Below are positions 1 through 64,000 of a stretch of DNA of 64,000 bases, piece after piece. Source of the stretch: Gloeobacter kilaueensis JS1 (GTDB lineage Bacteria > Cyanobacteriota > Cyanobacteriia > Gloeobacterales > Gloeobacteraceae); the NCBI RefSeq assembly GCF_000484535.1, contig NC_022600.1, forward strand, positions 930,001-994,000, read 5' to 3'. The position numbers were made by a program, and so were the translations under genes. The notes under the pieces are model-generated. The model was not told the origin of the DNA. It saw nothing but the letters and a program-made list of their open reading frames with translations, and made no database searches. The first letter of the stretch is position 1. Each line of letters starts with the position of its first letter.

Positions 1-357
1 GTGCAATACGCAGGGGGCGGCCTGGCAGCAGAATACAGCGCTGACACGCTAATTTATCTGGACGGCAAAGACACGATTGAGGCTAATCCTAATAGCTGGA
101 ATCACAACTTAGCTCTCACTATTGGAATTATCGGTTACGGCAAAGGACGAGCGACCAAAGAGTATTCAGCGAACGCCATTCAAGATGTTTACACCGCTTT
201 TTCTCAAGCGATCAACTTGAATACTGTTGCAGTCTCGATAGAGCCGTCAGAAAGCGAAGTGGATATTTTAAGCAGCGGCAGCGGCAGCGGACAGGCCGTA
301 TTGGTAGCAGTCGTCAGTTTTCAAGTGCAGTACACAAGCGATCCCTGGATTCATTAA
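1..357 (+). CDS. Phage tail terminator-like protein (5' end cut by window edge)
   Basis: The reading frame is open from base 1 and ends at 355-357, so the GTG at position 1 may be an internal codon. At least 118 residues are present. The C-terminal part alternates strand-like hydrophobic stretches and ends in a motif of the type F-x-V-x-Y-x-S-D-P-W, as small tail terminator/completion proteins often do. Its place directly before the tail tube gene is the conserved place for a tail terminator, which caps the tube at the head-proximal end. Family assignment rests mainly on position; only tail-operon membership is secure. Confidence 0.5.
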   Translation: MQYAGGGLAAEYSADTLIYLDGKDTIEANPNSWNHNLALTIGIIGYGKGRATKEYSANAIQDVYTAFSQAINLNTVAVSIEPSESEVDILSSGSGSGQAVLVAVVSFQVQYTSDPWIH

Positions 358-368
358 AGGAGCAACAC

Positions 369-1190
369 ATGGCCATTCAACCGCCAACAACTAGATTCCC
401 CAAAATTCAGGGCCGGGTGCGCTTTGGCAAGCCCAACCCCTCTTATCCTGGTCCTGGTCAGTTGCGCCCAGTGGGCAATTGCGAAACCTGCTCAATCAAC
501 GCCAATCCGAGCACGGAAACGGCGCTGGATTACCAGTACATCCCGCCTGCTATTACCAACATTCCAATCAACGACGCGGGGCTTGAAATCAGCATTGTAA
601 TGAGCAGCATTGTCAAAGAAAACCTTGCAATTTTGGGCAATGGCGTTTCTACTTCTGTCGCCGCTTCGACCGCGCCAAGCGGCGACCCCAATCTGATTGT
701 TCTAGGGCCAGCAATCACCACCTACGAATACGATTACCCTGGTCTTAACCTGTCGAATCTAGTTGTCAAGCTGCGCACGGGCACTTCGCCGACTTTCACG
801 TACACGCTGCTTACGGTAAACAACGATTACCAGGTAGATCTCGACACGGGCGTTATCAAGTTGATTAAAACCGGCCAGCAGGGCACGGCTGTTTTGGTGG
901 CTGGAGCGGCAAGCAACGGCTACGACCTGACTGCGGGCATGACAGAGTTCGACCTCGCAGACAATACCTATTTTGTGTCAATTGCCGGACGAAACATCAC
1001 CGACAACCTTCGGCCCATTCGAGCCGAAATTTACAAGGTAGCCTTTGACCCGGCAAAGATTCTTGAGGTTCTTAATAAGAGCCTTACGAATTTTACTCTT
1101 GTTGGGCGAGTGCTGCCGGATCTGACTCGCAGCTTCACAGACCCTGAAGGCGCTTACTGGAACATCAAGTCAGGACTGGACCTGAGCTAA
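369..1190 (+). CDS. Probable major tail tube protein
   Basis: A 273-residue protein with an AGGAG-type ribosome binding site just upstream, starting 11 bases after the preceding stop. It is rich in Thr, Ser, Asn and Val with predicted beta-rich character and no signal peptide or membrane segment. It has no catalytic motif. Size, composition and position (after the terminator-like gene, before minor proteins, chaperone and tape measure) match a siphovirus tail tube subunit, which polymerises into the hollow tail. It could instead be another beta-rich virion protein. The function is inferred from context rather than a diagnostic motif. Confidence 0.55.
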   Translation: MAIQPPTTRFPKIQGRVRFGKPNPSYPGPGQLRPVGNCETCSINANPSTETALDYQYIPPAITNIPINDAGLEISIVMSSIVKENLAILGNGVSTSVAASTAPSGDPNLIVLGPAITTYEYDYPGLNLSNLVVKLRTGTSPTFTYTLLTVNNDYQVDLDTGVIKLIKTGQQGTAVLVAGAASNGYDLTAGMTEFDLADNTYFVSIAGRNITDNLRPIRAEIYKVAFDPAKILEVLNKSLTNFTLVGRVLPDLTRSFTDPEGAYWNIKSGLDLS

Positions 1191-1192
1191 TC

Positions 1193-1783
1193 ATGGCACT
1201 GGGCGTAGACGTTTTTAGTTCGTTTAGAGAAGCGCTTGAGGCTCAAACAAAAGACCTCGAAGACGGCGCTAAGCGAGTACTTGTGCGAGCAGGCAAGTCG
1301 CTACAGCTTGCCATGCGCGAGCAGTACAAAAGCGTCTTTAAGCGGTCGAATACGCCCCAATCAAAGGGCTTCTTCAACGCCCAGAAAGTCTACGTTCTTG
1401 ACGCGACTGGCACCCTGGGGCCAGCGGTCTACGTGTCGCTTGGACCGCGCAAATTCATCAACGTGTTTGAAGATCCGGCGGTGCTCGAAGCGGCTGGAAA
1501 TTACCTTGTGATCTTGCTTCCTGAAGGGGCGCGCCTGCGTTTTAGGCGAATTACCAAAGGCAACCCCTGGGGTTCTGTCTGGCAAGCAATCAAGAAGTAC
1601 AGCCGGATCATTAAAGTCTCAGACGGCTATCTCATTGTGTACCGCGATACCGGCGGCACCGAGCACGCCATCTACAAGCTGCAAAAAACAGTAAAGACCC
1701 GCAAATTGCTGGACTTTGCTGGGGCAATCAGGGCCACAGAAGCCCAGATGGACACCTTTATCAAGGAGGAATTTGACCTATGA
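1193..1783 (+). CDS. Phage tail-associated protein, DUF6441/HK97-gp10-like
   Basis: A 196-residue protein beginning two bases after the tail tube stop. The N-terminal third is a charged amphipathic helix region. The middle holds a strand-rich segment (about residues 85-105, F-E-D-P then hydrophobic L-V-I-L-L-P-E). The C-terminal part has a basic K-T-V-K-T-R-K-L-L-D segment. This layout resembles small phage morphogenesis proteins of the gp10/DUF6441 kind. The resemblance is by layout, not by a catalytic motif. It ends in a four-base ATGA overlap with the next gene, so it is co-translated with the tail operon. Confidence 0.4.
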   Translation: MALGVDVFSSFREALEAQTKDLEDGAKRVLVRAGKSLQLAMREQYKSVFKRSNTPQSKGFFNAQKVYVLDATGTLGPAVYVSLGPRKFINVFEDPAVLEAAGNYLVILLPEGARLRFRRITKGNPWGSVWQAIKKYSRIIKVSDGYLIVYRDTGGTEHAIYKLQKTVKTRKLLDFAGAIRATEAQMDTFIKEEFDL

Positions 1784-2076
1784 GCGATCAGGAATTGCTG
1801 TTGAGCCTGCTCAGCCGAGATGAGCCCAGGACGCTGCAGCATCTCGATGCCGCCCTGCCCGCCGATCACAGGCTCAAAGACAACACCTTCGCCCTGCGCT
1901 GGGCTCTAAAGAGCCTTGAGCAGCAGAACAAGGTGCTGCAGGTGATGGGCGTGGCAGTGCCCGATGGCAGTTATTTTACCTACGGCTATCTGCCTGCGAT
2001 CGAGCTGCCAGAGCCCGAGCCAGCCGCGCCAGAGCAGGAAGCCACCCACGAGGAGAAACACGATGCAGCTGATTGA
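1780..2076 (+). CDS. Small phage protein of unknown function
   Basis: A 98-residue protein whose ATG overlaps the previous stop (ATGA) and which follows an AAGGAGG-like ribosome binding site. The first 60 residues look helical, with a pattern compatible with a small winged-helix-like fold. The last 30 residues are acidic and proline-rich and probably disordered. I do not recognise a family. It lies among minor tail genes and overlaps the next gene by 14 bases, so it is probably made together with the virion proteins. Confidence 0.6.
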   Translation: MSDQELLLSLLSRDEPRTLQHLDAALPADHRLKDNTFALRWALKSLEQQNKVLQVMGVAVPDGSYFTYGYLPAIELPEPEPAAPEQEATHEEKHDAAD

Positions 2077-2365
2077 TTCGATCGCGGACTGGTTTATCGA
2101 TCGGCTGCTTGCCAAGGCCCGGCCAGTGATCCGGCAGGAACTGGGCACGGCGACCGCCAACATCGCTACCGACGTGCAGAGTGAGTTGGCGCGCACGGCC
2201 AAAAGCCTCTCAGATCAGTGGAGCAGCCAGGCAGAGGCGCTGGCAGAAAAGGCTGACGCGATCGAGTCAAAGCTCGGCGGTGCCGCAGAGAAGATCGACG
2301 CGATTGCAAAGGCCGTCACCAGTCCGCCGTCTGCTCCCGCGCCGTTCAACTGGGGGAAACCATGA
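2063..2365 (+). CDS. Small helical phage protein of unknown function
   Basis: The ATG at 2063 is preceded by an AGGAG site, so it is preferred over an upstream in-frame start at 1964 that lies wholly within the previous gene. The product has 100 residues. Residues 1-25 form an amphipathic helix with basic and aromatic residues; residues 30-85 are a long Ala/Glu/Lys-rich helix likely to form a coiled coil. The end is proline-rich. No family is recognised. A scaffold, hinge or membrane-associated minor role is possible but unsupported. Confidence 0.6.
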   Translation: MQLIDSIADWFIDRLLAKARPVIRQELGTATANIATDVQSELARTAKSLSDQWSSQAEALAEKADAIESKLGGAAEKIDAIAKAVTSPPSAPAPFNWGKP

Positions 2366-2502
2366 ACAACGCAGCGGTCTTGATAGCTGGCGCAGTGCTG
2401 GGCGGCCTTTTCACCGCCTGCTTAATTTTCTATCTACAGGAAAAGCACCGCCGCCGCTACCGCCGCCGATATCACCCTTATTCAACAGGAGCAACAAAGT
2501 GA
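2362..2502 (+). CDS. 46-residue single-span membrane peptide
   Basis: The ATG at 2362 overlaps the preceding stop (ATGA), and the TGA at 2500-2502 overlaps the GTG of the next gene, so this short frame fits exactly into the translationally coupled chain. Residues 4-25 are a hydrophobic Ala/Gly/Leu segment suited to a membrane helix. They are followed by a strongly basic tail with several Arg and Tyr. That makes it an N-out or N-in single-span peptide with a positive-inside tail. Its position in front of an exported phage protein is notable, but no function can be assigned. Confidence 0.6.
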   Translation: MNNAAVLIAGAVLGGLFTACLIFYLQEKHRRRYRRRYHPYSTGATK

Positions 2503-3668
2503 AAGCCCTGAAGCAACACCTCGCCGCTGCCCTCGCCGTTATCCTTCTGCTGCTGCCAACCGCCGTTCAGGCCGCCGATCCTGCGATCAGCGATTTCGCT
2601 CCGGCCAGCGCCGATCCGGGTGCCACGGTGACAATCAACGGCACCAACTTCGGCGGATTGAAATCGATCAGGTTTGGCCCCTCATCGAGCTGCTACGCCC
2701 AGTACTCCGGCGTTACGGCCACCCAGGCAAAGGCTGTGGTGCCTGTGGGCAACTGCTCGGGACAGATCACGCTCCACAATCTGGTGTCTGGCGTCGATGG
2801 CTACGGCACTTCGTCAAGTTCGTTCACCAGCTCGCCGCCGCGCATAGACAGCATGTCGGCCACCAGCGGCCAGCCGCCCAGCGTTGTCAGCGTCACACTC
2901 ACTGGCGTCAACCTGCTGGGCACCGCCAGCGTCTGCTTCGGCGTCAGCGCGATCGGGCACAACTGCGCGCTGTTTACCTCGAACGGAACGACTTCTGTAA
3001 CCGCCCAGATCCCGACTGGTGCCCGGACCGGCCCGATCGCCGTCAACACCTCGATCGGCACCGCCTACAGCCCGACGTTTGCCCTGCCGGACGATCCGAA
3101 AATCCCGGACGAGGCATGGACTCGCTGGGCCTACGTCTCTGCCCCCACGCCTCCGGCTGGCTACACCAGCGCAACACCTTGGGGCGTGGCGGTATTCGAC
3201 ACCCGATCTCCCGCTGGCTCTGCCGGGGTGGTCGAGGTGCAGAATCTCAAGTTGACGTGCGACGTAAATGGCGTTGCGACCACACTTGCGGACTCCGCTA
3301 CCAGCTACCTCGGAGGCGGCCTGTACGAACGCGATCCCTGGTTTGCGAACGCCGAAAGCGACAACCTGCCCATGCCTCTTGCTCAGAACACGAGCACGGC
3401 CAGCTGGTACTTCGCTCCGAATACAGTGAGCGATCGGATCTGGCACTTCTGGGCAGGACGGGCCAATTTCAGCACCAGCGCTTCGGTGAGCAACTGCCAC
3501 GTCTACGGCAAAATGCGCGCCACGGGGCGGGCGCTGGTGCAGCTGGGCTGGGACTGGTGGTCCTCGTCCACGTCCCCCGATCAGGGCTACGGAGCCAACA
3601 ACGTTCAGGGCGCTCAGTCTCCCTGGATATTCGTGAGCCCGAACTGGCAAGAGATCACCTACCCATAA
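2499..3668 (+). CDS. Exported phage protein with two IPT/TIG-like domains
   Basis: The start is taken as GTG 2499, which overlaps the previous TGA and lies after an AGGAG site; the frame extends upstream but only through other genes. The product has 389 residues. Residues 1-25 are a clear signal peptide (basic start, Leu/Ala core, A-x-A cleavage site). Two Ig-like IPT/TIG domains follow at about 27-105 and 108-190, recognisable from the pattern P-x-x-x-x-x-G-x-x-V-T-I-x-G-x-x-F. The rest is a Ser/Thr/Trp-rich extracellular-type region. A Sec signal is unusual inside a tail operon, since tails assemble in the cytoplasm. It may alter the host surface or decorate released particles. Confidence 0.75.
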   Translation: MKALKQHLAAALAVILLLLPTAVQAADPAISDFAPASADPGATVTINGTNFGGLKSIRFGPSSSCYAQYSGVTATQAKAVVPVGNCSGQITLHNLVSGVDGYGTSSSSFTSSPPRIDSMSATSGQPPSVVSVTLTGVNLLGTASVCFGVSAIGHNCALFTSNGTTSVTAQIPTGARTGPIAVNTSIGTAYSPTFALPDDPKIPDEAWTRWAYVSAPTPPAGYTSATPWGVAVFDTRSPAGSAGVVEVQNLKLTCDVNGVATTLADSATSYLGGGLYERDPWFANAESDNLPMPLAQNTSTASWYFAPNTVSDRIWHFWAGRANFSTSASVSNCHVYGKMRATGRALVQLGWDWWSSSTSPDQGYGANNVQGAQSPWIFVSPNWQEITYP

Positions 3669-3680
3669 GGAGCAACGAGA

Positions 3681-4091
3681 GTGAATAACGATCTTGAGAT
3701 TTTGCAGCCCGAGGGCCAGGCGGTCGAAACTGGATCCACCGCCGTCACCGTAAGCGCGCTGGCTTTTGGAAACCTGCGCAAGGCCCTGCAGCTGTGGCAG
3801 GGATACCTCGCCGTGCTCGACACTGCCGGACTGGAGCCTGCGGATCTGGCCCTGCAGCTGGCGGGCCTGGCTGAACCCGATACGATCCTGGCTTTCTGTG
3901 AGCTGTGCCTGAGCGCCGAAGACTACGAAAAGCTGCAGGCCGGATCCGCGATGGACGTGTTTGCCGTGTTTGCTTCAGCGGTTGAGGTGAACGCCGATTT
4001 TTTTACCCAGACCGCGCCGGGCATGGCTCGGCTTTTGGCGAAAACGCTGGCGGTAGGCGGGCCGGGTGGGGCGAGACCGTCGCCCGCCTGA
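3681..4091 (+). CDS. Tail assembly chaperone, short form (gpG-like)
   Basis: A GTG-initiated 136-residue helical protein after an AAGGAG site. Its position immediately before the tape measure gene and its size match lambda gpG-type tail assembly chaperones. These coat the tape measure protein during tail tube polymerisation and are absent from the mature virion. The sequence is Leu/Ala-rich with an acidic N-terminus and no catalytic motif. The 3' end of the frame overlaps a second open frame in the -1 register, as expected for this family, where a minority product (gpGT-like) is made by ribosomal frameshifting. Confidence 0.75.
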   Translation: MNNDLEILQPEGQAVETGSTAVTVSALAFGNLRKALQLWQGYLAVLDTAGLEPADLALQLAGLAEPDTILAFCELCLSAEDYEKLQAGSAMDVFAVFASAVEVNADFFTQTAPGMARLLAKTLAVGGPGGARPSPA

Positions 4092-4294
4092 TCCGAGGCG
4101 GCCATCGCTGGGGTGACATCCAGCGCTACACCCTGGCCCAGGTGCGCCTCTTTGCCTACGAGCAGGCCGCCATCGAGCAGGCCGCCCGAGCCGATCGGGC
4201 CGCAGACGAGCAGGCCGCCATCAGCAGTGTCCTCAGTGCCGACGCCCACCGCCGCTTCATCGCCCACCTCGAAGATCTCTGGAGCCGAGACTGA
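3681..4294 (+). CDS. Tail assembly chaperone, frameshifted long form (gpGT-like)
   Basis: The -1 frame relative to the short form is open from 3986 to the TGA at 4292-4294 and has no good start of its own. It encodes a helical, Ala/Gln/Glu-rich extension containing G-G-H-R-W-G-D and ending L-E-D-L-W-S-R-D. A -1 shift at the T-run 3998-4004 would give a product of about 204 residues. The stop overlaps the ATG of the tape measure gene, the canonical arrangement for the T part of the GT product, which contacts the tail tube protein. Frameshifting itself is inferred. Confidence 0.7.
3998..4004 (+). promoter_or_regulatory. Candidate -1 ribosomal frameshift site (T TTT TTT)
   Basis: Seven consecutive T bases lie in exactly the register X XXY YYZ relative to the chaperone frame (codons TTT 3999-4001 and TTT 4002-4004), inside the 106-base overlap of the two frames. 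Both tRNAs would re-pair perfectly after a one-base backward slip. A second, less canonical candidate is GGGTGGG at 4064-4070, near the end of the zero frame. Confidence 0.55.
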
Positions 4295-6891
4295 TGCCCG
4301 CAAAACAACTCGTAGTCAAGTTCAGCACAGACGGCTTGCCCCAGACGATCACAGAGATCCGCCGGGCGAACACCGAATACGATCAGATTGCAAAGACTCA
4401 GATCCAGGGGCTCGAAAAAGCCAAAATCCGGCTGAAGGAACTGGCCGCCGAGCCGGTGGTAGACCTCGCTGCCGTCAAAAAGCAGACCGCCGCCGTTGAG
4501 GCTGAAGAGCAGCGCCTGGCCCGCACGGTTTCTGCTGCCTTTCGCGAACTGGGCGTGCAATCGGGCGCAGAGATAGAAGGGCTTAAAAACCGGGCTATTG
4601 CCGCCTTTGAGGCGATCCAAAAAAACGGCGTAGCGAGCGCCAAAGAAGTTGAGCGGGCCGAGCTGGCCTTGCAGAAACGGCTCGAAGCGCTGGATGGCCA
4701 GCTGGATCGCACACAGGAAAGCGCGGGGGGATTCGGTAAAATTCTGGGCACTCTTAAAGGAGCTTTTCTAGGCGCTGTGGCAGCCTCTGCCGCCTACGCC
4801 GCGCTGGATATCGCTAAAGAGTTCGTGGCCTCCTCCGCCGCCGCCCAGCAATTGCAGGTGCGCCTGGAGCGCGTCACCGGCAGTCAACAGAATGCGGCCA
4901 AGCAATACAAGGATCTGCAGGCGCTCGCTGACAGGTACGGCCTTGAGATAGATGGCTTGACTCAGGCGTACAACGATCTGCGCCGCTCGACCAACGACGC
5001 CAACATCCCAGCAGAGAAAGCGAATCAGCTATTTCGCGACATCACCCTCGCGGGCCGAGCAGCCGGTATTGAGACTGGCACGCTCAACGGAGCCATCGTG
5101 CAGCTGGGCCAGGGCCTGGGTAGCGGCGTGCTGAGGGGCGATGAATTTAACTCAGTGATCGAGTCTGGCCTGATTCCTCTATCTGCTTTTGCCCAGGCAC
5201 TGGGCACCACCAACGAACAGGTGCGCAAGTCGGCGGAAGGCGGCAAGATCACCACTGCTGTGATTCTCGAAGCGGCGCGGATCACTGGGGAGAAAGCAGC
5301 CCCAGCAGCCGAGGAAGCGGGCAAGAAGGCGGAGGGCGCGTTCAACCGGTGGGGGAATGCTGTAAAGCGGCTCCGAGATGCCTTTGCCCAGCCGGGCGGG
5401 CTGCTTGACATCCTCACCCAAGTAATCAACAAATCAGCCGAGGCGCTCACCGCAGCGCAAAAAGCAGTAGAGCAGGGCACCGATAAAACGCCACCGGCTT
5501 TCTCCAATCCCACGGCTATCCCCACCTATCAGCCCAACCCTTCAAAGATCAATCTGCCTCGAATCGTTCCTCCGCCTGCGGCGTTTCTGCAGCGCGGATT
5601 TGAAGCCCAAAAGGAGCTGCCTTCGTTCCTGGGCACGCTGACGCCCTTGCCGCCCGCGCCTGCAAACGCCCTTGCCGAATCGCAGAAATTCTCGAAGGAA
5701 CTGGACGAGCTGCAGGACAAGCTCAAGAAGTACCGCGACGGAACCCTTGCCGCTACCCAGGCGGAAGTGCTGGGCTGGCAACAGCGGATCAAGGCGCTGA
5801 ACGAATATTTTGACCCACTGGGCAAGCTCGAAGACCAGCAGCGCAAAGCTGAGGAGGCGGCCAAAAAAGCAACTGAGGCGCAGAAGAAGCAAGCGAACGA
5901 GACCGCCCGCGCCGCCGAATCGGTCTACAACGATGTGGTGAGGCTCAGCCGCGAGCTGGAGGCCCAAGAGAGCAAGCAATTCTATAAAGAGCTGGGAGCG
6001 GCGCTCGAAGTCGTAAATAAAGAATTAGAACGCCAGGACGAACTTGCAAGAAAGCTCCAGCCTGGCGGCAGTGGTGGCTATAAAGCCATCTTCGGCGACA
6101 GCACGACCGACGTAGGCGCGTACAGCCAGTTCGGCAACTTCTTTGCTCCCGCTGTGCAACCCGCCAAACAGGCGGCGGACACCCTGGATCTGGTGAAGGC
6201 CCAGACGGACCTGGCCCGCGAATCTTTCGATCGCTTCTCAGAATCGCTTGTAAAAGGCGGCGACGCCTTTGGCTCCTTCGCCCAAGCGGTGATCAAAGGG
6301 CTTCAGCAGATAGCAGCCCAGGAGTTATCGAAGTACCTCTTCAAATCCTTCTTGGGCCTGACCGGGCTGGGCGGCGGATTTACAGGTGCCTCTGGCAGCA
6401 GCGAGCTGGGGAGCTTCGCGGGCATCACTCCCACTGCGTTTGCTGGCTTGGGCTCTGTGCCCGCGACGGCTCTACCGGCAGCCGACTCGATCCCGAGCAT
6501 TTTCACCTCGCCCGCTGGCGGGCTTGATTTCTCAGGAGCAACTTTCCTGGGCGGCCTCAAAGCCGGCGGCTATATCCAGCACAAGGCCAGCGGAGGGCTT
6601 TTCAGCGGGCCAGGCACGGGCACCAGCGACTCAATACCGGCCTACGTGAGCAACGGAGAGTACCTGCTCCCCGCAGACACCACCAGGCGGCTCAGCGTCC
6701 GCGCTCTCGATCGGCTGAGGGCCGGAGAAAGCGGGGCGAGCGTGTTCGCGGGCGGAGCTGGCGGCGGCGGCGATATCAACGTCTACCAGACGATCAACAC
6801 CCCCGACGCCAACAGCTTCCGCAAATCTCGAAGCCAGATTGCCCGCGAGCAGGCTATCGACCTCGACAGGGCCAAGAGGAGGAACGGATGA
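4294..6891 (+). CDS. Phage tail tape measure protein
   Basis: An 865-residue protein whose ATG overlaps the frameshift-product stop (TGATG). Residues 1-140 are long charged helices, residues about 150-180 a hydrophobic Ala/Gly segment, and residues about 190-330 match the conserved tape-measure core (GQGLGSG, G-D-E-F-N, motif around the sliding-clamp-like helices). Another coiled-coil stretch follows at about 465-590, then a Gly-rich C-terminus containing the S-x-x-G-E-Y-L-x-P-A pattern common in these proteins. It sets tail length; at roughly 1.5 angstrom per residue the tail would be near 130 nm. It ends in a four-base overlap with the DUF2460 gene. Confidence 0.93.
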   Translation: MPAKQLVVKFSTDGLPQTITEIRRANTEYDQIAKTQIQGLEKAKIRLKELAAEPVVDLAAVKKQTAAVEAEEQRLARTVSAAFRELGVQSGAEIEGLKNRAIAAFEAIQKNGVASAKEVERAELALQKRLEALDGQLDRTQESAGGFGKILGTLKGAFLGAVAASAAYAALDIAKEFVASSAAAQQLQVRLERVTGSQQNAAKQYKDLQALADRYGLEIDGLTQAYNDLRRSTNDANIPAEKANQLFRDITLAGRAAGIETGTLNGAIVQLGQGLGSGVLRGDEFNSVIESGLIPLSAFAQALGTTNEQVRKSAEGGKITTAVILEAARITGEKAAPAAEEAGKKAEGAFNRWGNAVKRLRDAFAQPGGLLDILTQVINKSAEALTAAQKAVEQGTDKTPPAFSNPTAIPTYQPNPSKINLPRIVPPPAAFLQRGFEAQKELPSFLGTLTPLPPAPANALAESQKFSKELDELQDKLKKYRDGTLAATQAEVLGWQQRIKALNEYFDPLGKLEDQQRKAEEAAKKATEAQKKQANETARAAESVYNDVVRLSRELEAQESKQFYKELGAALEVVNKELERQDELARKLQPGGSGGYKAIFGDSTTDVGAYSQFGNFFAPAVQPAKQAADTLDLVKAQTDLARESFDRFSESLVKGGDAFGSFAQAVIKGLQQIAAQELSKYLFKSFLGLTGLGGGFTGASGSSELGSFAGITPTAFAGLGSVPATALPAADSIPSIFTSPAGGLDFSGATFLGGLKAGGYIQHKASGGLFSGPGTGTSDSIPAYVSNGEYLLPADTTRRLSVRALDRLRAGESGASVFAGGAGGGGDINVYQTINTPDANSFRKSRSQIAREQAIDLDRAKRRNG

Positions 6892-7559
6892 CGACGGCGA
6901 GCTTCTTAGAGATCCGGCTGGAATTTTGGGGCGAGAACGGAGCGCAGGCCGGACCCGCCTTCAACACTTCGATTCTTGAGCGCGGCAATGGCTACGAGAA
7001 GCGCAACGCGAACTGGAGCGCCCCAAGACGATCTTTCTCAACCGGCGACCGCACGCAGAACTACTCCTGGCTTGAGTACCTGATCAACTTTCAGGTGATG
7101 ACTAAAGGCGCTGCCAGAGGATTTCGTTTCAGGGATCCGAGTGACTTCGACGTAACAAACGGTTTTAGAAATTCTGCTCAAACCGGTTTTCAGACGCGAG
7201 GCACGACCAACGCCAACGGCAACGGCAGCAACAAAGTATTTCAGCTGCAAAAGTCCTACGCCAATCCAATCGAAACGAACAATCGTGCCATCAAAAAGCC
7301 AGTCCAAGGCACCGTTCACATCTTTGTAAACGGCACCGAGAGCACCGCCTGGACGCTCGACTACACCACGGGCCTTGTGACTTTCAACGCGGCTCCGAGC
7401 AATGGCGCAGTAGTGAACTGGGCGGGACAATTCGACGTGCCTGTGCGCTTTGAGAACGACGATCTGATACAGGTGCTGCGTACTCAGCCACCGGATCGCG
7501 CTGTTGCCAAAACGACGTGGTTCTTCACACCGGCAAAGTTTCGCGAGATCCGGCTGTGA
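6888..7559 (+). CDS. DUF2460 distal tail protein (GTA g12-like)
   Basis: A 223-residue protein with ATGA overlap to the tape measure gene. The N-terminal pattern (F-x-E-I-R, then R-R-S-F and a Y-x-x-L-x-x-F-Q segment followed by A-R-G-F-R-F-R-D) is typical of DUF2460 proteins. In alphaproteobacterial gene transfer agents the corresponding gene, g12, encodes the distal tail protein. The C-terminus carries the usual F-x-V-P-V-R-F-x-x-D-x-L pattern. The next gene begins with a GTG overlapping this stop. Confidence 0.85.
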   Translation: MTTASFLEIRLEFWGENGAQAGPAFNTSILERGNGYEKRNANWSAPRRSFSTGDRTQNYSWLEYLINFQVMTKGAARGFRFRDPSDFDVTNGFRNSAQTGFQTRGTTNANGNGSNKVFQLQKSYANPIETNNRAIKKPVQGTVHIFVNGTESTAWTLDYTTGLVTFNAAPSNGAVVNWAGQFDVPVRFENDDLIQVLRTQPPDRAVAKTTWFFTPAKFREIRL

Positions 7560-8782
7560 AGACGCTCGCGCCCGCACTTCTATCGCACCTGCAGCAGGAA
7601 GTAACGACGCTTGCCTACTTGCTCAGGCTCACCCGCGTCGATGGGGCGGTCTACGGTTTTACGACCCTGGACTACGACTTTGCGGTAGGCAGCACAACCT
7701 ACAGAGCAACCGAAGGGCTGTCCCCAACTGCCGTAAGCCAAAATTCCGGCCTTGAAGTCAATAACCTTCAAATAGAACTGTTCTTGACTGATATCGGGAT
7801 TACTGATAACGACGTGCAAGTGGGCAAATTCGACGCCGCACGCTGGGATCTATTCATCTTTAACTGGCAAGATCTGCCCACGGCAATCCCTTCAGATAAA
7901 GCGCTGCAGATAGGCGGCGGCTATGTGGGCGAGGGCCAGCAAACAGAGAGACTGAGCGTCACTTACGATCTGCGCGGCCTTACTCAGCAACTCAGCAACA
8001 ATATTGGTGAAGTCACCTCGCCTACCTGTCGCTATAACCTTGGCGATGTGCGCTGTACAGTGAATCTGCCGGTACTCACCTACCACAACGCAGAAGTGAC
8101 AACGCTGGTAGACGATCGCACATTCAGGGCGAGCCAGCTTGAATATTCAGATGACAATTACTGGGCAGGCGGCAAAGTCACTTTTAAGACTGGCGATAAT
8201 GCCGGATTTTCGATTGAATGCGCTTTTAACGACAACGGCCAAATTGAGTTAGTAGCGCCGCCGCCGTATCCATTTACAATCAGCGACACTTTCGATATCA
8301 CGCCCGGCTGCGATAAGAACCGTTACACCTGTGCGGGCAAATTCAACAACGCGATCAACTTCGGAGGTGAGCCGGACATCCCCGGCAACGACCAGCTGAT
8401 CGCGGGCTACACCGGCGGCACTCCTTCTGGCGGCAGTAGCGGCGGTGGGGGCTCAGGTGGCACGGGCGGCGGCGGTAGCGGTGGTGGTGGCGGGCCAACA
8501 ACATTAGCGCCGATGGTGACGGCGCTCGACACAACGATCGTAAGCTCCAACGACACAGTGACGGCCACCGGCAGCCACTTTACGGGCGTTGTGAAAGTCG
8601 AGCAGGTGAATACCGACAACCCCAGCCAGCGCAGCAGCTGCCCCTACAGCTTTATCAGCGACACCAGCTTGAGCTTTACCTTCAATGGTGGATTGGCCTA
8701 CTCGACCTGGTACTGCGTCGTCACCACGAACGGCGGCAGCAACTCGACCAGCCCGATCATGCAGGTGCCGGCAGATGGCTGA
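7556..8782 (+). CDS. DUF2163/BR0599-family baseplate hub protein with added C-terminal Ig-like domain
   Basis: The GTG at 7556 overlaps the preceding TGA and is chosen over a start at 7517 that lies inside the upstream gene. The product has 408 residues. Residues 1-275 match the DUF2163/phage BR0599 family (GTA g13-like hub): an L-L-R-L-T-R-x-D-G family start, an S-P-x-C-R-Y segment and a G-C-D-K pattern with several Cys. Residues about 286-313 are almost pure Gly/Ser linker, then an IPT/TIG-like beta domain fills the C-terminus. The linker and domain are an unusual addition that could display a binding module at the tail tip. Confidence 0.82.
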   Translation: MKTLAPALLSHLQQEVTTLAYLLRLTRVDGAVYGFTTLDYDFAVGSTTYRATEGLSPTAVSQNSGLEVNNLQIELFLTDIGITDNDVQVGKFDAARWDLFIFNWQDLPTAIPSDKALQIGGGYVGEGQQTERLSVTYDLRGLTQQLSNNIGEVTSPTCRYNLGDVRCTVNLPVLTYHNAEVTTLVDDRTFRASQLEYSDDNYWAGGKVTFKTGDNAGFSIECAFNDNGQIELVAPPPYPFTISDTFDITPGCDKNRYTCAGKFNNAINFGGEPDIPGNDQLIAGYTGGTPSGGSSGGGGSGGTGGGGSGGGGGPTTLAPMVTALDTTIVSSNDTVTATGSHFTGVVKVEQVNTDNPSQRSSCPYSFISDTSLSFTFNGGLAYSTWYCVVTTNGGSNSTSPIMQVPADG

Positions 8783-9212
8783 TCTGATCACTGGCGCTCA
8801 GGTAGTAACCGAGGCCCGCCGCTGGCTGGGCACACCATTCCACCACCGGGCGCGCCTTTTGGGGGTGGGCGTGGACTGCGTGCAGCTGCTCGTTGCCGTT
8901 GCCCACGAACTGGGGCTATCCACCTACGAGCCGCCGCCCTATAGCAGGCACCCGGACGGCAGGAAGCTCAGGGCCATCCTGGCGGAACTGTGTGAACCGG
9001 TGGGCGAATCGCTCGAATTGGCCCAGCCCGGCGACGTGCTGGAGGTGCTGAATAGCCGCTATCCGGGGCATGTGGGCCTTGCCACCGAGCGGGGCATCCT
9101 GCACGCGTCACTGGGCGAAGGCAAGGTGATCGAACATCCGATCGACGCGCACTTACAGCTCAAAATTTGCCGAGTCTACAGAATGCCCGGGGTGACTGAT
9201 GGGAGCCTTTAA
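8775..9212 (+). CDS. NlpC/P60 phage tail cysteine peptidase (GTA g14-like)
   Basis: The ATG at 8775 overlaps the end of the previous gene by 8 bases; the longer open frame upstream is a shadow. The product has 145 residues. The NlpC/P60 catalytic Cys lies in G-V-D-C-V-Q-L and the catalytic His in G-H-V-G-L-A, followed by a I-L-H-A-S motif. Such peptidases sit in the tail tip and cut peptide bridges of peptidoglycan during DNA entry. Its place between DUF2163 and the tail-tip protein is the same as in GTA clusters. Confidence 0.88.
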   Translation: MADLITGAQVVTEARRWLGTPFHHRARLLGVGVDCVQLLVAVAHELGLSTYEPPPYSRHPDGRKLRAILAELCEPVGESLELAQPGDVLEVLNSRYPGHVGLATERGILHASLGEGKVIEHPIDAHLQLKICRVYRMPGVTDGSL

Positions 9213-10866
9213 TCCTCTGTCGCTCATCGCCCCGGCTCTGTCGATCGGGCTGTCGCTACTGGCACCGCCGACGCGCCTTCCCGACGCTGCCGGACCGCGC
9301 GTCGGCGATCTGTCCTTCCAGCGCTCTGACTACGGTGTGCAGATCCCCGACATCTGGGGCATGTTCCGGCTTCCCGGCAACTATATCTGGGCAAAAGACA
9401 TCGAGGAGGAAGCCCAGACTAGCACCGTCACCACTGGCAAGGGCGGCGGCCCGCGCACGGTCCAGAACGTCACCAACTATTCTTACTTCGGCACTGCTGC
9501 TTCCCTGCTCTGCCGGGGGCCGGCAGAGTTTCGCCGGATCTGGTTGAACTCGAAACTGGTGTTCGATCGCTCGCAGTCTGGCAATCAGCAGGCAATGAAC
9601 GACACTGACAATTTCGAGTACAACTATCTGACGCTTCACACCGGCACCAGCTTGCAGGGGCCGGACGGCACGATCAGCGCGGCGGTGGGCTACTACACCC
9701 CTGCCTACCGCTACAGAGCCTATCTGGTCTACCGGCGGCTACCTTTGGCAGACTACGGCAACCGCCCGCCCTCGATCTCTGCTGAGATGGTCGTCGGGGG
9801 CCAGGTGGTCAACGTCAACTACGGCGGCGATGGGTCCGGCTCTTCCGGCAACATCACCGTCCAGAGCAATCTATACGTCAACAACGACACGACAACGCTG
9901 AGCCTGGGCTACAGCTCGATTTCGAGTTTTACCAGTTTGACAACCCCGGACGGTTACACGGTCTATACGAACGGTACCGATTACACCGTCAACACCAGCA
10001 CCGGCACGCTCACCATCCCCTCAGGAAGCGCCATCCGCACGGTCTTCGGTACGAACCCGAATATCACCGTGGCCCTGCGCGCCACCTTCGTCGCCACGCT
10101 CTCAGCCAGCGTGTTTCGGCGGGTGGATCCTAAGCCTTTCCCGCTCAACGCGATCGTGGCTGATCTTTGCGGACGGGCCGGGCTGCCGAACACGTCGATC
10201 GACCCAAGCGATCTCGAGTCCATCTCCGTGCGCGGCTTTGTTCACAACAACGTTGAACCAGCTCGCAACAGCCTCGAAACACTCTCGAAAGGGTACCCCT
10301 TCGACGTAGTGGAATCGAGCGGTGCGCTCAAGTTCGTGCGCCTCTGGTATTCGGGCAAACCGATTACCACCCTCACCGCCGACGCGCTGGGAGCGCACGA
10401 CTACGGCACCGGGCACACTCCTCTCTGGACGCAGACGCGCACGCCCCAGAGCGAGCTACCGGCAGAAGTGCGGGTGCGCTATAGCGACTGGGACCGCGAC
10501 TTTGCCGAGGGCAGTGCGTATGATCGTCGGCTCACACAGCCCTCGACCCAGAAAGTTTCGATCGACCTCACGAGCCTGGCACTCACAGGCGACGAGGCCA
10601 CCAATATTGCCCGGCGCTCGATGTACCTGGCCTGGGCGGCAGCGGTGCGCTACGATTTTGCCCTGGCGATGGACTGGATCATCCTAGATCCTGGCGACTT
10701 GATTGAGTTCGAGCGGCCCGTAGACGACAGCGGCGGCACGACGCCTGTCGTCCTCTACGTCGATTCGGCGGATGTTGGGGCCAATTTTCAGATCAACTTG
10801 CGGGCGATCGGCTTCGATCCGGTGGTTTGCCAGCGATACGACGCCAATGCAGCAGGAGCTTATTAA
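9199..10866 (+). CDS. Tail-tip / host-specificity protein (J-like, GTA gp15-like N-terminal and central part)
   Basis: A 555-residue protein overlapping the peptidase gene by 14 bases. It starts with a hydrophobic Gly/Ala/Pro segment, followed by a region with G-x-x-I-P-x-I-W-G that is typical of tail-tip proteins made to fit the distal end of the tube. The middle (about 205-310) holds a beta-rich insertion with N-G-T-D-Y-T-V repeats. The C-terminal half has the phage-tail hub pattern (V-R-Y-S-D-W-D-R-D, and L-D-P-G-D-L-I-E-F). It contacts the host envelope. The C-terminal section found in single-chain homologues is in the next gene here. Confidence 0.82.
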   Translation: MGAFNPLSLIAPALSIGLSLLAPPTRLPDAAGPRVGDLSFQRSDYGVQIPDIWGMFRLPGNYIWAKDIEEEAQTSTVTTGKGGGPRTVQNVTNYSYFGTAASLLCRGPAEFRRIWLNSKLVFDRSQSGNQQAMNDTDNFEYNYLTLHTGTSLQGPDGTISAAVGYYTPAYRYRAYLVYRRLPLADYGNRPPSISAEMVVGGQVVNVNYGGDGSGSSGNITVQSNLYVNNDTTTLSLGYSSISSFTSLTTPDGYTVYTNGTDYTVNTSTGTLTIPSGSAIRTVFGTNPNITVALRATFVATLSASVFRRVDPKPFPLNAIVADLCGRAGLPNTSIDPSDLESISVRGFVHNNVEPARNSLETLSKGYPFDVVESSGALKFVRLWYSGKPITTLTADALGAHDYGTGHTPLWTQTRTPQSELPAEVRVRYSDWDRDFAEGSAYDRRLTQPSTQKVSIDLTSLALTGDEATNIARRSMYLAWAAAVRYDFALAMDWIILDPGDLIEFERPVDDSGGTTPVVLYVDSADVGANFQINLRAIGFDPVVCQRYDANAAGAY

Positions 10867-11564
10867 TGACAGACGACCCTAGGCACGGCCCAACTACCAG
10901 GATTTTGCAGTTTCGTGAGCGTACACCGCCGCCGCCAAAGCCGCCGCCGCTACCCAGGCAGACGGTGATCGGGGCCACGCGCTGCCACTGGAGAATAATC
11001 GACTGCCCGCCGGTAGCCGACCCCCACGGCCAGGCTCCGGGATTCTACTGGGCCGCCTGCCCAGAAGAGCGCTTTCTTGGCCGCTGGCACCTGGCCGCCC
11101 TCTATCAGTCCTGGGACCGGGGGGAGAACTGGCGCGAGATCAGCGCCGTCAATTACCCCGCGACGATGGGCGAAGTGGTGGCCGCGCCGGTCAGTCGGCG
11201 CGTGCGCGTGCGCATCTATCCGCCAGGCGAGCTGGAAGGAGCCACGCTGGCGGGCCTTGAAGTGGGCGACAACCTGGCGCTGGTGGGTGAAGAGCTTTTG
11301 CAGTTTCGCTACGCGGAGCTGGTAGACAAGGGCACTTACGATCTGAGCGGACTCAGGCGGGCGCAGCGCGGCACTTCAAAGTTGGCCATTGAGCCGGGTG
11401 CGCCCTTCACCTTGATGAGCGGCGACGGCATCCGGCGGGTGATTGAGTTGCAGGAAGCGCACGTTGGGCGCGAGCGGTGGCTCAAAGTGGTGAGCGAGGG
11501 CCAGGCGCTCGATCGCGTAGAATCTTTCCGGTGGGCAAACCTCGCGAGCTGGTACCGTGCCTGA
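10866..11564 (+). CDS. Separately encoded C-terminal part of the tail-tip protein
   Basis: The ATG at 10866 shares its A with the preceding TAA; the frame upstream of it is a shadow. The product has 232 residues. After a proline-rich N-terminal linker it carries segments strongly resembling the C-terminal part of GTA gp15/J-like proteins: a G-D-N-L-A-L-V-G-E-E-L-L-Q-F segment and L-S-G-L-R-R-A-Q-R-G-T. In relatives these follow the hub domain in one polypeptide. The split with a one-base overlap suggests two subunits that reassociate, either from gene fission or as an ancestral arrangement. Confidence 0.75.
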   Translation: MTDDPRHGPTTRILQFRERTPPPPKPPPLPRQTVIGATRCHWRIIDCPPVADPHGQAPGFYWAACPEERFLGRWHLAALYQSWDRGENWREISAVNYPATMGEVVAAPVSRRVRVRIYPPGELEGATLAGLEVGDNLALVGEELLQFRYAELVDKGTYDLSGLRRAQRGTSKLAIEPGAPFTLMSGDGIRRVIELQEAHVGRERWLKVVSEGQALDRVESFRWANLASWYRA

Positions 11565-11946
11565 TATTTTTGGGAACTTAAAGAATTTCGCCAGCCCAGA
11601 TCGGATCCACAACATCACTACCTTGCAGGAGCAGAAGCGGCAGAAGGAACTGGAGCTGCTGGCGACGGCCCGATCCGAAGCGGTGAAGTGGCGGTGCAAC
11701 TACTTTATCTACCGCACGATCCGCGCTGATGGTTGCGAGGGCGATCTTGTGGCAAGCCCGGAGCCGATCGAGGGCGATGGTCGCCAGCTGCTTGCCATGA
11801 TTGGCCCAGATGGCCAGCTTGCTTCCACGAACGGTGAGGAGCCGATCCAGATTGAGGATCTGGCCTGCCAGGCGACCCTGTTCCGCCGGGGCAAGCTGCC
11901 CGGCCAGGCAAAGCCACAGCGACCGAGGCCGAAGGGCTTCGGCTAG
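11557..11946 (+). CDS. Phage protein of unknown function at end of tail operon
   Basis: A GTG-initiated 129-residue protein overlapping the previous gene by 8 bases. Residues 20-45 form a charged helix (Gln/Lys/Glu-rich), followed by a C-N-Y-F-I-Y-R segment and a basic, proline-rich C-terminus. No family is recognised. It is the last rightward tail gene and its stop overlaps the stop of a leftward gene by two bases, so two converging transcription units meet here. Confidence 0.6.
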   Translation: MPDIFGNLKNFASPDRIHNITTLQEQKRQKELELLATARSEAVKWRCNYFIYRTIRADGCEGDLVASPEPIEGDGRQLLAMIGPDGQLASTNGEEPIQIEDLACQATLFRRGKLPGQAKPQRPRPKGFG

Positions 11947-12380
11947 GGCGTGCCATCGCGAAGATGAGTGAGCCAGCTGATGATTGCCGACGCTGCAGCG
12001 CCGATCGCGGCAATGATCGCAGTCACGATCCCCCAGCGACCTTTCACCGCTTCGAGCGCTACTGAATGGCGGCCCCCTCGATACTCTCGCAGCTCAGCCT
12101 CAACCGCCTGCCGCCATGATTCCAGGCTGGTAAGCCGGGCGTCATGGCCCACTAGCGCCCTATCGGATGTTGTTGATCGCACGTCTATTGCCTCCACGGC
12201 TCCGGCTGTCGCGTGAAGAGTCGTCGCAATTTCTGCGAGTTTCACGCTCTGCTGATTGTTGGATTCCTCCAGAGCCTTAAGTCGCTCAGCGACAGGACTG
12301 AGCACCTCGCCAACTGCCTTGCGCAATTCAGAGACGATTTCCGAAGCCGTCGTCACAGGTATTCCCCCAGATTCAGTCAT
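11943..12380 (-). CDS. XhlA-like coiled-coil protein with C-terminal membrane anchor
   Basis: A 145-residue protein. Residues 10-105 are a continuous charged coiled-coil-like helix. Residues about 115-137 form one hydrophobic membrane segment (V-T-A-I-I-A-A-I-G-A-A-A-S). The order, coil then C-terminal anchor, is that of hemolysin XhlA/holin-accessory proteins in phage lysis cassettes. It follows the CHASE3 gene by 6 bases in the leftward lysis operon. A spanin-like or holin-modulating role is plausible; the family call rests on topology. Confidence 0.6.
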   Translation of the reverse strand: MTESGGIPVTTASEIVSELRKAVGEVLSPVAERLKALEESNNQQSVKLAEIATTLHATAGAVEAIDVRSTTSDRALVGHDARLTSLESWRQAVEAELREYRGGRHSVALEAVKGRWGIVTAIIAAIGAAASAIISWLTHLRDGTP

Positions 12381-12386
12381 GGCTAC

Positions 12387-13103
12387 CTACCCCTGCGAGA
12401 TACGGCGCATCCTATCGGCAACTTGCTCTAGAGACTGTTTTACCGTTTGTAAAGGGGGGTTGGCGTGCGCCTCCTGCAGGATCTTTTCAGTGCTTGCCAC
12501 TGCTTCTGTGGCCAGCTTTTGAACACGAAGGTCTTTGAATTTCAGCCATAGCAGTCCAGCCAGGGCAGAAGCGGTAACGAGGCACCCAGCAGTCAGCCCG
12601 ATTGCAAGTCGTTGCTGTCGTTCAGCGAGGAGGCGAGACTCCTCGCTGAACATCCGGGCCATGGCATAGCGAAAGCCGTCCATGGCGGCTTTGCCACGCT
12701 TGCTTGCCACAATTCGCTGGGCCGCTTCAAAGCCTCGCGTCCGGCGAGCTTTGATCACGCCAGCCATGATTTCAAGTTTGGCGTGGCAGAGTCGCTGGCC
12801 AACCGCAAGCAGTCCCTGCTGGTAGGGATTGTCGGCGGTGAGAACAGCCAAGCGGGAAAGGCACGGCACAGCGTCGCCTACGGCCTGGCGGTACGGCTCC
12901 AGAAATTCGTCGTCGCCCGTGATCACATAGCCTCGCGTGCCCGTCTCGGCATCAAGGAGGTTTTTAAGGCACCGATCAATCTCAAGCCGCACCTCAAGCG
13001 TGTGCTCCACCCACTTGAGAGAATCCCACGCCAGAGCAAGAGAAATCGGCGCTGCTGCCAGCAACAAGCCATAACCAGCGGCGATAAGGGCCCGAGAAAT
13101 CAC
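12387..13103 (-). CDS. CHASE3-domain membrane protein in the lysis cassette
   Basis: A 238-residue protein overlapping the endolysin gene by four bases. It has an N-terminal membrane helix (about 5-25), then a helical extracytoplasmic domain with the CHASE3 signature (L-L-D-A-E-T-G-T-R-G-Y-V-I-T-G at about 48-62, then L-E-P-Y-R). A second membrane helix (about 168-190) and a 45-residue charged helical tail follow. CHASE3 is normally the input domain of histidine kinases, chemoreceptors or diguanylate cyclases, but no output domain is present. The placement among lysis genes suggests it times or executes lysis, or senses envelope state. That role is inference. Confidence 0.75.
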   Translation of the reverse strand: MISRALIAAGYGLLLAAAPISLALAWDSLKWVEHTLEVRLEIDRCLKNLLDAETGTRGYVITGDDEFLEPYRQAVGDAVPCLSRLAVLTADNPYQQGLLAVGQRLCHAKLEIMAGVIKARRTRGFEAAQRIVASKRGKAAMDGFRYAMARMFSEESRLLAERQQRLAIGLTAGCLVTASALAGLLWLKFKDLRVQKLATEAVASTEKILQEAHANPPLQTVKQSLEQVADRMRRISQG

Positions 13104-13681
13104 GCCGCTTTGCCTTTTGCCTTGTTTGGCGCGATCACAGGTATGGGCGGGGCCAGATATTTCCAGATGGCCGCGACTCCCAGCTGAAAATCAACGGCTT
13201 TCGGATCAAAGACGTGATCTCTCACGTACTTGCCGGGACGCTGGATCGTAGTGGCCGCCCAGACATAGGGACTGGGCAGGCCCATCTTGCGGTAGGCGAC
13301 GCCGTTGAAGCGCTCGGCCCGCCGTAGCGCCGTTGCCATATCGAGCCAGCTGAGGCCCACATAGCCCTGGAGCCTGAGCGCGTCGATCGCCCCTTCGTGC
13401 CAGGTCGCAAAAGGTCCGCGCCCCGCCGGTACGTTCCTGGTCGGCTTATCCAGCGGATCGCCGTTGCCCAGATAGGTGTCAAAGTCGAGATTGGACTCGC
13501 GGTAGTGCAGCGCTGCCACAAACCACCAGGGCACCCCGGCTGCTTCCTCGACAGCCAGGTACTCAGCTTTGTGGGCCAGGATCCGGCGGATGAGGCGGAT
13601 CACCTCGTTCTGGCGCTGCTGCGGCACTTTGGCAGTGCGCCACCAGGCCGCCGTGAGATCAGCTACACCCAGTCTGCTCAT
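13100..13681 (-). CDS. Phage endolysin, lysozyme-like
   Basis: A 193-residue protein. The central Y-R-E-S-N-L-D-F-D-T-Y-L-G-N-G-D-P-L block (about residues 64-81) is typical of a phage and bacterial lysozyme-like family; the Glu in R-E-S is the likely general acid. A P-W-W-F-V-A-A-L-H segment precedes it and a N-G-V-A-Y-R segment follows, consistent with an all-helical muramidase fold. There is no signal peptide, so it needs a holin. Flanking membrane genes overlap it by four bases on both sides, giving a coupled lysis cassette. Confidence 0.8.
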   Translation of the reverse strand: MSRLGVADLTAAWWRTAKVPQQRQNEVIRLIRRILAHKAEYLAVEEAAGVPWWFVAALHYRESNLDFDTYLGNGDPLDKPTRNVPAGRGPFATWHEGAIDALRLQGYVGLSWLDMATALRRAERFNGVAYRKMGLPSPYVWAATTIQRPGKYVRDHVFDPKAVDFQLGVAAIWKYLAPPIPVIAPNKAKGKAA

Positions 13682-13872
13682 TTGTCAGCCTCATCCTTCG
13701 AGCGCAGCGCGGCAGGCATCTGCAGCAGGAGCGCTCCCCCGAAAACGCTCAGAGCGTTCCACAACTGGTCTGGCACCGGTGCGCGCAAGCAACTCAAGAT
13801 CACCGCACCCAGGGCCAGGATCGTTACGATCGCTCCCAGGTAAATCAGGGCAAGCCTTGAACTGTCGATCAC
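13678..13872 (-). CDS. Small holin-like membrane protein
   Basis: GTG at 13872 is preferred because GGAGG lies six bases upstream; a TTG at 13893 would leave that site inside the gene. The 64-residue product has two hydrophobic segments (about 6-27 and 40-54) and a charged C-terminal tail ending in K-D-E-A-D-K. It overlaps the endolysin start by four bases. Size, two membrane spans, charged tail and position directly before the endolysin are the normal profile of a class II-like holin. Sequence alone does not fix the family. Confidence 0.65.
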   Translation of the reverse strand: MIDSSRLALIYLGAIVTILALGAVILSCLRAPVPDQLWNALSVFGGALLLQMPAALRSKDEADK

Positions 13873-13922
13873 TGCCAACCTCCGGCGCAACAAGCAAAGC
13901 TATCTATTTCCAGATTCGAGCT

Positions 13923-14318
13923 TCAGGCGATACTTTCCGTGCGTTCGCCCTCCGGCCTAGGCGGCATGTAATAGAGCCTCCTGGCCGCTGTGCGGGCGTA
14001 GCGGCCCAGATCCCAGCAGTATTGGCGAAAGGTCTCGCTGTCGATCTCCAGAAGATCGAGCAGGCGCGCACACTCTGCAGATTCAAGCCAGGCGGCGGCG
14101 GCGGCGGCCCTGGCGGCGGCCTCTTTCTCGCGGCGACCGGCGGCGGCAAATTTACCTACAGCTTCAGACCTTGCAGCGTGCAAATCGGCGACAGCCAGGA
14201 TCAGCACCTCAACCGCAAGAGCAGAGTGTTGGCTGGCCACGGGCAGCATCCGAGTAATTGCAAGTCTGAAAATTCCGATCGCGGAAGGCGGCTTGGTGGT
14301 TAATGATTTTTCTGCCAC
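13923..14318 (-). CDS. Phage protein of unknown function
   Basis: The frame is open back to a TTG at 14324; GTG 14318 is chosen as a plausible start, giving 131 residues. The first 50 residues contain a helical L-A-V-E-V-L-I-L-A-V-A-D-L segment. A low-complexity Ala-rich helix follows (about 70-86). The C-terminal part has a pattern (E-C-A-R-L-L-D-L-L-E-I-D-S-E-T) of the kind seen in small phage proteins that carry a modified helix-turn-helix. It lies between the repressor and the lysis genes, where a late regulator would be expected. The start and the function are both uncertain. Confidence 0.5.
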   Translation of the reverse strand: MAEKSLTTKPPSAIGIFRLAITRMLPVASQHSALAVEVLILAVADLHAARSEAVGKFAAAGRREKEAAARAAAAAAWLESAECARLLDLLEIDSETFRQYCWDLGRYARTAARRLYYMPPRPEGERTESIA

Positions 14319-14410
14319 GCCCAAGCCCGCCGATGCTACAAACCAGATTTAGCGCTACTTTCCGTGCGCTCAAATAGACGGCACAAAATACATGTCTGCC
14401 AAGATTGTGG

Positions 14411-14641
14411 TCAGGTGCCCGGCTCGTCGTCGGTCTCCCACTCAATATCAATAAGTGCATCGAGACTTTGCAGGCCAAAATAACGGCACAGTCGAATGAC
14501 AGTATGGTTGTCGATCCGGTCGAAGTGATTGCGGTAGAGCTTGCCGACCGTGGTCGGGCTCAGGCCAGTCCTGGCGGCCAAAGTTTTTTGATCGATGCCG
14601 TGCTCGCGCATTAATTCGGGCAGCCTGCTTTTCAACTTCAT
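14411..14641 (-). CDS. Xre-family HTH repressor (Cro/CI-like)
   Basis: A 76-residue protein made of a single helix-turn-helix of the YozG/Cro type: R-E-H-G-I-D-Q-K-T-L-A-A-R-T-G-L-S at about 12-28, then T-V-G-K-L-Y-R-N recognition helix. The C-terminal F-G-L-Q-S-L-D-A-L-I-D-I segment is standard in the family. It has no cleavage or sensor domain, so prophage induction through self-cleavage of this protein is unlikely. It is transcribed away from the early operon, with palindromic operators in the shared intergenic region starting 7 bases upstream of its start codon. Confidence 0.85.
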   Translation of the reverse strand: MKLKSRLPELMREHGIDQKTLAARTGLSPTTVGKLYRNHFDRIDNHTVIRLCRYFGLQSLDALIDIEWETDDEPGT

Positions 14642-14647
14642 CTCTCA

Positions 14648-14684
14648 ATCGTACCATTGTACGATAGCACGATGCTAGCTAGCA
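14648..14684. promoter_or_regulatory. Phage operator region: two perfect palindromes
   Basis: ATCGTAC-CATT-GTACGAT occupies 14648-14665 (perfect 7-base arms). TGCTAGCTAGCA at 14673-14684 is a perfect 12-base palindrome. On the leftward strand the spacer of the first palindrome contains TACAAT (plus-strand ATTGTA 14656-14661), a good -10 for the repressor gene, so repressor binding would autoregulate. The second abuts the -35 of the rightward promoter. Confidence 0.6.
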
Positions 14685-14685
14685 G

Positions 14686-14714
14686 TTGACGCGATAACAG
14701 CAAGTTGATATCGT
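14686..14714 (+). promoter_or_regulatory. Predicted early rightward phage promoter
   Basis: TTGACG at 14686-14691 and TATCGT at 14709-14714 are separated by 17 bases, a sigma-70-type promoter pointing into the 55-residue gene and the ERF gene. Its -35 lies directly beside the palindrome at 14673-14684, so occupancy of that site would block it. Confidence 0.5.
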
Positions 14715-14739
14715 AGAAATATCGTTTGAGGACGGACAA

Positions 14740-14907
14740 ATGTTGACGATTGCCCCGCCCCCGCCCCCGCCTGCGCTCACCACCGAAGATCAGAACTGGC
14801 TTGCCATCCTTGCCTTGATGGCAGAAGGCGGCGATCTGACCGGCGAAGAGATTGACCAGATCGATGCGCTGCTCGCCGCTGAGCTGGCCAGCGAGGACGT
14901 GGATTGA
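14740..14907 (+). CDS. 55-residue early phage protein of unknown function
   Basis: ATG 14740 lies nine bases after a GAGGACGG ribosome binding site and the TGA at 14905-14907 shares its A with the ATG of the ERF gene. The product starts with a run of six prolines, followed by an acidic helical body (G-G-D-L-T-G-E-E-I-D-Q-I-D-A-L-L). No family is recognised. The overlap with the ERF gene and the ribosome binding site make it very likely real. A helper of the recombination protein or an early regulatory peptide is possible. Confidence 0.6.
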   Translation: MLTIAPPPPPPALTTEDQNWLAILALMAEGGDLTGEEIDQIDALLAAELASEDVD

Positions 14908-15518
14908 TGGCCAGCTCAACGCTCCACCAGAAGATCGCGAAGATCCAGGGCCAGCTTGAGAAGGTGCCTAAGACAGGCGAGAACACTCACCACCGCTATC
15001 GCTACGCGACTGAAGCCGACCTGCTCGCCGCCCTCCGTCCGCTCTGTTCCGAAGCTGGCATCAGCTTGATGATCACCTGCACCAGTTGCCACATTGAGGA
15101 ACACACTGCTCAGGTAATGGTGCGCCTCACCATCACCGACAGCGAAAGCGGCGAGGTGGCCACCGTCGATATGCCCGGCTTCGCCGCCGACAGCAAGGGC
15201 GATAAAGCCGTTTTCAAGGCGCTCACCGGCGCGGCAAAATACGCCTACTGGAAAGCCTTCGCCCAGGCTACCGGTGACGATCCGGAGAACGATGCGCCGC
15301 CCGGCGAGGCCACCAGTAACCGGCGGCGAGCAGTAGATCCGATCGAGGCCCGGCGCGATCGGGTGCGCGATCTGCTGAAGGCGGCAGGCGTCACCATCGA
15401 GCAGAGCAAGAAGCGGCTCACCGATCTCTATGGTCGGAGCACGGTTGCCGCGCTTTCCCTTGATCAGCTGGCGGACCTTGAAACTCGCCTCAGCGCCTCA
15501 CAGGCCGCAAAAAGTTAA
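14907..15518 (+). CDS. ERF-superfamily single-strand annealing protein
   Basis: A 203-residue protein starting at the ATG that overlaps the preceding TGA. The N-terminal 130 residues match ERF recombinases: a Y-R-Y-A-T-E-A-D-L-L-A-A-L-R-P-L segment, a strand-rich middle and the hallmark D-K-A-V-F-K-A-L-T-G-A-A-K-Y-A motif followed by Y-W-K-A-F. ERF proteins anneal complementary single strands and help circularise or recombine phage genomes. The C-terminal 60 residues form a separate helical segment. No exonuclease partner is in the window. It is the last gene before the att-like site. Confidence 0.9.
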   Translation: MASSTLHQKIAKIQGQLEKVPKTGENTHHRYRYATEADLLAALRPLCSEAGISLMITCTSCHIEEHTAQVMVRLTITDSESGEVATVDMPGFAADSKGDKAVFKALTGAAKYAYWKAFAQATGDDPENDAPPGEATSNRRRAVDPIEARRDRVRDLLKAAGVTIEQSKKRLTDLYGRSTVAALSLDQLADLETRLSASQAAKS

Positions 15519-15593
15519 GCCGATTTTAGTCCAAGAATTTAAGGCCGAAACTCGTAAAATGCTCAAGGAGCGGATTCTAGCTTTTTAGCGCTC

Positions 15594-15619
15594 GGTGTTC
15601 GATTCCCCTCAGCTCCACT
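15594..15619 (+). other. Att-like remnant of a tmRNA/tRNA 3' end (prophage right boundary)
   Basis: The stretch at 15597-15619 looks like the end of a tmRNA or tRNA: a T-loop (GTTCGATTC), the 3' half of a T stem (CCCCT), a seven-base acceptor strand CAGCTCC and a discriminator A. The CAGCTCC acceptor strand is the type found in tmRNA. The matching 5' T-stem half is degenerate (CGGTG), and no 5' acceptor strand or gene body precedes it, because the ERF gene ends only 80 bases upstream. This is the pattern left when a phage integrates into the 3' end of such a gene. Confidence 0.6.
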
Positions 15620-15623
15620 TCTT

Positions 15624-15666
15624 AAAAGCCGCTCAACGAGCCAGATCCGGGCTTTGAGCGGTTTTT
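15624..15666 (+). terminator. Rho-independent terminator downstream of the att-like site
   Basis: CCGCTCAA at 15629-15636 pairs perfectly with TTGAGCGG at 15654-15661. The pair is flanked by AAAA on one side and TTTTT on the other, with a smaller inner stem. It is probably the original terminator of the RNA gene whose 3' end now forms the att site. Confidence 0.75.
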
Positions 15667-15831
15667 ACGCATTCATCCAAGTGTTGCAATTTATCGTTAG
15701 ATTGATCTGTTCAGCTAATGGTAAAGTTTTTTCTTGATCCTGTAGCGATCTGGAGGATCCTCTCTATCCTGTTTGGCATCCGCTATCCCTCCTCCTCAGG
15801 TGGTTGGCGTGAAGTCGGAGGTGTCAAAATC

Positions 15832-16260
15832 ATGATCGCTCACACGTACGTCGCCCTTGCTCTGCAGACGGCGATGCAGGCATGGAGCGGCGATAGTATC
15901 GCCCTTAGAAGATTGAATCTGGCAGCGGCCAGGCTCGGCCATCGCATCGATGCAGATGATCTGGGCGAACTGAAGGCCCATTCCCAGTGGTTAGAAAATC
16001 TGGCCTGGGGTCTTAAGGAACTCGAAACCGAGCTTCCCAGCCTCACATCTGTCCAAAACTACGTGGCTACCGCCCTGGATCTCTCACTGAGGGCCTGGGC
16101 GGGCGACGACGAAGCTTTCGCGTTGCTCAACAGAGCCGCCGAGATGACCGGCAGCGGGAGCGTCTCAAGCGAGCATCTAGCAGAGATCAAGCTGCATTCT
16201 CAACTACTTGAGAATATTGCCTGGGGCCTCAAAGAACTGGACAGCGAGCCGGCGCTCTAG
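15832..16260 (+). CDS. Unknown protein made of two tandem homologous repeats
   Basis: ATG 15832 is preferred over an upstream start at 15718 because GGAGG lies in front of it. The 142-residue product is two copies of a roughly 70-residue helical unit (about 2-70 and 71-142). Both contain Y-V-A-x-A-L, A-W-x-G-D, a L-K/I-K-x-H-S-Q block and end in L-E-N-x-A-W-G-L-K-E-L. There is no signal peptide or membrane segment. I do not recognise the family. It is the first chromosomal gene after the prophage and stands alone. The repeat structure suggests a helical scaffold or binding protein. Confidence 0.75.
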   Translation: MIAHTYVALALQTAMQAWSGDSIALRRLNLAAARLGHRIDADDLGELKAHSQWLENLAWGLKELETELPSLTSVQNYVATALDLSLRAWAGDDEAFALLNRAAEMTGSGSVSSEHLAEIKLHSQLLENIAWGLKELDSEPAL

Positions 16261-16428
16261 AAAATAGAGTCGATGATTCTGCTGCCTGAAAAGTTAACTG
16301 TCGAGAACCGCCAGATCGAGCTGTTGCAGGCGCGACGACCTCTCCGTGCCTGATCGTCAGTTCCACGACGATGAGTAGCCCTCCAAGAGGAGCGACGATT
16401 CCCACCGAGCCGTTGACGAGGACGGGCT

Positions 16429-16590
16429 GTGCGAACCGGTGATCGTTCAGACCCGGTAGCGGACGAGATCTGGCAGGAAGCTGCCCGGTGCTACAGCGAG
16501 CCGGTACTTGCCGCCCTGCTCGTCGAAATTGCCCTGATCAACGCCTGGAACCGGCTCAACGTCACTATCGGCCAGGTAGCAGGTCCAATT
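16429..16590 (+). pseudogene. 3' remnant of a carboxymuconolactone decarboxylase/AhpD-like gene
   Basis: The frame encodes a segment (A-L-L-V-E-I-A-L-I-N-A-W-N-R-L-N-V, about residues 30-46 of the fragment) closely resembling the conserved C-terminus of AhpD/carboxymuconolactone decarboxylase proteins. The upstream catalytic C-x-x-C part is absent. The downstream end runs into the GC-rich palindromes. It is therefore a dead fragment of about 160 bases. The identification depends on one short motif. Confidence 0.5.
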
Positions 16591-16840
16591 CAGCCCCTCA
16601 CCCCCCGGCCCCCTCGCCCACAAGGGGCGAGGGGGAGAAAGCCTGTGTTCCTGCGGACAAAACAGTGACTGCCCCACCGAGCCGCCACAGACTCGGCGTC
16701 GGGGGGGAGGGTGAGGGGGCCACGGGTGTCCCCCTCACGCGGGGCGGGGGGTTTGGGGGGAGGGCGCGAAGGGCCCCTCCCCCCGATGGTTTTGTTTCCT
16801 CAAAGCAGCTCAACCAAAAGAACCCCTCCCCCCGATAACC
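16590..16840. repeat. GC-rich palindromic repeat cluster
   Basis: A perfect 11-base stem, CCCCCTCGCCC 16609-16619 with GGGCGAGGGGG 16625-16635, has a five-base loop. A second stem, GTGAGGGGG 16711-16719 with CCCCCTCAC 16730-16738, follows. Similar elements occur at 49150-49250 and 50603-50627, so this is a dispersed REP/MITE-like family. It separates the AhpD remnant from queA. Confidence 0.6.
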
Positions 16841-16927
16841 TTTTCTCCCAATTCAAAACTCTCACCCAAAAAGCCGCCCCCGACAACCGCGTAGCGCCCT
16901 GCGCTGGCGGTGTGCCACGATTCGAGC

Positions 16928-17983
16928 ATGAACGATTCTGCCCACACGAGCGAGCTGGACTTGCTCACCGAAAGTTACGCCTACGAACTACCGGAGCGCT
17001 GCATCGCTCAAAACCCGGTCGAGCCCCGCGATCACTCGCACCTGATGGTCGTCCGGCAGAGCGATCACACCCATCGCCGCTTCTTCGAGCTGCCGGAGTT
17101 GTTGCAACCCGGCGATCTGCTGGTGCTCAACGACACGCGGGTGATCCCGGCCCGTCTATTTGGGCGCAAAGCTACCGGCTCCAGAATCGAAGTGCTGCTA
17201 CTCGAACCGCGCTCCGAGCGCCAGTGGCTGTGTCTGCTCAAGCCCGCCCGCAAGCTCACAGCAGGAAGTGTCATCGACTTTGACGGCCTCTTGAGCGCCA
17301 CCGTTCTTGAAAGCGATCCGGCCACCGGTGGGCGCTGGCTGGCATTCGACGGCAAAACCGACTTCGAGTCAGCCCTGCACAAACTCGGCCAGATGCCCCT
17401 GCCCCCTTATCTCAAGCATTCCACCGCCCGCGCCGAGCAGTACCAGACCATCTGGGCCAGCCGACCGGGGGCAGTGGCCGCCCCCACCGCCGGACTGCAC
17501 TTCACATCGGAACTATTGACCCGGCTGAATGAGCGGGGCATCGAGCAAACCCAGATCACCCTGCACGTGGGCCTCGGCACCTTCCGGCCCGTCCAGGCCG
17601 CCCATATTCTTGCGCACCAGATGCACAGCGAGTGGTATGAGATTCCCGAGGCAGCCGTCGAAGCGGTGAGGCGCACGCGGGAGCGGGGTGGGCGGGTGAT
17701 CGCGGTGGGGACCACCAGTGCCCGCGCCCTCGAAAGCGCCGGCGAGGACGGTACGCTGCGTTCCGGTTCCCGCCGATCGGAGTTGTTTATCTACCCCGGC
17801 TACCGCTGGCAGGTCGTGGATGGCCTGCTCACCAACTTTCACCTGCCGCGATCGAGCCTGCTGATGCTGGTGAGTAGCCTGGTAGGCCGCGAACGGTTAC
17901 TCGCCCTCTACCGCGAGGCCATCGCCCAGGGCTACCGCTTCTACTCCTTTGGCGATGCGATGCTCATCTTGCTGGATGGTTGA
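16928..17983 (+). CDS. queA: S-adenosylmethionine:tRNA ribosyltransferase-isomerase
   Basis: QueA transfers and isomerises the ribosyl group of SAM onto 7-aminomethyl-7-deazaguanine in tRNA, giving epoxyqueuosine. ATG 16928 is chosen; a GTG at 16910 would add six residues. The 351-residue protein has the family hallmarks: Y-x-L-P-x-x-x-I-A at about 18-30, L-L-V-L-N-D-T-R-V-I-P-A-R-L at about 66-79, A-A-P-T-A-G-L-H-F near 190, H-V-G-L-G-T-F-x-P-V, and T-N-F-H-L-P-x-S-x-L-L-M-L-V near the end. It is full length and stands alone. Confidence 0.97.
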   Translation: MNDSAHTSELDLLTESYAYELPERCIAQNPVEPRDHSHLMVVRQSDHTHRRFFELPELLQPGDLLVLNDTRVIPARLFGRKATGSRIEVLLLEPRSERQWLCLLKPARKLTAGSVIDFDGLLSATVLESDPATGGRWLAFDGKTDFESALHKLGQMPLPPYLKHSTARAEQYQTIWASRPGAVAAPTAGLHFTSELLTRLNERGIEQTQITLHVGLGTFRPVQAAHILAHQMHSEWYEIPEAAVEAVRRTRERGGRVIAVGTTSARALESAGEDGTLRSGSRRSELFIYPGYRWQVVDGLLTNFHLPRSSLLMLVSSLVGRERLLALYREAIAQGYRFYSFGDAMLILLDG

Positions 17984-18052
17984 GAAAGTGGACTACCGTC
18001 CTGGCGTACCTATTTGACAGGGTGATAGAAAAGCTGAGATGCCTGCTGCGTC

Positions 18053-19579
18053 TTAAGTCGTTTTTGCTTTTAGAGGACTGGACGTACTTGCAGCGACCAG
18101 TTCGGCAGTGCGCTCGGGTTCTACCAAAGAATTGACACAGAGGATGGCGGAGGCAGCGACGGCAGGCAGCCCGATGCCAGGCAGGGTGGTGTCGCCTACC
18201 CGGTACAGGCCGGTAATCGGTGTGGCGGGGCCAGGAAAGGTGCCGACGGCAGGCATGATCGCGGGGCCATAGCTGCCTTGAAAGCGGCGCAGGTAGCGCG
18301 CGTGGGTGAGGGGGGTGCCGATCAATTCGAGGACGATGCGATTTTTTAGATCGGGGATAATCCGCTCGATCGCCCGGTAGAGAGGAAGGGCGCGCTCGCG
18401 CTTGCGCTCGTGGTAGCGATTGTCGCGCTGCCAGGGGGCAAAGGGTTCGAGGCTGTAGGCGTGGAGGACGTGGTGTCCGGCGGGAGCAAGATTCGGATCC
18501 CAGACACTCGGAATCGAGATCATGCAGGTGTGGCCAGGATGCGTCAGGGGGTCGGCATGGACGACGACGTGATGGCCGCTCAAACTTTCAAGGCCCTCGG
18601 CGCGAATGCCCAGGTGCAGGTGCATGAAGCTATCGACGGCAGGCAGGGCGAGGGCTGATCGCAAAAATGCCGGATTCAACGCACCGGCGGGCACAAGCTT
18701 CGTGTAAGTGTCCCAGAGGCTGGCGTTGGAGATGACGACAGGAGCATCGAGGCGCTCGCCGCCGACAAGCTGCACTCCTGCTACCCGGCCCTGTTCGATC
18801 AAGATGGTCTGAACGTGGGCTCCCAGCCGAATTTCGCCGCCCCAGCGCTTCAGGGCGCGCACGAGCGCTTCGACGATCGCTCCACCGCCGCCTATCGGGT
18901 AGTCGATGGGCGATCGGCAGCGCTCGCCCCACATAAAGGCAAATTCGGGAGCGACCGTGCCGTGGGCGGTGAGGCCAGAGAGCAAAAAGCATTCGAGATC
19001 GACCAGGCGGCGTACCCAGGGATCCCTCACGTCGCGATCGAGGATCTGGCCGGTGGAGCTGCGCAGATCCCCCACCAGCGTCAGCAATTTAAGCGTCTGA
19101 CCCAGGTAGGTGCCCAGCAAAGTCGCAAGCAGGCCCAGATCAGCTCTTAAAGAGAGAATCGGAATGTCGGCGAGCGCTTCGTACATCGGTAAAAGCCGCC
19201 GGGCAAAGCGCTCGAACTGGCGGGCTCCCGCTTGGGTCACCCCGGCGATGGCCCCGCTGTAGCGCCCGGCATCACCAAAGACAGCGAAGCAACTGTCTGG
19301 AAAGTGATAGTGGGCGAAGGGGCTGTAGGGCACCGTCGGCAGCGATTCGCCCAGAACAGCCAGGATCTGCCGCAGGGGATTGAGGCTTTTTGGATCGCCC
19401 AGACCACAGTGAAAGGACGGTCCTGAGTCGAAGTGAAATCCCTCGCGCCTAAAGGCGTGGGCGGCTCCCCCGGCGATCGTGTGGCTTTCGCAGACGAGCA
19501 CCCGGCGACCGTGGCGGGCAAGCAGGGCCGCTGCGCACAGACCGCCGATGCCGCCCCCGACGATGATCGTGTCAAACAT
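18053..19579 (-). CDS. FAD-dependent carotenoid desaturase/isomerase-family oxidoreductase (CrtISO/CrtO-like)
   Basis: A 508-residue protein with an N-terminal dinucleotide-binding fold (I-V-G-G-G-I-G-G-L near 6-14, then a V-x-E-S-H strand end) and the second FAD motif near the C-terminus (G-L-Y-R-V-G-D-T-T-L-P-G-I-G-L-P). The G-G-G-G-A-I-V-E-A-L segment in the middle matches substrate-side elements of phytoene desaturase, carotenoid isomerase and related enzymes. Which carotenoid step it catalyses cannot be decided from sequence alone. It is transcribed divergently from coaE with only 50 bases between them, so the two promoters must overlap. Confidence 0.82.
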   Translation of the reverse strand: MFDTIIVGGGIGGLCAAALLARHGRRVLVCESHTIAGGAAHAFRREGFHFDSGPSFHCGLGDPKSLNPLRQILAVLGESLPTVPYSPFAHYHFPDSCFAVFGDAGRYSGAIAGVTQAGARQFERFARRLLPMYEALADIPILSLRADLGLLATLLGTYLGQTLKLLTLVGDLRSSTGQILDRDVRDPWVRRLVDLECFLLSGLTAHGTVAPEFAFMWGERCRSPIDYPIGGGGAIVEALVRALKRWGGEIRLGAHVQTILIEQGRVAGVQLVGGERLDAPVVISNASLWDTYTKLVPAGALNPAFLRSALALPAVDSFMHLHLGIRAEGLESLSGHHVVVHADPLTHPGHTCMISIPSVWDPNLAPAGHHVLHAYSLEPFAPWQRDNRYHERKRERALPLYRAIERIIPDLKNRIVLELIGTPLTHARYLRRFQGSYGPAIMPAVGTFPGPATPITGLYRVGDTTLPGIGLPAVAASAILCVNSLVEPERTAELVAASTSSPLKAKTT

Positions 19580-19629
19580 ATGGTCATTGTCCCGTAGGCT
19601 GACAGAAAGACCAACAAAGGACGGCCAGG

Positions 19630-20217
19630 ATGCGGGTAATTGGCCTTACAGGCGGGATCGCTACGGGCAAGAGCACCGTGGCCGCACTGCTCGCCCGTCG
19701 CGGGGTGAGGATTGTGGACGCCGATATTCTGGCGCGCGAAGCGGTGGCACCGGGAAGCCCGCTTCTCGATCAAATCGTCGCCCGCTATGGGCAAGGGATA
19801 CGGACAACCGCTGGAGCCCTCGACCGCGCTGCCCTTGCCCAGATTGTCTTTGCGGACGCGCAGGAGCGCCGCTGGGTCGAGGCGCTCATCCACCCGTACG
19901 TGCGCGAGCACCTGGAGCGGGCGATCCAGCAGACAGCTGCCGGGGATGTGCTCTGCCTGGTGGTGCCCCTCTTGTTCGAGGCCCGGATGGGTGATCTGGC
20001 AGGAGAAATCTGGGTAGTCAGTTCCAGCCCCCGGCTGCAGCGCGAAAGGCTCAAAAGCCGCGACGGGCTCAAAGACGATCAGATCGAAGCGCGGATTGCA
20101 GCCCAGATGCCTCTAGAGCAGAAGGAGCGACTGGCGACGGTGGTGCTCAAAAACAACGGCGACCTGGCGGATCTGGAAAAACAGGTGGAGGCTGCTCTGG
20201 ATCAGGCGTTGACTTGA
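19630..20217 (+). CDS. coaE: Dephospho-CoA kinase
   Basis: CoaE phosphorylates the 3'-hydroxyl of dephospho-CoA in the last step of CoA synthesis. The 195-residue product starts with I-G-L-T-G-G-I-A-T-G-K-S-T-V, the family P-loop. It continues with the D-A-D substrate motif (about 31-33), the E-A-L-I-H-P-Y-V-R segment and P-L-L-F-E. The length is typical. It converges on the DUF1997 gene and overlaps its end by 16 bases. Confidence 0.96.
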   Translation: MRVIGLTGGIATGKSTVAALLARRGVRIVDADILAREAVAPGSPLLDQIVARYGQGIRTTAGALDRAALAQIVFADAQERRWVEALIHPYVREHLERAIQQTAAGDVLCLVVPLLFEARMGDLAGEIWVVSSSPRLQRERLKSRDGLKDDQIEARIAAQMPLEQKERLATVVLKNNGDLADLEKQVEAALDQALT

Positions 20218-20930
20218 ACGGCGGAATTTTGCCAGCGCCGGAAGTCCTGTTCGAGCGACTTGCTCAGCCGGTCGCGCAGGATCCACAAAAAACTTTCGAG
20301 AATCGTGCGCGCCGCACCGGTGAGCACCGGCTCCGCCACAAAGGCCAGAAAAGGCGGCGTCGGAAAGCTGGCGGACGCTTCGGCCCAGCCCTCCATCGGG
20401 GTGCGCCCACCGCTCATCGCTTCGAGGGTGGTGAGGTTGGCACGAAAATCGATTTTGAGATTTTTGACCAGCCAGGGATGTCCCTGCAGGCGATAGTCGA
20501 TGAGGCGCGCCCAGGCCCGGCCCTGCTCGTCAGCGCCAATCTCCAGCTCAGCGGTCGGCTCGATCGCAAGCCCCATCCAGGTGAGGGGGCGCACCCGCAG
20601 TTGAAAGTGATCCGGCCCGATCTGAGCGATGCGGTCGGGTGGAAAGCCACAGTGCAACAGCCGCTCGGGATCGCTTACGTAGCGGCGCACTGTGTCGGGA
20701 GGGGCAGGAAGCGAAACATTGAGCATCGCCCGCGCCGTAGCCTGAATTGCGCTGGTCGTCACATCCACCACCGGAAATTGCCCGTTGAATACATTAATGA
20801 TACTTTTTATTGCTTCACAATGCTGCATCGCTGGGGAGAACGATGCGGTTGCACTCAGCGACCGGAACGGGGTATTGCTGAAGTGTAGCCGGGAAAGCGG
20901 TTCTGCGAAAGACCGTATTTCCTGATACAT
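20202..20930 (-). CDS. DUF1997 family protein
   Basis: A 242-residue protein of the DUF1997 type found in cyanobacteria and plastid-bearing eukaryotes. It is recognisable from the P-E-R-L-L-H segment, the R-V-R-P-L-x-x-x-G-L-x-I-x-P stretch and a long beta-rich middle ending in a C-terminal helix. The fold is probably SRPBCC-like, suited to binding a hydrophobic ligand; the function is unknown. The first 35 residues are poorly conserved in character, so a later ATG (about residue 35) may be the true start. It converges with coaE. Confidence 0.8.
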   Translation of the reverse strand: MYQEIRSFAEPLSRLHFSNTPFRSLSATASFSPAMQHCEAIKSIINVFNGQFPVVDVTTSAIQATARAMLNVSLPAPPDTVRRYVSDPERLLHCGFPPDRIAQIGPDHFQLRVRPLTWMGLAIEPTAELEIGADEQGRAWARLIDYRLQGHPWLVKNLKIDFRANLTTLEAMSGGRTPMEGWAEASASFPTPPFLAFVAEPVLTGAARTILESFLWILRDRLSKSLEQDFRRWQNSAVQVNA

Positions 20931-20956
20931 GTCCAGGAGAATAAGCGAGGCAGAAA

Positions 20957-21832
20957 TTGAAATACCTGTGGGCAGTGCAGATCGAGACGGCTGCGGAGGC
21001 TGCCGACACGGAGGTGGAGGAGACGCTCTACTGGTACCTGACCGAACTGGGTCTTCCCTTCGTCGAGCGGGAACTGGTGGGAGGGCGGATGCAATTGCGG
21101 GGCTACCTGGCGGGGGAGACCCAGGCGGCGGTCCTTGAAGCCTGGCGCACCCACGTCGAGCAACAGATGGGTGGTGCCATCCGCATCGACTGGCAGCCGA
21201 CGGCGATCCAGGACTGGCAGGCGGCCTGGCAGAAGCACTGGCAACCGATTCCTGTCGGCGAGCGGCTCGTCATCTGGCCACGCTGGCTAGCCAATCCGCC
21301 CCGCGACCGCCTCGTCATCCCCCTCGATCCGGGCATGGCCTTCGGCACGGGCGAGCACGCGACGACGCGGCTGTGCCTGCGGGCGCTGGAGGCTGAGCCG
21401 CAGTTGGGCCGCTTCGCCGACATTGGCTGCGGTTGCGGAGTGCTCACCGTCGCCGCGCTGCTATTAGGAGCAGAGTCTGGTTGGGCCGTCGATATCGACC
21501 CGATCGCCACAGCTGCCACCCTGGCCAACCTCGAACTCAATCGCCTCAGCGACCGGGCGACGGTGCTCACCGGCAGCGCCGGGGTGCTGCAAGGGCCGGT
21601 GGACGGTACTGTGAGCAATATCCTGGCGGAGGTGGTAATCGATCTGGCTCCGGAGTACGCCCGGTTGGTGCGACCGGGGGGCTGGGGCATCTTCAGCGGC
21701 CTGCTCGTCACCCAGGCAGACAGGGTGAGTGAGGCTCTATCAAAGCAGGGTTTTCAGCTGGGGCAGCGGCTGGAGGAAGGGGGCTGGTCCTGCCTGACGG
21801 GGCACTTCACGGGCAAAAGCGCCGGTAGCTGA
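20957..21832 (+). CDS. prmA: Ribosomal protein L11 methyltransferase
   Basis: PrmA trimethylates ribosomal protein L11. The frame begins with TTG 20957 after an AGGAGAATAAGCGAGG stretch, giving 291 residues. The N-terminal L11-recognition domain is followed by the conserved P-G-M-A-F-G-T-G-E-H-A-T-T-R-L-C-L motif (about 128-144), the SAM motif D-I-G-C-G-C-G-V-L (about 155-163) and V-S-N-I-L-A-E-V. These are diagnostic of PrmA rather than a generic methyltransferase. Its 3' end overlaps the end of thiO by 26 bases on the opposite strand. Confidence 0.96.
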   Translation: MKYLWAVQIETAAEAADTEVEETLYWYLTELGLPFVERELVGGRMQLRGYLAGETQAAVLEAWRTHVEQQMGGAIRIDWQPTAIQDWQAAWQKHWQPIPVGERLVIWPRWLANPPRDRLVIPLDPGMAFGTGEHATTRLCLRALEAEPQLGRFADIGCGCGVLTVAALLLGAESGWAVDIDPIATAATLANLELNRLSDRATVLTGSAGVLQGPVDGTVSNILAEVVIDLAPEYARLVRPGGWGIFSGLLVTQADRVSEALSKQGFQLGQRLEEGGWSCLTGHFTGKSAGS

Positions 21833-22859
21833 AGGGGGCGAGCAGCGGTTGCGGCTCGCCGGTGACAATCTCGCGGGCCAGCAGGCGGGCGGTAATCGGC
21901 GCAAGGAGAATGCCGTTTCGGTGGTGGCCGGTGGCCAGATGCAGGTGTGGCCACGGCCCCTGGCCCAACAGGGGGGCAGCGTCGGGGGTGGCGGGCCGGA
22001 AGCCCCACCACTGTTCGACGAGCGGACAGTCGGCCAGACCGGGCACCAGGGCGAGGGCGTTTGTGAGCAGGGCGTGGATGCCGGCGGCGGTATTGCCCGG
22101 CTCGAAGCCCACCTGCTCCTGGGTGGCACCGACGACGATTCGCCCGTCCCGGCGAGGAACCAGATAGACGCCCTCGCCGTAGAGCACCGTGCGCAACTGC
22201 TCCGGCTGACTTTTAAGAGCGAGCATCTGGCCTTTAAGGGGCTGGACCGGTAGATCGAGCCAGGTGCCGGACCAGGCTCCCTGGGCGAGCACGAACCGAT
22301 CGGCGCTGACGAGCCCGGCGTCGGTAGTAACTGCCCGCAGGTCCGGATCTGCCGGGCCAAGGACGTTCACTCCCGACTGTACCGCGATCCCCAGCCGTTC
22401 AGCCGCCGCCCGCAGAGCGACGAGCACCCGGCGATTATCGACTGCGCCTTCTTTTTCAAACCAGAGCCCGCCTGCAATGGTTTCGCAGATACCGGGGATG
22501 TGGGCCAGTACCTCCTCGCGTTCCCACCAGCATCCCTCGCCCAGGGCGATGTTCTGTTTTTCGACTGCTTCTTTATTCTGGGCAGGCAACAGGACGCCGC
22601 AGCTGCGATAATCGACCGGCTCACCGCTCGCTTCTTCTAATTGGGCGGCCCAGGCGGGCCAGAGCGCCCGGCTCGCCAGTCCCAGATCCAGGAGCGCACC
22701 CCTCAGCCCTTCCGCCCGTGGGGCGATCATCCCTGCCGCCGCCCAGGTGGCCGGTGAATGGCCCCGATCGAGGACGAGCACTTGCGTCGCTCCGATCCTG
22801 TGCAACTCGATGGCCAGGGCGAGGCCGACAATCCCACCGCCCAAAATGACTATTTTCAC
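21807..22859 (-). CDS. thiO: Glycine oxidase ThiO
   Basis: ThiO is an FAD enzyme that oxidises glycine to iminoglycine for the thiazole part of thiamine. The 350-residue protein has I-L-G-G-G-I-V-G-L at 4-12, A-A-A-G-M-I-A-P-R near 40, R-R-D-G-R-I-V-V-G-A-T near 235, the W-W-G-F-R-P motif and G-H-H-R-N-G-I-L-L-A-P near the C-terminus. In many cyanobacteria ThiO is fused to ThiG; here it stands alone. I see no TPP riboswitch in the 100-base upstream region. Confidence 0.92.
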   Translation of the reverse strand: MKIVILGGGIVGLALAIELHRIGATQVLVLDRGHSPATWAAAGMIAPRAEGLRGALLDLGLASRALWPAWAAQLEEASGEPVDYRSCGVLLPAQNKEAVEKQNIALGEGCWWEREEVLAHIPGICETIAGGLWFEKEGAVDNRRVLVALRAAAERLGIAVQSGVNVLGPADPDLRAVTTDAGLVSADRFVLAQGAWSGTWLDLPVQPLKGQMLALKSQPEQLRTVLYGEGVYLVPRRDGRIVVGATQEQVGFEPGNTAAGIHALLTNALALVPGLADCPLVEQWWGFRPATPDAAPLLGQGPWPHLHLATGHHRNGILLAPITARLLAREIVTGEPQPLLAPFSYRRFCP

Positions 22860-22961
22860 CGCCGAACAACCCGATCCTGGGTGGTACCCTGCTATTCTGT
22901 TCCAGTGTGGGCCGCGCCGTCATCGGTGGCCCTTCCAGCGATCTGTCGAGGACTACCGAAC

Positions 22962-23339
22962 ATGGAAGCTCCAGAAATTTCTACGATTGCCGCCACGACG
23001 ATTCGTCCCTGGGGATCATTTACGGTCCTTGAGGAGGCTCCCGGTTACAAGATCAAGCGCATCGAGGTCAAACCGGGCCACCGCCTCAGCCTGCAGATGC
23101 ACCACCACCGCTCCGAGCACTGGATCGTCGTCTCAGGTACTGCCCGCGTCACCTGCAACGAGCGCATCGAACTCGTCCACTCCAACCAATCGACCTACGT
23201 GCCGCCCTGCGCCTCGCACCGCCTCGAAAACCCCGGCGTCATTCCGCTTGTGATCATCGAGGTCCAGAACGGCCAGTACCTGGGCGAAGACGACATCGTT
23301 CGCTTTGAGGACGACTACAAGCGCGTCGGTCAGGCTTGA
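22962..23339 (+). CDS. Mannose-6-phosphate isomerase-type cupin
   Basis: ATG 22962 is chosen; the longer open frame from 22758 is a shadow of thiO. The product has 125 residues, the normal size of the stand-alone cupin that forms the isomerase half of type II phosphomannose isomerase/GDP-mannose pyrophosphorylase. It shows R-P-W-G-S-F-T-V-L, G-H-x-L-S-L-Q-M-H-H-H-R-S-E-H-W metal-binding His/Glu residues and I-x-x-Y-V-P-P-x-x-x-H-R-L-x-N-P. It would interconvert fructose-6-phosphate and mannose-6-phosphate for GDP-mannose and glycan synthesis. Confidence 0.88.
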   Translation: MEAPEISTIAATTIRPWGSFTVLEEAPGYKIKRIEVKPGHRLSLQMHHHRSEHWIVVSGTARVTCNERIELVHSNQSTYVPPCASHRLENPGVIPLVIIEVQNGQYLGEDDIVRFEDDYKRVGQA

Positions 23340-23424
23340 TCCCGAAAATTGCCTTAAAGAAGTCTATCCGGGCAGAACCCTGCCCTAAAGTGTAGGACAA
23401 GATACCTCCTAACTGCGTCCTTAT

Positions 23425-23460
23425 GCCCCCGCTACTTTCGAGCAGCAGGGGCTCTTTATT
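23425..23460 (+). terminator. Predicted terminator between the cupin gene and serA
   Basis: GCCCC (23425-23429) pairs with GGGGC (23448-23452), with an additional GCT/AGC inner pairing, followed by the T-rich TCTTTATT. It lies about 90 bases after the isomerase gene. Confidence 0.5.
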
Positions 23461-23511
23461 GCCTGAGTGTAGGTAGAATCAGAAGGCATTTTTTGTTTGA
23501 GCGGTGATTGC

Positions 23512-25092
23512 ATGCCCAAGGTGCTGGTCAGTGACGCGATCGATCAAGTCGGCGTCGATATTCTTTCTCAGGTCGCTCAGGTAAGCTACGAGCCAGAATT
23601 GAGCCCGGCCCAGTTGCTTGAGAAAATTCCCGAGTACGACGGGCTGATGATTCGCTCCGGAACCAAAGTCACAGCCGAGGTGATCCAGGCGGCAGGACGG
23701 CTGCGGATTATCGGTCGTGCCGGTGTGGGCGTCGATAACGTCGATATCCAGGCAGCCACCCGCAAGGGCATCCTCGTCGTCAACTCCCCCGAAGGCAACA
23801 CGATCGCCGCCGCCGAGCACGCGATTGCCCTGATGATGGCCCTCTCGCGCCACATCAGCGAGGCGAACGTTTCGCTCAAAGCCGGCAAGTGGAAGCGCTC
23901 GCAGTTTATCGGCGTCGAGGTCTACAAAAAGACGATTGGCATCGTCGGCCTCGGGCGAATCGGCTCGCACGTGGCGCGGGTGGCCCGTGCCCTGGGAATG
24001 CAGATCGTCGCCTACGACCCTTATATTTCGGCGGAGCGGGCGCAGCAGTTGGGGGCGCGCCTGGTCGATCTCGAACAGCTCTTTCACGAAGCCGACTACA
24101 TCACACTGCACGTGCCGCGCACGCCGGAGACCACCCACCTCATCAACGAGCGGACCCTCGGCTTGATGAAACCCAGCGTGCGGATCATCAACTGCGCGCG
24201 GGGCGGTCTCATCGACGAGCAGGCGATCTACAGCGCTCTTAAAGAGGGCCGCATCGCCGGGGCCGCCCTCGATGTCTTTGAAAACGAACCGCTGGGCGAA
24301 TCGGACCTGCGTAGCCTGGGGCGCGAGGTGATTCTCACGCCCCACCTGGGGGCTTCGACCGAAGAAGCCCAGACCAACGTCGCCATCGATGTCGCCGAGC
24401 AGATTCGCGACGTGCTCCTGGGCCTGCCCGCCCGCTCGGCGGTGAACATTCCGGGCCTCAGGCCCGAGGTGATGCAGGAACTGAAAGCCTATCTGGAACT
24501 GGCGGAGACCCTGGGCAACCTGGTGGGCCAGCTGGCAGGCGGACGGATCGATGCGCTCGACATTCGCCTGCAGGGCCTGCTCGCTGCCAAAGATGCCCAG
24601 CCCATCGTCGTCGCCGCCCTCAAGGGTCTGCTCACCCCGGCCCTGCGCGAGCGGGTCAACTTTGTCAACGCCTTACTGGAGGCCAGAGAGCGCGGCGTCC
24701 GCGTCACCGAGACCCGCGATTCGTCCTTTGCCGACTACGCCGGTTCGATTCACCTGCTGGCACGCGGACCGGAGGGCGAGCGTTCGGTGACAGGAGCCCT
24801 GTTGGGCGAAAACGAAGTGCGGATCACCAGCATCGACGACTTTCCGATCAGCGTCGCCCCGAGCCGCTTTATGCTCATCACCCTCCACCGCGACATGCCC
24901 GGCATTATCGGCAAGGTGGGGTCTTTCTTAGGCTCCCACAACGTCAACATCGCCGGAATGCAGGTGGGCCGCAAGATGGTGCGCGGCAATGCGGTGATGA
25001 TGGTCTCCCTCGACGATCCGCTGCCGGAGGGATTACTGGGGGAAATCGAGTCGGTGCCGGGTATCCGCAAAGCTTACACCGTCAACCTCTAG
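23512..25092 (+). CDS. serA: D-3-phosphoglycerate dehydrogenase
   Basis: SerA oxidises 3-phosphoglycerate, the first step of serine synthesis. ATG 23512 is used; an upstream in-frame start at 23497 adds five residues. The 526-residue product is the long type. The catalytic/NAD domain (1-315) has G-L-G-R-I-G-S-H-V near 151, the R-G-G-x-I-D motif and the H-L-G-A-S-T catalytic His. An intervening ASB domain (about 320-440) and a C-terminal ACT domain (about 452-526, P-G-I-I-G-K-V-G) follow, the latter usually for serine feedback control. Confidence 0.97.
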   Translation: MPKVLVSDAIDQVGVDILSQVAQVSYEPELSPAQLLEKIPEYDGLMIRSGTKVTAEVIQAAGRLRIIGRAGVGVDNVDIQAATRKGILVVNSPEGNTIAAAEHAIALMMALSRHISEANVSLKAGKWKRSQFIGVEVYKKTIGIVGLGRIGSHVARVARALGMQIVAYDPYISAERAQQLGARLVDLEQLFHEADYITLHVPRTPETTHLINERTLGLMKPSVRIINCARGGLIDEQAIYSALKEGRIAGAALDVFENEPLGESDLRSLGREVILTPHLGASTEEAQTNVAIDVAEQIRDVLLGLPARSAVNIPGLRPEVMQELKAYLELAETLGNLVGQLAGGRIDALDIRLQGLLAAKDAQPIVVAALKGLLTPALRERVNFVNALLEARERGVRVTETRDSSFADYAGSIHLLARGPEGERSVTGALLGENEVRITSIDDFPISVAPSRFMLITLHRDMPGIIGKVGSFLGSHNVNIAGMQVGRKMVRGNAVMMVSLDDPLPEGLLGEIESVPGIRKAYTVNL

Positions 25093-25532
25093 CGCCCCTC
25101 CGAGTCGAGGGAAAAAAAATCCAGCTCAAGAGCCTGCAGCATCCCGAGGAGGGCGTTGACGCTGATGGGCTTGATCAAATAAGAATTGGCTCCCAGCTCA
25201 AAGGCGCGGTTGTTGTCGATTTCAAGTTCCGAACTGGAGATGATCACCACCGGCAACCGCTTGTAATTGGGGTGCTGCCGGATCCAGGCCAAAAGCTCAA
25301 AGCCCGAGAGGTTGGGCATCTTGATGTTGGACATCACCAGCACCGGCAGCGGATAGCGCGTCCGATCGGCGTAGGGCTCCTCACCGTCGAGATAGCGCAA
25401 CGCCTCGCAGCCATCCGCCACGACCTGCAGATCGCAGCTGATCTGGCCTTTTGCAAAGGCCCGTTTTACGAGTAGCACGGCGGCAGGGTTGTCCTCGACC
25501 AGCAAGATCGTGCGCAATAGAAGGTTCGTCAT
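25089..25532 (-). CDS. Single-domain response regulator with Asn at the phospho-acceptor site
   Basis: A 147-residue receiver-only protein of the Rcp1-like type. It has V-E-D-N near 12-15, the conserved S-S-S in the Thr/Ser position and the conserved Lys in L-I-K-P-I-S. The residue aligned with the phosphorylated Asp, four before the conserved Pro in M-S-N-I-K-M-P, is Asn69 (codon AAC, one transition from Asp). It therefore probably cannot be phosphorylated in the normal way. It diverges from the adjacent hybrid kinase, with 178 bases between, and overlaps the serA stop by four bases. Confidence 0.88.
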   Translation of the reverse strand: MTNLLLRTILLVEDNPAAVLLVKRAFAKGQISCDLQVVADGCEALRYLDGEEPYADRTRYPLPVLVMSNIKMPNLSGFELLAWIRQHPNYKRLPVVIISSSELEIDNNRAFELGANSYLIKPISVNALLGMLQALELDFFSLDSEGR

Positions 25533-25710
25533 CGGCGGTGCCCTTCCTCCGAACCTGATCTCCCTTCACGGTAAAGTAGCAAACAACGGGTTGCGTGCAT
25601 CGATGGGACAGAATCTTCGTCCCATCATACGAAAAACACTCCTTTGCGCAGACTCGATACGCCCAAATCTAAAGCAAAGTTGAAGAAGAAGCGTCCTGCC
25701 GCCAACACCT

Positions 25711-27204
25711 ATGCATAGTTCCGAGCTGCGCATACTGCTCATCGACGACAATCCCACCGATCGTTTGCTGGCTATTCGAGAGTTATCGCAGGAGTTTGAC
25801 AACCTCCAGGTCGAGCAGATCACCGATCTGGCCGGTTTCGAGCGGGCGCTGACGGAGGAGCCCTTCGATGCGGTGATCACCGACTACCAGCTGCACTGGG
25901 GCAACGGTCTGCAGGTGCTCCAGCAGGTCAAAAGCCGCTCCTCGGACTGTCCGGTGATCATGTTCACCAACAGCAGCAATGGGGAATTAGCAGCGCAGGC
26001 GATGAAGGCGGGCCTCGACGACTACGTGACCAAATCGCCCAAACAGTACATTCGGCTGGCAGGAGCGGTGCGCTCCGCCCTCGAATACAGCCACGCCAAC
26101 CGGCGCGTTCTGCTGTTGCAGGCCCGACTGCAGACGCTGCTGGGCCAGCTGCAGATCGGGGTTTTTCGAGCAACCGCCTCCGGACGATTGCTCGAGTGCA
26201 ACAGCGCTTTTTTGCAACTGCTGGGCGTCGATCCAGACGAGGTGGTACAGCAGCTGCCTTTTGAGGAACTGTATCGGCTGCCCATCGGCGAGACGACACA
26301 CTGGACGCGCGAGCTTCTAGTCGAGCGGGCGGATGGCACCAGTCTCTGGGTGCTTTTGAGTGCAACCCTCACCAGCAACAACGGGGAACGGCTGATCGAT
26401 GGATTGCTCGAAGACATCAGTGCCCGCAAGCAGGCGAGCGCCGAACTCGAGCGCCGCGTGCGCGAGCGCACCGCCCAACTGGAGGCAGCCAACCAGGAGC
26501 TGGAGGCATTTTCTTACTCGGTCTCCCACGACCTGCGCGAGCCCCTGCGCAATATGCAGGGATTGGCCCAGGCGCTATTAGAAGATTTTCCGGAACAGCT
26601 CTCACCGACTGCCCACCAGTACGCCCAACTCATCGTCAGCTCCGGCCAGCAACTCGACGTTCTCATCCAGGAATTGCTCGCTTACAGCCGCCTGGGCCGG
26701 GCCGAGCTGCCGATTCAGCCCATCAACCTGAACGCGGTCCTCAGCAGTGCCCTCGCCCAACTGGAAGCAAAGCTGCTGGAGGCGAACGCCGTGATCGAAA
26801 TCGAGGGCACTCTGCCTATTGTCCTCGGCCATTTCAGCACCCTGGTGCAGGTCACCTTCAACCTGCTCAGCAATGCGATCAAATTTGTCGCTGCCGGCGT
26901 CCAACCACAGGTCCGCGTCCGGGCCGAGTGGCGCACAAGCAGTACCCGGCAGCAGGCAGTCCTCCCGATTCGTCTGTGGGTCGAGGACAACGGCATCGGT
27001 ATCGCCCCTGTGAACCATCAGCGCATCTTCCGCGTCTTCGAGCGGCTGCACGGCGCAGAAAGTTACCCCGGAACCGGCATCGGCCTTGCCATCGTGCGCC
27101 GGGGCGTCGAAAAACTGGGCGGCAGCGTCGGCGTCGAGTCAGCCCTGGGCAGCGGCAGCCGCTTCTGGCTGGAGCTGTCGGCAGCTGAGCAATCGAGCCG
27201 CTAG
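25711..27204 (+). CDS. Hybrid sensor histidine kinase: receiver-PAS-HisKA-HATPase
   Basis: A 497-residue cytoplasmic kinase with no membrane segment. An N-terminal receiver (about 6-120) has the phospho-acceptor Asp58 in V-I-T-D-Y-Q. A PAS domain spans about 138-240, a coiled linker follows, then a HisKA domain with His273 in S-V-S-H-D-L-R-E-P-L. The HATPase domain (about 375-495) has V-E-D-N-G-I-G-I and G-T-G-I-G-L-A-I. The domain set resembles bacteriophytochrome-output kinases but without a bilin-binding GAF domain. Response regulators flank it on both sides on the opposite strand. Confidence 0.93.
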   Translation: MHSSELRILLIDDNPTDRLLAIRELSQEFDNLQVEQITDLAGFERALTEEPFDAVITDYQLHWGNGLQVLQQVKSRSSDCPVIMFTNSSNGELAAQAMKAGLDDYVTKSPKQYIRLAGAVRSALEYSHANRRVLLLQARLQTLLGQLQIGVFRATASGRLLECNSAFLQLLGVDPDEVVQQLPFEELYRLPIGETTHWTRELLVERADGTSLWVLLSATLTSNNGERLIDGLLEDISARKQASAELERRVRERTAQLEAANQELEAFSYSVSHDLREPLRNMQGLAQALLEDFPEQLSPTAHQYAQLIVSSGQQLDVLIQELLAYSRLGRAELPIQPINLNAVLSSALAQLEAKLLEANAVIEIEGTLPIVLGHFSTLVQVTFNLLSNAIKFVAAGVQPQVRVRAEWRTSSTRQQAVLPIRLWVEDNGIGIAPVNHQRIFRVFERLHGAESYPGTGIGLAIVRRGVEKLGGSVGVESALGSGSRFWLELSAAEQSSR

Positions 27205-27635
27205 GTGGCACCGATAGGCGCGCCAAAAGAAGACAGCACCTCGGCGACGATATCGACGGACAGCGGTTTGACCAGATAAAAGTACGCCCCCAGGTCGTAG
27301 GCGCGATCGATCTGGCGGTTGCCGTGGCCAGTGATGACAATTACGGGCAGGTCTTTAAGGGCCGGTTGCTTTTGAATCCAGCTGAGCAGGTCCAGACCCG
27401 ACAGGCCCGGCAGACGCAGATCGGTAACCACCGTATCCGGCAGGGGAAAGCGCTCGCGATCGGCGTAGGAACCCCGGCCTTCGAGGTAGCCAATCGCCTC
27501 CTCCGCCGAACTGACCCGCCGACATTCGACCCCCTGGTTCGCCTTGCAGAAAGTCCGCTCGACGAGCATCGAATCGATGGAATTGTCCTCGACCAGCAAA
27601 ACAAATGTCCGCCTTGTGTCTCGCATCTCGCTCAC
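27201..27635 (-). CDS. Single-domain response regulator (Rcp1-like)
   Basis: A 144-residue receiver-only protein with an intact acidic pocket (V-E-D-N near 15-18), phospho-acceptor Asp72 in V-V-T-D-L-R-L-P, Thr in V-I-T-G-H and Lys in L-V-K-P-L-S. It overlaps the stop of the hybrid kinase gene by four bases, on the opposite strand. It is the likely phosphotransfer partner of that kinase, in contrast to the Asn-bearing regulator on the other side. There is no DNA-binding output domain. Confidence 0.92.
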   Translation of the reverse strand: MSEMRDTRRTFVLLVEDNSIDSMLVERTFCKANQGVECRRVSSAEEAIGYLEGRGSYADRERFPLPDTVVTDLRLPGLSGLDLLSWIQKQPALKDLPVIVITGHGNRQIDRAYDLGAYFYLVKPLSVDIVAEVLSSFGAPIGAT

Positions 27636-27913
27636 CGCTTGCTACATCGTTGCTTTATTTGCAAATCAGCTTGGCTATCTGCTCCAGTCTCTGCTACCTC
27701 CCCCAGCCGGCAGCACTATCTAAAGAGAGGTTCTATCACTCATTCAGGGGATCTGCGTCCCGGTCCCCAGACGAGACACCCTCTCTGCTTCTCAAGCAGG
27801 AGAGATGGCTGTCGTATTCTGTGGCTTTGTATAGAGCAAGGCGAGGACCGGCAGTGCTACGCTATAGCTAATAAAACTTCACACTAAAGCTGCCAGGATA
27901 CGGAGTAACTCGC

Positions 27914-28444
27914 GTGACGACGACATTGCTGCAGACTGCCGAATCTTTAATTGCCCGTTTCTTCCAGCACTCTGCGGGCCACTGGCGCTCCGAGCGGCGC
28001 TATTACACGCTGCCGGAGGGACCGACCCAGGAGATCGAGAGTCTGATCGAGGTGGCTTTTTTAGAGGCAGGCAGCGACGACCTGCTGCAGCTGGCCCAGC
28101 TTCACAATCTACCCGAAGACGGCAGCCTCGTCTGTGGAGCGCGGGTGAGCTGGCAGAGCAATGCCAAAATCGGCGGACGCGAACAATCCCAGGGCGTCAC
28201 CGTCTTTGGTGCGCTGGGTGATCTGCTCTACCGCGATCGAGGCTTTGCCATCCACACTCCAGTCACCGCCCACTACAGCTTTACCAACCCCGATAGGCTC
28301 TGTCTGCGCACCGAGTACGGCGGGTCCGTATTCGAGGAAGAGATTCGGCTGGTGGGCGAGCGCTACCGCACGCGCCAGACGATCATCTCGCGCGCAGGCG
28401 AGCAAAAGATGATCGGCCAGTATCTGGAGACGCGCCTCGGTTGA
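27914..28444 (+). CDS. CpcS/CpeS-like phycobiliprotein chromophore lyase
   Basis: A GTG-initiated 176-residue protein. CpcS/CpeS-family lyases attach bilins to Cys84-type sites of phycobiliproteins. The sequence has the typical F-F-x-x-x-x-G-x-W-x-S-E-R-R-Y-Y-x-L start (about 17-34), the beta-barrel lipocalin-like strands with the F-x-x-R-x-R-Q motif near the C-terminus, and near-normal length. The 278-base upstream region holds a hairpin around 27780-27807 and a GCTATA element near 27861. This gene is one of the clearest cyanobacterial markers in the window. Confidence 0.85.
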   Translation: MTTTLLQTAESLIARFFQHSAGHWRSERRYYTLPEGPTQEIESLIEVAFLEAGSDDLLQLAQLHNLPEDGSLVCGARVSWQSNAKIGGREQSQGVTVFGALGDLLYRDRGFAIHTPVTAHYSFTNPDRLCLRTEYGGSVFEEEIRLVGERYRTRQTIISRAGEQKMIGQYLETRLG

Positions 28445-28474
28445 GCTGGAGCACGGTACACTGCTAGGACGGGT

Positions 28475-28963
28475 GTGCAGGAAGATAGAGTGCGTCGAAG
28501 CGTCCCTTTTGTTTTGCTGGCTTTTTACATCGCGGTTCTGCCTGTCCGGGCCCAGAGCGTTGAGCAGACGCGCATCGCTTCACTGAGTGCGCGCTTGAGC
28601 GACCCGGACGTGCGTTCGCGTCAGCAGGCGGTAACAGCACTCAAGTACATGGGGGCAGCGGCAAAGGAAGCGTTGCCCGCCCTCCAGAACGCCATCGAGC
28701 GCGACCCGGACATGAACGTGCGGATGGGAGCCGTTCGTGCGGTCGGCAACCTCAAGGCGGCGGCGCGCGAGGCAGTGCCCTCGCTGGTGTTTGCCCTGCG
28801 CGACAATCAAGCCTGCCTGCGTCAAGTGGCGGCTATGGCCCTGGGCCTGATTGGACCGGATGCAAGGGGAGCGAGCGCAGCACTGATGGCGCTGCGCCAG
28901 GACAGCGATCCCCTGGTCCGACACAGCGCCGAGGACGCCATTGCCAGGATCGGCGGCCACTGA
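28475..28963 (+). CDS. Exported HEAT-repeat protein
   Basis: GTG 28475 gives 162 residues; a GTG at 28490 is an alternative start. Residues 6-26 form a signal peptide (Arg-rich start, hydrophobic core, cleavage near V-R-A-Q). The rest is three to four HEAT/PBS-lyase-type helical repeats with the pattern D-P-x-V-R-x-x-A-x-x-A-L-x-x-x-G. Exported repeats of this type serve as binding scaffolds. It follows the phycobilin lyase gene by 30 bases. The signal peptide argues against a role as a cytoplasmic E/F-type lyase. Partner unknown. Confidence 0.75.
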   Translation: MQEDRVRRSVPFVLLAFYIAVLPVRAQSVEQTRIASLSARLSDPDVRSRQQAVTALKYMGAAAKEALPALQNAIERDPDMNVRMGAVRAVGNLKAAAREAVPSLVFALRDNQACLRQVAAMALGLIGPDARGASAALMALRQDSDPLVRHSAEDAIARIGGH

Positions 28964-29161
28964 ATCGAAGCTTTTTTGAAGATCCAACTTCCGACAGAAG
29001 AGCGCTTGCTGAGTGGGTGTTTTAGTAAGCCTAATACTGCAATTTGGAAGCGTCTGTTGGACAGCCATCTTACAGTGAGCAGTCCTGGAAAACCCGGCTG
29101 ACAAAAAACCTAGCCCATGCATGTCCGAGAAACTATCTCGCTCGGCAAAATATTAGTGTGT

Positions 29162-30193
29162 ATGAATACCAGTAATAGCAGCAGCTTCTTTGACCGTCCA
29201 CGGCCTCCAGGTCGCGTCCTGGTTCTGCGCGCCCTGCAACTCGGGGATCTGCTCTGCAGCGTTCCGGCGCTGCGGGCGCTACGCCGGGCCTGGCCCAAGG
29301 CTGAGATTGCCCTGGTGGGGCTTGCGGAAGCAAAAACGTTCGTCGAGCGCTTCGGCGCTTATCTAGATGAGCTGATCGTTTTGCCGGGCTTTCCTGGACT
29401 GGTCGAGCAACCGGCGCACACCGAGGCACTGCCGGCGTTTTTGGAGACTGTGCAGCGGCGACAGTTCGACCTGGCGCTGCAACTGCACGGTAGCGGCTCG
29501 ATTACCAATATTCTTGTCGAACTTTTTGGAGCAGGACAAACAGCGGGATTCTACCTGCCCGGTGCTTACTGTCCCGACGAGCGGACGTTTTTTTCCTATC
29601 CGGAGCACGAGCCGGAGGTGCGCCGCCCCCTGCAGTTGCTCTCTGCCCTTGGATTGCCCCTCGCAGGCGAGGAGCTGGAATTTCCCCTCCTGGCGGACGA
29701 CCGGCGGGCGGCAGCCCGGCTGATGGCCACCCTCGGGCTGGAGCCGGGCCGCTACGTCTGCGTCCATGCCGGAGCCCGCGATCCGAAGCGCCGCTGGCCC
29801 AGCCGCTTTTTTGCGCAGGTGGCAGATTGGCTGGCAGCGCTTGGGCTAGCGATTGTTCTGACGGGCACCGGCGAAGAAGCATCCCTGACTGGGGCGGTGG
29901 CCCGGCAGATGCACTACCCGGCTTTTAACCTGGCTGGTCAGACCACCCTCGCTACCCTCGCCGCCCTGCTTGAGAGCGCTCGGCTGCTGGTGAGCAACGA
30001 CACCGGCATCTCGCACCTGGCAGCGTGTCTGGCGGTTCCGAGCGTCGTCATCTTCAGCGCCTCCGACCCGGCCCGCTGGGCACCCCTCGATCGCGAGCGC
30101 CACCGCGTCGTGCTGCCGGGAGCCGATCCCGCCGTTGTCGTGGCCCAGGGCGAATTGCTGCTAGAGCGGGAGTGGCGGACCAATGCAGCCTGA
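29162..30193 (+). CDS. Glycosyltransferase family 9 (heptosyltransferase-like)
   Basis: ATG 29162 is chosen; the frame also has an ATG at 29117. The 343-residue product has the GT9 N-terminal pattern V-L-R-A-L-Q-L-G-D-L-L-C-S-V-P-A-L-R-A-L-R, a central H-A-G-A-R-D-P-K-R-R-W segment, V-L-T-G-T-G-E-E and the C-terminal V-S-N-D-T-G-I-S-H-L-A-A nucleotide-sugar motif. GT9 enzymes add ADP-heptose to lipopolysaccharide core; an adjacent paralogue overlaps by 11 bases. Specificity is not visible from sequence. Confidence 0.88.
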   Translation: MNTSNSSSFFDRPRPPGRVLVLRALQLGDLLCSVPALRALRRAWPKAEIALVGLAEAKTFVERFGAYLDELIVLPGFPGLVEQPAHTEALPAFLETVQRRQFDLALQLHGSGSITNILVELFGAGQTAGFYLPGAYCPDERTFFSYPEHEPEVRRPLQLLSALGLPLAGEELEFPLLADDRRAAARLMATLGLEPGRYVCVHAGARDPKRRWPSRFFAQVADWLAALGLAIVLTGTGEEASLTGAVARQMHYPAFNLAGQTTLATLAALLESARLLVSNDTGISHLAACLAVPSVVIFSASDPARWAPLDRERHRVVLPGADPAVVVAQGELLLEREWRTNAA

Positions 30194-31265
30194 TTGGAGC
30201 AACGTCCGCCGCATCCTGGCAATGCGCCTCGACAACATCGGCGATGTGGTCATGCTCGGGCCTGCCCTGCGCGCCCTGCGGGATGCTCTGCCAGAGATGC
30301 ATCTAACGCTGATGGTCTCCCCAGCCGGAGCGCAGATCGCCCCGCTGCTGCCCTGGATCGACGAATGTCTGGTGGAGCGGGTGCTCTGGCAGGACGCTTC
30401 GGCCCGGCTGCCCTTTGCGCCTGAGCGCGAACACTCCCGCATTGCCGCCCTTGCCGGTGGCCACTTCGACGCCGCCTTTTTCTTTACGAGCTTCTCCCAA
30501 TCACCCCATCCCCCCGCCTTTGCCTGTTATCTGGCCGGTATTCCCGTGCGCATCGGCCAATCAAAAGAATTTGGCGGTGGTATGCTCTCCCATGCAGTGC
30601 TGCCCCCTGCCGACAGTCTCCATCAAGTCGATCGCAACCTCCACCTGCTCGCTGGTGTCGGAATTAAAAGTGCGGCTCACCCACTGGAACTGCACGTTCC
30701 CGAACCTGTCCAGGCCCAGGCGGACGCGCTGCTCACTGCGACGGTAGGGCGGAGCGATGAATTTATCGCCCTCGCTCCCGGTGCCAGTTGTGCAGCCCGG
30801 CGCTATTCGGCCACTCGCTTTGCCCAGGTGGTTCCCCTGCTGGAAGCGCATACCCGGATGCCTGTAGTCGTCCTGGGCAGTGCCGCTGAGCAAGCACTCT
30901 GCGAGCAGGTCAGCTCGCTGGGCGGCGTGTCCCTGGCGGGCCGGACGAACCTCGCCCAGATGGCTGCCATCCTCCGCCGCGCCCAGCTGGTCATTGCCAA
31001 CAACTCCGGTCCCCTGCACATCGCCGACGCCTTTGCCAGGCCGATGGTGATCCTCTACTCCGGCAGCGAACTTGAAAGCCAGTGGCGGCCCCGCAGTAGC
31101 CCGGCCTGTCTGCTGCGCGTACCTACCGCCTGCTCGCCCTGCTACCGCTTCGACTGCCATGAGCAGCTGGAGTGCCTGGAAATTGATCCGCAAGCCGTCG
31201 TCGGCGCGGCTCTGGAACTGCTCTCGTCCGGCACACTGGTGACGGCTGGGGGGAAGCGATGCTGA
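30183..31265 (+). CDS. Glycosyltransferase family 9 (heptosyltransferase-like)
   Basis: A 360-residue paralogue of the preceding gene, with which it overlaps by 11 bases. The conserved blocks are M-R-L-D-N-I-G-D-V-V-M-L-G-P-A-L-R-A-L, A-P-G-A-S-C-A-A-R-R-Y, V-V-L-G-S-A-A-E and N-N-S-G-P-L-H-I-A-D-A. The second half ends with a Cys-bearing C-x-x-C-Y-R-F-D-C segment as seen in several GT9 relatives. It is closely similar in layout to the GT9 half of the fusion at 43811. Its stop overlaps the start of the CdaR-like regulator by 7 bases. Confidence 0.9.
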   Translation: MQPDWSNVRRILAMRLDNIGDVVMLGPALRALRDALPEMHLTLMVSPAGAQIAPLLPWIDECLVERVLWQDASARLPFAPEREHSRIAALAGGHFDAAFFFTSFSQSPHPPAFACYLAGIPVRIGQSKEFGGGMLSHAVLPPADSLHQVDRNLHLLAGVGIKSAAHPLELHVPEPVQAQADALLTATVGRSDEFIALAPGASCAARRYSATRFAQVVPLLEAHTRMPVVVLGSAAEQALCEQVSSLGGVSLAGRTNLAQMAAILRRAQLVIANNSGPLHIADAFARPMVILYSGSELESQWRPRSSPACLLRVPTACSPCYRFDCHEQLECLEIDPQAVVGAALELLSSGTLVTAGGKRC

Positions 31266-32488
31266 CGCGCGAATCCTTCGAGCAGATGGCGGCGGTGATC
31301 GTCGATCGCATCGGGCAACTTTTGCGCACCTGGGTCTGCGTCGTCAACGAGCGGGCCGTCGTGATCGAAGCGAGTGCCCCCTTCAGCTCGGGCCTACCTC
31401 TGGCTTTGGGCGAGCGGCCCGACTACCTGCGCATCCCGCTGCAACTGGAACGCCACACAGGCGAGGTGATCGTCCAGTTGCCGGAGGACAACCGGGTGAT
31501 CGCTCCTCATCTGGCACGGGAGCTGGTGGAACTCATCGTCCACCAGCTGGTGATGGCGGCTTTGCTGCCGGACCGGCACGAGCTGAAGAACAAGTTCATC
31601 CACGACCTTCTGTGTGGCCCGGCCCGCGACGAGCCGACCATCCTGCGCGAGGCGCAGATTCTCGGCATGGACCTGGGTCGTCCGCGCACAGTGCTCCTCA
31701 TCGACGCCGCCAAGTACATCCTCACAGCCCAACAGCCCCGGCAGCCCGAACGGGCACAGGAGCAGATCCGGCAGCGGGCCGAGCGGGTGATCGCGAGCAT
31801 CGTGAGCTTCTTCCAACTACCGAGCGACACGATCTGCGCCTACATCGGCCAGGGGGAAGTGGCCGTGCTCAAAGCCAGCAGCAGCCAGGATCTGCTCGGC
31901 TGGACCTCCAGCTTTGAAGGCGAGCTGCCGCACACCGCCTGGGCCGATCTGGCCGCCCTCAAGCGGGCCGGTCAGGCGCTTTTGCTCAGGTTGCGCAGCG
32001 ACACTGCCACCTCGGTGAGCATCAGCGTCGGTCGCTATCACCCCCGCCTCGAAGGACTGGCCTGCTCCTACAACGATGCCCGCGCCGCCCTTTCCCTCGG
32101 GCGGCGCTTCCACGGCCACAACCGCGTCCACTGCCTCGACAGCCTGGGGATCGCTGCTTTTATCGGGATCATAGACGAGTCGATGAAGATTGACCTTGCC
32201 CGCCACCTGCTCAGCCCCCTCGACCGCGAGCCGGAATTGCTCGAAACGCTGCGAGGCTTTTTTCAGACCAACTGCTCACCCTCCGAGGCGGCCAGTTCTC
32301 TATCGATCCACCGCAACACGCTGAGCTACCGCCTCGAAAAGATTGCTTCCTTTACGGGCCTCGATCCGCGCCACTTCGACGATGCTGTTCAGATTCGCCT
32401 CGCCCTGCTGTTGCGCACCCTGCCTTCCGAAGCCACTGCCCTCAGCACCGACTACCCCCGGCGATTGGCCGACGCTTCCGCCAGTTGA
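31259..32488 (+). CDS. CdaR/PucR-family transcriptional regulator
   Basis: A 409-residue protein. The N-terminal part resembles the sugar-diacid recognition domain (V-D-R-I-G-Q-L-L then a V-V-N-E-R-A-V-V-I strand pair). A middle GGDEF-like/PucR region has V-S-I-S-V-G-R-Y-H (about 259-267). The C-terminal HTH_30 domain (about 342-395) has L-x-x-F-F-x-x-x-C-S-x-x-x-A-A-x-x-L-x-I-H-R-N-T-L-x-Y-R-L. Such regulators activate carbohydrate-utilisation genes in response to small acids. Here it is translationally coupled to two glycosyltransferases, so a role in envelope sugar control is likely. Confidence 0.87.
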   Translation: MLTRESFEQMAAVIVDRIGQLLRTWVCVVNERAVVIEASAPFSSGLPLALGERPDYLRIPLQLERHTGEVIVQLPEDNRVIAPHLARELVELIVHQLVMAALLPDRHELKNKFIHDLLCGPARDEPTILREAQILGMDLGRPRTVLLIDAAKYILTAQQPRQPERAQEQIRQRAERVIASIVSFFQLPSDTICAYIGQGEVAVLKASSSQDLLGWTSSFEGELPHTAWADLAALKRAGQALLLRLRSDTATSVSISVGRYHPRLEGLACSYNDARAALSLGRRFHGHNRVHCLDSLGIAAFIGIIDESMKIDLARHLLSPLDREPELLETLRGFFQTNCSPSEAASSLSIHRNTLSYRLEKIASFTGLDPRHFDDAVQIRLALLLRTLPSEATALSTDYPRRLADASAS

Positions 32489-32633
32489 GAACAAATTGCG
32501 AGTAGAAGACGATCCGCTGGCTGCTGCGCGCTAGCCTTAACCAACTCAGACACGCCGGTTATACAAAAGTAGGTGTCGCCTGACCTTCTGGTATCCACCG
32601 GCACCCTGTAGTTTGAACCTCTCAGGACGTTGG

Positions 32634-33497
32634 ATGGCTGAGCGCCGATCGTGGTTTTTGCGGGCGGGCCTCGGGGAGCCGGGTCAACCTGAGCCGTCCC
32701 TGCAAGATCTGGCCCTGCGCCTGCAGCCGCTCATGGGTGAACGGATGCGGTTGATTGCCGACACCGCACTGACTCCCCAGCGGCGCACCGAGGGTCTATT
32801 CAGGCTCGAGCGCGAGGCGGAACGCCTGGGCCTGCGGCGCTTTAACCAGAAACTCGAACAGCTCTGTCGAGCGTATTGCGCCCGCAAGGGAGCCAGCCGC
32901 TCGGGACGGTTCGACACCGAAGCCTTTACAGAAGACGTTCTACTGCTCACCTATGCCCGCCTGTTTCACTTCGACCCCACGAAGGCCAACTTTATGACCT
33001 GGCTGGGTTCTCATATTCTTTTACGGGTGTATACAACTATGCAGCGCTCTATCGATCCCACCTGGCAGCGTCCACAAGCCACTACCGAACGGGGCCGACA
33101 GGAGCAGTGGACGGCCAGAGCCCTTGCCTATCCCCGCTCGCTGGATGGCGTAACGCCTGTCTCGGCGTTCGAGCCGGAATCCGGCGTCGATCCTGGCGAG
33201 ACGATCGGGGCGGGTGAGGCGAGTGCAGAAGCCGAACTGCTCGAAGAGCACTGCCGCGAGCGCTTCCTGCGCGCCCTCGAACGCCTCGACGACGCGGAGA
33301 AGGCGCTGCTTACCCGCGCTTATCTCTACGGCGAGTCCCAAAAAGAGATAGCCCAATCGCTGGGCCGTACCCGTGCCCGCGTCTGCCAGCGCCTGCGGGC
33401 GATTGCGGACAAGCTCGCAGTCCTGCTCGGGGAGGACTTTGAGCCGGACTGCGGCAATACGGCTTTTTGCGCTGCGCTGCGCCAGGAGAAAGTATGA
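32634..33497 (+). CDS. Sigma-70-family RNA polymerase sigma factor
   Basis: ATG 32634 is chosen because AGGACG precedes it; a TTG at 32613 would add seven residues. The 287-residue protein has a long helical N-terminus. A region-2-like segment lies around 106-140 (F-H-F-D-P-x-K-A-N-F-x-T-W-L) and a clear region 4 helix-turn-helix around 230-270 (L-Y-G-E-S-Q-K-E-I-A-Q-S-L-G-R-T-R-A-R-V). The architecture is that of diverged group 3/ECF-like sigma factors in cyanobacteria. Four-base overlap with a membrane protein suggests a sigma/anti-sigma pair. Confidence 0.82.
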   Translation: MAERRSWFLRAGLGEPGQPEPSLQDLALRLQPLMGERMRLIADTALTPQRRTEGLFRLEREAERLGLRRFNQKLEQLCRAYCARKGASRSGRFDTEAFTEDVLLLTYARLFHFDPTKANFMTWLGSHILLRVYTTMQRSIDPTWQRPQATTERGRQEQWTARALAYPRSLDGVTPVSAFEPESGVDPGETIGAGEASAEAELLEEHCRERFLRALERLDDAEKALLTRAYLYGESQKEIAQSLGRTRARVCQRLRAIADKLAVLLGEDFEPDCGNTAFCAALRQEKV

Positions 33498-34393
33498 AAC
33501 CCAGAAGCTTTGCTGACTCTCTGCGCGAGGCGTTGCCGGAACTGATTCGCCGTTCCGGCTGGCAGGGGCTGCCGGACGCCTTGCCACCTGGGGAGCAGGC
33601 CAACGCCGAGGAGCAGGCACTGTGGCAGCAACTGGCGGCGGAAGTGGACGCACCGAGGCGATCGTGGATACAACGATTCGGCGCGCTGCGGCTGGCTTCA
33701 CTGGCGACGGGAGTGGTGGCTGCCAGTTGGGTACTGCTGGTCGTAATCCCCAAAATGCCCTTTGTTGCGGACAAGCCAGTGCCTCCGGAGCCTGAGGCGA
33801 CGCGCCCACTCAAAAGCCCCGCAAGACATTCTGTTTCTTCTTCCGGCGGTACCCGTTCTCTGCCGATAGACCCGGACCGGACGGCAGGCAGTTTTAAGCC
33901 AGAGACGCGGCAGGCAGCGCGCTTAGAGCAGCCTAAAAAAAGCGATCTCTCCAGCAATGCAGGCAACAGGTATTCTTCTCTCCCCCCGCGAGCGGCAAAA
34001 AGCAAGACAGCTTCTGCGCCGACGACGGGCGGGCTTGCTGACCAGATGCGCAGCCTCGAAGATGCTCCGATCACCTCTGACGCTTCCTCAAGCGCGCAGG
34101 GCCTGTGCCAGGCATTGACCGCCCAGGCTCCGGTGCCCACCAATCTGGAGGGTTTTGCCCTGGTCGAGGTGGTCCTTGCTCCCGGTGAGGCCGCCGACGG
34201 TTCGACCAGGACGCTCATCTCCGGCGGCGAGCAGATAGACCAGTTCATCGAGCAGGCGCTGGCGAAACTGGCAACGGAGGGGCGGGCGGGCAGTGGCGGG
34301 CGCTACAGGGTGACGCTGGAGACCGCGCCGCGCCGCTGGAGCTGTAAGGAAGTGAGCGATGATGCTCCCGGAGCCGGGGCAGGGGGAGCTTAA
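33494..34393 (+). CDS. Membrane-anchored presumed anti-sigma factor
   Basis: The ATG overlaps the sigma stop (ATGA). The 299-residue protein has a cytoplasmic N-terminal region of about 65 residues, one membrane helix (about 72-95, L-A-S-L-A-T-G-V-V-A-A-S-W-V-L-L) and a long Ser/Pro/Lys-rich, probably disordered extracytoplasmic linker. A small folded C-terminal domain (about 205-290) follows. The topology and overlap are those of transmembrane anti-sigma factors; no zinc-binding H-x-x-x-C-x-x-C motif is seen, so it is not a ZAS-type. The function is inferred from context. Confidence 0.6.
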   Translation: MKPRSFADSLREALPELIRRSGWQGLPDALPPGEQANAEEQALWQQLAAEVDAPRRSWIQRFGALRLASLATGVVAASWVLLVVIPKMPFVADKPVPPEPEATRPLKSPARHSVSSSGGTRSLPIDPDRTAGSFKPETRQAARLEQPKKSDLSSNAGNRYSSLPPRAAKSKTASAPTTGGLADQMRSLEDAPITSDASSSAQGLCQALTAQAPVPTNLEGFALVEVVLAPGEAADGSTRTLISGGEQIDQFIEQALAKLATEGRAGSGGRYRVTLETAPRRWSCKEVSDDAPGAGAGGA

Positions 34394-34477
34394 AGCGCGG
34401 CGAGGAGGGTGGCCGGGAATAAAAATAGATGCGTAGTACGCTCAGAGTGCATATCCTCCAGCCACTGGATCTAAAAG

Positions 34478-37462
34478 ATGCTCAGATTGACCGGGACGAT
34501 GGGCTCCTTCCTTGTTTCAGGCTGCAAGGTCCGCCACTGGGTCTGTGTCCTCTCTCTCGTGACGAGCCTGGGCCTCTTCTTGTCACAGGCGGCCCTGGCG
34601 CAACCCGCATCAGCCCCAGGAGCAACAGAAGCACCGGCGGGAGAACTGGCAGAGGCAGAGCAACTGTATCAGCAGAGCCTGAAGCTGCGCGAAGCGGGCA
34701 AGTACGCCGAAGCTCAACCTCTGGCCGAGCGCGCTCTGGCGATTCAGCAAAAAATTTTGGGACCAGAACACCTCCAGGTCGCTCGGAGCCTTGGCGGTCT
34801 GGCCAACCTGTACAGGGACCAGGGTGATTACGCCACAGCGAAAACTCTGGCCCAGCGCGCTCTGACGATCCGTGAAAACGTTCTCGGAACCGATCACCCG
34901 GACGTGGCCACCAGCCTCAGCAGCCTGTCTATCCTGTACTGGAAGCAGGGAGAATACGCTACTGCCGAGTCCCTCCAAAAGCGCGCTCTGGCGATTCGCG
35001 AAAAGGTACTCGGACCAGAAAATCTGGAGGTGGCCAATAGCCTCAACGTCCTGGCCGTCCTGTACTGGCAGCAAGGCGAATTCTCCACTGCCGAGTCGCT
35101 GCAAAAGCGCACCCTGGCGATCCGGGAAAAAGTCCTGGGGCCGGAGGACACCCAGGTAGCCTACAGCCTCGATAATCTGGCCATCCTCTATCACAGCCGG
35201 GGCGACTATGGGATCGCCGAACCCCTTCAAAAGCGTGCCCTGGCCATCCTGGAAAAAAACCTCGGGCCGGAGCATCCGGAAGTTGCCAGAAGCCTTCACA
35301 ACCTGGGGGATCTCTACGCCTTGCTGGACGATTATGCCAGAGCCGAATCGCTGTACAGGCAGGCTTTAGCGGTTCGAGAAAAAGTTTTGGGGCCGGAGCA
35401 TCCGGATGTCGCCAGAACCCTTCACGCCCTGGGAGAGGTATACGCGCAACAGGGCAATTACACCGAAGCCGAACTTTTCTACCGGCGCGCCCTGGCCATC
35501 CAGCAAAAAGCACTGAGGCCAGGGCATCCGGAGGCGGGTTACAGCCTTCAACACCTGGGCAACCTGTATTGGGAACAAGGCAAGTACAGTGCCGCCGAAG
35601 CGCTCTACCAGCAGGCGCTGGCGATTCAGCAAACCGCTTTCGGCCCAGAACATCCCAACGTCGCCGATGCTCTCTACGACCTGACGACCCTGCGCCTCGG
35701 ACAGGGCCGGGTAACGGACGCCCGCCAGAACCTCAGTCGGACCCTTCAAATTCAGGAGTACAACTTTTCTTTAAATCTCGCCTCCGGCTCGGAGGAGCGC
35801 AACCGCGCCTACCTCGCCTCCCGCAAGGAGGCGGTCGATCTGGCCACCTCGCTGCATCTGCGGTGGGCACCGGACGATCCTCAAGCTGCCCGCCTTGCCC
35901 TCTCCGCTGCCCTCGCCCGCAAGGGTCGGGTACTCGAAGAGGCGTCTGCGACACTTGTCCGCCTGCGCCGCCACCTCGGTGTTCCCGGCCAAAAGCAATT
36001 GCAACAGCTGGCCGACGCCCGTTCGCAACTGGCTTCCCTGGTCTTCCGGGAGCCGGATGCCTCACCGGTCGAGCAGTACCAGAGCCGAATCGCCGAATTG
36101 CGCGATCTCACCCGCCAGTTGGAGGACTCCCTCGCCCAGATGGGGGCAGAAGCCGGTGCCCACCTGCGCGATCTCACCCGGCCCGTCACCCTCGAAGCGA
36201 TTCAACGGGCGCTGCCCAGGGATGCGGCGCTGGTCGAATTTGTGCTCTATCGGCCCTTCGAGCTGAAAGCCGCCAGACCCTCAGAGCACTTCGGTCCACC
36301 CCGCTACGCCGCCTACTTGCTGCAACCATCCGGCCCACCGATCGGGGTAGACCTCGGGAAAGCTGAACAGATAGACGCGCTGGTTTCCTCCTGGCGGGCC
36401 TGGCTCCTTGATCCTGCTTCTCCTGCCGATGGCCCCGTAGGCAAGATTGCCCGCGTTCTGCACGAAAAGCTCTTTGGAGCGCTGGCAGGCAGATTAAAAG
36501 CGAAGCATCTGCTGATTGCACCGGATGGCCAGCTCAACACGGTGCCTTTTGCCGCCCTGGTGGCCAGGGACGGGCGCTATCTGCTGGAGCGGCACACCCT
36601 CACCTACCTCGTCTCGGGGCGGGAGTTGCTCCGGCTAAAACAAGCGGCTCCCATGCCCCAGACCGCCCCGCTGGTGGTGGGTGGGCCAGACTTTGGCCGT
36701 GCCCAGGCAGGCAATGAGCTTGCTACCCGCTCCCCCAAATTGGAGGCTGGATACGCCGAGACACCAACACCCCTCACAGACAACCCCCGCTCCTTAGATC
36801 TGGCGGGCTTTGCTGTGCGTCCGCTTCCCGGTGCGATTGTCGAAGCGCAGGCAGTCACCCGATTGCTGGGAACCGCCCGGCTGCTGACCGGCCCCGAGGC
36901 AACCGAGAACGCCCTGAAGGCGGCCCGCTCCCCGGCGGTGCTGCACCTGGCCACCCACGGCTTTTTTCTCCGGGACAAGGATGCTCTTAAAGCAGAAGCC
37001 GGCGCGCAGGAGCCGCTTTTGCGCTCGGGGGTGGCACTCGCCGGCTTTAACGCCCGCTCCTCGGGCCGCGAAGATGGCGTGCTCACGGCGTTAGAAGTGC
37101 AGGGGCTGGAGCTGGAAGGCACGCGGCTGGTGGTCCTCTCCGCCTGTGACACCGGCTCAGGACCGGTCCTGGTGGGCGAGGGACTCCAGGGGCTCAGGCG
37201 TTCGCTGGCTCTAGCAGGCACCCGCAGTCAGGTGCTGGCGCTGTGGCAGGTGGGGGACCGGACGACGGCGAGGCTGATGGAGCAATTTTATCGGGGACTG
37301 GCGGCGGGGGCTGGCCGTTCGGAGGCGCTGCGGCGCTCACAGCTGGAATTGCTGAGGACAACCGGGCGCACCCATCCGTACTGGTGGGCTTCCTTTGCCC
37401 TTTCAGGCGACTGGCGACCGGTTAGTTTTGTCTATCGCTCGCCACCCCAGTCTGAACCCTGA
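34478..37462 (+). CDS. Secreted TPR-CHAT caspase-like protease
   Basis: A 994-residue protein; an ATG at 34499 is an alternative start. A signal peptide spans about residues 20-42 (V-C-V-L-S-L-V-T core, cleavage after A-L-A). About nine kinesin-light-chain-type TPR repeats follow to about residue 420, with the 42-residue A-L-A-I-x-x-K-x-L-G-P-E-H-P pattern. A helical linker precedes the C-terminal CHAT domain (about 590-990). The catalytic pair is present: His827 in L-A-T-H-G-F and Cys890 in S-A-C-D-T-G. It lies 84 bases after the sigma/anti-sigma pair. Substrate unknown. Confidence 0.9.
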   Translation: MLRLTGTMGSFLVSGCKVRHWVCVLSLVTSLGLFLSQAALAQPASAPGATEAPAGELAEAEQLYQQSLKLREAGKYAEAQPLAERALAIQQKILGPEHLQVARSLGGLANLYRDQGDYATAKTLAQRALTIRENVLGTDHPDVATSLSSLSILYWKQGEYATAESLQKRALAIREKVLGPENLEVANSLNVLAVLYWQQGEFSTAESLQKRTLAIREKVLGPEDTQVAYSLDNLAILYHSRGDYGIAEPLQKRALAILEKNLGPEHPEVARSLHNLGDLYALLDDYARAESLYRQALAVREKVLGPEHPDVARTLHALGEVYAQQGNYTEAELFYRRALAIQQKALRPGHPEAGYSLQHLGNLYWEQGKYSAAEALYQQALAIQQTAFGPEHPNVADALYDLTTLRLGQGRVTDARQNLSRTLQIQEYNFSLNLASGSEERNRAYLASRKEAVDLATSLHLRWAPDDPQAARLALSAALARKGRVLEEASATLVRLRRHLGVPGQKQLQQLADARSQLASLVFREPDASPVEQYQSRIAELRDLTRQLEDSLAQMGAEAGAHLRDLTRPVTLEAIQRALPRDAALVEFVLYRPFELKAARPSEHFGPPRYAAYLLQPSGPPIGVDLGKAEQIDALVSSWRAWLLDPASPADGPVGKIARVLHEKLFGALAGRLKAKHLLIAPDGQLNTVPFAALVARDGRYLLERHTLTYLVSGRELLRLKQAAPMPQTAPLVVGGPDFGRAQAGNELATRSPKLEAGYAETPTPLTDNPRSLDLAGFAVRPLPGAIVEAQAVTRLLGTARLLTGPEATENALKAARSPAVLHLATHGFFLRDKDALKAEAGAQEPLLRSGVALAGFNARSSGREDGVLTALEVQGLELEGTRLVVLSACDTGSGPVLVGEGLQGLRRSLALAGTRSQVLALWQVGDRTTARLMEQFYRGLAAGAGRSEALRRSQLELLRTTGRTHPYWWASFALSGDWRPVSFVYRSPPQSEP

Positions 37463-37565
37463 CTGCTCATCCTCATCTAAATCAGCAGGCACTGTCTGCT
37501 AATTCCGTCCGAGTCCATGGGTGCAATGCCTGTCATAGTTTCCAGGGGAACCAGTTTACTGCTAC

Positions 37566-39443
37566 TCAACTGTCCCGCTCGGCGAGAGCCAGCCAGCGCT
37601 CGGTGGCGGTGTCGAGGGTGTGGGTAAGTTCACCCATCTGGACAGCGATCGCCCTGGCGCGGTTGAAATCACCGGCAGCCTGCTGCAGGCTCTGTTCGAG
37701 GGCAGTGCGCTCCGCCTCCAGTTGGGCAATTTGATTTTCGAGATTCACCAGTTCGCGCTTTTCTTTAGAAGAAAGCTTGCCGGTAGCCGGAGCCGGTGCA
37801 GTCGGGGCGGGCGCTTTTGCTGTTGCACGAACAGGTATCTGGCGGGTCTGCTCCAGTGCCCGGCGGCGATCGAGGTAGACGCTGTAGTTGCCGGGGTACT
37901 GGCGGATCTGGCCGTCCGGCTCAAGGGCAAAGATCGTGTCTACGACCCGGTCAAGAAAGTAGCGGTCGTGGGAGACAGCGATCACACAGCCGCCAAAGTC
38001 TTCGAGATAGTCTTCGAGCACCGAGAGCGTCTGCACGTCGAGGTCGTTGGTCGGCTCATCGAGGATGAGCACGTTGGGGGCGGCCATCAGTTCGCGCAAC
38101 AAAAAAAGCCGCCGCTTCTCGCCGCCTGAGAGCCGAGAAAGGGGTACGTACTGCTGATTTGGAGAAAACAAGAAGCGCTCGAGCATCTGGGAGGCGCTGA
38201 TCGTCGAGCCGTCGGCAAGTTTGATCACCTCGGCCACCGCTTTGATGTAGTCGATTGCCCGCTGGTTGTCGTTCATCGCCGCAAGCAGCGCCTCCGAGTG
38301 CTGGTCGAAGTAGGCGATCTGAACGGTGGAGCCAATTTCGACGCTGCCGGAATCGGCGGTCTGGCGACCGGCGATGATGTCCATGAGCGTCGATTTACCG
38401 GCTCCGTTGCCGCCAATTACTCCGACGCGCTCTTCAGGGGTGAACTTGTAGCTGAAGTTCTTGAAGAGGATCCGGCCAGCGTGGGCTTTGGAGATATTCT
38501 CCAGCTCAATCACTTTTTTGCCGAGGCGGCGGCCCGCAGCAGCGATCTCGACTTTGCCCGCCACCTGCTTGAACTGCTGGTTCTGGAGGGCGAGGACGCG
38601 CTCGATGCGCGCCTTCTGCTTGGTGGAGCGCGCCTTTGGACCCCGCCTCAGCCACTCCAGTTCGCGGCGCAAGACTCCCCGGTGCTTGCGCTGGCTGCTC
38701 GCCGCCGATTCTTCGGCGAGCGCTTTTTTTTCGAGATAGTAGCTGTAGTTGCCCGTATAGCTAAAAAGTTCGCCCCGATCGAGTTCGAGGATGCGCTGTG
38801 TCACCTGATCGAGGAAGTAGCGGTCGTGGGTGACGAGCAGCAGGGCTCCTCGAAAGCGGACCAGATACTCCTGCAGCCACTGCACCGCATCGGCGTCGAG
38901 GTGGTTGGTCGGCTCGTCGAGCAACAGAACGTCCGGTTCGCTCAAAAGCGCGCTGGCGAGGGCGATGCGCTTGCGGTAGCCGCCCGAGAGCGTCCCGATT
39001 CTGGCCTCCGGATCGGCGATTCCGAGTTTGTCGAGGACGATTTTGGCTCGGGTCTCCAGCTCCCACGCACCGGTAGATTCCATCCGCCGGGTGAGATCCG
39101 CGAGCGCTGTGCTGTTATCGGCCCTGGCCACAAGTTGTTCGTAGGCGCGCACCAGTTGGCCCCGCTCGCCGCTGTCGGCAAAGACCTGCTCGATTGCCGT
39201 GTGCTCCGGATCCAGCTCCGGTTGCTGGGGCAGATAGACGATCCGCGCACCGTGGTTGATCGCGATCCGGCCTGAATCTGCTGTTTCGATCCCGGCGATC
39301 AATTTGAGCAGGGTCGATTTGCCCGAGCCGTTGGTGCCGATGAGCCCGACGCGCTCGCCGGCTTCGAGGCTGAAACTTGCCTCCTGGACAATCAGCTTCA
39401 GACCCAGGCTCTTATGGACCGACTGCAGCGAGATCAGGCTCAT
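37566..39443 (-). CDS. ABC-F ATPase, Uup-type
   Basis: The true start is ATG 39443; the frame extends upstream without support. The 625-residue protein has no membrane domain and two ABC domains, each with Walker A (G-T-N-G-S-G-K-S and G-G-N-G-A-G-K-S), signature (L-S-G-G-Y-R-K-R and L-S-G-G-E-K-R-R) and Walker B (L-L-L-D-E-P-T-N and L-I-L-D-E-P-T-N). An ABC-F linker of charged residues joins them. A C-terminal coiled coil (about 555-625) marks the Uup group. ABC-F proteins act on ribosomes; Uup is also linked to DNA transactions. Confidence 0.93.
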   Translation of the reverse strand: MSLISLQSVHKSLGLKLIVQEASFSLEAGERVGLIGTNGSGKSTLLKLIAGIETADSGRIAINHGARIVYLPQQPELDPEHTAIEQVFADSGERGQLVRAYEQLVARADNSTALADLTRRMESTGAWELETRAKIVLDKLGIADPEARIGTLSGGYRKRIALASALLSEPDVLLLDEPTNHLDADAVQWLQEYLVRFRGALLLVTHDRYFLDQVTQRILELDRGELFSYTGNYSYYLEKKALAEESAASSQRKHRGVLRRELEWLRRGPKARSTKQKARIERVLALQNQQFKQVAGKVEIAAAGRRLGKKVIELENISKAHAGRILFKNFSYKFTPEERVGVIGGNGAGKSTLMDIIAGRQTADSGSVEIGSTVQIAYFDQHSEALLAAMNDNQRAIDYIKAVAEVIKLADGSTISASQMLERFLFSPNQQYVPLSRLSGGEKRRLFLLRELMAAPNVLILDEPTNDLDVQTLSVLEDYLEDFGGCVIAVSHDRYFLDRVVDTIFALEPDGQIRQYPGNYSVYLDRRRALEQTRQIPVRATAKAPAPTAPAPATGKLSSKEKRELVNLENQIAQLEAERTALEQSLQQAAGDFNRARAIAVQMGELTHTLDTATERWLALAERDS

Positions 39444-39628
39444 AGACCCCCAGCGCATTGCTCCCTGTCCATCGTAGCGGCGGGCAGTGGAGTACCTGAG
39501 CGATTGTGCAAATGCCCAAGGGCGTCCGCCTGTCCACCTCAAGATGCTGGGCGGTTGCCCGATGTATTGGCCGGGCGAATTGCCGAAGATGATCCCAGAG
39601 GCGCAAGTCCTCCATCGAGGTCGATCCG

Positions 39629-40579
39629 ATGCGCATTCTCACCTGGCACGTCCACGGCAGCTATCTTTATAACCTGGCGCACGTGCCCTGCCAGTGGCTG
39701 CTGCCCGTCCGTCCGGGCCGCCCGGAAGGATACGGTGGCCGGGCCAGTCGAGAAGATTGGCCCGGTCAGCTCATCGAGATCGATGCCAAAGAAGTGCGCC
39801 ACACCCGCTTCGACGGCATTCTCTTTCAGTCGCGCCGCAACTGGGAGGTGGACCAGTACGAACTGTTGAGCGCAGCGCAGCGGCGTCTGCCGCGCTTTTA
39901 CCTCGAACACGATCCGCCCAGGGAGCACCCGACCGATACGCGCCATCCCGTCGATGATCCGGGGGTCGTGCTGGTCCATGTCACCCCGTTTAACGCCCTG
40001 ATGTGGGACAGCGGGCGCACCCCGACCCGGATCATCGATCACGGCGTCGCCGTGCCGCCGGAGAGTGTTTATAGCGGTGAACTGGAGCGGGGGCTGGTGG
40101 TGCTCAACGGCCTGGCCCACCGGGGCCGCCGGTTGGGGGCAGACATCTTCGAGCGGGTGCGCCGGGTCGTCCCCCTGGATCTGGTTGGCATGGGTTCAGA
40201 GGAACTGGGCGGTCTGGGGGAGATCGACCACCGCGCCCTGGCGGCCTTTGCCTGCCGCTACCGCTTTTTCTTTCACCCGGTCCGCTACACCAGCCTCGGC
40301 CTGGCGGTGATCGAGGCGATGCTGCTCGCTCTGCCGGTGGTCGCCCTTGCCACCACCGAACTGGTGACAGCGATCGAAAACGGACGGACGGGCTACCTCG
40401 ATACTGACATCGACCGGCTGATCGTCGCGATGCGCCGTCTTCTAGCCGATCCTGAGGAGGCCCGGCGCGTCGGTGCCGCTGGACGCGAGGCTGCCCTGGC
40501 GCGCTTTGGGATCGAGCGCTTTGTGGCCGACTGGCAGCACCTTCTGGCTCCAACCCCACTCAGCGGGCAACGAAAATGA
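39629..40579 (+). CDS. Glycosyltransferase, GT-B fold
   Basis: A 316-residue protein. The C-terminal half has the GT4/GT1 nucleotide-sugar binding pattern: H-P-V-R-Y-T-S-L-G-L-A-V-I-E-A-M (about 212-227), where the E is the conserved donor-binding Glu, then L-P-V-V-A-L and an E-N-G-R-T-G-Y-L segment. The N-terminal half is short compared with typical GT4 enzymes. It is first in the heptose operon and overlaps the GT4-GmhA fusion by four bases. Donor and acceptor are unknown. Confidence 0.82.
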   Translation: MRILTWHVHGSYLYNLAHVPCQWLLPVRPGRPEGYGGRASREDWPGQLIEIDAKEVRHTRFDGILFQSRRNWEVDQYELLSAAQRRLPRFYLEHDPPREHPTDTRHPVDDPGVVLVHVTPFNALMWDSGRTPTRIIDHGVAVPPESVYSGELERGLVVLNGLAHRGRRLGADIFERVRRVVPLDLVGMGSEELGGLGEIDHRALAAFACRYRFFFHPVRYTSLGLAVIEAMLLALPVVALATTELVTAIENGRTGYLDTDIDRLIVAMRRLLADPEEARRVGAAGREAALARFGIERFVADWQHLLAPTPLSGQRK

Positions 40580-42474
40580 AACGGATTGCTCTGATTAGCG
40601 AACACGCCTCGCCCCTGGCGAGCCCCGGCAGCGTCGATAGTGGCGGCCAGAACGTCTACGTCGCCCAGACCGCCCGCCACCTCGCGGCCCTCGGCTACGC
40701 GGTGGATGTCTTCACCCGCCGCGACAGTGCGCAACTGCCCGAGATCGTCGAGTGGCAGCCGCAGGTGCGGGTGATCCATATCGAGGCCGGTCCCGCCACC
40801 TGGGTACCCAAAGAAGACCTGCTGGCGCTGATGGACGCCTTCGAGGCGGGTGTGCTGGGCTACTGCCGCCAGTACCGCTACGCGCTGGTACACGCCCACT
40901 TCTGGATGTCGGCGCTGGTGGCGGCGAATATCAAGCGTCTGCTGGGCCTGCCCTTCGTCGTCACCTTCCACGCCCTGGGCCGGGTGCGCCGCCACCACCA
41001 GGGCGAAGCGGACCGCTTCAGCCAGGTGCGCTTTGAAATCGAGGAGCGGATCGTGGGTGAGGCGGACCGGCTGATCGCCGAATGCCCCCAGGACGAGGAG
41101 GATCTCATCTGTCTTTACGGGGCGGACCCGGAGCGGATCGTGCTCATCCCCTGCGGCTTCGATCCGGCAGAATTTTCGCCGATGAGCAAGGAACTGGCCC
41201 GCGCCGCCCTGGGCTACGAGCGCGACGAGCGGTTGCTGTTGCACCTGGGCCGCCTGGTACCGCGCAAGGGCATCGACACGGTGATCCGCGCCTTTGCCCA
41301 CCTGCAGCACCACCACCGGCTGGTGGCGCGGCTCGTGATCGTAGGTGGCGAGAGCGAGCGGGCCGATCCGGCCCATTCGCCGGAACTGGCCCGGCTGGTG
41401 AACCTGGCGCGCGAGCTGGAGGTGGCTCAGTCGGTCCACTTTACCGGGCGGCGAGAGCGAGCGGTGCTGCGCCACTACTACAGTGCGGCGGATCTGTTTC
41501 TCACCACGCCCTGGTACGAACCCTTTGGGATCACCCCTCTGGAAGCGATGGCCTGCGGTACGCCGGTAATCGGTTCTAACGTCGGCGGCATCAAGTTCAG
41601 TGTCCGCGACAACGAGACCGGGTATCTGGTCGCTCCCAACGATCCGGTGGCCCTCGCCGATCGGGTCGCCTGGCTGTATGCCCATCCCCAACTGCGCGCC
41701 CTGATGAGCCGCCGCGCCACCAGCCGGGCGACGGATCTGTTTAGCTGGCGGCGAGTGAGCGAGGCGATAGCCGATCTCTACGAGCAGGTGATAACGGGTC
41801 CGATCACCCTGGAGGCCCGACAGGCCCTGGGTACGATCGACGCCAGTTTTGCCGGGGCGATCGAAACTTTGGGCCAATCCCGGCAGCGGCTGGCCCGACC
41901 GCTGCTGGTTCTGGCAGAAAAATTGCACGCCTGCTTCAAGAGCGGGGGCAAGGTGCTCGTCTGCGGCAACGGTGGCAGCGCCGCCGACGCCCAGCACTTC
42001 GCCGCCGAGTGCGTCGGTCGCTTTAAGTGCCCTGGTCGGGCTGGATTGCCGGTACTGGCCCTCAGCGCCGACAGTGCCTTTCTCACCGCCTGGGCCAACG
42101 ATGTCGGCTACGAACAGGTCTTTGCCCGCCAGGTCGAGGCTTTTGGCCAGCCGGGGGATCTGCTTTTTGGCATCAGCACCAGTGGCCGCTCGCTCAATCT
42201 GGTGCGGGCCTTCGAGCGGGCCCGCGAGCGGGGGCTGAGCACCGCTGCCTTGCTCGGAGGAAGCGGTGGCCCCCTGCGCGATCTGGCCGATCTGGCCGCA
42301 GTCGTGCCCTCCACCGACACCCAGCACATCCAGGAAGTGCAGATTGTCCTCATTCATCTGCTGTGCGAACTCGTCGAACAGCGGATGCAACCGGCTGCCA
42401 TCCCCGTCGCCGATACACCGGCGCTGCACCTGTGGGATCATCCGCGCCGCCGGATCGCCGTTCCCTTTGAATAG
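40576..42474 (+). CDS. Fusion of GT4 glycosyltransferase and GmhA-like phosphoheptose isomerase
   Basis: A 632-residue protein. Residues 1-410 are a GT4 enzyme with G-G-Q-N-V-Y-V near 23-29, the H-A-H-F-W-M segment, G-R-L-V-P-R-K-G-I-D and E-P-F-G-I-T-P-L-E-A-M. Residues about 425-605 are a SIS domain with C-G-N-G-G-S-A-A-D-A-Q-H-F-A-A-E, G-I-S-T-S-G-R-S and a H-I-Q-E-V-Q-I-V-L-I-H metal-binding helix, all characteristic of sedoheptulose-7-phosphate isomerase. The isomerase makes D-glycero-D-manno-heptose 7-phosphate. Fusion to a glycosyltransferase couples precursor synthesis to transfer. Confidence 0.92.
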   Translation: MKRIALISEHASPLASPGSVDSGGQNVYVAQTARHLAALGYAVDVFTRRDSAQLPEIVEWQPQVRVIHIEAGPATWVPKEDLLALMDAFEAGVLGYCRQYRYALVHAHFWMSALVAANIKRLLGLPFVVTFHALGRVRRHHQGEADRFSQVRFEIEERIVGEADRLIAECPQDEEDLICLYGADPERIVLIPCGFDPAEFSPMSKELARAALGYERDERLLLHLGRLVPRKGIDTVIRAFAHLQHHHRLVARLVIVGGESERADPAHSPELARLVNLARELEVAQSVHFTGRRERAVLRHYYSAADLFLTTPWYEPFGITPLEAMACGTPVIGSNVGGIKFSVRDNETGYLVAPNDPVALADRVAWLYAHPQLRALMSRRATSRATDLFSWRRVSEAIADLYEQVITGPITLEARQALGTIDASFAGAIETLGQSRQRLARPLLVLAEKLHACFKSGGKVLVCGNGGSAADAQHFAAECVGRFKCPGRAGLPVLALSADSAFLTAWANDVGYEQVFARQVEAFGQPGDLLFGISTSGRSLNLVRAFERARERGLSTAALLGGSGGPLRDLADLAAVVPSTDTQHIQEVQIVLIHLLCELVEQRMQPAAIPVADTPALHLWDHPRRRIAVPFE

Positions 42475-42483
42475 GAGCACTCT

Positions 42484-43233
42484 ATGCAAGCACTGACTCG
42501 CACTGCAATCGCCACCCAATCTCTAAGCGGCAAAATTGCCCTTGTCACCGGCGGTGCCCGTGGCCTCGGCGAGGCGATCTGCCGCGATCTGGCGGAGGCG
42601 GGAGCGACCGTGATCGTCGCCGACATCGCCGCCGAGGCGGCCCGGCAGGTGGCCGGTTCCCTCGCGGACTATAACGCCCAGGCTCTCGCCCTCGATATCA
42701 CCGACGAAGCCCAAGTCGAGGCGGCGATTGCCGGACTGCTGGCCGATCGCGGTCGCATCGATATCTTGATCAACAACGCCGGGACGGACTACACCCTGGC
42801 GGTGGACGAACTCACCAGCGCGCAGTGGGACCGGGTGCTGGACGTGAACCTGCGCGGTCCTTTTTTGCTCTCCCACCACGTCCTGCCGGCGATGAAAGCC
42901 CAGGGCAATGGCCAGATCGTCAACATCGTCTCCACCGCCGCCAAGCGCGCCTGGGCCAACGCTTCGGCCTACCACGCGAGCAAGTGGGGCCTGCTGGGCT
43001 TCAGCCACGCCCTGCACGTCGAGGGCCGCAGCCACGGTATCAAAGTCACCGCCGTCGTGAGCGGCGGGATGCGCACGCCGTTTCTACTCGACCGCTTCCC
43101 GGACATCGACACTGCGACGCTGCAAGATCCGGCGAACGTTGCTCAGACGGTCCGCTTCGTGCTCACCCTGCCCGCTGAGACGGTGATTCCCGAAATTACC
43201 GTGCTCCCGATGCGCGAAACGTCCTGGCCGTGA
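42484..43233 (+). CDS. Short-chain dehydrogenase/reductase
   Basis: A 249-residue classical SDR with the cofactor motif T-G-G-A-R-G-L-G (about 19-26), N-N-A-G, the catalytic Ser/Tyr/Lys (Y-H-A-S-K) and the usual H-V-x-G-R C-terminal pattern. It lies between the GT4-GmhA fusion and gmhB in the heptose operon, overlapping gmhB by four bases. It is not the extended-SDR epimerase HldD by size or motif. It may reduce or oxidise a heptose intermediate, but substrate is unknown. Confidence 0.88.
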   Translation: MQALTRTAIATQSLSGKIALVTGGARGLGEAICRDLAEAGATVIVADIAAEAARQVAGSLADYNAQALALDITDEAQVEAAIAGLLADRGRIDILINNAGTDYTLAVDELTSAQWDRVLDVNLRGPFLLSHHVLPAMKAQGNGQIVNIVSTAAKRAWANASAYHASKWGLLGFSHALHVEGRSHGIKVTAVVSGGMRTPFLLDRFPDIDTATLQDPANVAQTVRFVLTLPAETVIPEITVLPMRETSWP

Positions 43234-43808
43234 GTACCGTCGGGGCGGTCTTTCTCGACAAGGACGGCACGCTCATCGAGGACGTGCCCTACAACGTCGC
43301 CCCGGAGCGCATCCGGCTGATGCCCGGTGCCTGCGAGGGGCTGCGGCTGTTGGCTGGGGCAGGCTGGCCTCTAATCGTCGTCACCAACCAGTCAGGGGTA
43401 GCCCACGGCTACTTTCGCGAGGCAGCTCTGGCCGGTGTCGAAGCCAGGTTGCGCACGCTCGTGGCCCAGTGCGGTGCGCCCCTCGCCGGTTTTTATTACT
43501 GCCCCCACCATCCCGCCGGGAGTGTGCTGCCCTACGCCCGCCACTGCCGCTGCCGCAAACCCCGACCGGGATTGCTCTTGCGGGCCGCCCGCGAGTTACC
43601 GGTCGATCTGGGCCGCTCGTGGTTGGTGGGGGATATCCTGCACGACGTCGAGGCGGGTTCGCGAGCCGGTTGCCGAACCGTTCTGCTCGTCAACGGCCAC
43701 GAGACCGAGTGGGTGCTCGGTCCCCGACGCCTGCCGGATTATCTGGCCGCCGATCTGAACGATGCGGCCCGCTTCATCGTGCGCAACAGTCCGCCAGGAG
43801 GACAGTAA
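43230..43808 (+). CDS. gmhB: D,D-heptose 1,7-bisphosphate phosphatase (GmhB-like)
   Basis: GTG 43230 overlaps the SDR stop. The 192-residue HAD protein has the catalytic L-D-K-D-G-T motif (about 9-14), T-N-Q-S-G in motif II and V-G-D-I-L-H-D in motif IV. The zinc-binding block Y-Y-C-P-H-H-P followed by C-R-C-R-K-P is diagnostic for the GmhB/histidinol-phosphatase group. GmhB removes the 7-phosphate from heptose bisphosphate. Its operon partners supply the isomerase (GmhA) and kinase (HldA) steps on either side of it in the pathway. Confidence 0.9.
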   Translation: MSTVGAVFLDKDGTLIEDVPYNVAPERIRLMPGACEGLRLLAGAGWPLIVVTNQSGVAHGYFREAALAGVEARLRTLVAQCGAPLAGFYYCPHHPAGSVLPYARHCRCRKPRPGLLLRAARELPVDLGRSWLVGDILHDVEAGSRAGCRTVLLVNGHETEWVLGPRRLPDYLAADLNDAARFIVRNSPPGGQ

Positions 43809-43810
43809 AG

Positions 43811-45973
43811 ATGCACAGGTACGTCCAGGTCTTCGAGAACCTGCCGGTGCTCGTGATCGGTGAGGCGATCCTCGATCGCTACAGCGTCGGCACCGCAAGG
43901 CGCACCTGTACAGAAAGTGCCGCTCCGATCGTCGATGTCTGCGAAGAACAGGCCGCACCGGGCGGGGCGGCAAACACCGCCTGCAACCTGGCTGCCCTTG
44001 GGGCAAGGGTGTGCTTTCTTACGGCAGTCGGCGAGGACGCAGCAGCCGGGCAACTGCGCCAACTTCTGGGCGAAGCCGGGGTGCAGGCGCACCTACTGGC
44101 GGTCGCCGGTCGCGAGACCCTCGTCAAGCACCGGCTGGTGGCGGATGGCCAGATCCTGGCGCGCTTCGACCGGGGCAGCACTGCCGCCCTACCCTCCGAG
44201 CCTGTCCAGCACCTGCTTGCGCTTCTGGAGGCCGAATGGGGGCGCTGCCGGGCGGTGGTCGTCTCCGACTACCGCTACGGCATTCTGGGCGATCCGGTGA
44301 TCGCTGCTCTGGCTGGATTGCAGCAGCGTACATCGCGCACTCTGGTGGTCGATGCGCGCGATTTGACCCGTTATCGCAAGGTTGGAGTGAGCGCTGTCAA
44401 GCCCAACTACGAGGAAGCGCTCGGTCTTTTAGACAATGTGCAGACCGCTGCAAGCCGCCTGGAAACGGTGACAGCCTGCCGGGGGCAACTACTGGAGCGC
44501 ACGGGAGCCAGTTCAGTGATCGTCTCGCTCGATCGCGAAGGGGTGGTCCTACTGGAGCGGAAAGGACCAGCCCGGCACATCGAAAGCACCAGCCAGCCGG
44601 GGCCGAACGGCCCACCCTACGCCCATACCACCGGAGCCGGGGATACTTTTGTGGCCGCCCTCGCCCTCGCCCTCGCTGCCGGGGAAAAAGCAGAGGCGGC
44701 GGCCCGGCTGGCCCAGAAAGCGGCGGGGGTGGTGGTCGCCCGCAGCGGCACCGCCCGCTGCAGCGCAGCGGATCTCGAAGCGGAGCTGGCCTGGTCCCAG
44801 AAGCAACCGAAAGCTTCTCCAGTTACGGGCTGGTCGGCGGCGCAGAATATTCTCTGCGTGCGCCTCGATGCGATGGGGGACGTGCTGATGAGCACCCCGG
44901 CTCTGCGGGCGCTTCGCCGTCCGGACCGCCGCCTGACGCTGCTGACTTCCAGCGCCGGTGGCCAGATTGCGCGTTTGATTCCCGAAGTCGATGAGGTGAT
45001 CGTCTACGATGCGCCCTGGCTCAAGGCGACCGCCCCCCGCGCCACGAGCCGCCCCGAGTACGAGATGGCAGCCTACCTGCGTCAGCGCCAGTTCGACGCG
45101 GCGGCAATCTTTACCGTCTTCAGCCAGAACCCGCTACCGTCGGCGATGCTCTGCTACCTGGCAGGCATTCCCCTGCGCCTCGCCCACTGCCACGAAAATC
45201 CCTACCAGCTTCTTACCAACTGGATACTCGATCCGGAGCCGGCGCAGGGCATCCGTCACGAGGTCCGGCGGCAACTGGATCTGGTGGCGACGATCGGGGC
45301 TTACAGTCCCGACGAGCGCCTGTCGGTGCGGGCAGGCGAGAAGGCCCACCGGCAGGTCCAGCAACTGCTCGCTGAACTGGGTATCGGCGACGGGCGGCCC
45401 TGGCTGGTTATCCATCCCGGTGCCACCGCTCCTTCGAGGCGCTACGCCCCGGAGGGTTTTGCCGCCGTCGCCGAGCGGCTGGTGGCCGAGGAGGGCTACA
45501 CGGTGCTTTTTACCGGCAACCGCGAAGAAGCGGGCCTCATCGAGCAGATCCGCTCAAAAATGGTCGTTCCCAGTTTTTCCCTCGCCGGTCGGCTCGACCT
45601 CGAAGAACTGGTGGCGCTGATTGCGATGGCCCCGCTCCTCGTCGCCAACAACACCGGCCCCGTCCACATCGCCGCTGCCACCGGCACGCCCGTAGTCGAT
45701 CTCTACGCGCTCACCAACCCGCAGCATACCCCGTGGGAAGTGCCCCACCGCGTCCTCTCCCACGACGTTCCTTGCAAATTTTGTTTTAAAAGTCTCTGCC
45801 CCGAAGGCCACAACCACTGCCTGCAACTGGTCACTCCCGAACAAGTTCTCACCGCCGTGCGCGAATTGAGCCAGTATGAGCACCGTCGATATTTTGATCC
45901 CCACCTACTGCCGTCCCGCTGCTCTGGCGGTGACGCTCACCAGCCTGATCGCTCAGAGTTTCAAAGACTTTGA
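43811..45973 (+). CDS. Fusion of HldA heptose kinase and GT9 heptosyltransferase
   Basis: ATG 43811 is used; the longer frame is shadow over gmhB. The 720-residue protein has a PfkB/ribokinase-type kinase (1-335) with G-G-A-A-N-T-A-C-N-L-A near 50-60, V-S-D-Y-R-Y-G and T-T-G-A-G-D-T-F near 280, matching HldA/HldE-N heptose 7-phosphate kinase. A GT9 domain (about 343-690) has V-R-L-D-A-M-G-D-V-L-M-S-T-P and N-N-T-G-P-V-H-I-A-A. The last 34 residues run out of frame over the next gene. The HldE adenylyltransferase domain is absent. Confidence 0.92.
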   Translation: MHRYVQVFENLPVLVIGEAILDRYSVGTARRTCTESAAPIVDVCEEQAAPGGAANTACNLAALGARVCFLTAVGEDAAAGQLRQLLGEAGVQAHLLAVAGRETLVKHRLVADGQILARFDRGSTAALPSEPVQHLLALLEAEWGRCRAVVVSDYRYGILGDPVIAALAGLQQRTSRTLVVDARDLTRYRKVGVSAVKPNYEEALGLLDNVQTAASRLETVTACRGQLLERTGASSVIVSLDREGVVLLERKGPARHIESTSQPGPNGPPYAHTTGAGDTFVAALALALAAGEKAEAAARLAQKAAGVVVARSGTARCSAADLEAELAWSQKQPKASPVTGWSAAQNILCVRLDAMGDVLMSTPALRALRRPDRRLTLLTSSAGGQIARLIPEVDEVIVYDAPWLKATAPRATSRPEYEMAAYLRQRQFDAAAIFTVFSQNPLPSAMLCYLAGIPLRLAHCHENPYQLLTNWILDPEPAQGIRHEVRRQLDLVATIGAYSPDERLSVRAGEKAHRQVQQLLAELGIGDGRPWLVIHPGATAPSRRYAPEGFAAVAERLVAEEGYTVLFTGNREEAGLIEQIRSKMVVPSFSLAGRLDLEELVALIAMAPLLVANNTGPVHIAAATGTPVVDLYALTNPQHTPWEVPHRVLSHDVPCKFCFKSLCPEGHNHCLQLVTPEQVLTAVRELSQYEHRRYFDPHLLPSRCSGGDAHQPDRSEFQRL

Positions 45974-46691
45974 TCTGATCGTCTCCGACCAGACGGAAGA
46001 GGGCGATCCGCTGGCTGCCGCCGAAGTCCAGACCGCCCTTGCCGTGCTGCGCATCCACGGCCACCGGATCGCGGCCCACAAGCACCTGCCCCGGCGGGGT
46101 ATGGCCGAGCACCGCCAGTTTCTGCTCGATCAAGCCCAGGCACCGTATGTTCTTTTTCTCGACGACGATCTCATCCTCGAAAGCTGGCTGGTGGGTGCGC
46201 TGGTGCGGACGCTGAAGGAGGAGGACTGCGGCTTTGTCGGCAGCGCCGTGATTGGCCTGAGTTATCTGGCCGATGTCCGTCCCCACGAACAGCAGATCCG
46301 CTTCTGGGACGGCCCGGTGCAGCCCGAGAGCGTCCGGCCCGACACCCCCGAGTGGGAGCGCTACCGCCTGCACAACGCCGCCAACCTCTATCACCTCCAG
46401 CGGCGGCTGGGACTGGGGCCAGCGGATCGCCGCCGCTACCGGGTGGCCTGGGTGGGCGGCTGCGTCCTCTACGACACCGCCCGATTGCGCTCGGTGGGCG
46501 GCTTTCAATTTTGGCGCTCGCTTCCTCCGGTCCACTGCGGCGAAGACGCACTGGCCCAGCTGCGGGTAATGGCCCGCTACGGCGGCTGTGGCCTCATCCC
46601 GAGCGGCGTCTATCATCAAGAACTGCCGACGACGATCGAAGATCGGACAGCCAATGCCCCCCGGTTGCTGGAAGTGCCGGAGGCGGGCTGA
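45876..46691 (+). CDS. Glycosyltransferase family 2
   Basis: A 271-residue GT-A protein starting V-D-I-L-I-P-T-Y-C-R-P, with the D-x-D-like L-F-L-D-D-D-L metal motif near 92-98 and a W-V-G-G-C segment before a catalytic E-D (C-G-E-D-A-L). Its ATG lies 98 bases before the stop of the preceding fusion gene. The ATG and its frame are well supported, so the overlap reflects a lost stop upstream. It is last in the heptose operon. Donor unknown. Confidence 0.85.
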   Translation: MSTVDILIPTYCRPAALAVTLTSLIAQSFKDFDLIVSDQTEEGDPLAAAEVQTALAVLRIHGHRIAAHKHLPRRGMAEHRQFLLDQAQAPYVLFLDDDLILESWLVGALVRTLKEEDCGFVGSAVIGLSYLADVRPHEQQIRFWDGPVQPESVRPDTPEWERYRLHNAANLYHLQRRLGLGPADRRRYRVAWVGGCVLYDTARLRSVGGFQFWRSLPPVHCGEDALAQLRVMARYGGCGLIPSGVYHQELPTTIEDRTANAPRLLEVPEAG

Positions 46692-46699
46692 GAGAAGCC

Positions 46700-46705
<6 letters not shown>
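46686..46705. terminator. Weak hairpin between convergent genes
   Basis: GGCTGAG at 46686-46692 pairs with CTCAGCC at 46699-46705 across the ends of the two converging genes. It lacks a clear T-run on either strand, so bidirectional termination is only a guess. Confidence 0.3.
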
Positions 46706-47566
<861 letters not shown>

Positions 47567-47593
47567 GGTGTCCTCGCGGAATGAAAGAGTTGT

Positions 47594-48808
47594 CTAGCTG
47601 CCCGGTACCAGTTCGACTTTGACCCAGCCCGGCTGGCGCTGATCGAACGCCTTGTAGGCGTCGAGGACCGAGGTGAGCGGTTCGCGCTGGGTAAGAATCC
47701 GGCTGGGGGTGACTGTGCCGTTGCGCACGAGATTGACCAGCTTCGGGATGTACTTGCGGTGATTGCAGTTGCCCATCTGGATCGTCAGGTTCTTGTTCAT
47801 CGCCTTGCCGATCGGGAAGTTCATCGCCGCCGGTGGATAGACGCCGATAATCGAGAGCGTCCCAGCTTTGGCCAGCGCCTCGACTGCCCAGAGGAGCACC
47901 TGGGAGGGCGCGTTGCCCGGCTGCCAGAGCCTGCCCTGGGGGTGAGTCTCAGGGGCGATCTGCTCGACTTGCTCGCGAAACTGGTCTGAGAGTTTCTTTG
48001 CCTGGGCGGCAGCGGGACCGGAGTGGGGCTGCACCGCATCGACGCCCACCGCATCGATGGCGCGATCGACGCCGATGCCGCCGGTGAGCCGCTGCAGCGT
48101 CTCCACCGGGTCTTCTTTGTTAAAGTCGATCACCTCTGCCCCCTGGGCGCGGGCCATGTCGAGGCGCGAGGGCACCGTGTCGATGGCAAAGATCCGTCCG
48201 GCTCCCAATAGCTGGGCGCTTGCGATCGTAAACTGGCCTACCGGGCCGCAGCCAAAGACGGCCACCGTGTCGCCGGGGGCGATCTCAGCGAGTTCGGCCC
48301 CAAAGTAAGCGGTCGGGAAAATGTCGGAGAGCATGATCGCTTCGTCGTCGCTCACCTGTTCCGGCAATTTGACCAGGCCGACGTTGGCGTAGGGAATGCG
48401 GGCGTACTCCGCCTGCAGGCCGTTGAAGGGGCCGGTGTCTTTGGGGCCGCCATAAAAGGCCGTGCCCGCCTGCTGACCGTTGGGGTTGGCGTTGTCGCAC
48501 TGGGCGTAGTAGCCCGAGCGGCAGTAGGAGCAGTAGCCGCAGGCGATCGTAGACGGGATCACCACCCGATCGCCCAACTGCAAGTTGCGCACATCGGAAC
48601 CCAACTCCTCGATGATCCCGACGCCCTCGTGGCCCAGAATCGTCCCCGGTTGCATTCCGCTGAAGGTACCCCGGATCATGTGCAGATCGGTGCCGCAGAT
48701 CGCACTTGCCGTCAGACGCACGATGACGTCGGTCGGCTGCAGAATCTTCGGCTCCGGAACACTGTCGAGGCGAATGTCGCCGATGCCATGAAATACGACT
48801 GCCTTCAC
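47594..48808 (-). CDS. Zinc-dependent alcohol dehydrogenase, glutathione-independent formaldehyde dehydrogenase-like
   Basis: GTG 48808 is chosen because GGGGGAAG precedes it; a start at 48832 would add eight residues. The 404-residue MDR protein has catalytic zinc ligands in I-C-G-T-D-L-H and G-H-E-G, and the structural zinc cluster C-G-Y-C-S-Y-C-R-S-G-Y-Y-A-Q-C. The Rossmann motif is V-F-G-C-G-P-V-G-Q. A 50-residue insertion near 255-310 is typical of the formaldehyde/threonine dehydrogenase-like subgroup with tightly bound NAD. Substrate is uncertain. Confidence 0.88.
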   Translation of the reverse strand: MKAVVFHGIGDIRLDSVPEPKILQPTDVIVRLTASAICGTDLHMIRGTFSGMQPGTILGHEGVGIIEELGSDVRNLQLGDRVVIPSTIACGYCSYCRSGYYAQCDNANPNGQQAGTAFYGGPKDTGPFNGLQAEYARIPYANVGLVKLPEQVSDDEAIMLSDIFPTAYFGAELAEIAPGDTVAVFGCGPVGQFTIASAQLLGAGRIFAIDTVPSRLDMARAQGAEVIDFNKEDPVETLQRLTGGIGVDRAIDAVGVDAVQPHSGPAAAQAKKLSDQFREQVEQIAPETHPQGRLWQPGNAPSQVLLWAVEALAKAGTLSIIGVYPPAAMNFPIGKAMNKNLTIQMGNCNHRKYIPKLVNLVRNGTVTPSRILTQREPLTSVLDAYKAFDQRQPGWVKVELVPGS

Positions 48809-49303
48809 GTTCTTCCCCCGCTCGATGAACAATCTGTGTCAGCAACAGAAAATGGCCCCTGTTAGAAACAGAGATTTCTGCTGCGATTTAATCTGGATTT
48901 TTTGTGAACAGAACAATCCTTGCCCTTTCGATGCCGGGCTGCCTCACACCTGAGAATGATCTGGTTTTTCTGTAAAAGAGACTGTAAAATCAAGTCGCAG
49001 AGCGAAACTGTTTGCGGAGAAATCGCAGTCTTCTGCAACGGTCGAACAGATATTTTTTTACTAGAGTAGATAAAGCAAAATAAGCTTCAGGTTTTGGGTG
49101 GAGTGGGGGAAGCGGATTTTTGGGGGTTGGTTGTTCTTTTGCTTTTTTGGGTATTGCTAAAACCGTCCCCCACCCCTCCACACCCCCACCTGGCCCCAAA
49201 AGGGGCCTGCCCCCCGCTCTCCTCCCCTGCCCCCGCTGGGCAGAGGAGAAGAGATACGGTATTGAGAGTCAAGCAGCCTCCTCCTTTCTTCTCTTCCTCC
49301 GCC
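48809..49303. other. 495-base intergenic stretch without a gene
   Basis: No coding frame with credible composition is present. The region before about 49080 is AT-richer than its surroundings. From 49090 to 49260 it becomes a G-rich then C-rich imperfect inverted repeat including GGCCCC-AAAA-GGGGCC around 49192-49207. This copy of the palindrome family lies beside the IS110 gene. Confidence 0.5.
49150..49250. repeat. C-rich palindromic repeat beside the IS110 gene
   Basis: C-rich tracts with GGCCCC-AAAA-GGGGCC in the middle and a further C-rich arm ending GGGCAGAGGAG. It belongs to the same dispersed family as the elements near 16600 and 50603, though the arm sequences differ. Confidence 0.4.
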
Positions 49304-50332
49304 CTACTGCAAGCAAACCAACCTGCCGTGCTCTGCATCGAAAGGCGTGTCTGTTTTCACAACCGCCCAGGCAATGTGTAAGAGTTTGCGAGCCGCAGCG
49401 CAAAGCGCTACCTTTGCCGGTTTACCGGCTGCTCGTAGCCGCTGGTAAAAGCTTTTAATCTGCTGATTGCAGCGGATCGCACTCAAGCTCGCCATATACA
49501 GCGCCGTGCGTAAGCGGGCATTGCCTGCATGGCCGATGCGCTCTGGTCTATGAAGGCTGGTGCCGCTACGGTGGGAGCGGGGAGCGAGACCCGCGTAGGC
49601 CACCGCCGCTTCCACCGTTGCACAGCAGCCGAAGTTGAGGGTACTCACCAACACCCACCCAGCGGTGACAGACCCAATGCCTTTGATAGTGCGCAGCTTG
49701 GTTGCAGCTTGATGCCAAAGCGAGTCTTGGGCGAGCAGCGCTTCTAGCTGAGCTTCCATCTGCGCAATCTGCTCATCGAAGGTGTGGCTCAACTGCTCCA
49801 GACTCGCTTGTACCGCCGCCACCACCAACGGAAATTGCCGCAGAGCGTGCAACTGGTTGTGCAGTTGTTGGCGTTGCTGCAGCAAGGCATCGCGATGCTG
49901 CAGGCGCTGTTGGAGTTGGTAATAAATCTCAGGCGGCGGCTGCCAAAGACCAGGTTGCAGGGCGGCAGCGAGTTGGGCAAGCGTCTGGGCATCAAGCGCA
50001 TCGCTTTTGGAACGCTTGAGCAGTGCCCTGGCAAAGTAATGAGACTGAGCGGGGTTGACCACACTGACGGCAAAACCTTTGAGCGCCAGAAATGTGGCCA
50101 GTCGCATCCAGTAGGAGCCTGTGGCTTCGATGACCACTAACACCTCAGCGGCGGTGGGACAGACGGCGAGTAAGCGTTCGGCCAATTGGCAGTGTCCTTC
50201 GGGGGTTTGGGGCAGTGTGATGGCAGCGGTAGGCTTTGCGTGGGTGAGCAGCCAGGCGGCAGTGACAGTGAGTGCCGCCACATCAATACCGACAAATAGC
50301 TGATAGTCGTTTTGTGAACCGTCTCGCTGCAT
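49304..50332 (-). CDS. IS110-family transposase/recombinase
   Basis: ATG 50332 is chosen because CTGGAG precedes it. The 342-residue protein has the N-terminal DEDD RuvC-like domain: Asp in G-I-D-V-A, Glu in V-I-E-A-T-G, and K-S-D-A-L-D-A with both final Asp residues. The C-terminal transposase_20 domain has the serine in R-S-G-T-S (A-P-R-S-H-R-S-G-T-S) and a conserved helical end. The reading frame is intact, so the element may be active. IS110 elements lack terminal inverted repeats and are directed by a bridge RNA from flanking non-coding sequence; the borders are not determinable here. Confidence 0.93.
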   Translation of the reverse strand: MQRDGSQNDYQLFVGIDVAALTVTAAWLLTHAKPTAAITLPQTPEGHCQLAERLLAVCPTAAEVLVVIEATGSYWMRLATFLALKGFAVSVVNPAQSHYFARALLKRSKSDALDAQTLAQLAAALQPGLWQPPPEIYYQLQQRLQHRDALLQQRQQLHNQLHALRQFPLVVAAVQASLEQLSHTFDEQIAQMEAQLEALLAQDSLWHQAATKLRTIKGIGSVTAGWVLVSTLNFGCCATVEAAVAYAGLAPRSHRSGTSLHRPERIGHAGNARLRTALYMASLSAIRCNQQIKSFYQRLRAAGKPAKVALCAAARKLLHIAWAVVKTDTPFDAEHGRLVCLQ

Positions 50333-50751
50333 GAGTGTCTCCAGTTGAAGCTTCAGAGGAGGTAGGCAAGTTCCGCAGGACGGCAAAAGTCTAGCCTCGT
50401 GATACGTGGTCAGTGCCACTCGATACGGTTCAGCTTTGCCGGTCCTTGATAGCGGGGGACAATCTCTTCCACGCGGTCAAAGCCGCAAGGGGGGGCACAG
50501 TCCTCACCGCTACCTTGGAACCAATAGCAATATACGAGGGGGGGTTCACTGTAACTGGGCTGCAGGAGGGCCAAGTGAAGACGGTTTCAGAGTTGTCATC
50601 CTCCCCTCTCCCCTTGTGGGAGAGGGGCTGGGGGTGAGGGGAGAGGGCTGGGGGTTGGGACGCTTTTTCTGTCTAAATAGGGAGTTTGTTTAGTTGTACT
50701 TCGGTGAGCATGGCCCTCAACAGAGTTATTCATATTTGCAAGGGAGCAACC
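50333..50751. other. 419-base non-coding stretch upstream of the IS110 gene
   Basis: No convincing gene. Next to the recombinase start it has several short hairpins on the leftward strand: GCGG-CTTTGA-CCGC (complement near 50483-50496) and GTGG-CACTGA-CCAC (near 50408-50421). This is where an IS110 left end and bridge RNA would be expected. A strong palindrome at 50603-50627 follows, then the region leading to the hemerythrin gene. Confidence 0.5.
50603..50627. repeat. Palindromic repeat element
   Basis: A perfect 10-base stem CCCCTCTCCC (50603-50612) with GGGAGAGGGG (50618-50627) and a five-base loop, followed by G-rich GGGGGTGAGGGGAGAGGG. It is the best-preserved copy of the dispersed family seen near 16609. 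Confidence 0.65.
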
Positions 50752-51207
50752 GTGGACGTTCTCAACCTGTTGATCGAGGATCATAGAACCGTCGAAGCGC
50801 TTTTTGACAAGATAGAAACCACTGACAATCCGAGGCTGATGCAACAATATTTCGCCCAGATTGCTCAGGAACTGACATTGCACGCCGCCGGTGAAGAGGA
50901 AGCTTTTTATCCCGCTGTCGGCCAGTTTGCCAGTACCGCTAATCTGGTGCGCGAATCTTACGAGGAGCACGCCGAGGTAAAGCGGCTGATCAACGACATT
51001 TCTTTTTTACAGCCCACTGCCCCTCTCTACCGTGAGCGGATCGCGCAGTTGCGCGCAGCGCTGGCCCACCATATCGAGGAGGAAGAGGGGGAACTGTTTC
51101 CACGGGTGGCTGAACATTTTAGCGAACAGCAGTGCCTCGAACTGGGCGATCAGGTGCTCCAGACAAAAAAGGAGGCAAAGCAAAGGCTGCTCGGTATGGG
51201 AGTCTAG
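50752..51207 (+). CDS. Hemerythrin HHE-domain protein
   Basis: GTG 50752 is chosen because AGGGAG lies seven bases upstream; the frame extends back to 50686. The 151-residue helical protein has the diiron ligand pattern of HHE proteins: E-D-H in the first helix, E-L-x-L-H-x-x-G-E-E-E in the second, E-E-H in the third and H-H-I-E-E-E-E-G in the fourth. Such domains bind O2, NO or iron. It stands alone in front of dnaJ. A stress role is likely but the ligand is unknown. Confidence 0.85.
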   Translation: MDVLNLLIEDHRTVEALFDKIETTDNPRLMQQYFAQIAQELTLHAAGEEEAFYPAVGQFASTANLVRESYEEHAEVKRLINDISFLQPTAPLYRERIAQLRAALAHHIEEEEGELFPRVAEHFSEQQCLELGDQVLQTKKEAKQRLLGMGV

Positions 51208-51227
51208 CTCCTGGCCGCTTTGGACGA

Positions 51228-51262
51228 CTGGCGGGGGAGGACGCTTGCGAGTCCTCCGCCAG
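51228..51262. terminator. Hairpin between hemerythrin gene and dnaJ
   Basis: CTGGCGG and GAGGAC (51228-51242, with a small bulge) pair with GTCCTCCGCCAG at 51251-51262, a strong stem. No T-run follows, so it may be a processing or regulatory hairpin instead. Confidence 0.35.
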
Positions 51263-51318
51263 ATAGAGATACTGGATAGTGTAAGGTTTTACTAAGCAGC
51301 CGGAGACCATCCGAGACG

Positions 51319-52467
51319 ATGGCCAGAGATTTATACGAGACGCTCAACCTCAACCGCAACGCCTCCAAGGACGATATCAAGCGGTCCTACCGCAAGCTGG
51401 CCCGCCAGTACCACCCCGATGTCAACAAAGATCCGGGGGCTGAAGACATGTTCAAGGAAATTTCGCGGGCCTACGAGGTGCTCTCCGACGATGAGAAGCG
51501 GGCGCGCTACGACCGCTTTGGTGAGGCTGGTATCGGCGGCAACGGCATGGAGGGCGGACCGGATTTCGCTGGAGCCGGTTTCAACGACATCAGCGACATC
51601 TTTGAGAGTTTCTTTGGCGGCTTCGCGGGCGGAGCCACCGGTGGACGGCGCGGTGGTCGCAGCGGCGGCCCGACCCGTGGCGACGATCTGCGCTACGACA
51701 TGGTGCTCGAATTTACCGAGGCGGTCTTTGGTTGCGAAAAAGAGATCAATATTGCCCATCTGGTTACCTGCGAGACCTGCCGGGGTTCAGGAGCCAAGCC
51801 GGGAGCCGGTCACACCACCTGCCGCAACTGCGGCGGCCAGGGCCAGATCCGTCAGGCCCGCCGCACGCCTTTTGGGCTGTTTACCCAGGTGGTGCCCTGT
51901 CCTGTCTGCATGGGCCGGGGCGAGGTGATCGAAAACCCCTGTCCGACCTGCGACGGGCGCGGTCGCAATCAAAAGCAGACCAGCATCAAGATCAACATCC
52001 CCGCCGGTGTCGATGGCGGCTCCAAGCTGCGCGTCCAGAGTGAAGGCGACGCGGGCGAGCGCGGCGGCCCGCCGGGGGATCTGTTCATCTATATCGGCGT
52101 GCGCAACCACCCAATCTTCCGGCGCGAGGGCCAGGACATCTATTCGAGCGCCCAGATTTCTTATTTGCAGGCAATCTTAGGCTCCGAGATGACCGTCGAG
52201 ACCGTCGATGGCCCACACACCGTTGTCGTGCCGCCGGGCACCCAGCCTGAGACGGTGCTCACCCTCGACGGCAGGGGCGTGCCCCGCGTCGGCAATCCGA
52301 ACCGCCGGGGCAACCACTATCTGCAACTGAAGGTCGCGATCCCGACCAAACTCTCCGCCGACGAGCGCGAGTTGCTCACCAAGATTGCCAAGGTGCGCGG
52401 CGAGAAGGTCTCCAAAAAAGAGGGCCTTGAGGGGCTGATCGACAGTATCGGCAACCTCTTTCACTGA
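51319..52467 (+). CDS. dnaJ: Chaperone protein DnaJ
   Basis: A 382-residue type I J-protein. The J domain (1-70) has the HPD motif in Q-Y-H-P-D-V. A Gly/Phe-rich linker follows (about 75-125). Four zinc-binding C-x-x-C-x-G-x-G repeats lie at about 153-210 ([32 protein letters not shown]), and a client-binding C-terminal domain completes it. It stimulates DnaK ATPase and delivers substrates. No dnaK or grpE is nearby; rsgA follows after 8 bases. Confidence 0.97.
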
Positions 52468-52475
52468 AGCCTGTC

Positions 52476-53501
52476 ATGCAGCTTTCTGGCACGGTTCTGG
52501 CCCAGGAAGCAAACTTCTACCGCGTCCGCCTCGACGGCAGTGACCTGACGCTCCTCTGTACCCGCCGCGCCCGCCTGCGCAAGACCGGCGGGACTGTGCT
52601 CACCGGCGATCGCGTCGAGGTGGTCGAAGTCGATTGGCCGGGTGGCCGGGGAGCGATCGCAGCGGTGGCTCCGCGCACGTCTGAGCTGACCAAGCCCCCG
52701 ATCGCCAACTGCTCTGGGGTTCTAGTCGTCTTTTCTCTCAGTGAACCGCCCTACGATCCGGCTTTGCTCAGCCGGTTTCTCGTGCAGGTCGAGGCGGAAC
52801 ACCTGCCGGCTCTGGTTTGCCTGAGCAAGGGCGACGAAGTGGCGAGCGCTGTTATAGAACCGATCGTCCGGGCGATCGAAAGCTGGGGCTACCCGGCTCG
52901 ACCGGTGAGCGCCCGCAGCGGTGCCGGGATCGGCCCATTGCTGGCAGAGTTGGGCGGAACCTACGTGCTGGCGGGTCCTTCCGGGGCGGGCAAATCCAGC
53001 TTGCTCAACGCGATGCACCCTGGTCTGTCGCTGCGGGTGGGCGATGTCTCGGCTCGATTGGGCCGGGGCCGGCACACCACCCGCCACGTCGAACTTTTTG
53101 CCCTCAGCCCCAGGGCGCTGGTGGCGGACGCGCCGGGCTTCAGCCAGCTTGAAATCACTGTCGCCCCGGAGGACCTGGCGGTGTGTTTTCCGGAGTTCCG
53201 GCCCTACCTGGGCCACTGCCAGTTTCGCAACTGCCTGCACCGCGACGAGCCGGGCTGTGCGGTGCGGGCTGCCGGGTTGCCGCGCTTTGATATTTACCGG
53301 AGCTTTGTGGCCGAAGCGCTGGCTTTTGACCAGCAGCGGCGACAGACGAGCGAGCCGGAGGCCAGCTTGCGCGAGCGCGGCGGCTCCCGCCGCCGCAAAG
53401 GTGTGGCCGTACCGCGCCTGGAGGGGCAGTACCGCCAGTCCTCCCGCCGCACGGTCCGCCAGCAACTGCAGCAGTGGGATGAAGAGAGCCCGGAAGACTA
53501 A
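52476..53501 (+). CDS. rsgA: Small ribosomal subunit biogenesis GTPase RsgA
   Basis: RsgA is a circularly permuted GTPase acting in 30S maturation. The 341-residue product has an N-terminal OB domain. G motifs follow in permuted order: the G4 position is S-K-G-D (about 116, usually N-K-x-D), G1 is G-P-S-G-A-G-K-S-S-L-L-N (about 166-177), G3 is D-A-P-G (about 217). The C-terminal zinc finger has C-H-F-x-N-C-x-H-type ligands (C-Q-F-R-N-C-L-H) then G-C-A-V. The C-terminal tail is basic. It follows dnaJ closely, a frequent cyanobacterial arrangement. Confidence 0.95.
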   Translation: MQLSGTVLAQEANFYRVRLDGSDLTLLCTRRARLRKTGGTVLTGDRVEVVEVDWPGGRGAIAAVAPRTSELTKPPIANCSGVLVVFSLSEPPYDPALLSRFLVQVEAEHLPALVCLSKGDEVASAVIEPIVRAIESWGYPARPVSARSGAGIGPLLAELGGTYVLAGPSGAGKSSLLNAMHPGLSLRVGDVSARLGRGRHTTRHVELFALSPRALVADAPGFSQLEITVAPEDLAVCFPEFRPYLGHCQFRNCLHRDEPGCAVRAAGLPRFDIYRSFVAEALAFDQQRRQTSEPEASLRERGGSRRRKGVAVPRLEGQYRQSSRRTVRQQLQQWDEESPED

Positions 53502-54094
53502 TAATCGCTGTAGCGCTCTTCGCTCCAGGGTTCGCCCCGGCGGTGGTAGCCGTTCAACTCCCAGAAGCCGAGTTTTTCTTCCGGCAAAAATTCGAGGCCG
53601 TTGATCCACTTGGCGCTCTTCCAGGCGTACAGGTGCGGCACCACCAGGCGCATCGGCCCGCCGTGCTTGAGCGGCAGCGGTTCACCAAAAAGTTCGTAGG
53701 CGAAGAAGTTGTCCTCGCGCACAAAATCCTCGAACGGGATATTGGTGGTGTAGCCGCCGTAGCAGTGGGCCATCACCTGCTCTGTTCCTGGCTCCAGCTC
53801 GACCTGCTTCAAAAAGTCCGTCACCCGGATGCCCTTCCACTGCACGTCCAACTTGCTCCAGCGGGTGACGCAGTGAAAGTCGGCGGTAAATTCGGCCTTG
53901 GGCAGAGCCATAAACTCTTCCCAGGTAAACACTTTTTCTCTGGCCAGCCCCCAGACGTTGAAGCGCCAGACGAACGTATCCATCTGCGGCGTCCGGCCAT
54001 AGGTCATCTCCGGAAAGCCGTTGGTCAGGTACTGGCCGGGAGGGACGCGCTCCTGCTGGGAGCCGTCGGGCTTTTTGAAAAACTTGCCGAGCAT
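53498..54094 (-). CDS. Sulfite oxidase-like molybdopterin oxidoreductase
   Basis: A 198-residue protein of the molybdopterin-binding oxidoreductase family. Typical features are the F-H-C-V-T-R-W-S segment with the molybdenum-ligating Cys (about residue 75), Y-G-G-Y-T-T, K-H-G-G-P-M-R-L-V-V-P-H-L-Y-x-W-K-S-x-K-W and G-F-W-E-x-x-G-Y-H. It has no signal peptide and no heme or dimerisation domain, so it is the minimal soluble form. Substrate is unknown. A ModA molybdate-binding protein lies 1.7 kb away. Confidence 0.9.
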   Translation of the reverse strand: MLGKFFKKPDGSQQERVPPGQYLTNGFPEMTYGRTPQMDTFVWRFNVWGLAREKVFTWEEFMALPKAEFTADFHCVTRWSKLDVQWKGIRVTDFLKQVELEPGTEQVMAHCYGGYTTNIPFEDFVREDNFFAYELFGEPLPLKHGGPMRLVVPHLYAWKSAKWINGLEFLPEEKLGFWELNGYHRRGEPWSEERYSDY

Positions 54095-54128
54095 GGCCGG
54101 TCGATCCCCGCAAAGTGCTTATCACATC

Positions 54129-54806
54129 TTAACGGTGCTCCGGGACGGCCAGGCACCCGTCAGAAGTACGGTTCTGGTCGCCAAGCCGGACGAGCCATTC
54201 GCTCGCCCGGTTTGCGATCGTACTCCAGCGGCCCTTTGCCACCTCGCGCTCAGGAGCGAGGGAGTGGCCAACCCCGACCGCCAGGGCTCCCGCTCCCAGA
54301 TAGTCCGCAAAATCCGCCTCGCCGATGCCGCCTGTGGGCACCAGCGGCAGATCCGAAAAGGGACCGCGCAGGGCGTTCAGGTAGGCAAGACCGCCTACCG
54401 GGGCGATCGGAAAGATCTTGATGAGGTCTGCTCCTGCCTGGTAGGCGGCGACGATCTCGTTGGGAGTGAGGGCACCGCTCATTGCCAGCACCCCTGCTGC
54501 CCGCGCCACCTCGATGATCCGCACGTCCGTATGGGGGCTGACGATAAAATGGGCACCCCAGCCGATCGCCCGGCGCGCCGCCTCGGGGGTGAGCACGGTG
54601 CCGCAGCCGACCAGCACCTCGTCGCCACAGAGGCGCAACTCGCCCACGACCTGCTCGGCACCGGGGGTGTCGAGGGTGACCTCCACCAGCCGCACACCAC
54701 CGGCGATGATCGACCGGCCAATGCCCAGGGCACAGCGGGCCGAGTCGGTGCGGATGATCGCCAATAGCCGGTGCTTGCGAAAATGTTCGACGAGGACGTG
54801 GGTCAC
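54129..54806 (-). CDS. eda: KDPG/KHG aldolase
   Basis: A GTG-initiated 225-residue class I aldolase that splits 2-keto-3-deoxy-6-phosphogluconate into pyruvate and glyceraldehyde-3-phosphate (Entner-Doudoroff route), with possible activity on 4-hydroxy-2-oxoglutarate. The catalytic Glu is in V-E-V-T-L-D-T, the phosphate-side G-x-G-T-V-L-T is present, and the Schiff-base Lys is in D-L-I-K-I-F-P, followed by P-T-G-G-I. The usual P-G-x-x-T-P-x-E loop reads S-G-A-L-T-P-N-E. No edd is nearby. Confidence 0.92.
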   Translation of the reverse strand: MTHVLVEHFRKHRLLAIIRTDSARCALGIGRSIIAGGVRLVEVTLDTPGAEQVVGELRLCGDEVLVGCGTVLTPEAARRAIGWGAHFIVSPHTDVRIIEVARAAGVLAMSGALTPNEIVAAYQAGADLIKIFPIAPVGGLAYLNALRGPFSDLPLVPTGGIGEADFADYLGAGALAVGVGHSLAPEREVAKGRWSTIANRASEWLVRLGDQNRTSDGCLAVPEHR

Positions 54807-54877
54807 GGGAGTAGCAACCGGGGTGAACAGCTAGCCACTCAGCATAGCGGATCCGCTCGATTCAGGTACAATCGCCC

Positions 54878-55699
54878 TCAAGCTGGTAGATCGGGATCGA
54901 TTCCGAGGGCGCGCAACCGTTCTGCCAGGGCAGCTGCCCGTTGTTGCGCTTGCTCTGCGCGCTGTCGCTCCTGTTCTGCCCGTTGCTCTGCCCGCTCTGC
55001 GCGCTGTCGCTCCTGTTCTGCCCGCTCGCGTTCCTGTTCTGCCCGTTGCTCTGCCTGCTCAGTGGGAGTCAAAATCCACTGGTCGTTCGCGTCGTACCAG
55101 CGCAGCCACAAGCGCTCTACCTGCTGAAAACGCCCCTGCCAGAGGCCAAGACCAATCTGCAATTCTTCTATCCACAGCCGGGGCTCGAAAATCTCCTGAT
55201 AGGTTGCGCCTACTAACCGGAACAGCCGGTAGGTGTTGGCTTCGCGGTTGAACAGGACGTAGTACGGAATGCGCAGGATCTTTTCGTACACCTCCCACTT
55301 GGAGGGCGGATCTTGACCGCGCAGCGTCTGGCCCTGGTCCTCTTCCTGGGTGTTGGGTGACAGCAGTTCGACCACCACGATGGGCAGGGTGCCCTCCCGC
55401 CAGATCACATAGCTCAACCGACCAATGTCTACCAACCTCGGCACGCCGACGACTGCGAACCAGTCGGGACGCTTGTAGCGGCTGGTGTTGTGTACGTCGT
55501 AGTAGAGATTGAGATCGGTAGCGGTAAGGATTTGATCTGCCGGATAGTTCGGCGGCTGAAAGGTTTCACTCAAAAACTGCGGTTGCCAATCGTGAAACTC
55601 ATCCGGCAAGCCAGGTTCCTCGGGATCTTCGCTGGGTAAATCGTACATCGATGGTAAGGGCAACGAGACGGTTCTATTGACAGGTTGATAGGTCGTCAT
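54878..55699 (-). CDS. Uma2-family (DUF820) nuclease-like protein with heptad-repeat tail
   Basis: A 273-residue protein. Residues 50-200 match the Uma2/DUF820 family, abundant in cyanobacteria: P-D-W-F-A-V-V, then V-V-V-E-L-L-S-P-N-T and the K-W-E-V-Y-E-K-I-L-R-I-P-Y-Y-V-L segment, giving the PD-(D/E)xK-type active site D, E and K. The C-terminal 55 residues are a run of E-Q-x-R-A heptads expected to form a long coiled coil. The real role of Uma2 proteins is unclear. It diverges from modA. Confidence 0.9.
   Translation of the reverse strand: MTTYQPVNRTVSLPLPSMYDLPSEDPEEPGLPDEFHDWQPQFLSETFQPPNYPADQILTATDLNLYYDVHNTSRYKRPDWFAVVGVPRLVDIGRLSYVIWREGTLPIVVVELLSPNTQEEDQGQTLRGQDPPSKWEVYEKILRIPYYVLFNREANTYRLFRLVGATYQEIFEPRLWIEELQIGLGLWQGRFQQVERLWLRWYDANDQWILTPTEQAEQRAEQERERAEQERQRAERAEQRAEQERQRAEQAQQRAAALAERLRALGIDPDLPA
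54953..55024. repeat. Tandem coding repeat in the Uma2 C-terminus
   Basis: A perfect 30-base direct repeat begins at 54953 and again at 54995, a period of 42 bases (two heptads). Shorter partial copies flank it. It encodes the Glu/Gln/Arg/Ala coiled coil and is prone to length variation. Confidence 0.75.
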
Positions 55700-55810
55700 G
55701 GCCCCAGGAGAATAACCGGTGCCTCTATAGTAGTGCTCGGCACCCGAGCCAATGGGTTCCCAAAGCCCGAGAGCTTACTGCATAATTGGGGCGACGTGCG
55801 GGAGAACGCG

Positions 55811-56566
55811 ATGCGGCGATGGCTTTTGCTCATCCTGGCAGCTTGCTGGCTTGCCCCCGGCTTAGCGGCTCAGGCAGCGGATCTCACCGTCTCGGCGGCG
55901 ATCAGCCTCAAAGAAGCCTTCAGCGAAATCGCGGCCCAATTCGAGAAAGCCCGCCCCGGCGATAAAGTCACCTTCAACTTTGGTAGCTCGGGCGAGCTGG
56001 CTCAGCAGATCGATCGGGGCGCACCGGTGGACGTGTTCGCCTCCGCCGCCCTCAAACAGATGAACGACCTCGACAAGAAGGGACTGATTTTGGTGGGCAC
56101 AGCCCAACCTTTTGCCCGCAACCGGCTGGCTGTCGTCGTGCCCAAAGGCAGTGCGAAGGTGACGAGTTTCGAGCAACTCGCGAAAGTTGCCCGCCTGGCC
56201 ATCGGCAACCCGAAGACGGTACCTGCCGGTCAGTACGCCTCCGATGCGCTCAACAAAGCAGGCATCTACCAGAATTTGCTCGACGCCCAGAAGCTCGTCT
56301 TTGCCGAGAACGTCCGCCAGGTGCTGGCCTACGTCGAAGATGGCAGCGTCGATGCGGGCATCGTCTACACTACCGATGCCCGCGTCAGCGACAAGGTGAG
56401 CGTCGGCTTTGCTGTTCCCGAAAACTACAGCGCTCCGGTCGTTTATCCTCTGGCGGTGGTCAAGGACAGCAAACTGCCGGAGCTGGCCAGGGCCTTCGTC
56501 GCCTTTGTACTCAGCCCCCAGGGCCAGGCGATCTTGCAGAGCAAGGGCTTTTTGAGCGCAAAGTAG
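55811..56566 (+). CDS. modA: Molybdate ABC transporter substrate-binding protein
   Basis: ATG 55811 is chosen since the signal peptide (basic R-R-W, Leu/Ala core, A-Q-A-A cleavage) starts there; the longer frame runs over the Uma2 gene. The 251-residue product has the ModA pattern: L-T-V-S-A-A-I-S-L-K-E-A-F-S-E-I at the N-terminus (oxyanion-binding Ser), F-N-F-G-S-S-G-E-L-A-Q-Q-I near 57-69, G-A-P-V-D-V-F-A-S-A and D-A-G-I-V-Y-T-T-D-A. It binds molybdate in the periplasm. ModB and ModC are not in the window. Confidence 0.94.
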   Translation: MRRWLLLILAACWLAPGLAAQAADLTVSAAISLKEAFSEIAAQFEKARPGDKVTFNFGSSGELAQQIDRGAPVDVFASAALKQMNDLDKKGLILVGTAQPFARNRLAVVVPKGSAKVTSFEQLAKVARLAIGNPKTVPAGQYASDALNKAGIYQNLLDAQKLVFAENVRQVLAYVEDGSVDAGIVYTTDARVSDKVSVGFAVPENYSAPVVYPLAVVKDSKLPELARAFVAFVLSPQGQAILQSKGFLSAK

Positions 56567-56572
56567 TGCCGC

Positions 56573-59500
56573 TTATACCTGTTCGATCGCGTCCTCGGCC
56601 AGGGCGTACTGCTCCTGCAACTTCTCAAGCGTCTCTGCGTCCGCCTGCCAGAACTGGCGGCCCTGGGCTTCGAGCAAGCGGGCGACGATGTTGCGAAACG
56701 CCTCGGGGTTGTTCTTGCGCAGCCGGGCGGCCATCGCCGGATCGAGGGCGTAGGTCTGGGCGGCCTGGTCGTAGACCCAGTTGTCGCGAAATTCGGCTGT
56801 CGCTGACCAGCCCACCAGGGCGGTGAAGCGCTGAGAAATCTCGTAAGCCCCGCCGGAACCCTGGCCTGCCATCTGCTCGGCCCACTTTGGATTGAGCAGT
56901 TTGCCCCGGTACTCCAGGCGCAGCAGGGCGTCCAGTTCGATGGGCTCGGTGCTCTGGCTGAAACTTTCGACAAAGCTCGCCCCGACGGGCCGGTTCGCGC
57001 TGCGCTGGGCTGCCAGTTTCAGCGCGCCTGTGTTGGCGTAGTATTCTTGAATGTCGGTGAGGCCGTACTCCACCGAGTCGATCTGCTGGACGATCCGGCC
57101 TGTGGTGGTAAGCAGGCGCTCAAGCAATTCTGGCCGGGCGGTTCCCTGGTCCTTTCGGCCATAGCTGTACTGGTTGCGGCCCTGCCAGGTAGTGGCCAGT
57201 TGTTCGGTCTGCTCCCAGCTGGAAGTGAGAATCTGATCGCCCACCAGCGAGCCGTAGTCGCCCTTGGGGTTAGAAAAAAGGCGAGCGGTCGGGTTAGTGA
57301 TGCCTTGTTGGGCAAAGGCCAGGGCGTGCTTGCGGATAAAGTTCAGCTCGGGCGGTTCGTCGATCGCAGCGGCACGAGTAAATAGATCGTCGAGGTTTTC
57401 GAGCACGTTGGCAAAGGTGTCGCGGAAGATCCCCGAGAGGCTTGCGAGGACGTCGATGCGCGGACGGCCCAACTCGGCCAGGGAGATCAGTTCGTAGGCC
57501 ACCACCCGCCCGGTCTTTTCTTTGAGCGGCCTTGCCCCTACCAGGCCCAGCAGGATGCCCACAGATTCGCCCCGCGTCTTGATCGCATCGAGTCCCCAGA
57601 GCAGGACGGCGACGGTTTCCGGGTAGCTGCCGTGGGCCTTGCGATGATCGTTCAGGATATTCTCGGCGATCTGGCGACCGCGCAGGTACGCCCCCTCCGA
57701 CGGCATCCGGTAGGGATCGAGGGCGTGGATATTGCGGCCCGTCGGCAGTACCCCTGCCCCGTCGCGGATCAGATCGCCGCCGGGGGCGGGCGGAATATAC
57801 TGCCCATCCAGGCCGCGCAGGAGGTTGGTCATCTCTTCACCCGTGCGCAGCAACAGGTCGCGCACCGCACAGGCGTGCTGGAGTTGCTCCAGTTGTTCGC
57901 TGGTGAGAATCGCTTCCTGGCGCAGTTGCTCGAAGCGATCACCCCGCGCCACCGCTCCGAGCAAAGGCGTCGCCAGATGCTCGGCAAAGCAGGCATCGAG
58001 GTAGCTTTGCAGTTGCTCGGTGGTCGGCTTCTGCCCCAGAACGTGCAGGCCGCTTGAAAAAAGCCGATTTTCCAGCGTCTGCAGATACAGGTGGAGCTGA
58101 GCGCTGTAGGTGTCGAAGGAATCCGTCGGGGGGCAGTCAGTATCGAGACCGGCGGCTTTGACCTTCTGCTCGATCACCGCCTCCAGGGGCTGGTTCTCCC
58201 CCGGCGCGGCGCGGTACTCCTCCAGCAATTCCTTGATCTGGGCCAGTTCTTTATAAAGACCGGCCCGCCCGTAGGCAGGCACGTTGTGGGAGACGAGCAC
58301 GCCGTAGCCCCGACGCTTCGCCAGGACCGACTCGGAGGGGTTGTTGGCGGCGTAGATATAGAGGTTGGGCAGGTTGCCCACCAGAAAATCTGGCCAGCTC
58401 TCGCCGGTATTGCCCAGGGGCGCACCCGGTAGCCACTCGAAGGTGCCGTGCATCCCAAAATGCACCAGTGCGTCCGCCGCGAAAACGTCTTCCAGCCAGC
58501 GGTAGAAGGCGACGTACTGCGGATGGGGGGTGAGATCTTTTTCAAACAACAGCCGCATCGGATCCCCAGGAACCCCGAGGGCGGGCTGCACACCGATCCA
58601 GACGTTGCCCAGGCGAATACCGGCAAGTTGAAATTGCTGACCGTCGAAACCCAACTCGGCGCGATCGAGCGCTCCCCAGTGCCGCTCGACGCGGCGGGTG
58701 CGCCGGTAGCCCAGCCAGCGCTCCAGTTGCCGGGGATCGATCCGCTCTCCAGAATTGGCCCCCGGCTGCTGCTGCTGCTCGCTCTGCCGCAATCGAGCAA
58801 TCAGCGCCTCCCCGTCCTCGGGTACCGGCCCGCCCAGGTCGTAGCCCTGACTGGCTAGAGATCGTAAAAAAGTGACGAGCGATGCGGGCACGTTGAGCAG
58901 CGCTGCCGTTCCCGTCGCTCCGTAGCCCGGCGGAAAGCCGTAGAGAACGATTCCAATCCGCCGCTTCTTAGCTGGAGTACGCCGAAGCTGCACCCAGCGT
59001 TGAATCCGGCCCGCCAGCCGATCGACCCGCTCCGGCACCAGATAGATGCGCTCGCCCACCAGCCCCCCCAGGGGTACCGGGTCGATCGCCCCGTCCAACT
59101 CCGGCAGGGCGTAGAGGACCGCTGCCTGCAGACCGCCCACCCCCTGCCGGTACCAGGAGCGGATGTCTTGAATCAATAGCGGCGCGCTCACGAAGTACGG
59201 AACGTTGTTGCGCTCCAGAATGCGCACACCGGCGTCGATGCGCCTGCCCGCCTCCATCGAGCCCGCCGGGCCTCCCACCAGCGCAAAGCCCAGAGTCGAG
59301 ACGAGCGCATCGACGCGGACCGCACCGGGGGCGGTTTGAGTATCGGGACCAGCGAGCCAGTCGCGCACGATCGTGTGGCCTTCGACGCCGGTGACGAAGA
59401 CGGGCAGGGTGCGCAGTCCCTTTGCTTCTAAGCGCTCGATGAGCTGCGGAATGTAGGGCAGCTTCGAGACGACGTGCTTGCGGTAGAGCAACAGTGCTAC

Positions 59501-60196
59501 CCTGGGCCATTCGCGGCGCTCGGGAAACTGCCGGTCGTACCAGGCAAGATAATCGGCGGGCCGGGTAAATAGATGGCTGGCCGCCGGGTGGACAAGACCG
59601 CTGTCGGGCATGGGCTGCACCGGCGGCACCGCCCTGACGGCGACCCCCAGGTACTCCTGGGCCAAGAGCAAAAACAGGTTCGCGACGTTCTCCGCTCCCC
59701 CAGCGTTCCAGTAGCCATATAAAGTGAGCCAGTTTCGCAGATCCCTGGCTTTTTTGCCCGGCACGAATCTGAGCAACCGTGGACCTGCCTTCAAAAAGCC
59801 CAGGTAGCCCGCCAGGCGATCCTCCTCCCGCGTCGAGCTAAATTTGCTGAGCAGCAATTGCACCGGCTTCGGCATCCCTTTGCCCTGGCCGAGCTGAAAA
59901 CTGCCCAGGCGCGTCTGGCCCATCAACTCGATGGCCGACTCGAAGACCAGCCGCTGCGGGATCGCCTCCAGCCGCTCAGCCAGCCACTGCACCTGCTGAT
60001 AGTCAAAGAGCAGGCTGCCCAAAAAAGCGCTCGCCCCAGTCAGGGCCACTTCGACTTCTGTCGGCCTTGCCACTAGATCCCGGTCGTTGAAGACCACCAG
60101 CTCCAAATCTGGACAGACCCGCGCTACCCGCTCCGCCGCCTCGCGGTACAGGTCGCTGTTAAAAGATTCAAAACCCGCCAAAAGGACGGTGTGCAT
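56573..60196 (-). CDS. chlH: Magnesium chelatase subunit H (short, BchH-like)
   Basis: ChlH/BchH is the porphyrin-binding catalytic subunit that inserts Mg into protoporphyrin IX, the first committed chlorophyll step. The 1207-residue protein starts with the DUF3479-type N-terminus (A-G-F-E-S-F-N-S-D-L-Y) that separates Mg-chelatase H from CobN. The central F-G-M-H-G-T-F-E-W-L-P-G and the N-L-Y-I-Y-A-A-N-N-P-S-E-S motifs of the family are present. Typical cyanobacterial ChlH has about 1330 residues, so this is the shorter bacterial type. A cobalt-chelatase role is less likely. Confidence 0.88.
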   Translation of the reverse strand: MHTVLLAGFESFNSDLYREAAERVARVCPDLELVVFNDRDLVARPTEVEVALTGASAFLGSLLFDYQQVQWLAERLEAIPQRLVFESAIELMGQTRLGSFQLGQGKGMPKPVQLLLSKFSSTREEDRLAGYLGFLKAGPRLLRFVPGKKARDLRNWLTLYGYWNAGGAENVANLFLLLAQEYLGVAVRAVPPVQPMPDSGLVHPAASHLFTRPADYLAWYDRQFPERREWPRVALLLYRKHVVSKLPYIPQLIERLEAKGLRTLPVFVTGVEGHTIVRDWLAGPDTQTAPGAVRVDALVSTLGFALVGGPAGSMEAGRRIDAGVRILERNNVPYFVSAPLLIQDIRSWYRQGVGGLQAAVLYALPELDGAIDPVPLGGLVGERIYLVPERVDRLAGRIQRWVQLRRTPAKKRRIGIVLYGFPPGYGATGTAALLNVPASLVTFLRSLASQGYDLGGPVPEDGEALIARLRQSEQQQQPGANSGERIDPRQLERWLGYRRTRRVERHWGALDRAELGFDGQQFQLAGIRLGNVWIGVQPALGVPGDPMRLLFEKDLTPHPQYVAFYRWLEDVFAADALVHFGMHGTFEWLPGAPLGNTGESWPDFLVGNLPNLYIYAANNPSESVLAKRRGYGVLVSHNVPAYGRAGLYKELAQIKELLEEYRAAPGENQPLEAVIEQKVKAAGLDTDCPPTDSFDTYSAQLHLYLQTLENRLFSSGLHVLGQKPTTEQLQSYLDACFAEHLATPLLGAVARGDRFEQLRQEAILTSEQLEQLQHACAVRDLLLRTGEEMTNLLRGLDGQYIPPAPGGDLIRDGAGVLPTGRNIHALDPYRMPSEGAYLRGRQIAENILNDHRKAHGSYPETVAVLLWGLDAIKTRGESVGILLGLVGARPLKEKTGRVVAYELISLAELGRPRIDVLASLSGIFRDTFANVLENLDDLFTRAAAIDEPPELNFIRKHALAFAQQGITNPTARLFSNPKGDYGSLVGDQILTSSWEQTEQLATTWQGRNQYSYGRKDQGTARPELLERLLTTTGRIVQQIDSVEYGLTDIQEYYANTGALKLAAQRSANRPVGASFVESFSQSTEPIELDALLRLEYRGKLLNPKWAEQMAGQGSGGAYEISQRFTALVGWSATAEFRDNWVYDQAAQTYALDPAMAARLRKNNPEAFRNIVARLLEAQGRQFWQADAETLEKLQEQYALAEDAIEQV

Positions 60197-60308
60197 CGCA
60201 CCAGAATGTGAGGGTAGCCTTTATTCCTGTTATAGAGGCAATAGTTGGTTTCAGCCTTCCGGCGCTATCTGTAAAGAGTTCTGCCAGACTGACAAAACCG
60301 CAGGCAAG

Positions 60309-62375
60309 CTACAAGTACGCCCGCTCAAGCGCCTCTTGAACCAGCGACGGTGTGAGCAGTTCGGGCAGTATCTGCGGGTCGCGGCGGGGCCGGTAGAGAA
60401 CATAAAAAGGAACGCTGTTGCGCTGGAAGCTGGCCAGTGCCGCTGTGATAAGCGGATCGCGGTTGGTCCAATCCGCTTTCATAACGACCACCCGCTGGCG
60501 CTGAAAGGCCGCCTGCACAGCAGGGGAAGCCAGAGCAACCCGCTCGTTGACCTGGCAGCTCAAGCACCAGGCGGCGCTGAAATCGACAAAAACCGCCTGT
60601 CCGGCCCGCTGGAGGGCAGCAAGGCGGGTGGGTGAATATGCTTCCCATACAAGAGCTGGGCGCGGTGGAGCAACGTGTCCCCAGGCAAAGCTCAGCCCCA
60701 GCACGACCAGGCTCAAAGCCGCCGTGGCCGAAAGCGCCCGCATCCAGGCCGGTCGCCAGAGCGCTCCCCAACTGCCCCACAGCCAGCCGCCCAGGCCGCA
60801 CAACAGCAGAGCGACAAGCAGAGCGCTCTCGGCCTGCACCCCCGACTGCTGGCCCAGAACCCAGGCAAGCCACAGCACACTGCCCAGCAGGCCAAATCCG
60901 AGCAACTGGCGCAAGCGAATCATCCAGTCACCGGGCTTGGGCACAAAGCGCAGCAGAGCCGGTGCCCACGACAGCACCAGATACGGTGCAGCCAGCCCCA
61001 CTCCCAGGCTGGTGAATACCAGCAGGGCAAGCGGGGCAGGTTGGGTGAGGGCAAAGCCCAGGGCACTGCTCATAAAAGGGGCTGAGCAGGGCGTCGCTAC
61101 CGTCGTCGCTAGAACACCGCTTAAAAACGTACCGACGAGGCCCGACTCTGGAACGAGAGCCCCGAGGCGGGTAAAACCGGTACCAATCTCGAAGAGGCCA
61201 AACAGGTTGAGGGCAAAGCCAAACAACACCACGGCGATGGCGATGACGAACTGGGGAGACTGCAACTGGAATCCCCAGCCCAGTTGCTCGCCCCCGGCCC
61301 GCAACAACAGCAGCACGCCAGCCACCAGCCACAGCGAGACGAGCACACCGGCGGTAAAGACCGGGCCGTGCCAGCGCTGGTATCTGGCTTTGCCATCCGC
61401 CTGCTCCACCAGAGCGAGTACCTTCAGTGAGAGCACCGGCAGCACGCAGGGCATCAGGTTGAGGAGTACCCCACCGACAAAGGCGGAGGCGAGGATGGCA
61501 AGCCAGCCCGGCCAGGCGGGGGCAGGGGGGCCGGGCCGCAGGGCGATTGCCAGCGCTTTTTCAGAACCAGGACCACGCCAGCCTTCGGGGTTGAAGAGCA
61601 CACCCTGCAAAACAGCCGGGGTTTTGCGCACCGACAGGCGCAGATTGAACCCGTCCGGTTGTGCTGTGAGAGTCTGGGGAGCGGCGAGTATCAGTCCTGC
61701 ACCGGCAGGATAAAAGTTCACCTGCGCCTGCGCTTTGGGCAGCCAGGCGGGGCGCACGGCCTTTAGCTGAATTTGATCTCCAGAAGCGACCACCGCCTCG
61801 AAGCGCCAGTCGCTAGCGGTAATCGGAAGCCGTGAGCGGCTCAGAGCAAACGTGCCCGCCCAACGGCTGGGCTGGGGTATTCCCTGGCGCACCGGCAGTT
61901 GCAGGCTCAATCGACCATCCCCAGGTAGACAGACGGCGGCACATTCCAGCCACTGCACTACAGCCTGCACGGACACGCTGCTACCCAACTTGAGGGTGCG
62001 GGGCGTATGAATCGTGACCGGCAGCAGCACCTCGCCCTCGTAACCGTAGGAAACCAGAGCGGGCGAGGCGTCGGAGCGCACAAACTTTTGAGGATAGGGC
62101 CATTGCACACTTCCAGCGGCGAAGCCGGGAGGCAGGTGCCAGTTGACCGTCGTCGGCAGACCAACATCCCCGGCGTATTGCCAGTAGGTGTGCCAGCCTG
62201 GATCGAGCCGAAAATGCAGCCCGACCACCAGAGGACGCCCCGGCTGCACGCTGTCTTCTTCGGCTACCAGCTGGACCTCGGCGTGGGTGGAGCGCGCTAC
62301 CTCCTGGGCTGAAACTGGCAGGATGAACAGCAGCAGAGCCAGCCCGACCAGCAAGCCCAATGCCCGCAGTGTCAT
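60309..62375 (-). CDS. DsbD/ScsB-like thiol:disulfide interchange protein
   Basis: ATG 62375 overlaps the TGA of the thioredoxin gene and is preferred to a GTG at 62393. The 688-residue product has a signal peptide, a periplasmic N-terminal domain with two Cys in a C-A-A-V-C-L-P motif (about 147-151), and eight or so membrane helices. Two of these carry the redox Cys (N-L-M-P-C-V-L-P and V-A-T-P-C-S-A-P). A C-terminal thioredoxin domain has W-C-L-S-C. It moves electrons from cytoplasmic thioredoxin to periplasmic proteins. Coupled to the preceding thioredoxin-like gene. Confidence 0.9.
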   Translation of the reverse strand: MTLRALGLLVGLALLLFILPVSAQEVARSTHAEVQLVAEEDSVQPGRPLVVGLHFRLDPGWHTYWQYAGDVGLPTTVNWHLPPGFAAGSVQWPYPQKFVRSDASPALVSYGYEGEVLLPVTIHTPRTLKLGSSVSVQAVVQWLECAAVCLPGDGRLSLQLPVRQGIPQPSRWAGTFALSRSRLPITASDWRFEAVVASGDQIQLKAVRPAWLPKAQAQVNFYPAGAGLILAAPQTLTAQPDGFNLRLSVRKTPAVLQGVLFNPEGWRGPGSEKALAIALRPGPPAPAWPGWLAILASAFVGGVLLNLMPCVLPVLSLKVLALVEQADGKARYQRWHGPVFTAGVLVSLWLVAGVLLLLRAGGEQLGWGFQLQSPQFVIAIAVVLFGFALNLFGLFEIGTGFTRLGALVPESGLVGTFLSGVLATTVATPCSAPFMSSALGFALTQPAPLALLVFTSLGVGLAAPYLVLSWAPALLRFVPKPGDWMIRLRQLLGFGLLGSVLWLAWVLGQQSGVQAESALLVALLLCGLGGWLWGSWGALWRPAWMRALSATAALSLVVLGLSFAWGHVAPPRPALVWEAYSPTRLAALQRAGQAVFVDFSAAWCLSCQVNERVALASPAVQAAFQRQRVVVMKADWTNRDPLITAALASFQRNSVPFYVLYRPRRDPQILPELLTPSLVQEALERAYL

Positions 62376-62881
62376 CGCGCTTTTGGTGCCCACGCTTCCA
62401 GTAGATTGCCTACCTGCTGGGCAGTCATCGTGCGGGCATTGGCCAGCTCTCCACCGGCTGTCGAGCCGACAATCTTGCCCTGCGAATCGAGCACTACTAC
62501 CGCCGGGATGCCCTTTTTAATAGGGTTGCCGTACTGGACAGCTATATCTGTATTACGGTTCCAGCGCCCGACGTCGATCGACACCAGATGAAAGCGCTGA
62601 TCGACCAGGTTCTTAAGTGGGCCATTCTCGAAATAACTGCCCAGAACCCGGCAGTCCGGGCACCAGTTCGCCCCAAAATCAAGCAGGACGTATCTGCCGT
62701 CTTGTCTGGCGGCTGCCAGGGCACTGGTGATTTGCTTGTGGGCGTCGGCAGTCTCGTCGTAAGGTTGACCTTCGACCGCCAGCACTGGTTGGATAACCGG
62801 CATCACCGATGTTGCAAGACCTATCAGGCCAGCCAGAACAAACAGATGGGCGGCGAAACGGAAAAAGGCTCTGTTATTCAT
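62372..62881 (-). CDS. Exported thioredoxin-family protein
   Basis: A 169-residue protein. An N-terminal signal or anchor (about 8-35) is followed by a thioredoxin fold with the active site W-C-P-D-C (about 72-76), preceded by V-L-L-D-F-G-A-N, and a cis-Pro in I-P-A-V-V-V-L. The fold is similar to DsbE/TlpA- or thiol-disulfide-carrier proteins. It is the first gene of a two-gene leftward operon with the DsbD-like transporter, its likely electron donor. Confidence 0.9.
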   Translation of the reverse strand: MNNRAFFRFAAHLFVLAGLIGLATSVMPVIQPVLAVEGQPYDETADAHKQITSALAAARQDGRYVLLDFGANWCPDCRVLGSYFENGPLKNLVDQRFHLVSIDVGRWNRNTDIAVQYGNPIKKGIPAVVVLDSQGKIVGSTAGGELANARTMTAQQVGNLLEAWAPKAR

Positions 62882-63083
62882 CTACGCATCCTTCAACCTT
62901 AGAATTCGCTCTTTCGTTGCAGCAGCGGGAAACTAGACGAAGGCAGCAATGGGACAAGGACGTAGCGGGGCAGGAGCTGGGCTGCACCTTCACTAAAGTA
63001 CTATAACTCAATCAACAAACCGCTCTATCAGCAGAGCGCCTGGCATTCGACTCTGCTCACCGGCAGTTCTATAATGTGTACCG

Positions 63084-64000
63084 ATGCTCACTCGCCGCGT
63101 CTTTATCCTGTGTAACCTGCTCTCAGCGGCCTTGCTGGGATCTGTGAGCGACGCGCTGCTTGCAGCTGAATCTGGCGATAACCTGGGCTCAACTTTTCAA
63201 CCGCTACCGTTGCGCCGACAGTTGCCCCGGCTACGCCATTTCACTTTGAGCCCTCCCTATTGGGTTGCCCTGCGTCCAGCGCAGTTCGACCCGGACGGTC
63301 TTATCCACTCAGCAATAGAAATCATCGATCGAGAAAGCTCGGACGGATACCCACAGGCGATCGACCTCCTTAGTCGGGCGATCGATAGATACCCAAACGA
63401 ACCGACCGCTTACTTCAATCGCGCTGTTTGTCGCGACATCACAGTAGACAAGCGTGGAGCCATCGCTGATTACACGAGGTTCCTCACCCTCTGCCCGGAG
63501 GATACGGAAGCTTATTGTCTGCGAGCCGTGACTGCCCGTAGGCCGATTGAGCTGGCGCTGGCGGATTTTGAGCGGGCGATTCAACTGGATAATAGCTATG
63601 GCTTCGCCTTCTACGCGCGGGGAATCCGGCGAATGGATGACGCTTGTGATGCCGGTGGAGCGGTGGAAGATTTTTCGCGTGCCCTCGATCGTCCGGCTGT
63701 CGGATACGACTACTTCAGTGTTTTTCTAAACCGTGCTGTCGCTCGTTTTGACATTGCGGATTTTGCTGGTGCAGTTGCCGATTGCACAGAAGCGGCAATT
63801 CGCGTCCAGAGCGTCGCTCGTTCAGAGTTCGATGCCCAGTTTCTGCGCAGTATGGCTCTCACCAACCGGGGGCTAATCTACGCAACAAGCGGGAATGCAA
63901 AAGCGGCAGTAGTAGACTTAAACGCCTACCTCGACGAAAAACCACAGCTCCAAGACACTCATATTTGTATTTACAGAGCTTATGCGCGTATTGAAGTCGG
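63084..64000 (+). CDS. Exported TPR-repeat protein (3' end outside window)
   Basis: ATG 63084 opens a frame that runs without a stop to the window edge, at least 305 residues. Residues 4-30 are a signal peptide (R-R start, hydrophobic core, cleavage near L-L-A-A-E). After a linker of about 50 residues with several Pro, TPR-type repeats begin near residue 88, with patterns such as A-I-D-L-L-S-R-A-I-D-R-Y-P-N-E-P-x-A-Y-F-N-R-A and A-L-A-D-F-E-R-A-I-Q-L-D. It is likely an envelope scaffold protein. The missing C-terminus could carry another domain. Confidence 0.8.
   Translation, partial: MLTRRVFILCNLLSAALLGSVSDALLAAESGDNLGSTFQPLPLRRQLPRLRHFTLSPPYWVALRPAQFDPDGLIHSAIEIIDRESSDGYPQAIDLLSRAIDRYPNEPTAYFNRAVCRDITVDKRGAIADYTRFLTLCPEDTEAYCLRAVTARRPIELALADFERAIQLDNSYGFAFYARGIRRMDDACDAGGAVEDFSRALDRPAVGYDYFSVFLNRAVARFDIADFAGAVADCTEAAIRVQSVARSEFDAQFLRSMALTNRGLIYATSGNAKAAVVDLNAYLDEKPQLQDTHICIYRAYARIEV

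Follow-up and report, generated by a model that had tools for sequence, protein, structure and literature searches.

The window analysed here, a 64,000-nucleotide stretch of the Gloeobacter kilaueensis JS1 genome (NC_022600.1, positions 930,001 to 994,000), contains three adjoining genes on the forward strand that may be considered in terms of a sigma factor, a membrane-spanning partner, and a TPR-CHAT protein. The first gene (ATG at 32634 to stop at 33497) encodes a diverged ECF-type sigma factor of 287 amino acids, and the second (ATG at 33494 to stop at 34393) encodes a single-span protein of 299 amino acids that is presumed to be an anti-sigma factor or a membrane anchor. The two genes overlap by 4 bp in an ATGA stop/start junction (33494–33497), and the identical overlap is present in two split relatives, L019 and L065. 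After a spacer of 84 bp (34394–34477), in which promoter-like and terminator-like sites were looked for and none found, the third gene (34478–37462) encodes a TPR-CHAT protein of 994 amino acids that is predicted to be exported. The gene coordinates, the overlap, the gap, and the His827/Cys890 pair reported in the initial annotation are correct to the base. The neighbours of the module encode a sensor kinase, CpeS, heptosyltransferases, a PucR-type regulator, an ABC-F protein, and glycosyltransferases.

The sigma factor is composed of a sigma2-like part and a sigma4 part, with region 4 spanning residues 214–261. The protein passes the curated cut-off of the ECF sigma-70 superfamily model, with a score of 60.1 bits against NCBIfam TIGR02937 (sigma70-ECF, cut-off 42.9), and it scores 37.7 against Pfam Sigma70_r4 (cut-off 24.1). 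A family alignment places it among 19 genes in the Gloeobacterales. Within this family, Sigma70_r2 was matched in only six members (best E = 5e-5), and Sigma70_r3 produced a single weak match. An AF2 model of a fused paralogue has a folded sigma domain followed by a tail, a membrane span, a disordered linker, and a folded periplasmic domain. In a Foldseek search, hits to sigma factor chains reached E = 1.5e-3 at best.

The partner has the layout of a membrane anti-sigma factor, namely a single span, a cytoplasmic amino terminal segment, and an operon shared with the sigma gene. The cytoplasmic tail (residues 1–66; 33494–33691) carries a motif, LxxALPxLxRRSGW, that is conserved in the alignment. 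The tail is followed by a transmembrane span identified by hydropathy (residues 67–85; 33692–33748) and, further along, by a periplasmic domain that AF2 predicts to be folded with the order a-b-b-a-b-b (residues 199–287; 34088–34354). Both cysteines of the protein are located in this domain. Searches of the window partner against Pfam, NCBIfam, and PADLOC gave no match, and none of the known anti-sigma domains (zf-HC2/ZAS, RseA, FecR) was found by Pfam or NCBIfam in the window partner or in 18 aligned members. A comparison of the periplasmic domain with TonB_2 by hhalign returned a probability of 58.5 (P = 1e-4) against 0.2 for controls; a Foldseek search gave no significant match, with TolAIII and HasB appearing only at E values of about 0.3. 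The domain is thus weakly suggestive of a TonB/TolA carboxy terminal domain. Elsewhere in the same genome, a related sigma factor is paired with a bona fide TonB_2-domain protein.

The TPR-CHAT protein begins with a signal-peptide-like segment recognised from its sequence and hydropathy (residues 1–41, ...QAALA|QP; 34478–34600). TPR repeats and a CHAT domain with a caspase-type peptidase fold make up the remaining recognised features, the latter at residues 657–978 (36446–37411; PF12770, E = 6e-86). His827 and Cys890 are intact in the window protein and are invariant in all 22 CHAT proteins of the Gloeobacter clade. The protein is a candidate peptidase of clan CD. For the majority of TPR-CHAT proteins in bacteria, a substrate is not known. 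Membership in a known anti-phage defence system was considered and rejected, as PADLOC returned only weak and generic matches of the TPR or HTH type for the window proteins.

Compared to the split pair in the window, 10 of the 19 family members encode the sigma factor and the partner as one protein, in the order sigma, membrane span, disordered linker, and periplasmic domain. One such fused homologue, L017, is 623 amino acids long. Either separate or fused, the membrane partner accompanies 18 of the 19. In the fused relatives the partner tail is continuous with the sigma factor, and the AF2 confidence for the tail is higher when it is fused to sigma than when it is modeled alone. Since the two are one polypeptide in many relatives, the sigma factor would itself be anchored to the membrane in those cases, and the partner may equally be regarded as an anchor that fixes a fused sigma to the membrane or as a stand-alone anti-sigma factor. 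Repeated fission and fusion was set aside as strong evidence, the minimum number of changes being two. Orthologues of the sigma, partner, fused, and CHAT genes have dN/dS values of 0.22–0.50 and are under purifying selection.

The CHAT gene is a recurrent neighbour of the family. Of the 14 family sigma genes in the three best assemblies, 11 have a CHAT gene within 7 kb, while the maximum reached in 200,000 shuffles was five. Every one of the ten fused sigma genes is near a TPR-CHAT gene. The placement of the neighbour varies: on the strand of the sigma gene it can lie downstream or upstream, and in other cases it is divergent or one gene removed. The sigma tree records at least five changes of arrangement. 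Two further Gloeobacter genomes each have a family sigma factor whose partner keeps the cytoplasmic motif and carries a different periplasmic domain; a subtilase gene comes next, as though the role of the CHAT protein had passed to a different secreted protease.

Outside of the Gloeobacterales, the expectation that the three-gene order would be conserved across cyanobacteria fails, since the sigma family is missing from all 385 other cyanobacterial genomes sampled (E ≤ 1e-16). A first scan of named genomes with the sigma alignment returned nothing, and the best 80 CHAT loci of other organisms gave no strong match to the Gloeobacter sigma family. A parallel cassette of a sigma factor, an anti-sigma-like protein, and a TPR-CHAT protein was found in Acidobacteriota and in one Verrucomicrobiota MAG. 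In a sample of the acidobacterial phylum that was not selected for CHAT, 24 of 36 sigma genes of this kind adjoin a CHAT gene. The acidobacterial cassettes (L140, L162, L176, L233–L268) present the same three parts as the window, often in the same order and with a single-span partner; however, their sigma factors and partners belong to other families and their CHAT proteins form two clades apart from those of Gloeobacter. These CHAT proteins have a signal-peptide-like start, as in the window, or else are fused to the partner. A simple motif test identified the His/Cys dyad in 18 of 25. Three of the partners are continuous with the protease in single proteins of the form partner-TM-TPR-CHAT. 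Natural fusions of both kinds, sigma to partner and partner to CHAT, therefore exist. With equivalent trios in acidobacteria, the arrangement looks like a putative general device for signalling from a protease to gene expression.

The proposal in the initial annotation that the sigma factor, the membrane partner, and the CHAT protein form one module is borne out by the fusion of the partner to sigma or, in acidobacteria, to CHAT, and by a CHAT neighbour that is kept across arrangements. The three genes of the window trio very probably act in one pathway. The best explanation, with about an even chance of being correct, is that the partner tethers or inhibits the sigma factor and that the exported CHAT protein starts its proteolytic release. 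The sigma factor would be kept inactive at the inner membrane through the short cytoplasmic tail of the partner, which in the periplasm would present a long disordered stalk rich in Pro, Ser, and Ala and a small folded domain that is probably disulphide-bonded. The TPR-CHAT protein would be exported to the periplasm, where the TPR part may sense a bound protein or a signal from the periplasm or the envelope. The CHAT peptidase would be the first to cut the partner, in its stalk or its folded domain; a site-2 protease would then finish the release, and the freed sigma factor would transcribe its own operon and others. Site-2 protease genes (Peptidase_M50) are present in the genome. No motif common to the promoters of the sigma operons was seen, the conserved blocks being confined to orthologue groups, and a sigma-70-type promoter was looked for in the window module and none was found. 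A role in stress-induced death, which had also been suggested for the module, found no evidence.

Whether the CHAT protein is the activating protease for the sigma factor is evenly balanced on present evidence. It is quite conceivable, although below an even chance, that the TPR-CHAT gene is merely a neighbouring target of the sigma factor and that housekeeping proteases (Prc, DegP-like, site-2) free sigma, as general proteases do in the cases of IutY and RseA (PMC5411451; PMC10028731). Several split pairs (L054, L058, L060, L019) retain the sigma factor and the partner with no nearby CHAT gene, so the CHAT protein is not always the local partner. Genes for a GDSL lipase, a secreted endonuclease, and a subtilase adjoin some of the family sigma genes, and such secreted hydrolases fit with the CHAT protein as a regulated output. 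However, a CHAT gene is nearby at all ten fused sigma genes, and a mere target gene would leave the acidobacterial partner-TPR-CHAT fusion unexplained.

An unlikely alternative is that the partner is mainly a periplasmic sensor or a TonB/TolA-like coupler that recruits the CHAT protein as a non-proteolytic scaffold for binding, with a conformational change freeing the sigma factor. While the TonB/TolA-like signal in the periplasmic domain and the TonB_2-domain protein paired with the related sigma factor would agree with this, the resemblance to TonB is weak and a scaffold would have no need of a catalytic dyad that is invariant throughout the Gloeobacter clade. It is very improbable that CHAT and sigma are functionally unconnected and adjoin only because a single ancient duplicated block was inherited: although both families are multi-copy in these genomes and the trees of sigma, partner, and CHAT disagree with one another, proximity is kept despite the varied arrangements well above the level of the shuffles, and acidobacterial cassettes contain partner-CHAT fusions. 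The co-phylogeny of the periplasmic domain and the CHAT protein gave no result, as the domain tree is too weak.

Activation of a sigma factor by a CHAT protease has a precedent in type III-E CRISPR systems, where Csx29 cleaves Csx30 and relieves the inhibition of a sigma factor (PMC10028731). As in the window, three parts are encoded together, in this case the TPR-CHAT protease Csx29, the sigma inhibitor Csx30, and the ECF-like CASP-sigma (Craspase). In contrast, no Cas7-11 or other cas gene is found in the neighbourhood of the module, the single-span partner does not match Csx30, and Csx29 is RNA-guided whereas the window CHAT protein is predicted to be exported. The CHAT profile reached Craspase chains only at an E value of about 0.5. 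Membership in type III-E CRISPR, which is marked by Cas7-11 together with Csx29, Csx30, and Csx31, was rejected given the absence of cas genes nearby and of NCBIfam type III-E families among the matches listed for the window proteins.

Several sigma factors outside CRISPR systems also invite comparison. IutY (ECF243) joins sigma and anti-sigma in one hybrid protein, which Prc and RseP release by proteolysis (PMC5411451), and in ECF48, ECF52, and ECF53 the sigma factor is fused to membrane anti-sigma regions (PMC8999054). These proteins resemble the fused relatives in joining sigma to a membrane-spanning regulator. In contrast, the window pair is split, neither the tail nor the periplasmic domain of its partner matches a known family, and the hybrids have not been described with a CHAT protease gene of their own. 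The gene context of ECF54 includes a carboxypeptidase, subtilases, and CHAT proteins, and proteolysis has been proposed as its means of control (PMC8999054); its description as lacking an anti-sigma factor sets it apart from a family in which nearly every member has a partner. RseA and RsiW, which act on RpoE and SigW, are single-span anti-sigma factors that are cut first outside and then within the membrane, as cited in PMC10028731. Their first protease is general and encoded elsewhere (DegS for RseA), whereas the candidate protease of the window is in the same gene cluster.

A wider proposal is made tentatively and is somewhat unlikely: that an exported or membrane-tethered TPR-CHAT protein, an anti-sigma factor or anchor, and an ECF-like sigma factor form one signalling unit, that sigma factors gated by a protease in this way are a widespread class not yet described, with members in Gloeobacter, in Acidobacteriota, and in Verrucomicrobiota (at least one MAG), and that type III-E Csx29/Csx30/CASP-sigma may have been built by capture of such a cassette. 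The single basis for the capture idea is that acidobacterial sigma factors match the CRISPR-associated sigma model weakly (seven of eight members, best E = 3.3e-5), a general sigma model being the better match. Apart from this proposal, genome context names a candidate CHAT substrate in the adjoining membrane partner, which in places is fused to sigma or to CHAT. If the CHAT protein does act on it, a large family of caspase-like proteins would gain both a testable substrate and an output, and the Craspase logic of a CHAT protease cutting a sigma inhibitor would not be peculiar to CRISPR. Sigma control would then include a branch with a dedicated protease, present in acidobacteria and in those cyanobacteria that branched off first.

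Lastly, the nearest relatives of the window partner (L053 and L017) differ from those of the window sigma factor (L054, L058, and L060), which hints at shuffling of the module.

The gene layout proposed in the initial annotation holds exactly. The sigma factor gene (32634-33497) comes first, its product recognised by models for the ECF superfamily and for region 4. Next come the partner gene (33494-34393), a spacer of 84 bp and the TPR-CHAT gene (34478-37462). As had also been claimed, the partner crosses the membrane once, and the TPR-CHAT protein combines an N-terminus resembling a signal peptide, TPR repeats, and a CHAT domain in which both His827 and Cys890 are present. The span of the partner covers residues 67-85. 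The partner matched none of the family models; its sequence contains just two cysteines, both within the periplasmic part. Genes for heptosyltransferases, a PucR-type regulator, an ABC-F protein and glycosyltransferases flank the trio and appear to be unrelated to it. The window lies at 930001-994000 of a single-contig genome of 4,724,791 bp, which agrees with the published genome size of Gloeobacter kilaueensis JS1 (4,724,791 bp; PMC3806779).

This genome carries four genes of the window sigma family and seven CHAT genes, and two of the four encode sigma and partner in one open reading frame of 623 or 586 aa. A profile search identified 19 sigma-family genes in six of nine Gloeobacterales genomes, and neighbourhoods were read for 18 loci and the window. 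Fused sigma-transmembrane-periplasmic proteins are encoded at 10 of the 19 loci, a separate partner gene overlaps or adjoins sigma at eight, and no partner was seen at one (L067, genome G008). A TPR-CHAT gene is found near all ten fused genes. Among the split loci, CHAT accompanies the window pair and, at a distance of 2.5-3.8 kb, L057 and L064; four (L019, L054, L058 and L060) have no CHAT nearby, and L065 sits at a contig end. CHAT may follow or precede sigma, be divergent from it, or be separated from it by one gene. Within three genomes, 11 of the 14 sigma genes have a CHAT domain no more than 7 kb away, against at most five when genes were placed at random 200,000 times, a comparison that is not a probability since orthologues and paralogues are non-independent. 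Between orthologue pairs, dN/dS was 0.22-0.50. Conservation of the trio across cyanobacteria, a point raised by the initial annotation, was not borne out, as the sigma family was found in none of 385 sampled cyanobacterial genomes outside the Gloeobacterales (E<=1e-16).

The window sigma is nearest to the CHAT-less split group (L054, L058, L060), and its partner and CHAT are nearest to the fused, CHAT-linked group (L053, L017). From these sequence affinities, parts of the module may have been shuffled between groups. The CHAT-less pair adjoins photosystem I genes in G. violaceus (L054:971-7862) and likewise at L058 and L060; the PsaA/PsaB-type protein nearest to it bears a C-terminal OmpA domain.

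Beyond cyanobacteria, sigma, single-span partner and TPR-CHAT abut in that order at eight of the 80 top-ranking CHAT loci from other organisms, seven from lineages labelled acidobacterial and one from a Chthoniobacterales MAG (Verrucomicrobiota). The sigma factors of all eight have weak to moderate matches to TIGR02989 and TIGR02937, and the partners have weak zf-HC2 and anti-sigma matches. So as not to select on CHAT, 99 genomes from the phylum of the acidobacterial locus L162 were searched by sigma profile alone; some bias is left in the resulting sample of 36 genes since the profile derives from CHAT-linked loci. A partner adjoins 33 of the 36 and CHAT adjoins 24, though in two of the latter a gap of about 0.7-1.4 kb intervenes. 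At three of the 36 loci, and likewise at L215, partner and TPR-CHAT form a single protein with tail, span and C-terminal CHAT. Such single proteins, encoded beside a sigma gene at the acidobacterial loci L215, L252, L261 and L265, consist of a tail resembling an anti-sigma factor, a membrane span, TPR repeats and CHAT. In a tree of CHAT proteins, those of Gloeobacter cluster with cyanobacterial sequences, and the sigma-linked CHATs of acidobacteria fall for the most part into two groups of their own; thus, judged from sequence, at least three CHAT lineages have the association. When their sequences were compared, the partners of Gloeobacter and of acidobacteria showed no particular relationship to each other.

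Since the partner is fused to sigma in one type of protein and to CHAT in another, gene-fusion reasoning suggests that all three are most likely components of a single pathway, with the two fusion types coming from different phyla and different partner families. Regulated proteolysis is the simplest proposed mechanism, with putative sigma binding, cleavage, signal and regulon. The partner would restrain sigma at the membrane, CHAT would be the first to cut on the extracytoplasmic side, and sigma would be set free by a site-2 protease; Peptidase_M50 (site-2 protease) genes are present. The same logic applies to Csx29/Csx30/CASP-sigma (PMC10028731) and to the IutY hybrid (PMC5411451). The main rival, that the CHAT gene is a target gene of the sigma factor, is favored by the sigma/partner pairs that lack CHAT but opposed by the partner-CHAT fusions. 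Other hydrolases beside sigma are compatible both with a protease as trigger and with secreted hydrolases as outputs, and both readings are retained. At L057:5394-8866 and L064:7950-11420, in two further Gloeobacter genomes, the gene after sigma encodes a partner with the usual cytoplasmic motif and a periplasmic domain of another kind, and a subtilase gene comes after it (Pfam E 2e-23 in L057); a GDSL lipase gene (L055, L061) or an endonuclease gene (L066) lies between sigma and CHAT elsewhere.

A protease-controlled sigma factor is not a wholly new idea, since CHAT and subtilase genes alongside ECF54 sigma factors, with proteolytic control proposed, have been reviewed (PMC8999054), as have sigma/anti-sigma fusion proteins (PMC8999054). 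Among the open-licence papers searched, the terms "CHAT domain" and "anti-sigma" were combined only in the Craspase paper, and neither CHAT nor transmembrane parts are mentioned in the main text of a survey, published in 2024, of sigma architectures in cyanobacteria. Seven of the eight acidobacterial sigma factors in one alignment (e.g. L162:6160-6753) match NF041236, the model for the type III-E CRISPR-associated sigma, at up to 3.3e-5, with a general sigma model scoring better. From these weak profile matches, the CRISPR trio may possibly have its ancestry in sigma/partner/TPR-CHAT cassettes.

A cytoplasmic motif (L..ALP.L.RRSGW), the span and a Pro/Ser/Ala-rich stalk are common to the 18 aligned partners, most of which also have a small periplasmic domain flanked by a pair of cysteines. 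In an AF2 model of a fused paralogue, the sigma domain, the tail helices (293-312, 328-338) and the periplasmic domain are confidently predicted, the span is present and the stalk is disordered; a Foldseek search with this model matched sigma chains. The pLDDT of the tail is 83-92 when fused to sigma (residues 301-340) versus 62-84 in the window partner alone (residues 1-50). This difference, over much of the tail, hints that the tail may contact sigma, though the values come from two different sequences. While Foldseek returned nothing significant for the periplasmic domain, it has a weak likeness to TonB/TolA C-terminal domains (hhalign probability 58.5, P 1e-4; controls 0.2). Elsewhere in this genome (L127:4458-6116, C1:601457-603115), a distantly related sigma of 230 aa is encoded immediately upstream of a membrane protein whose C-terminal domain is TonB_2, a genuine match, and the two are possibly a sigma/TonB-like pair. 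Exported HExxH metalloprotease-like proteins with a C-terminal TonB_2 domain are encoded at L019:10373-11461 and also at L118 and L119 in this genome; one such protein lies about 2 kb from a CHAT-less sigma/partner pair.
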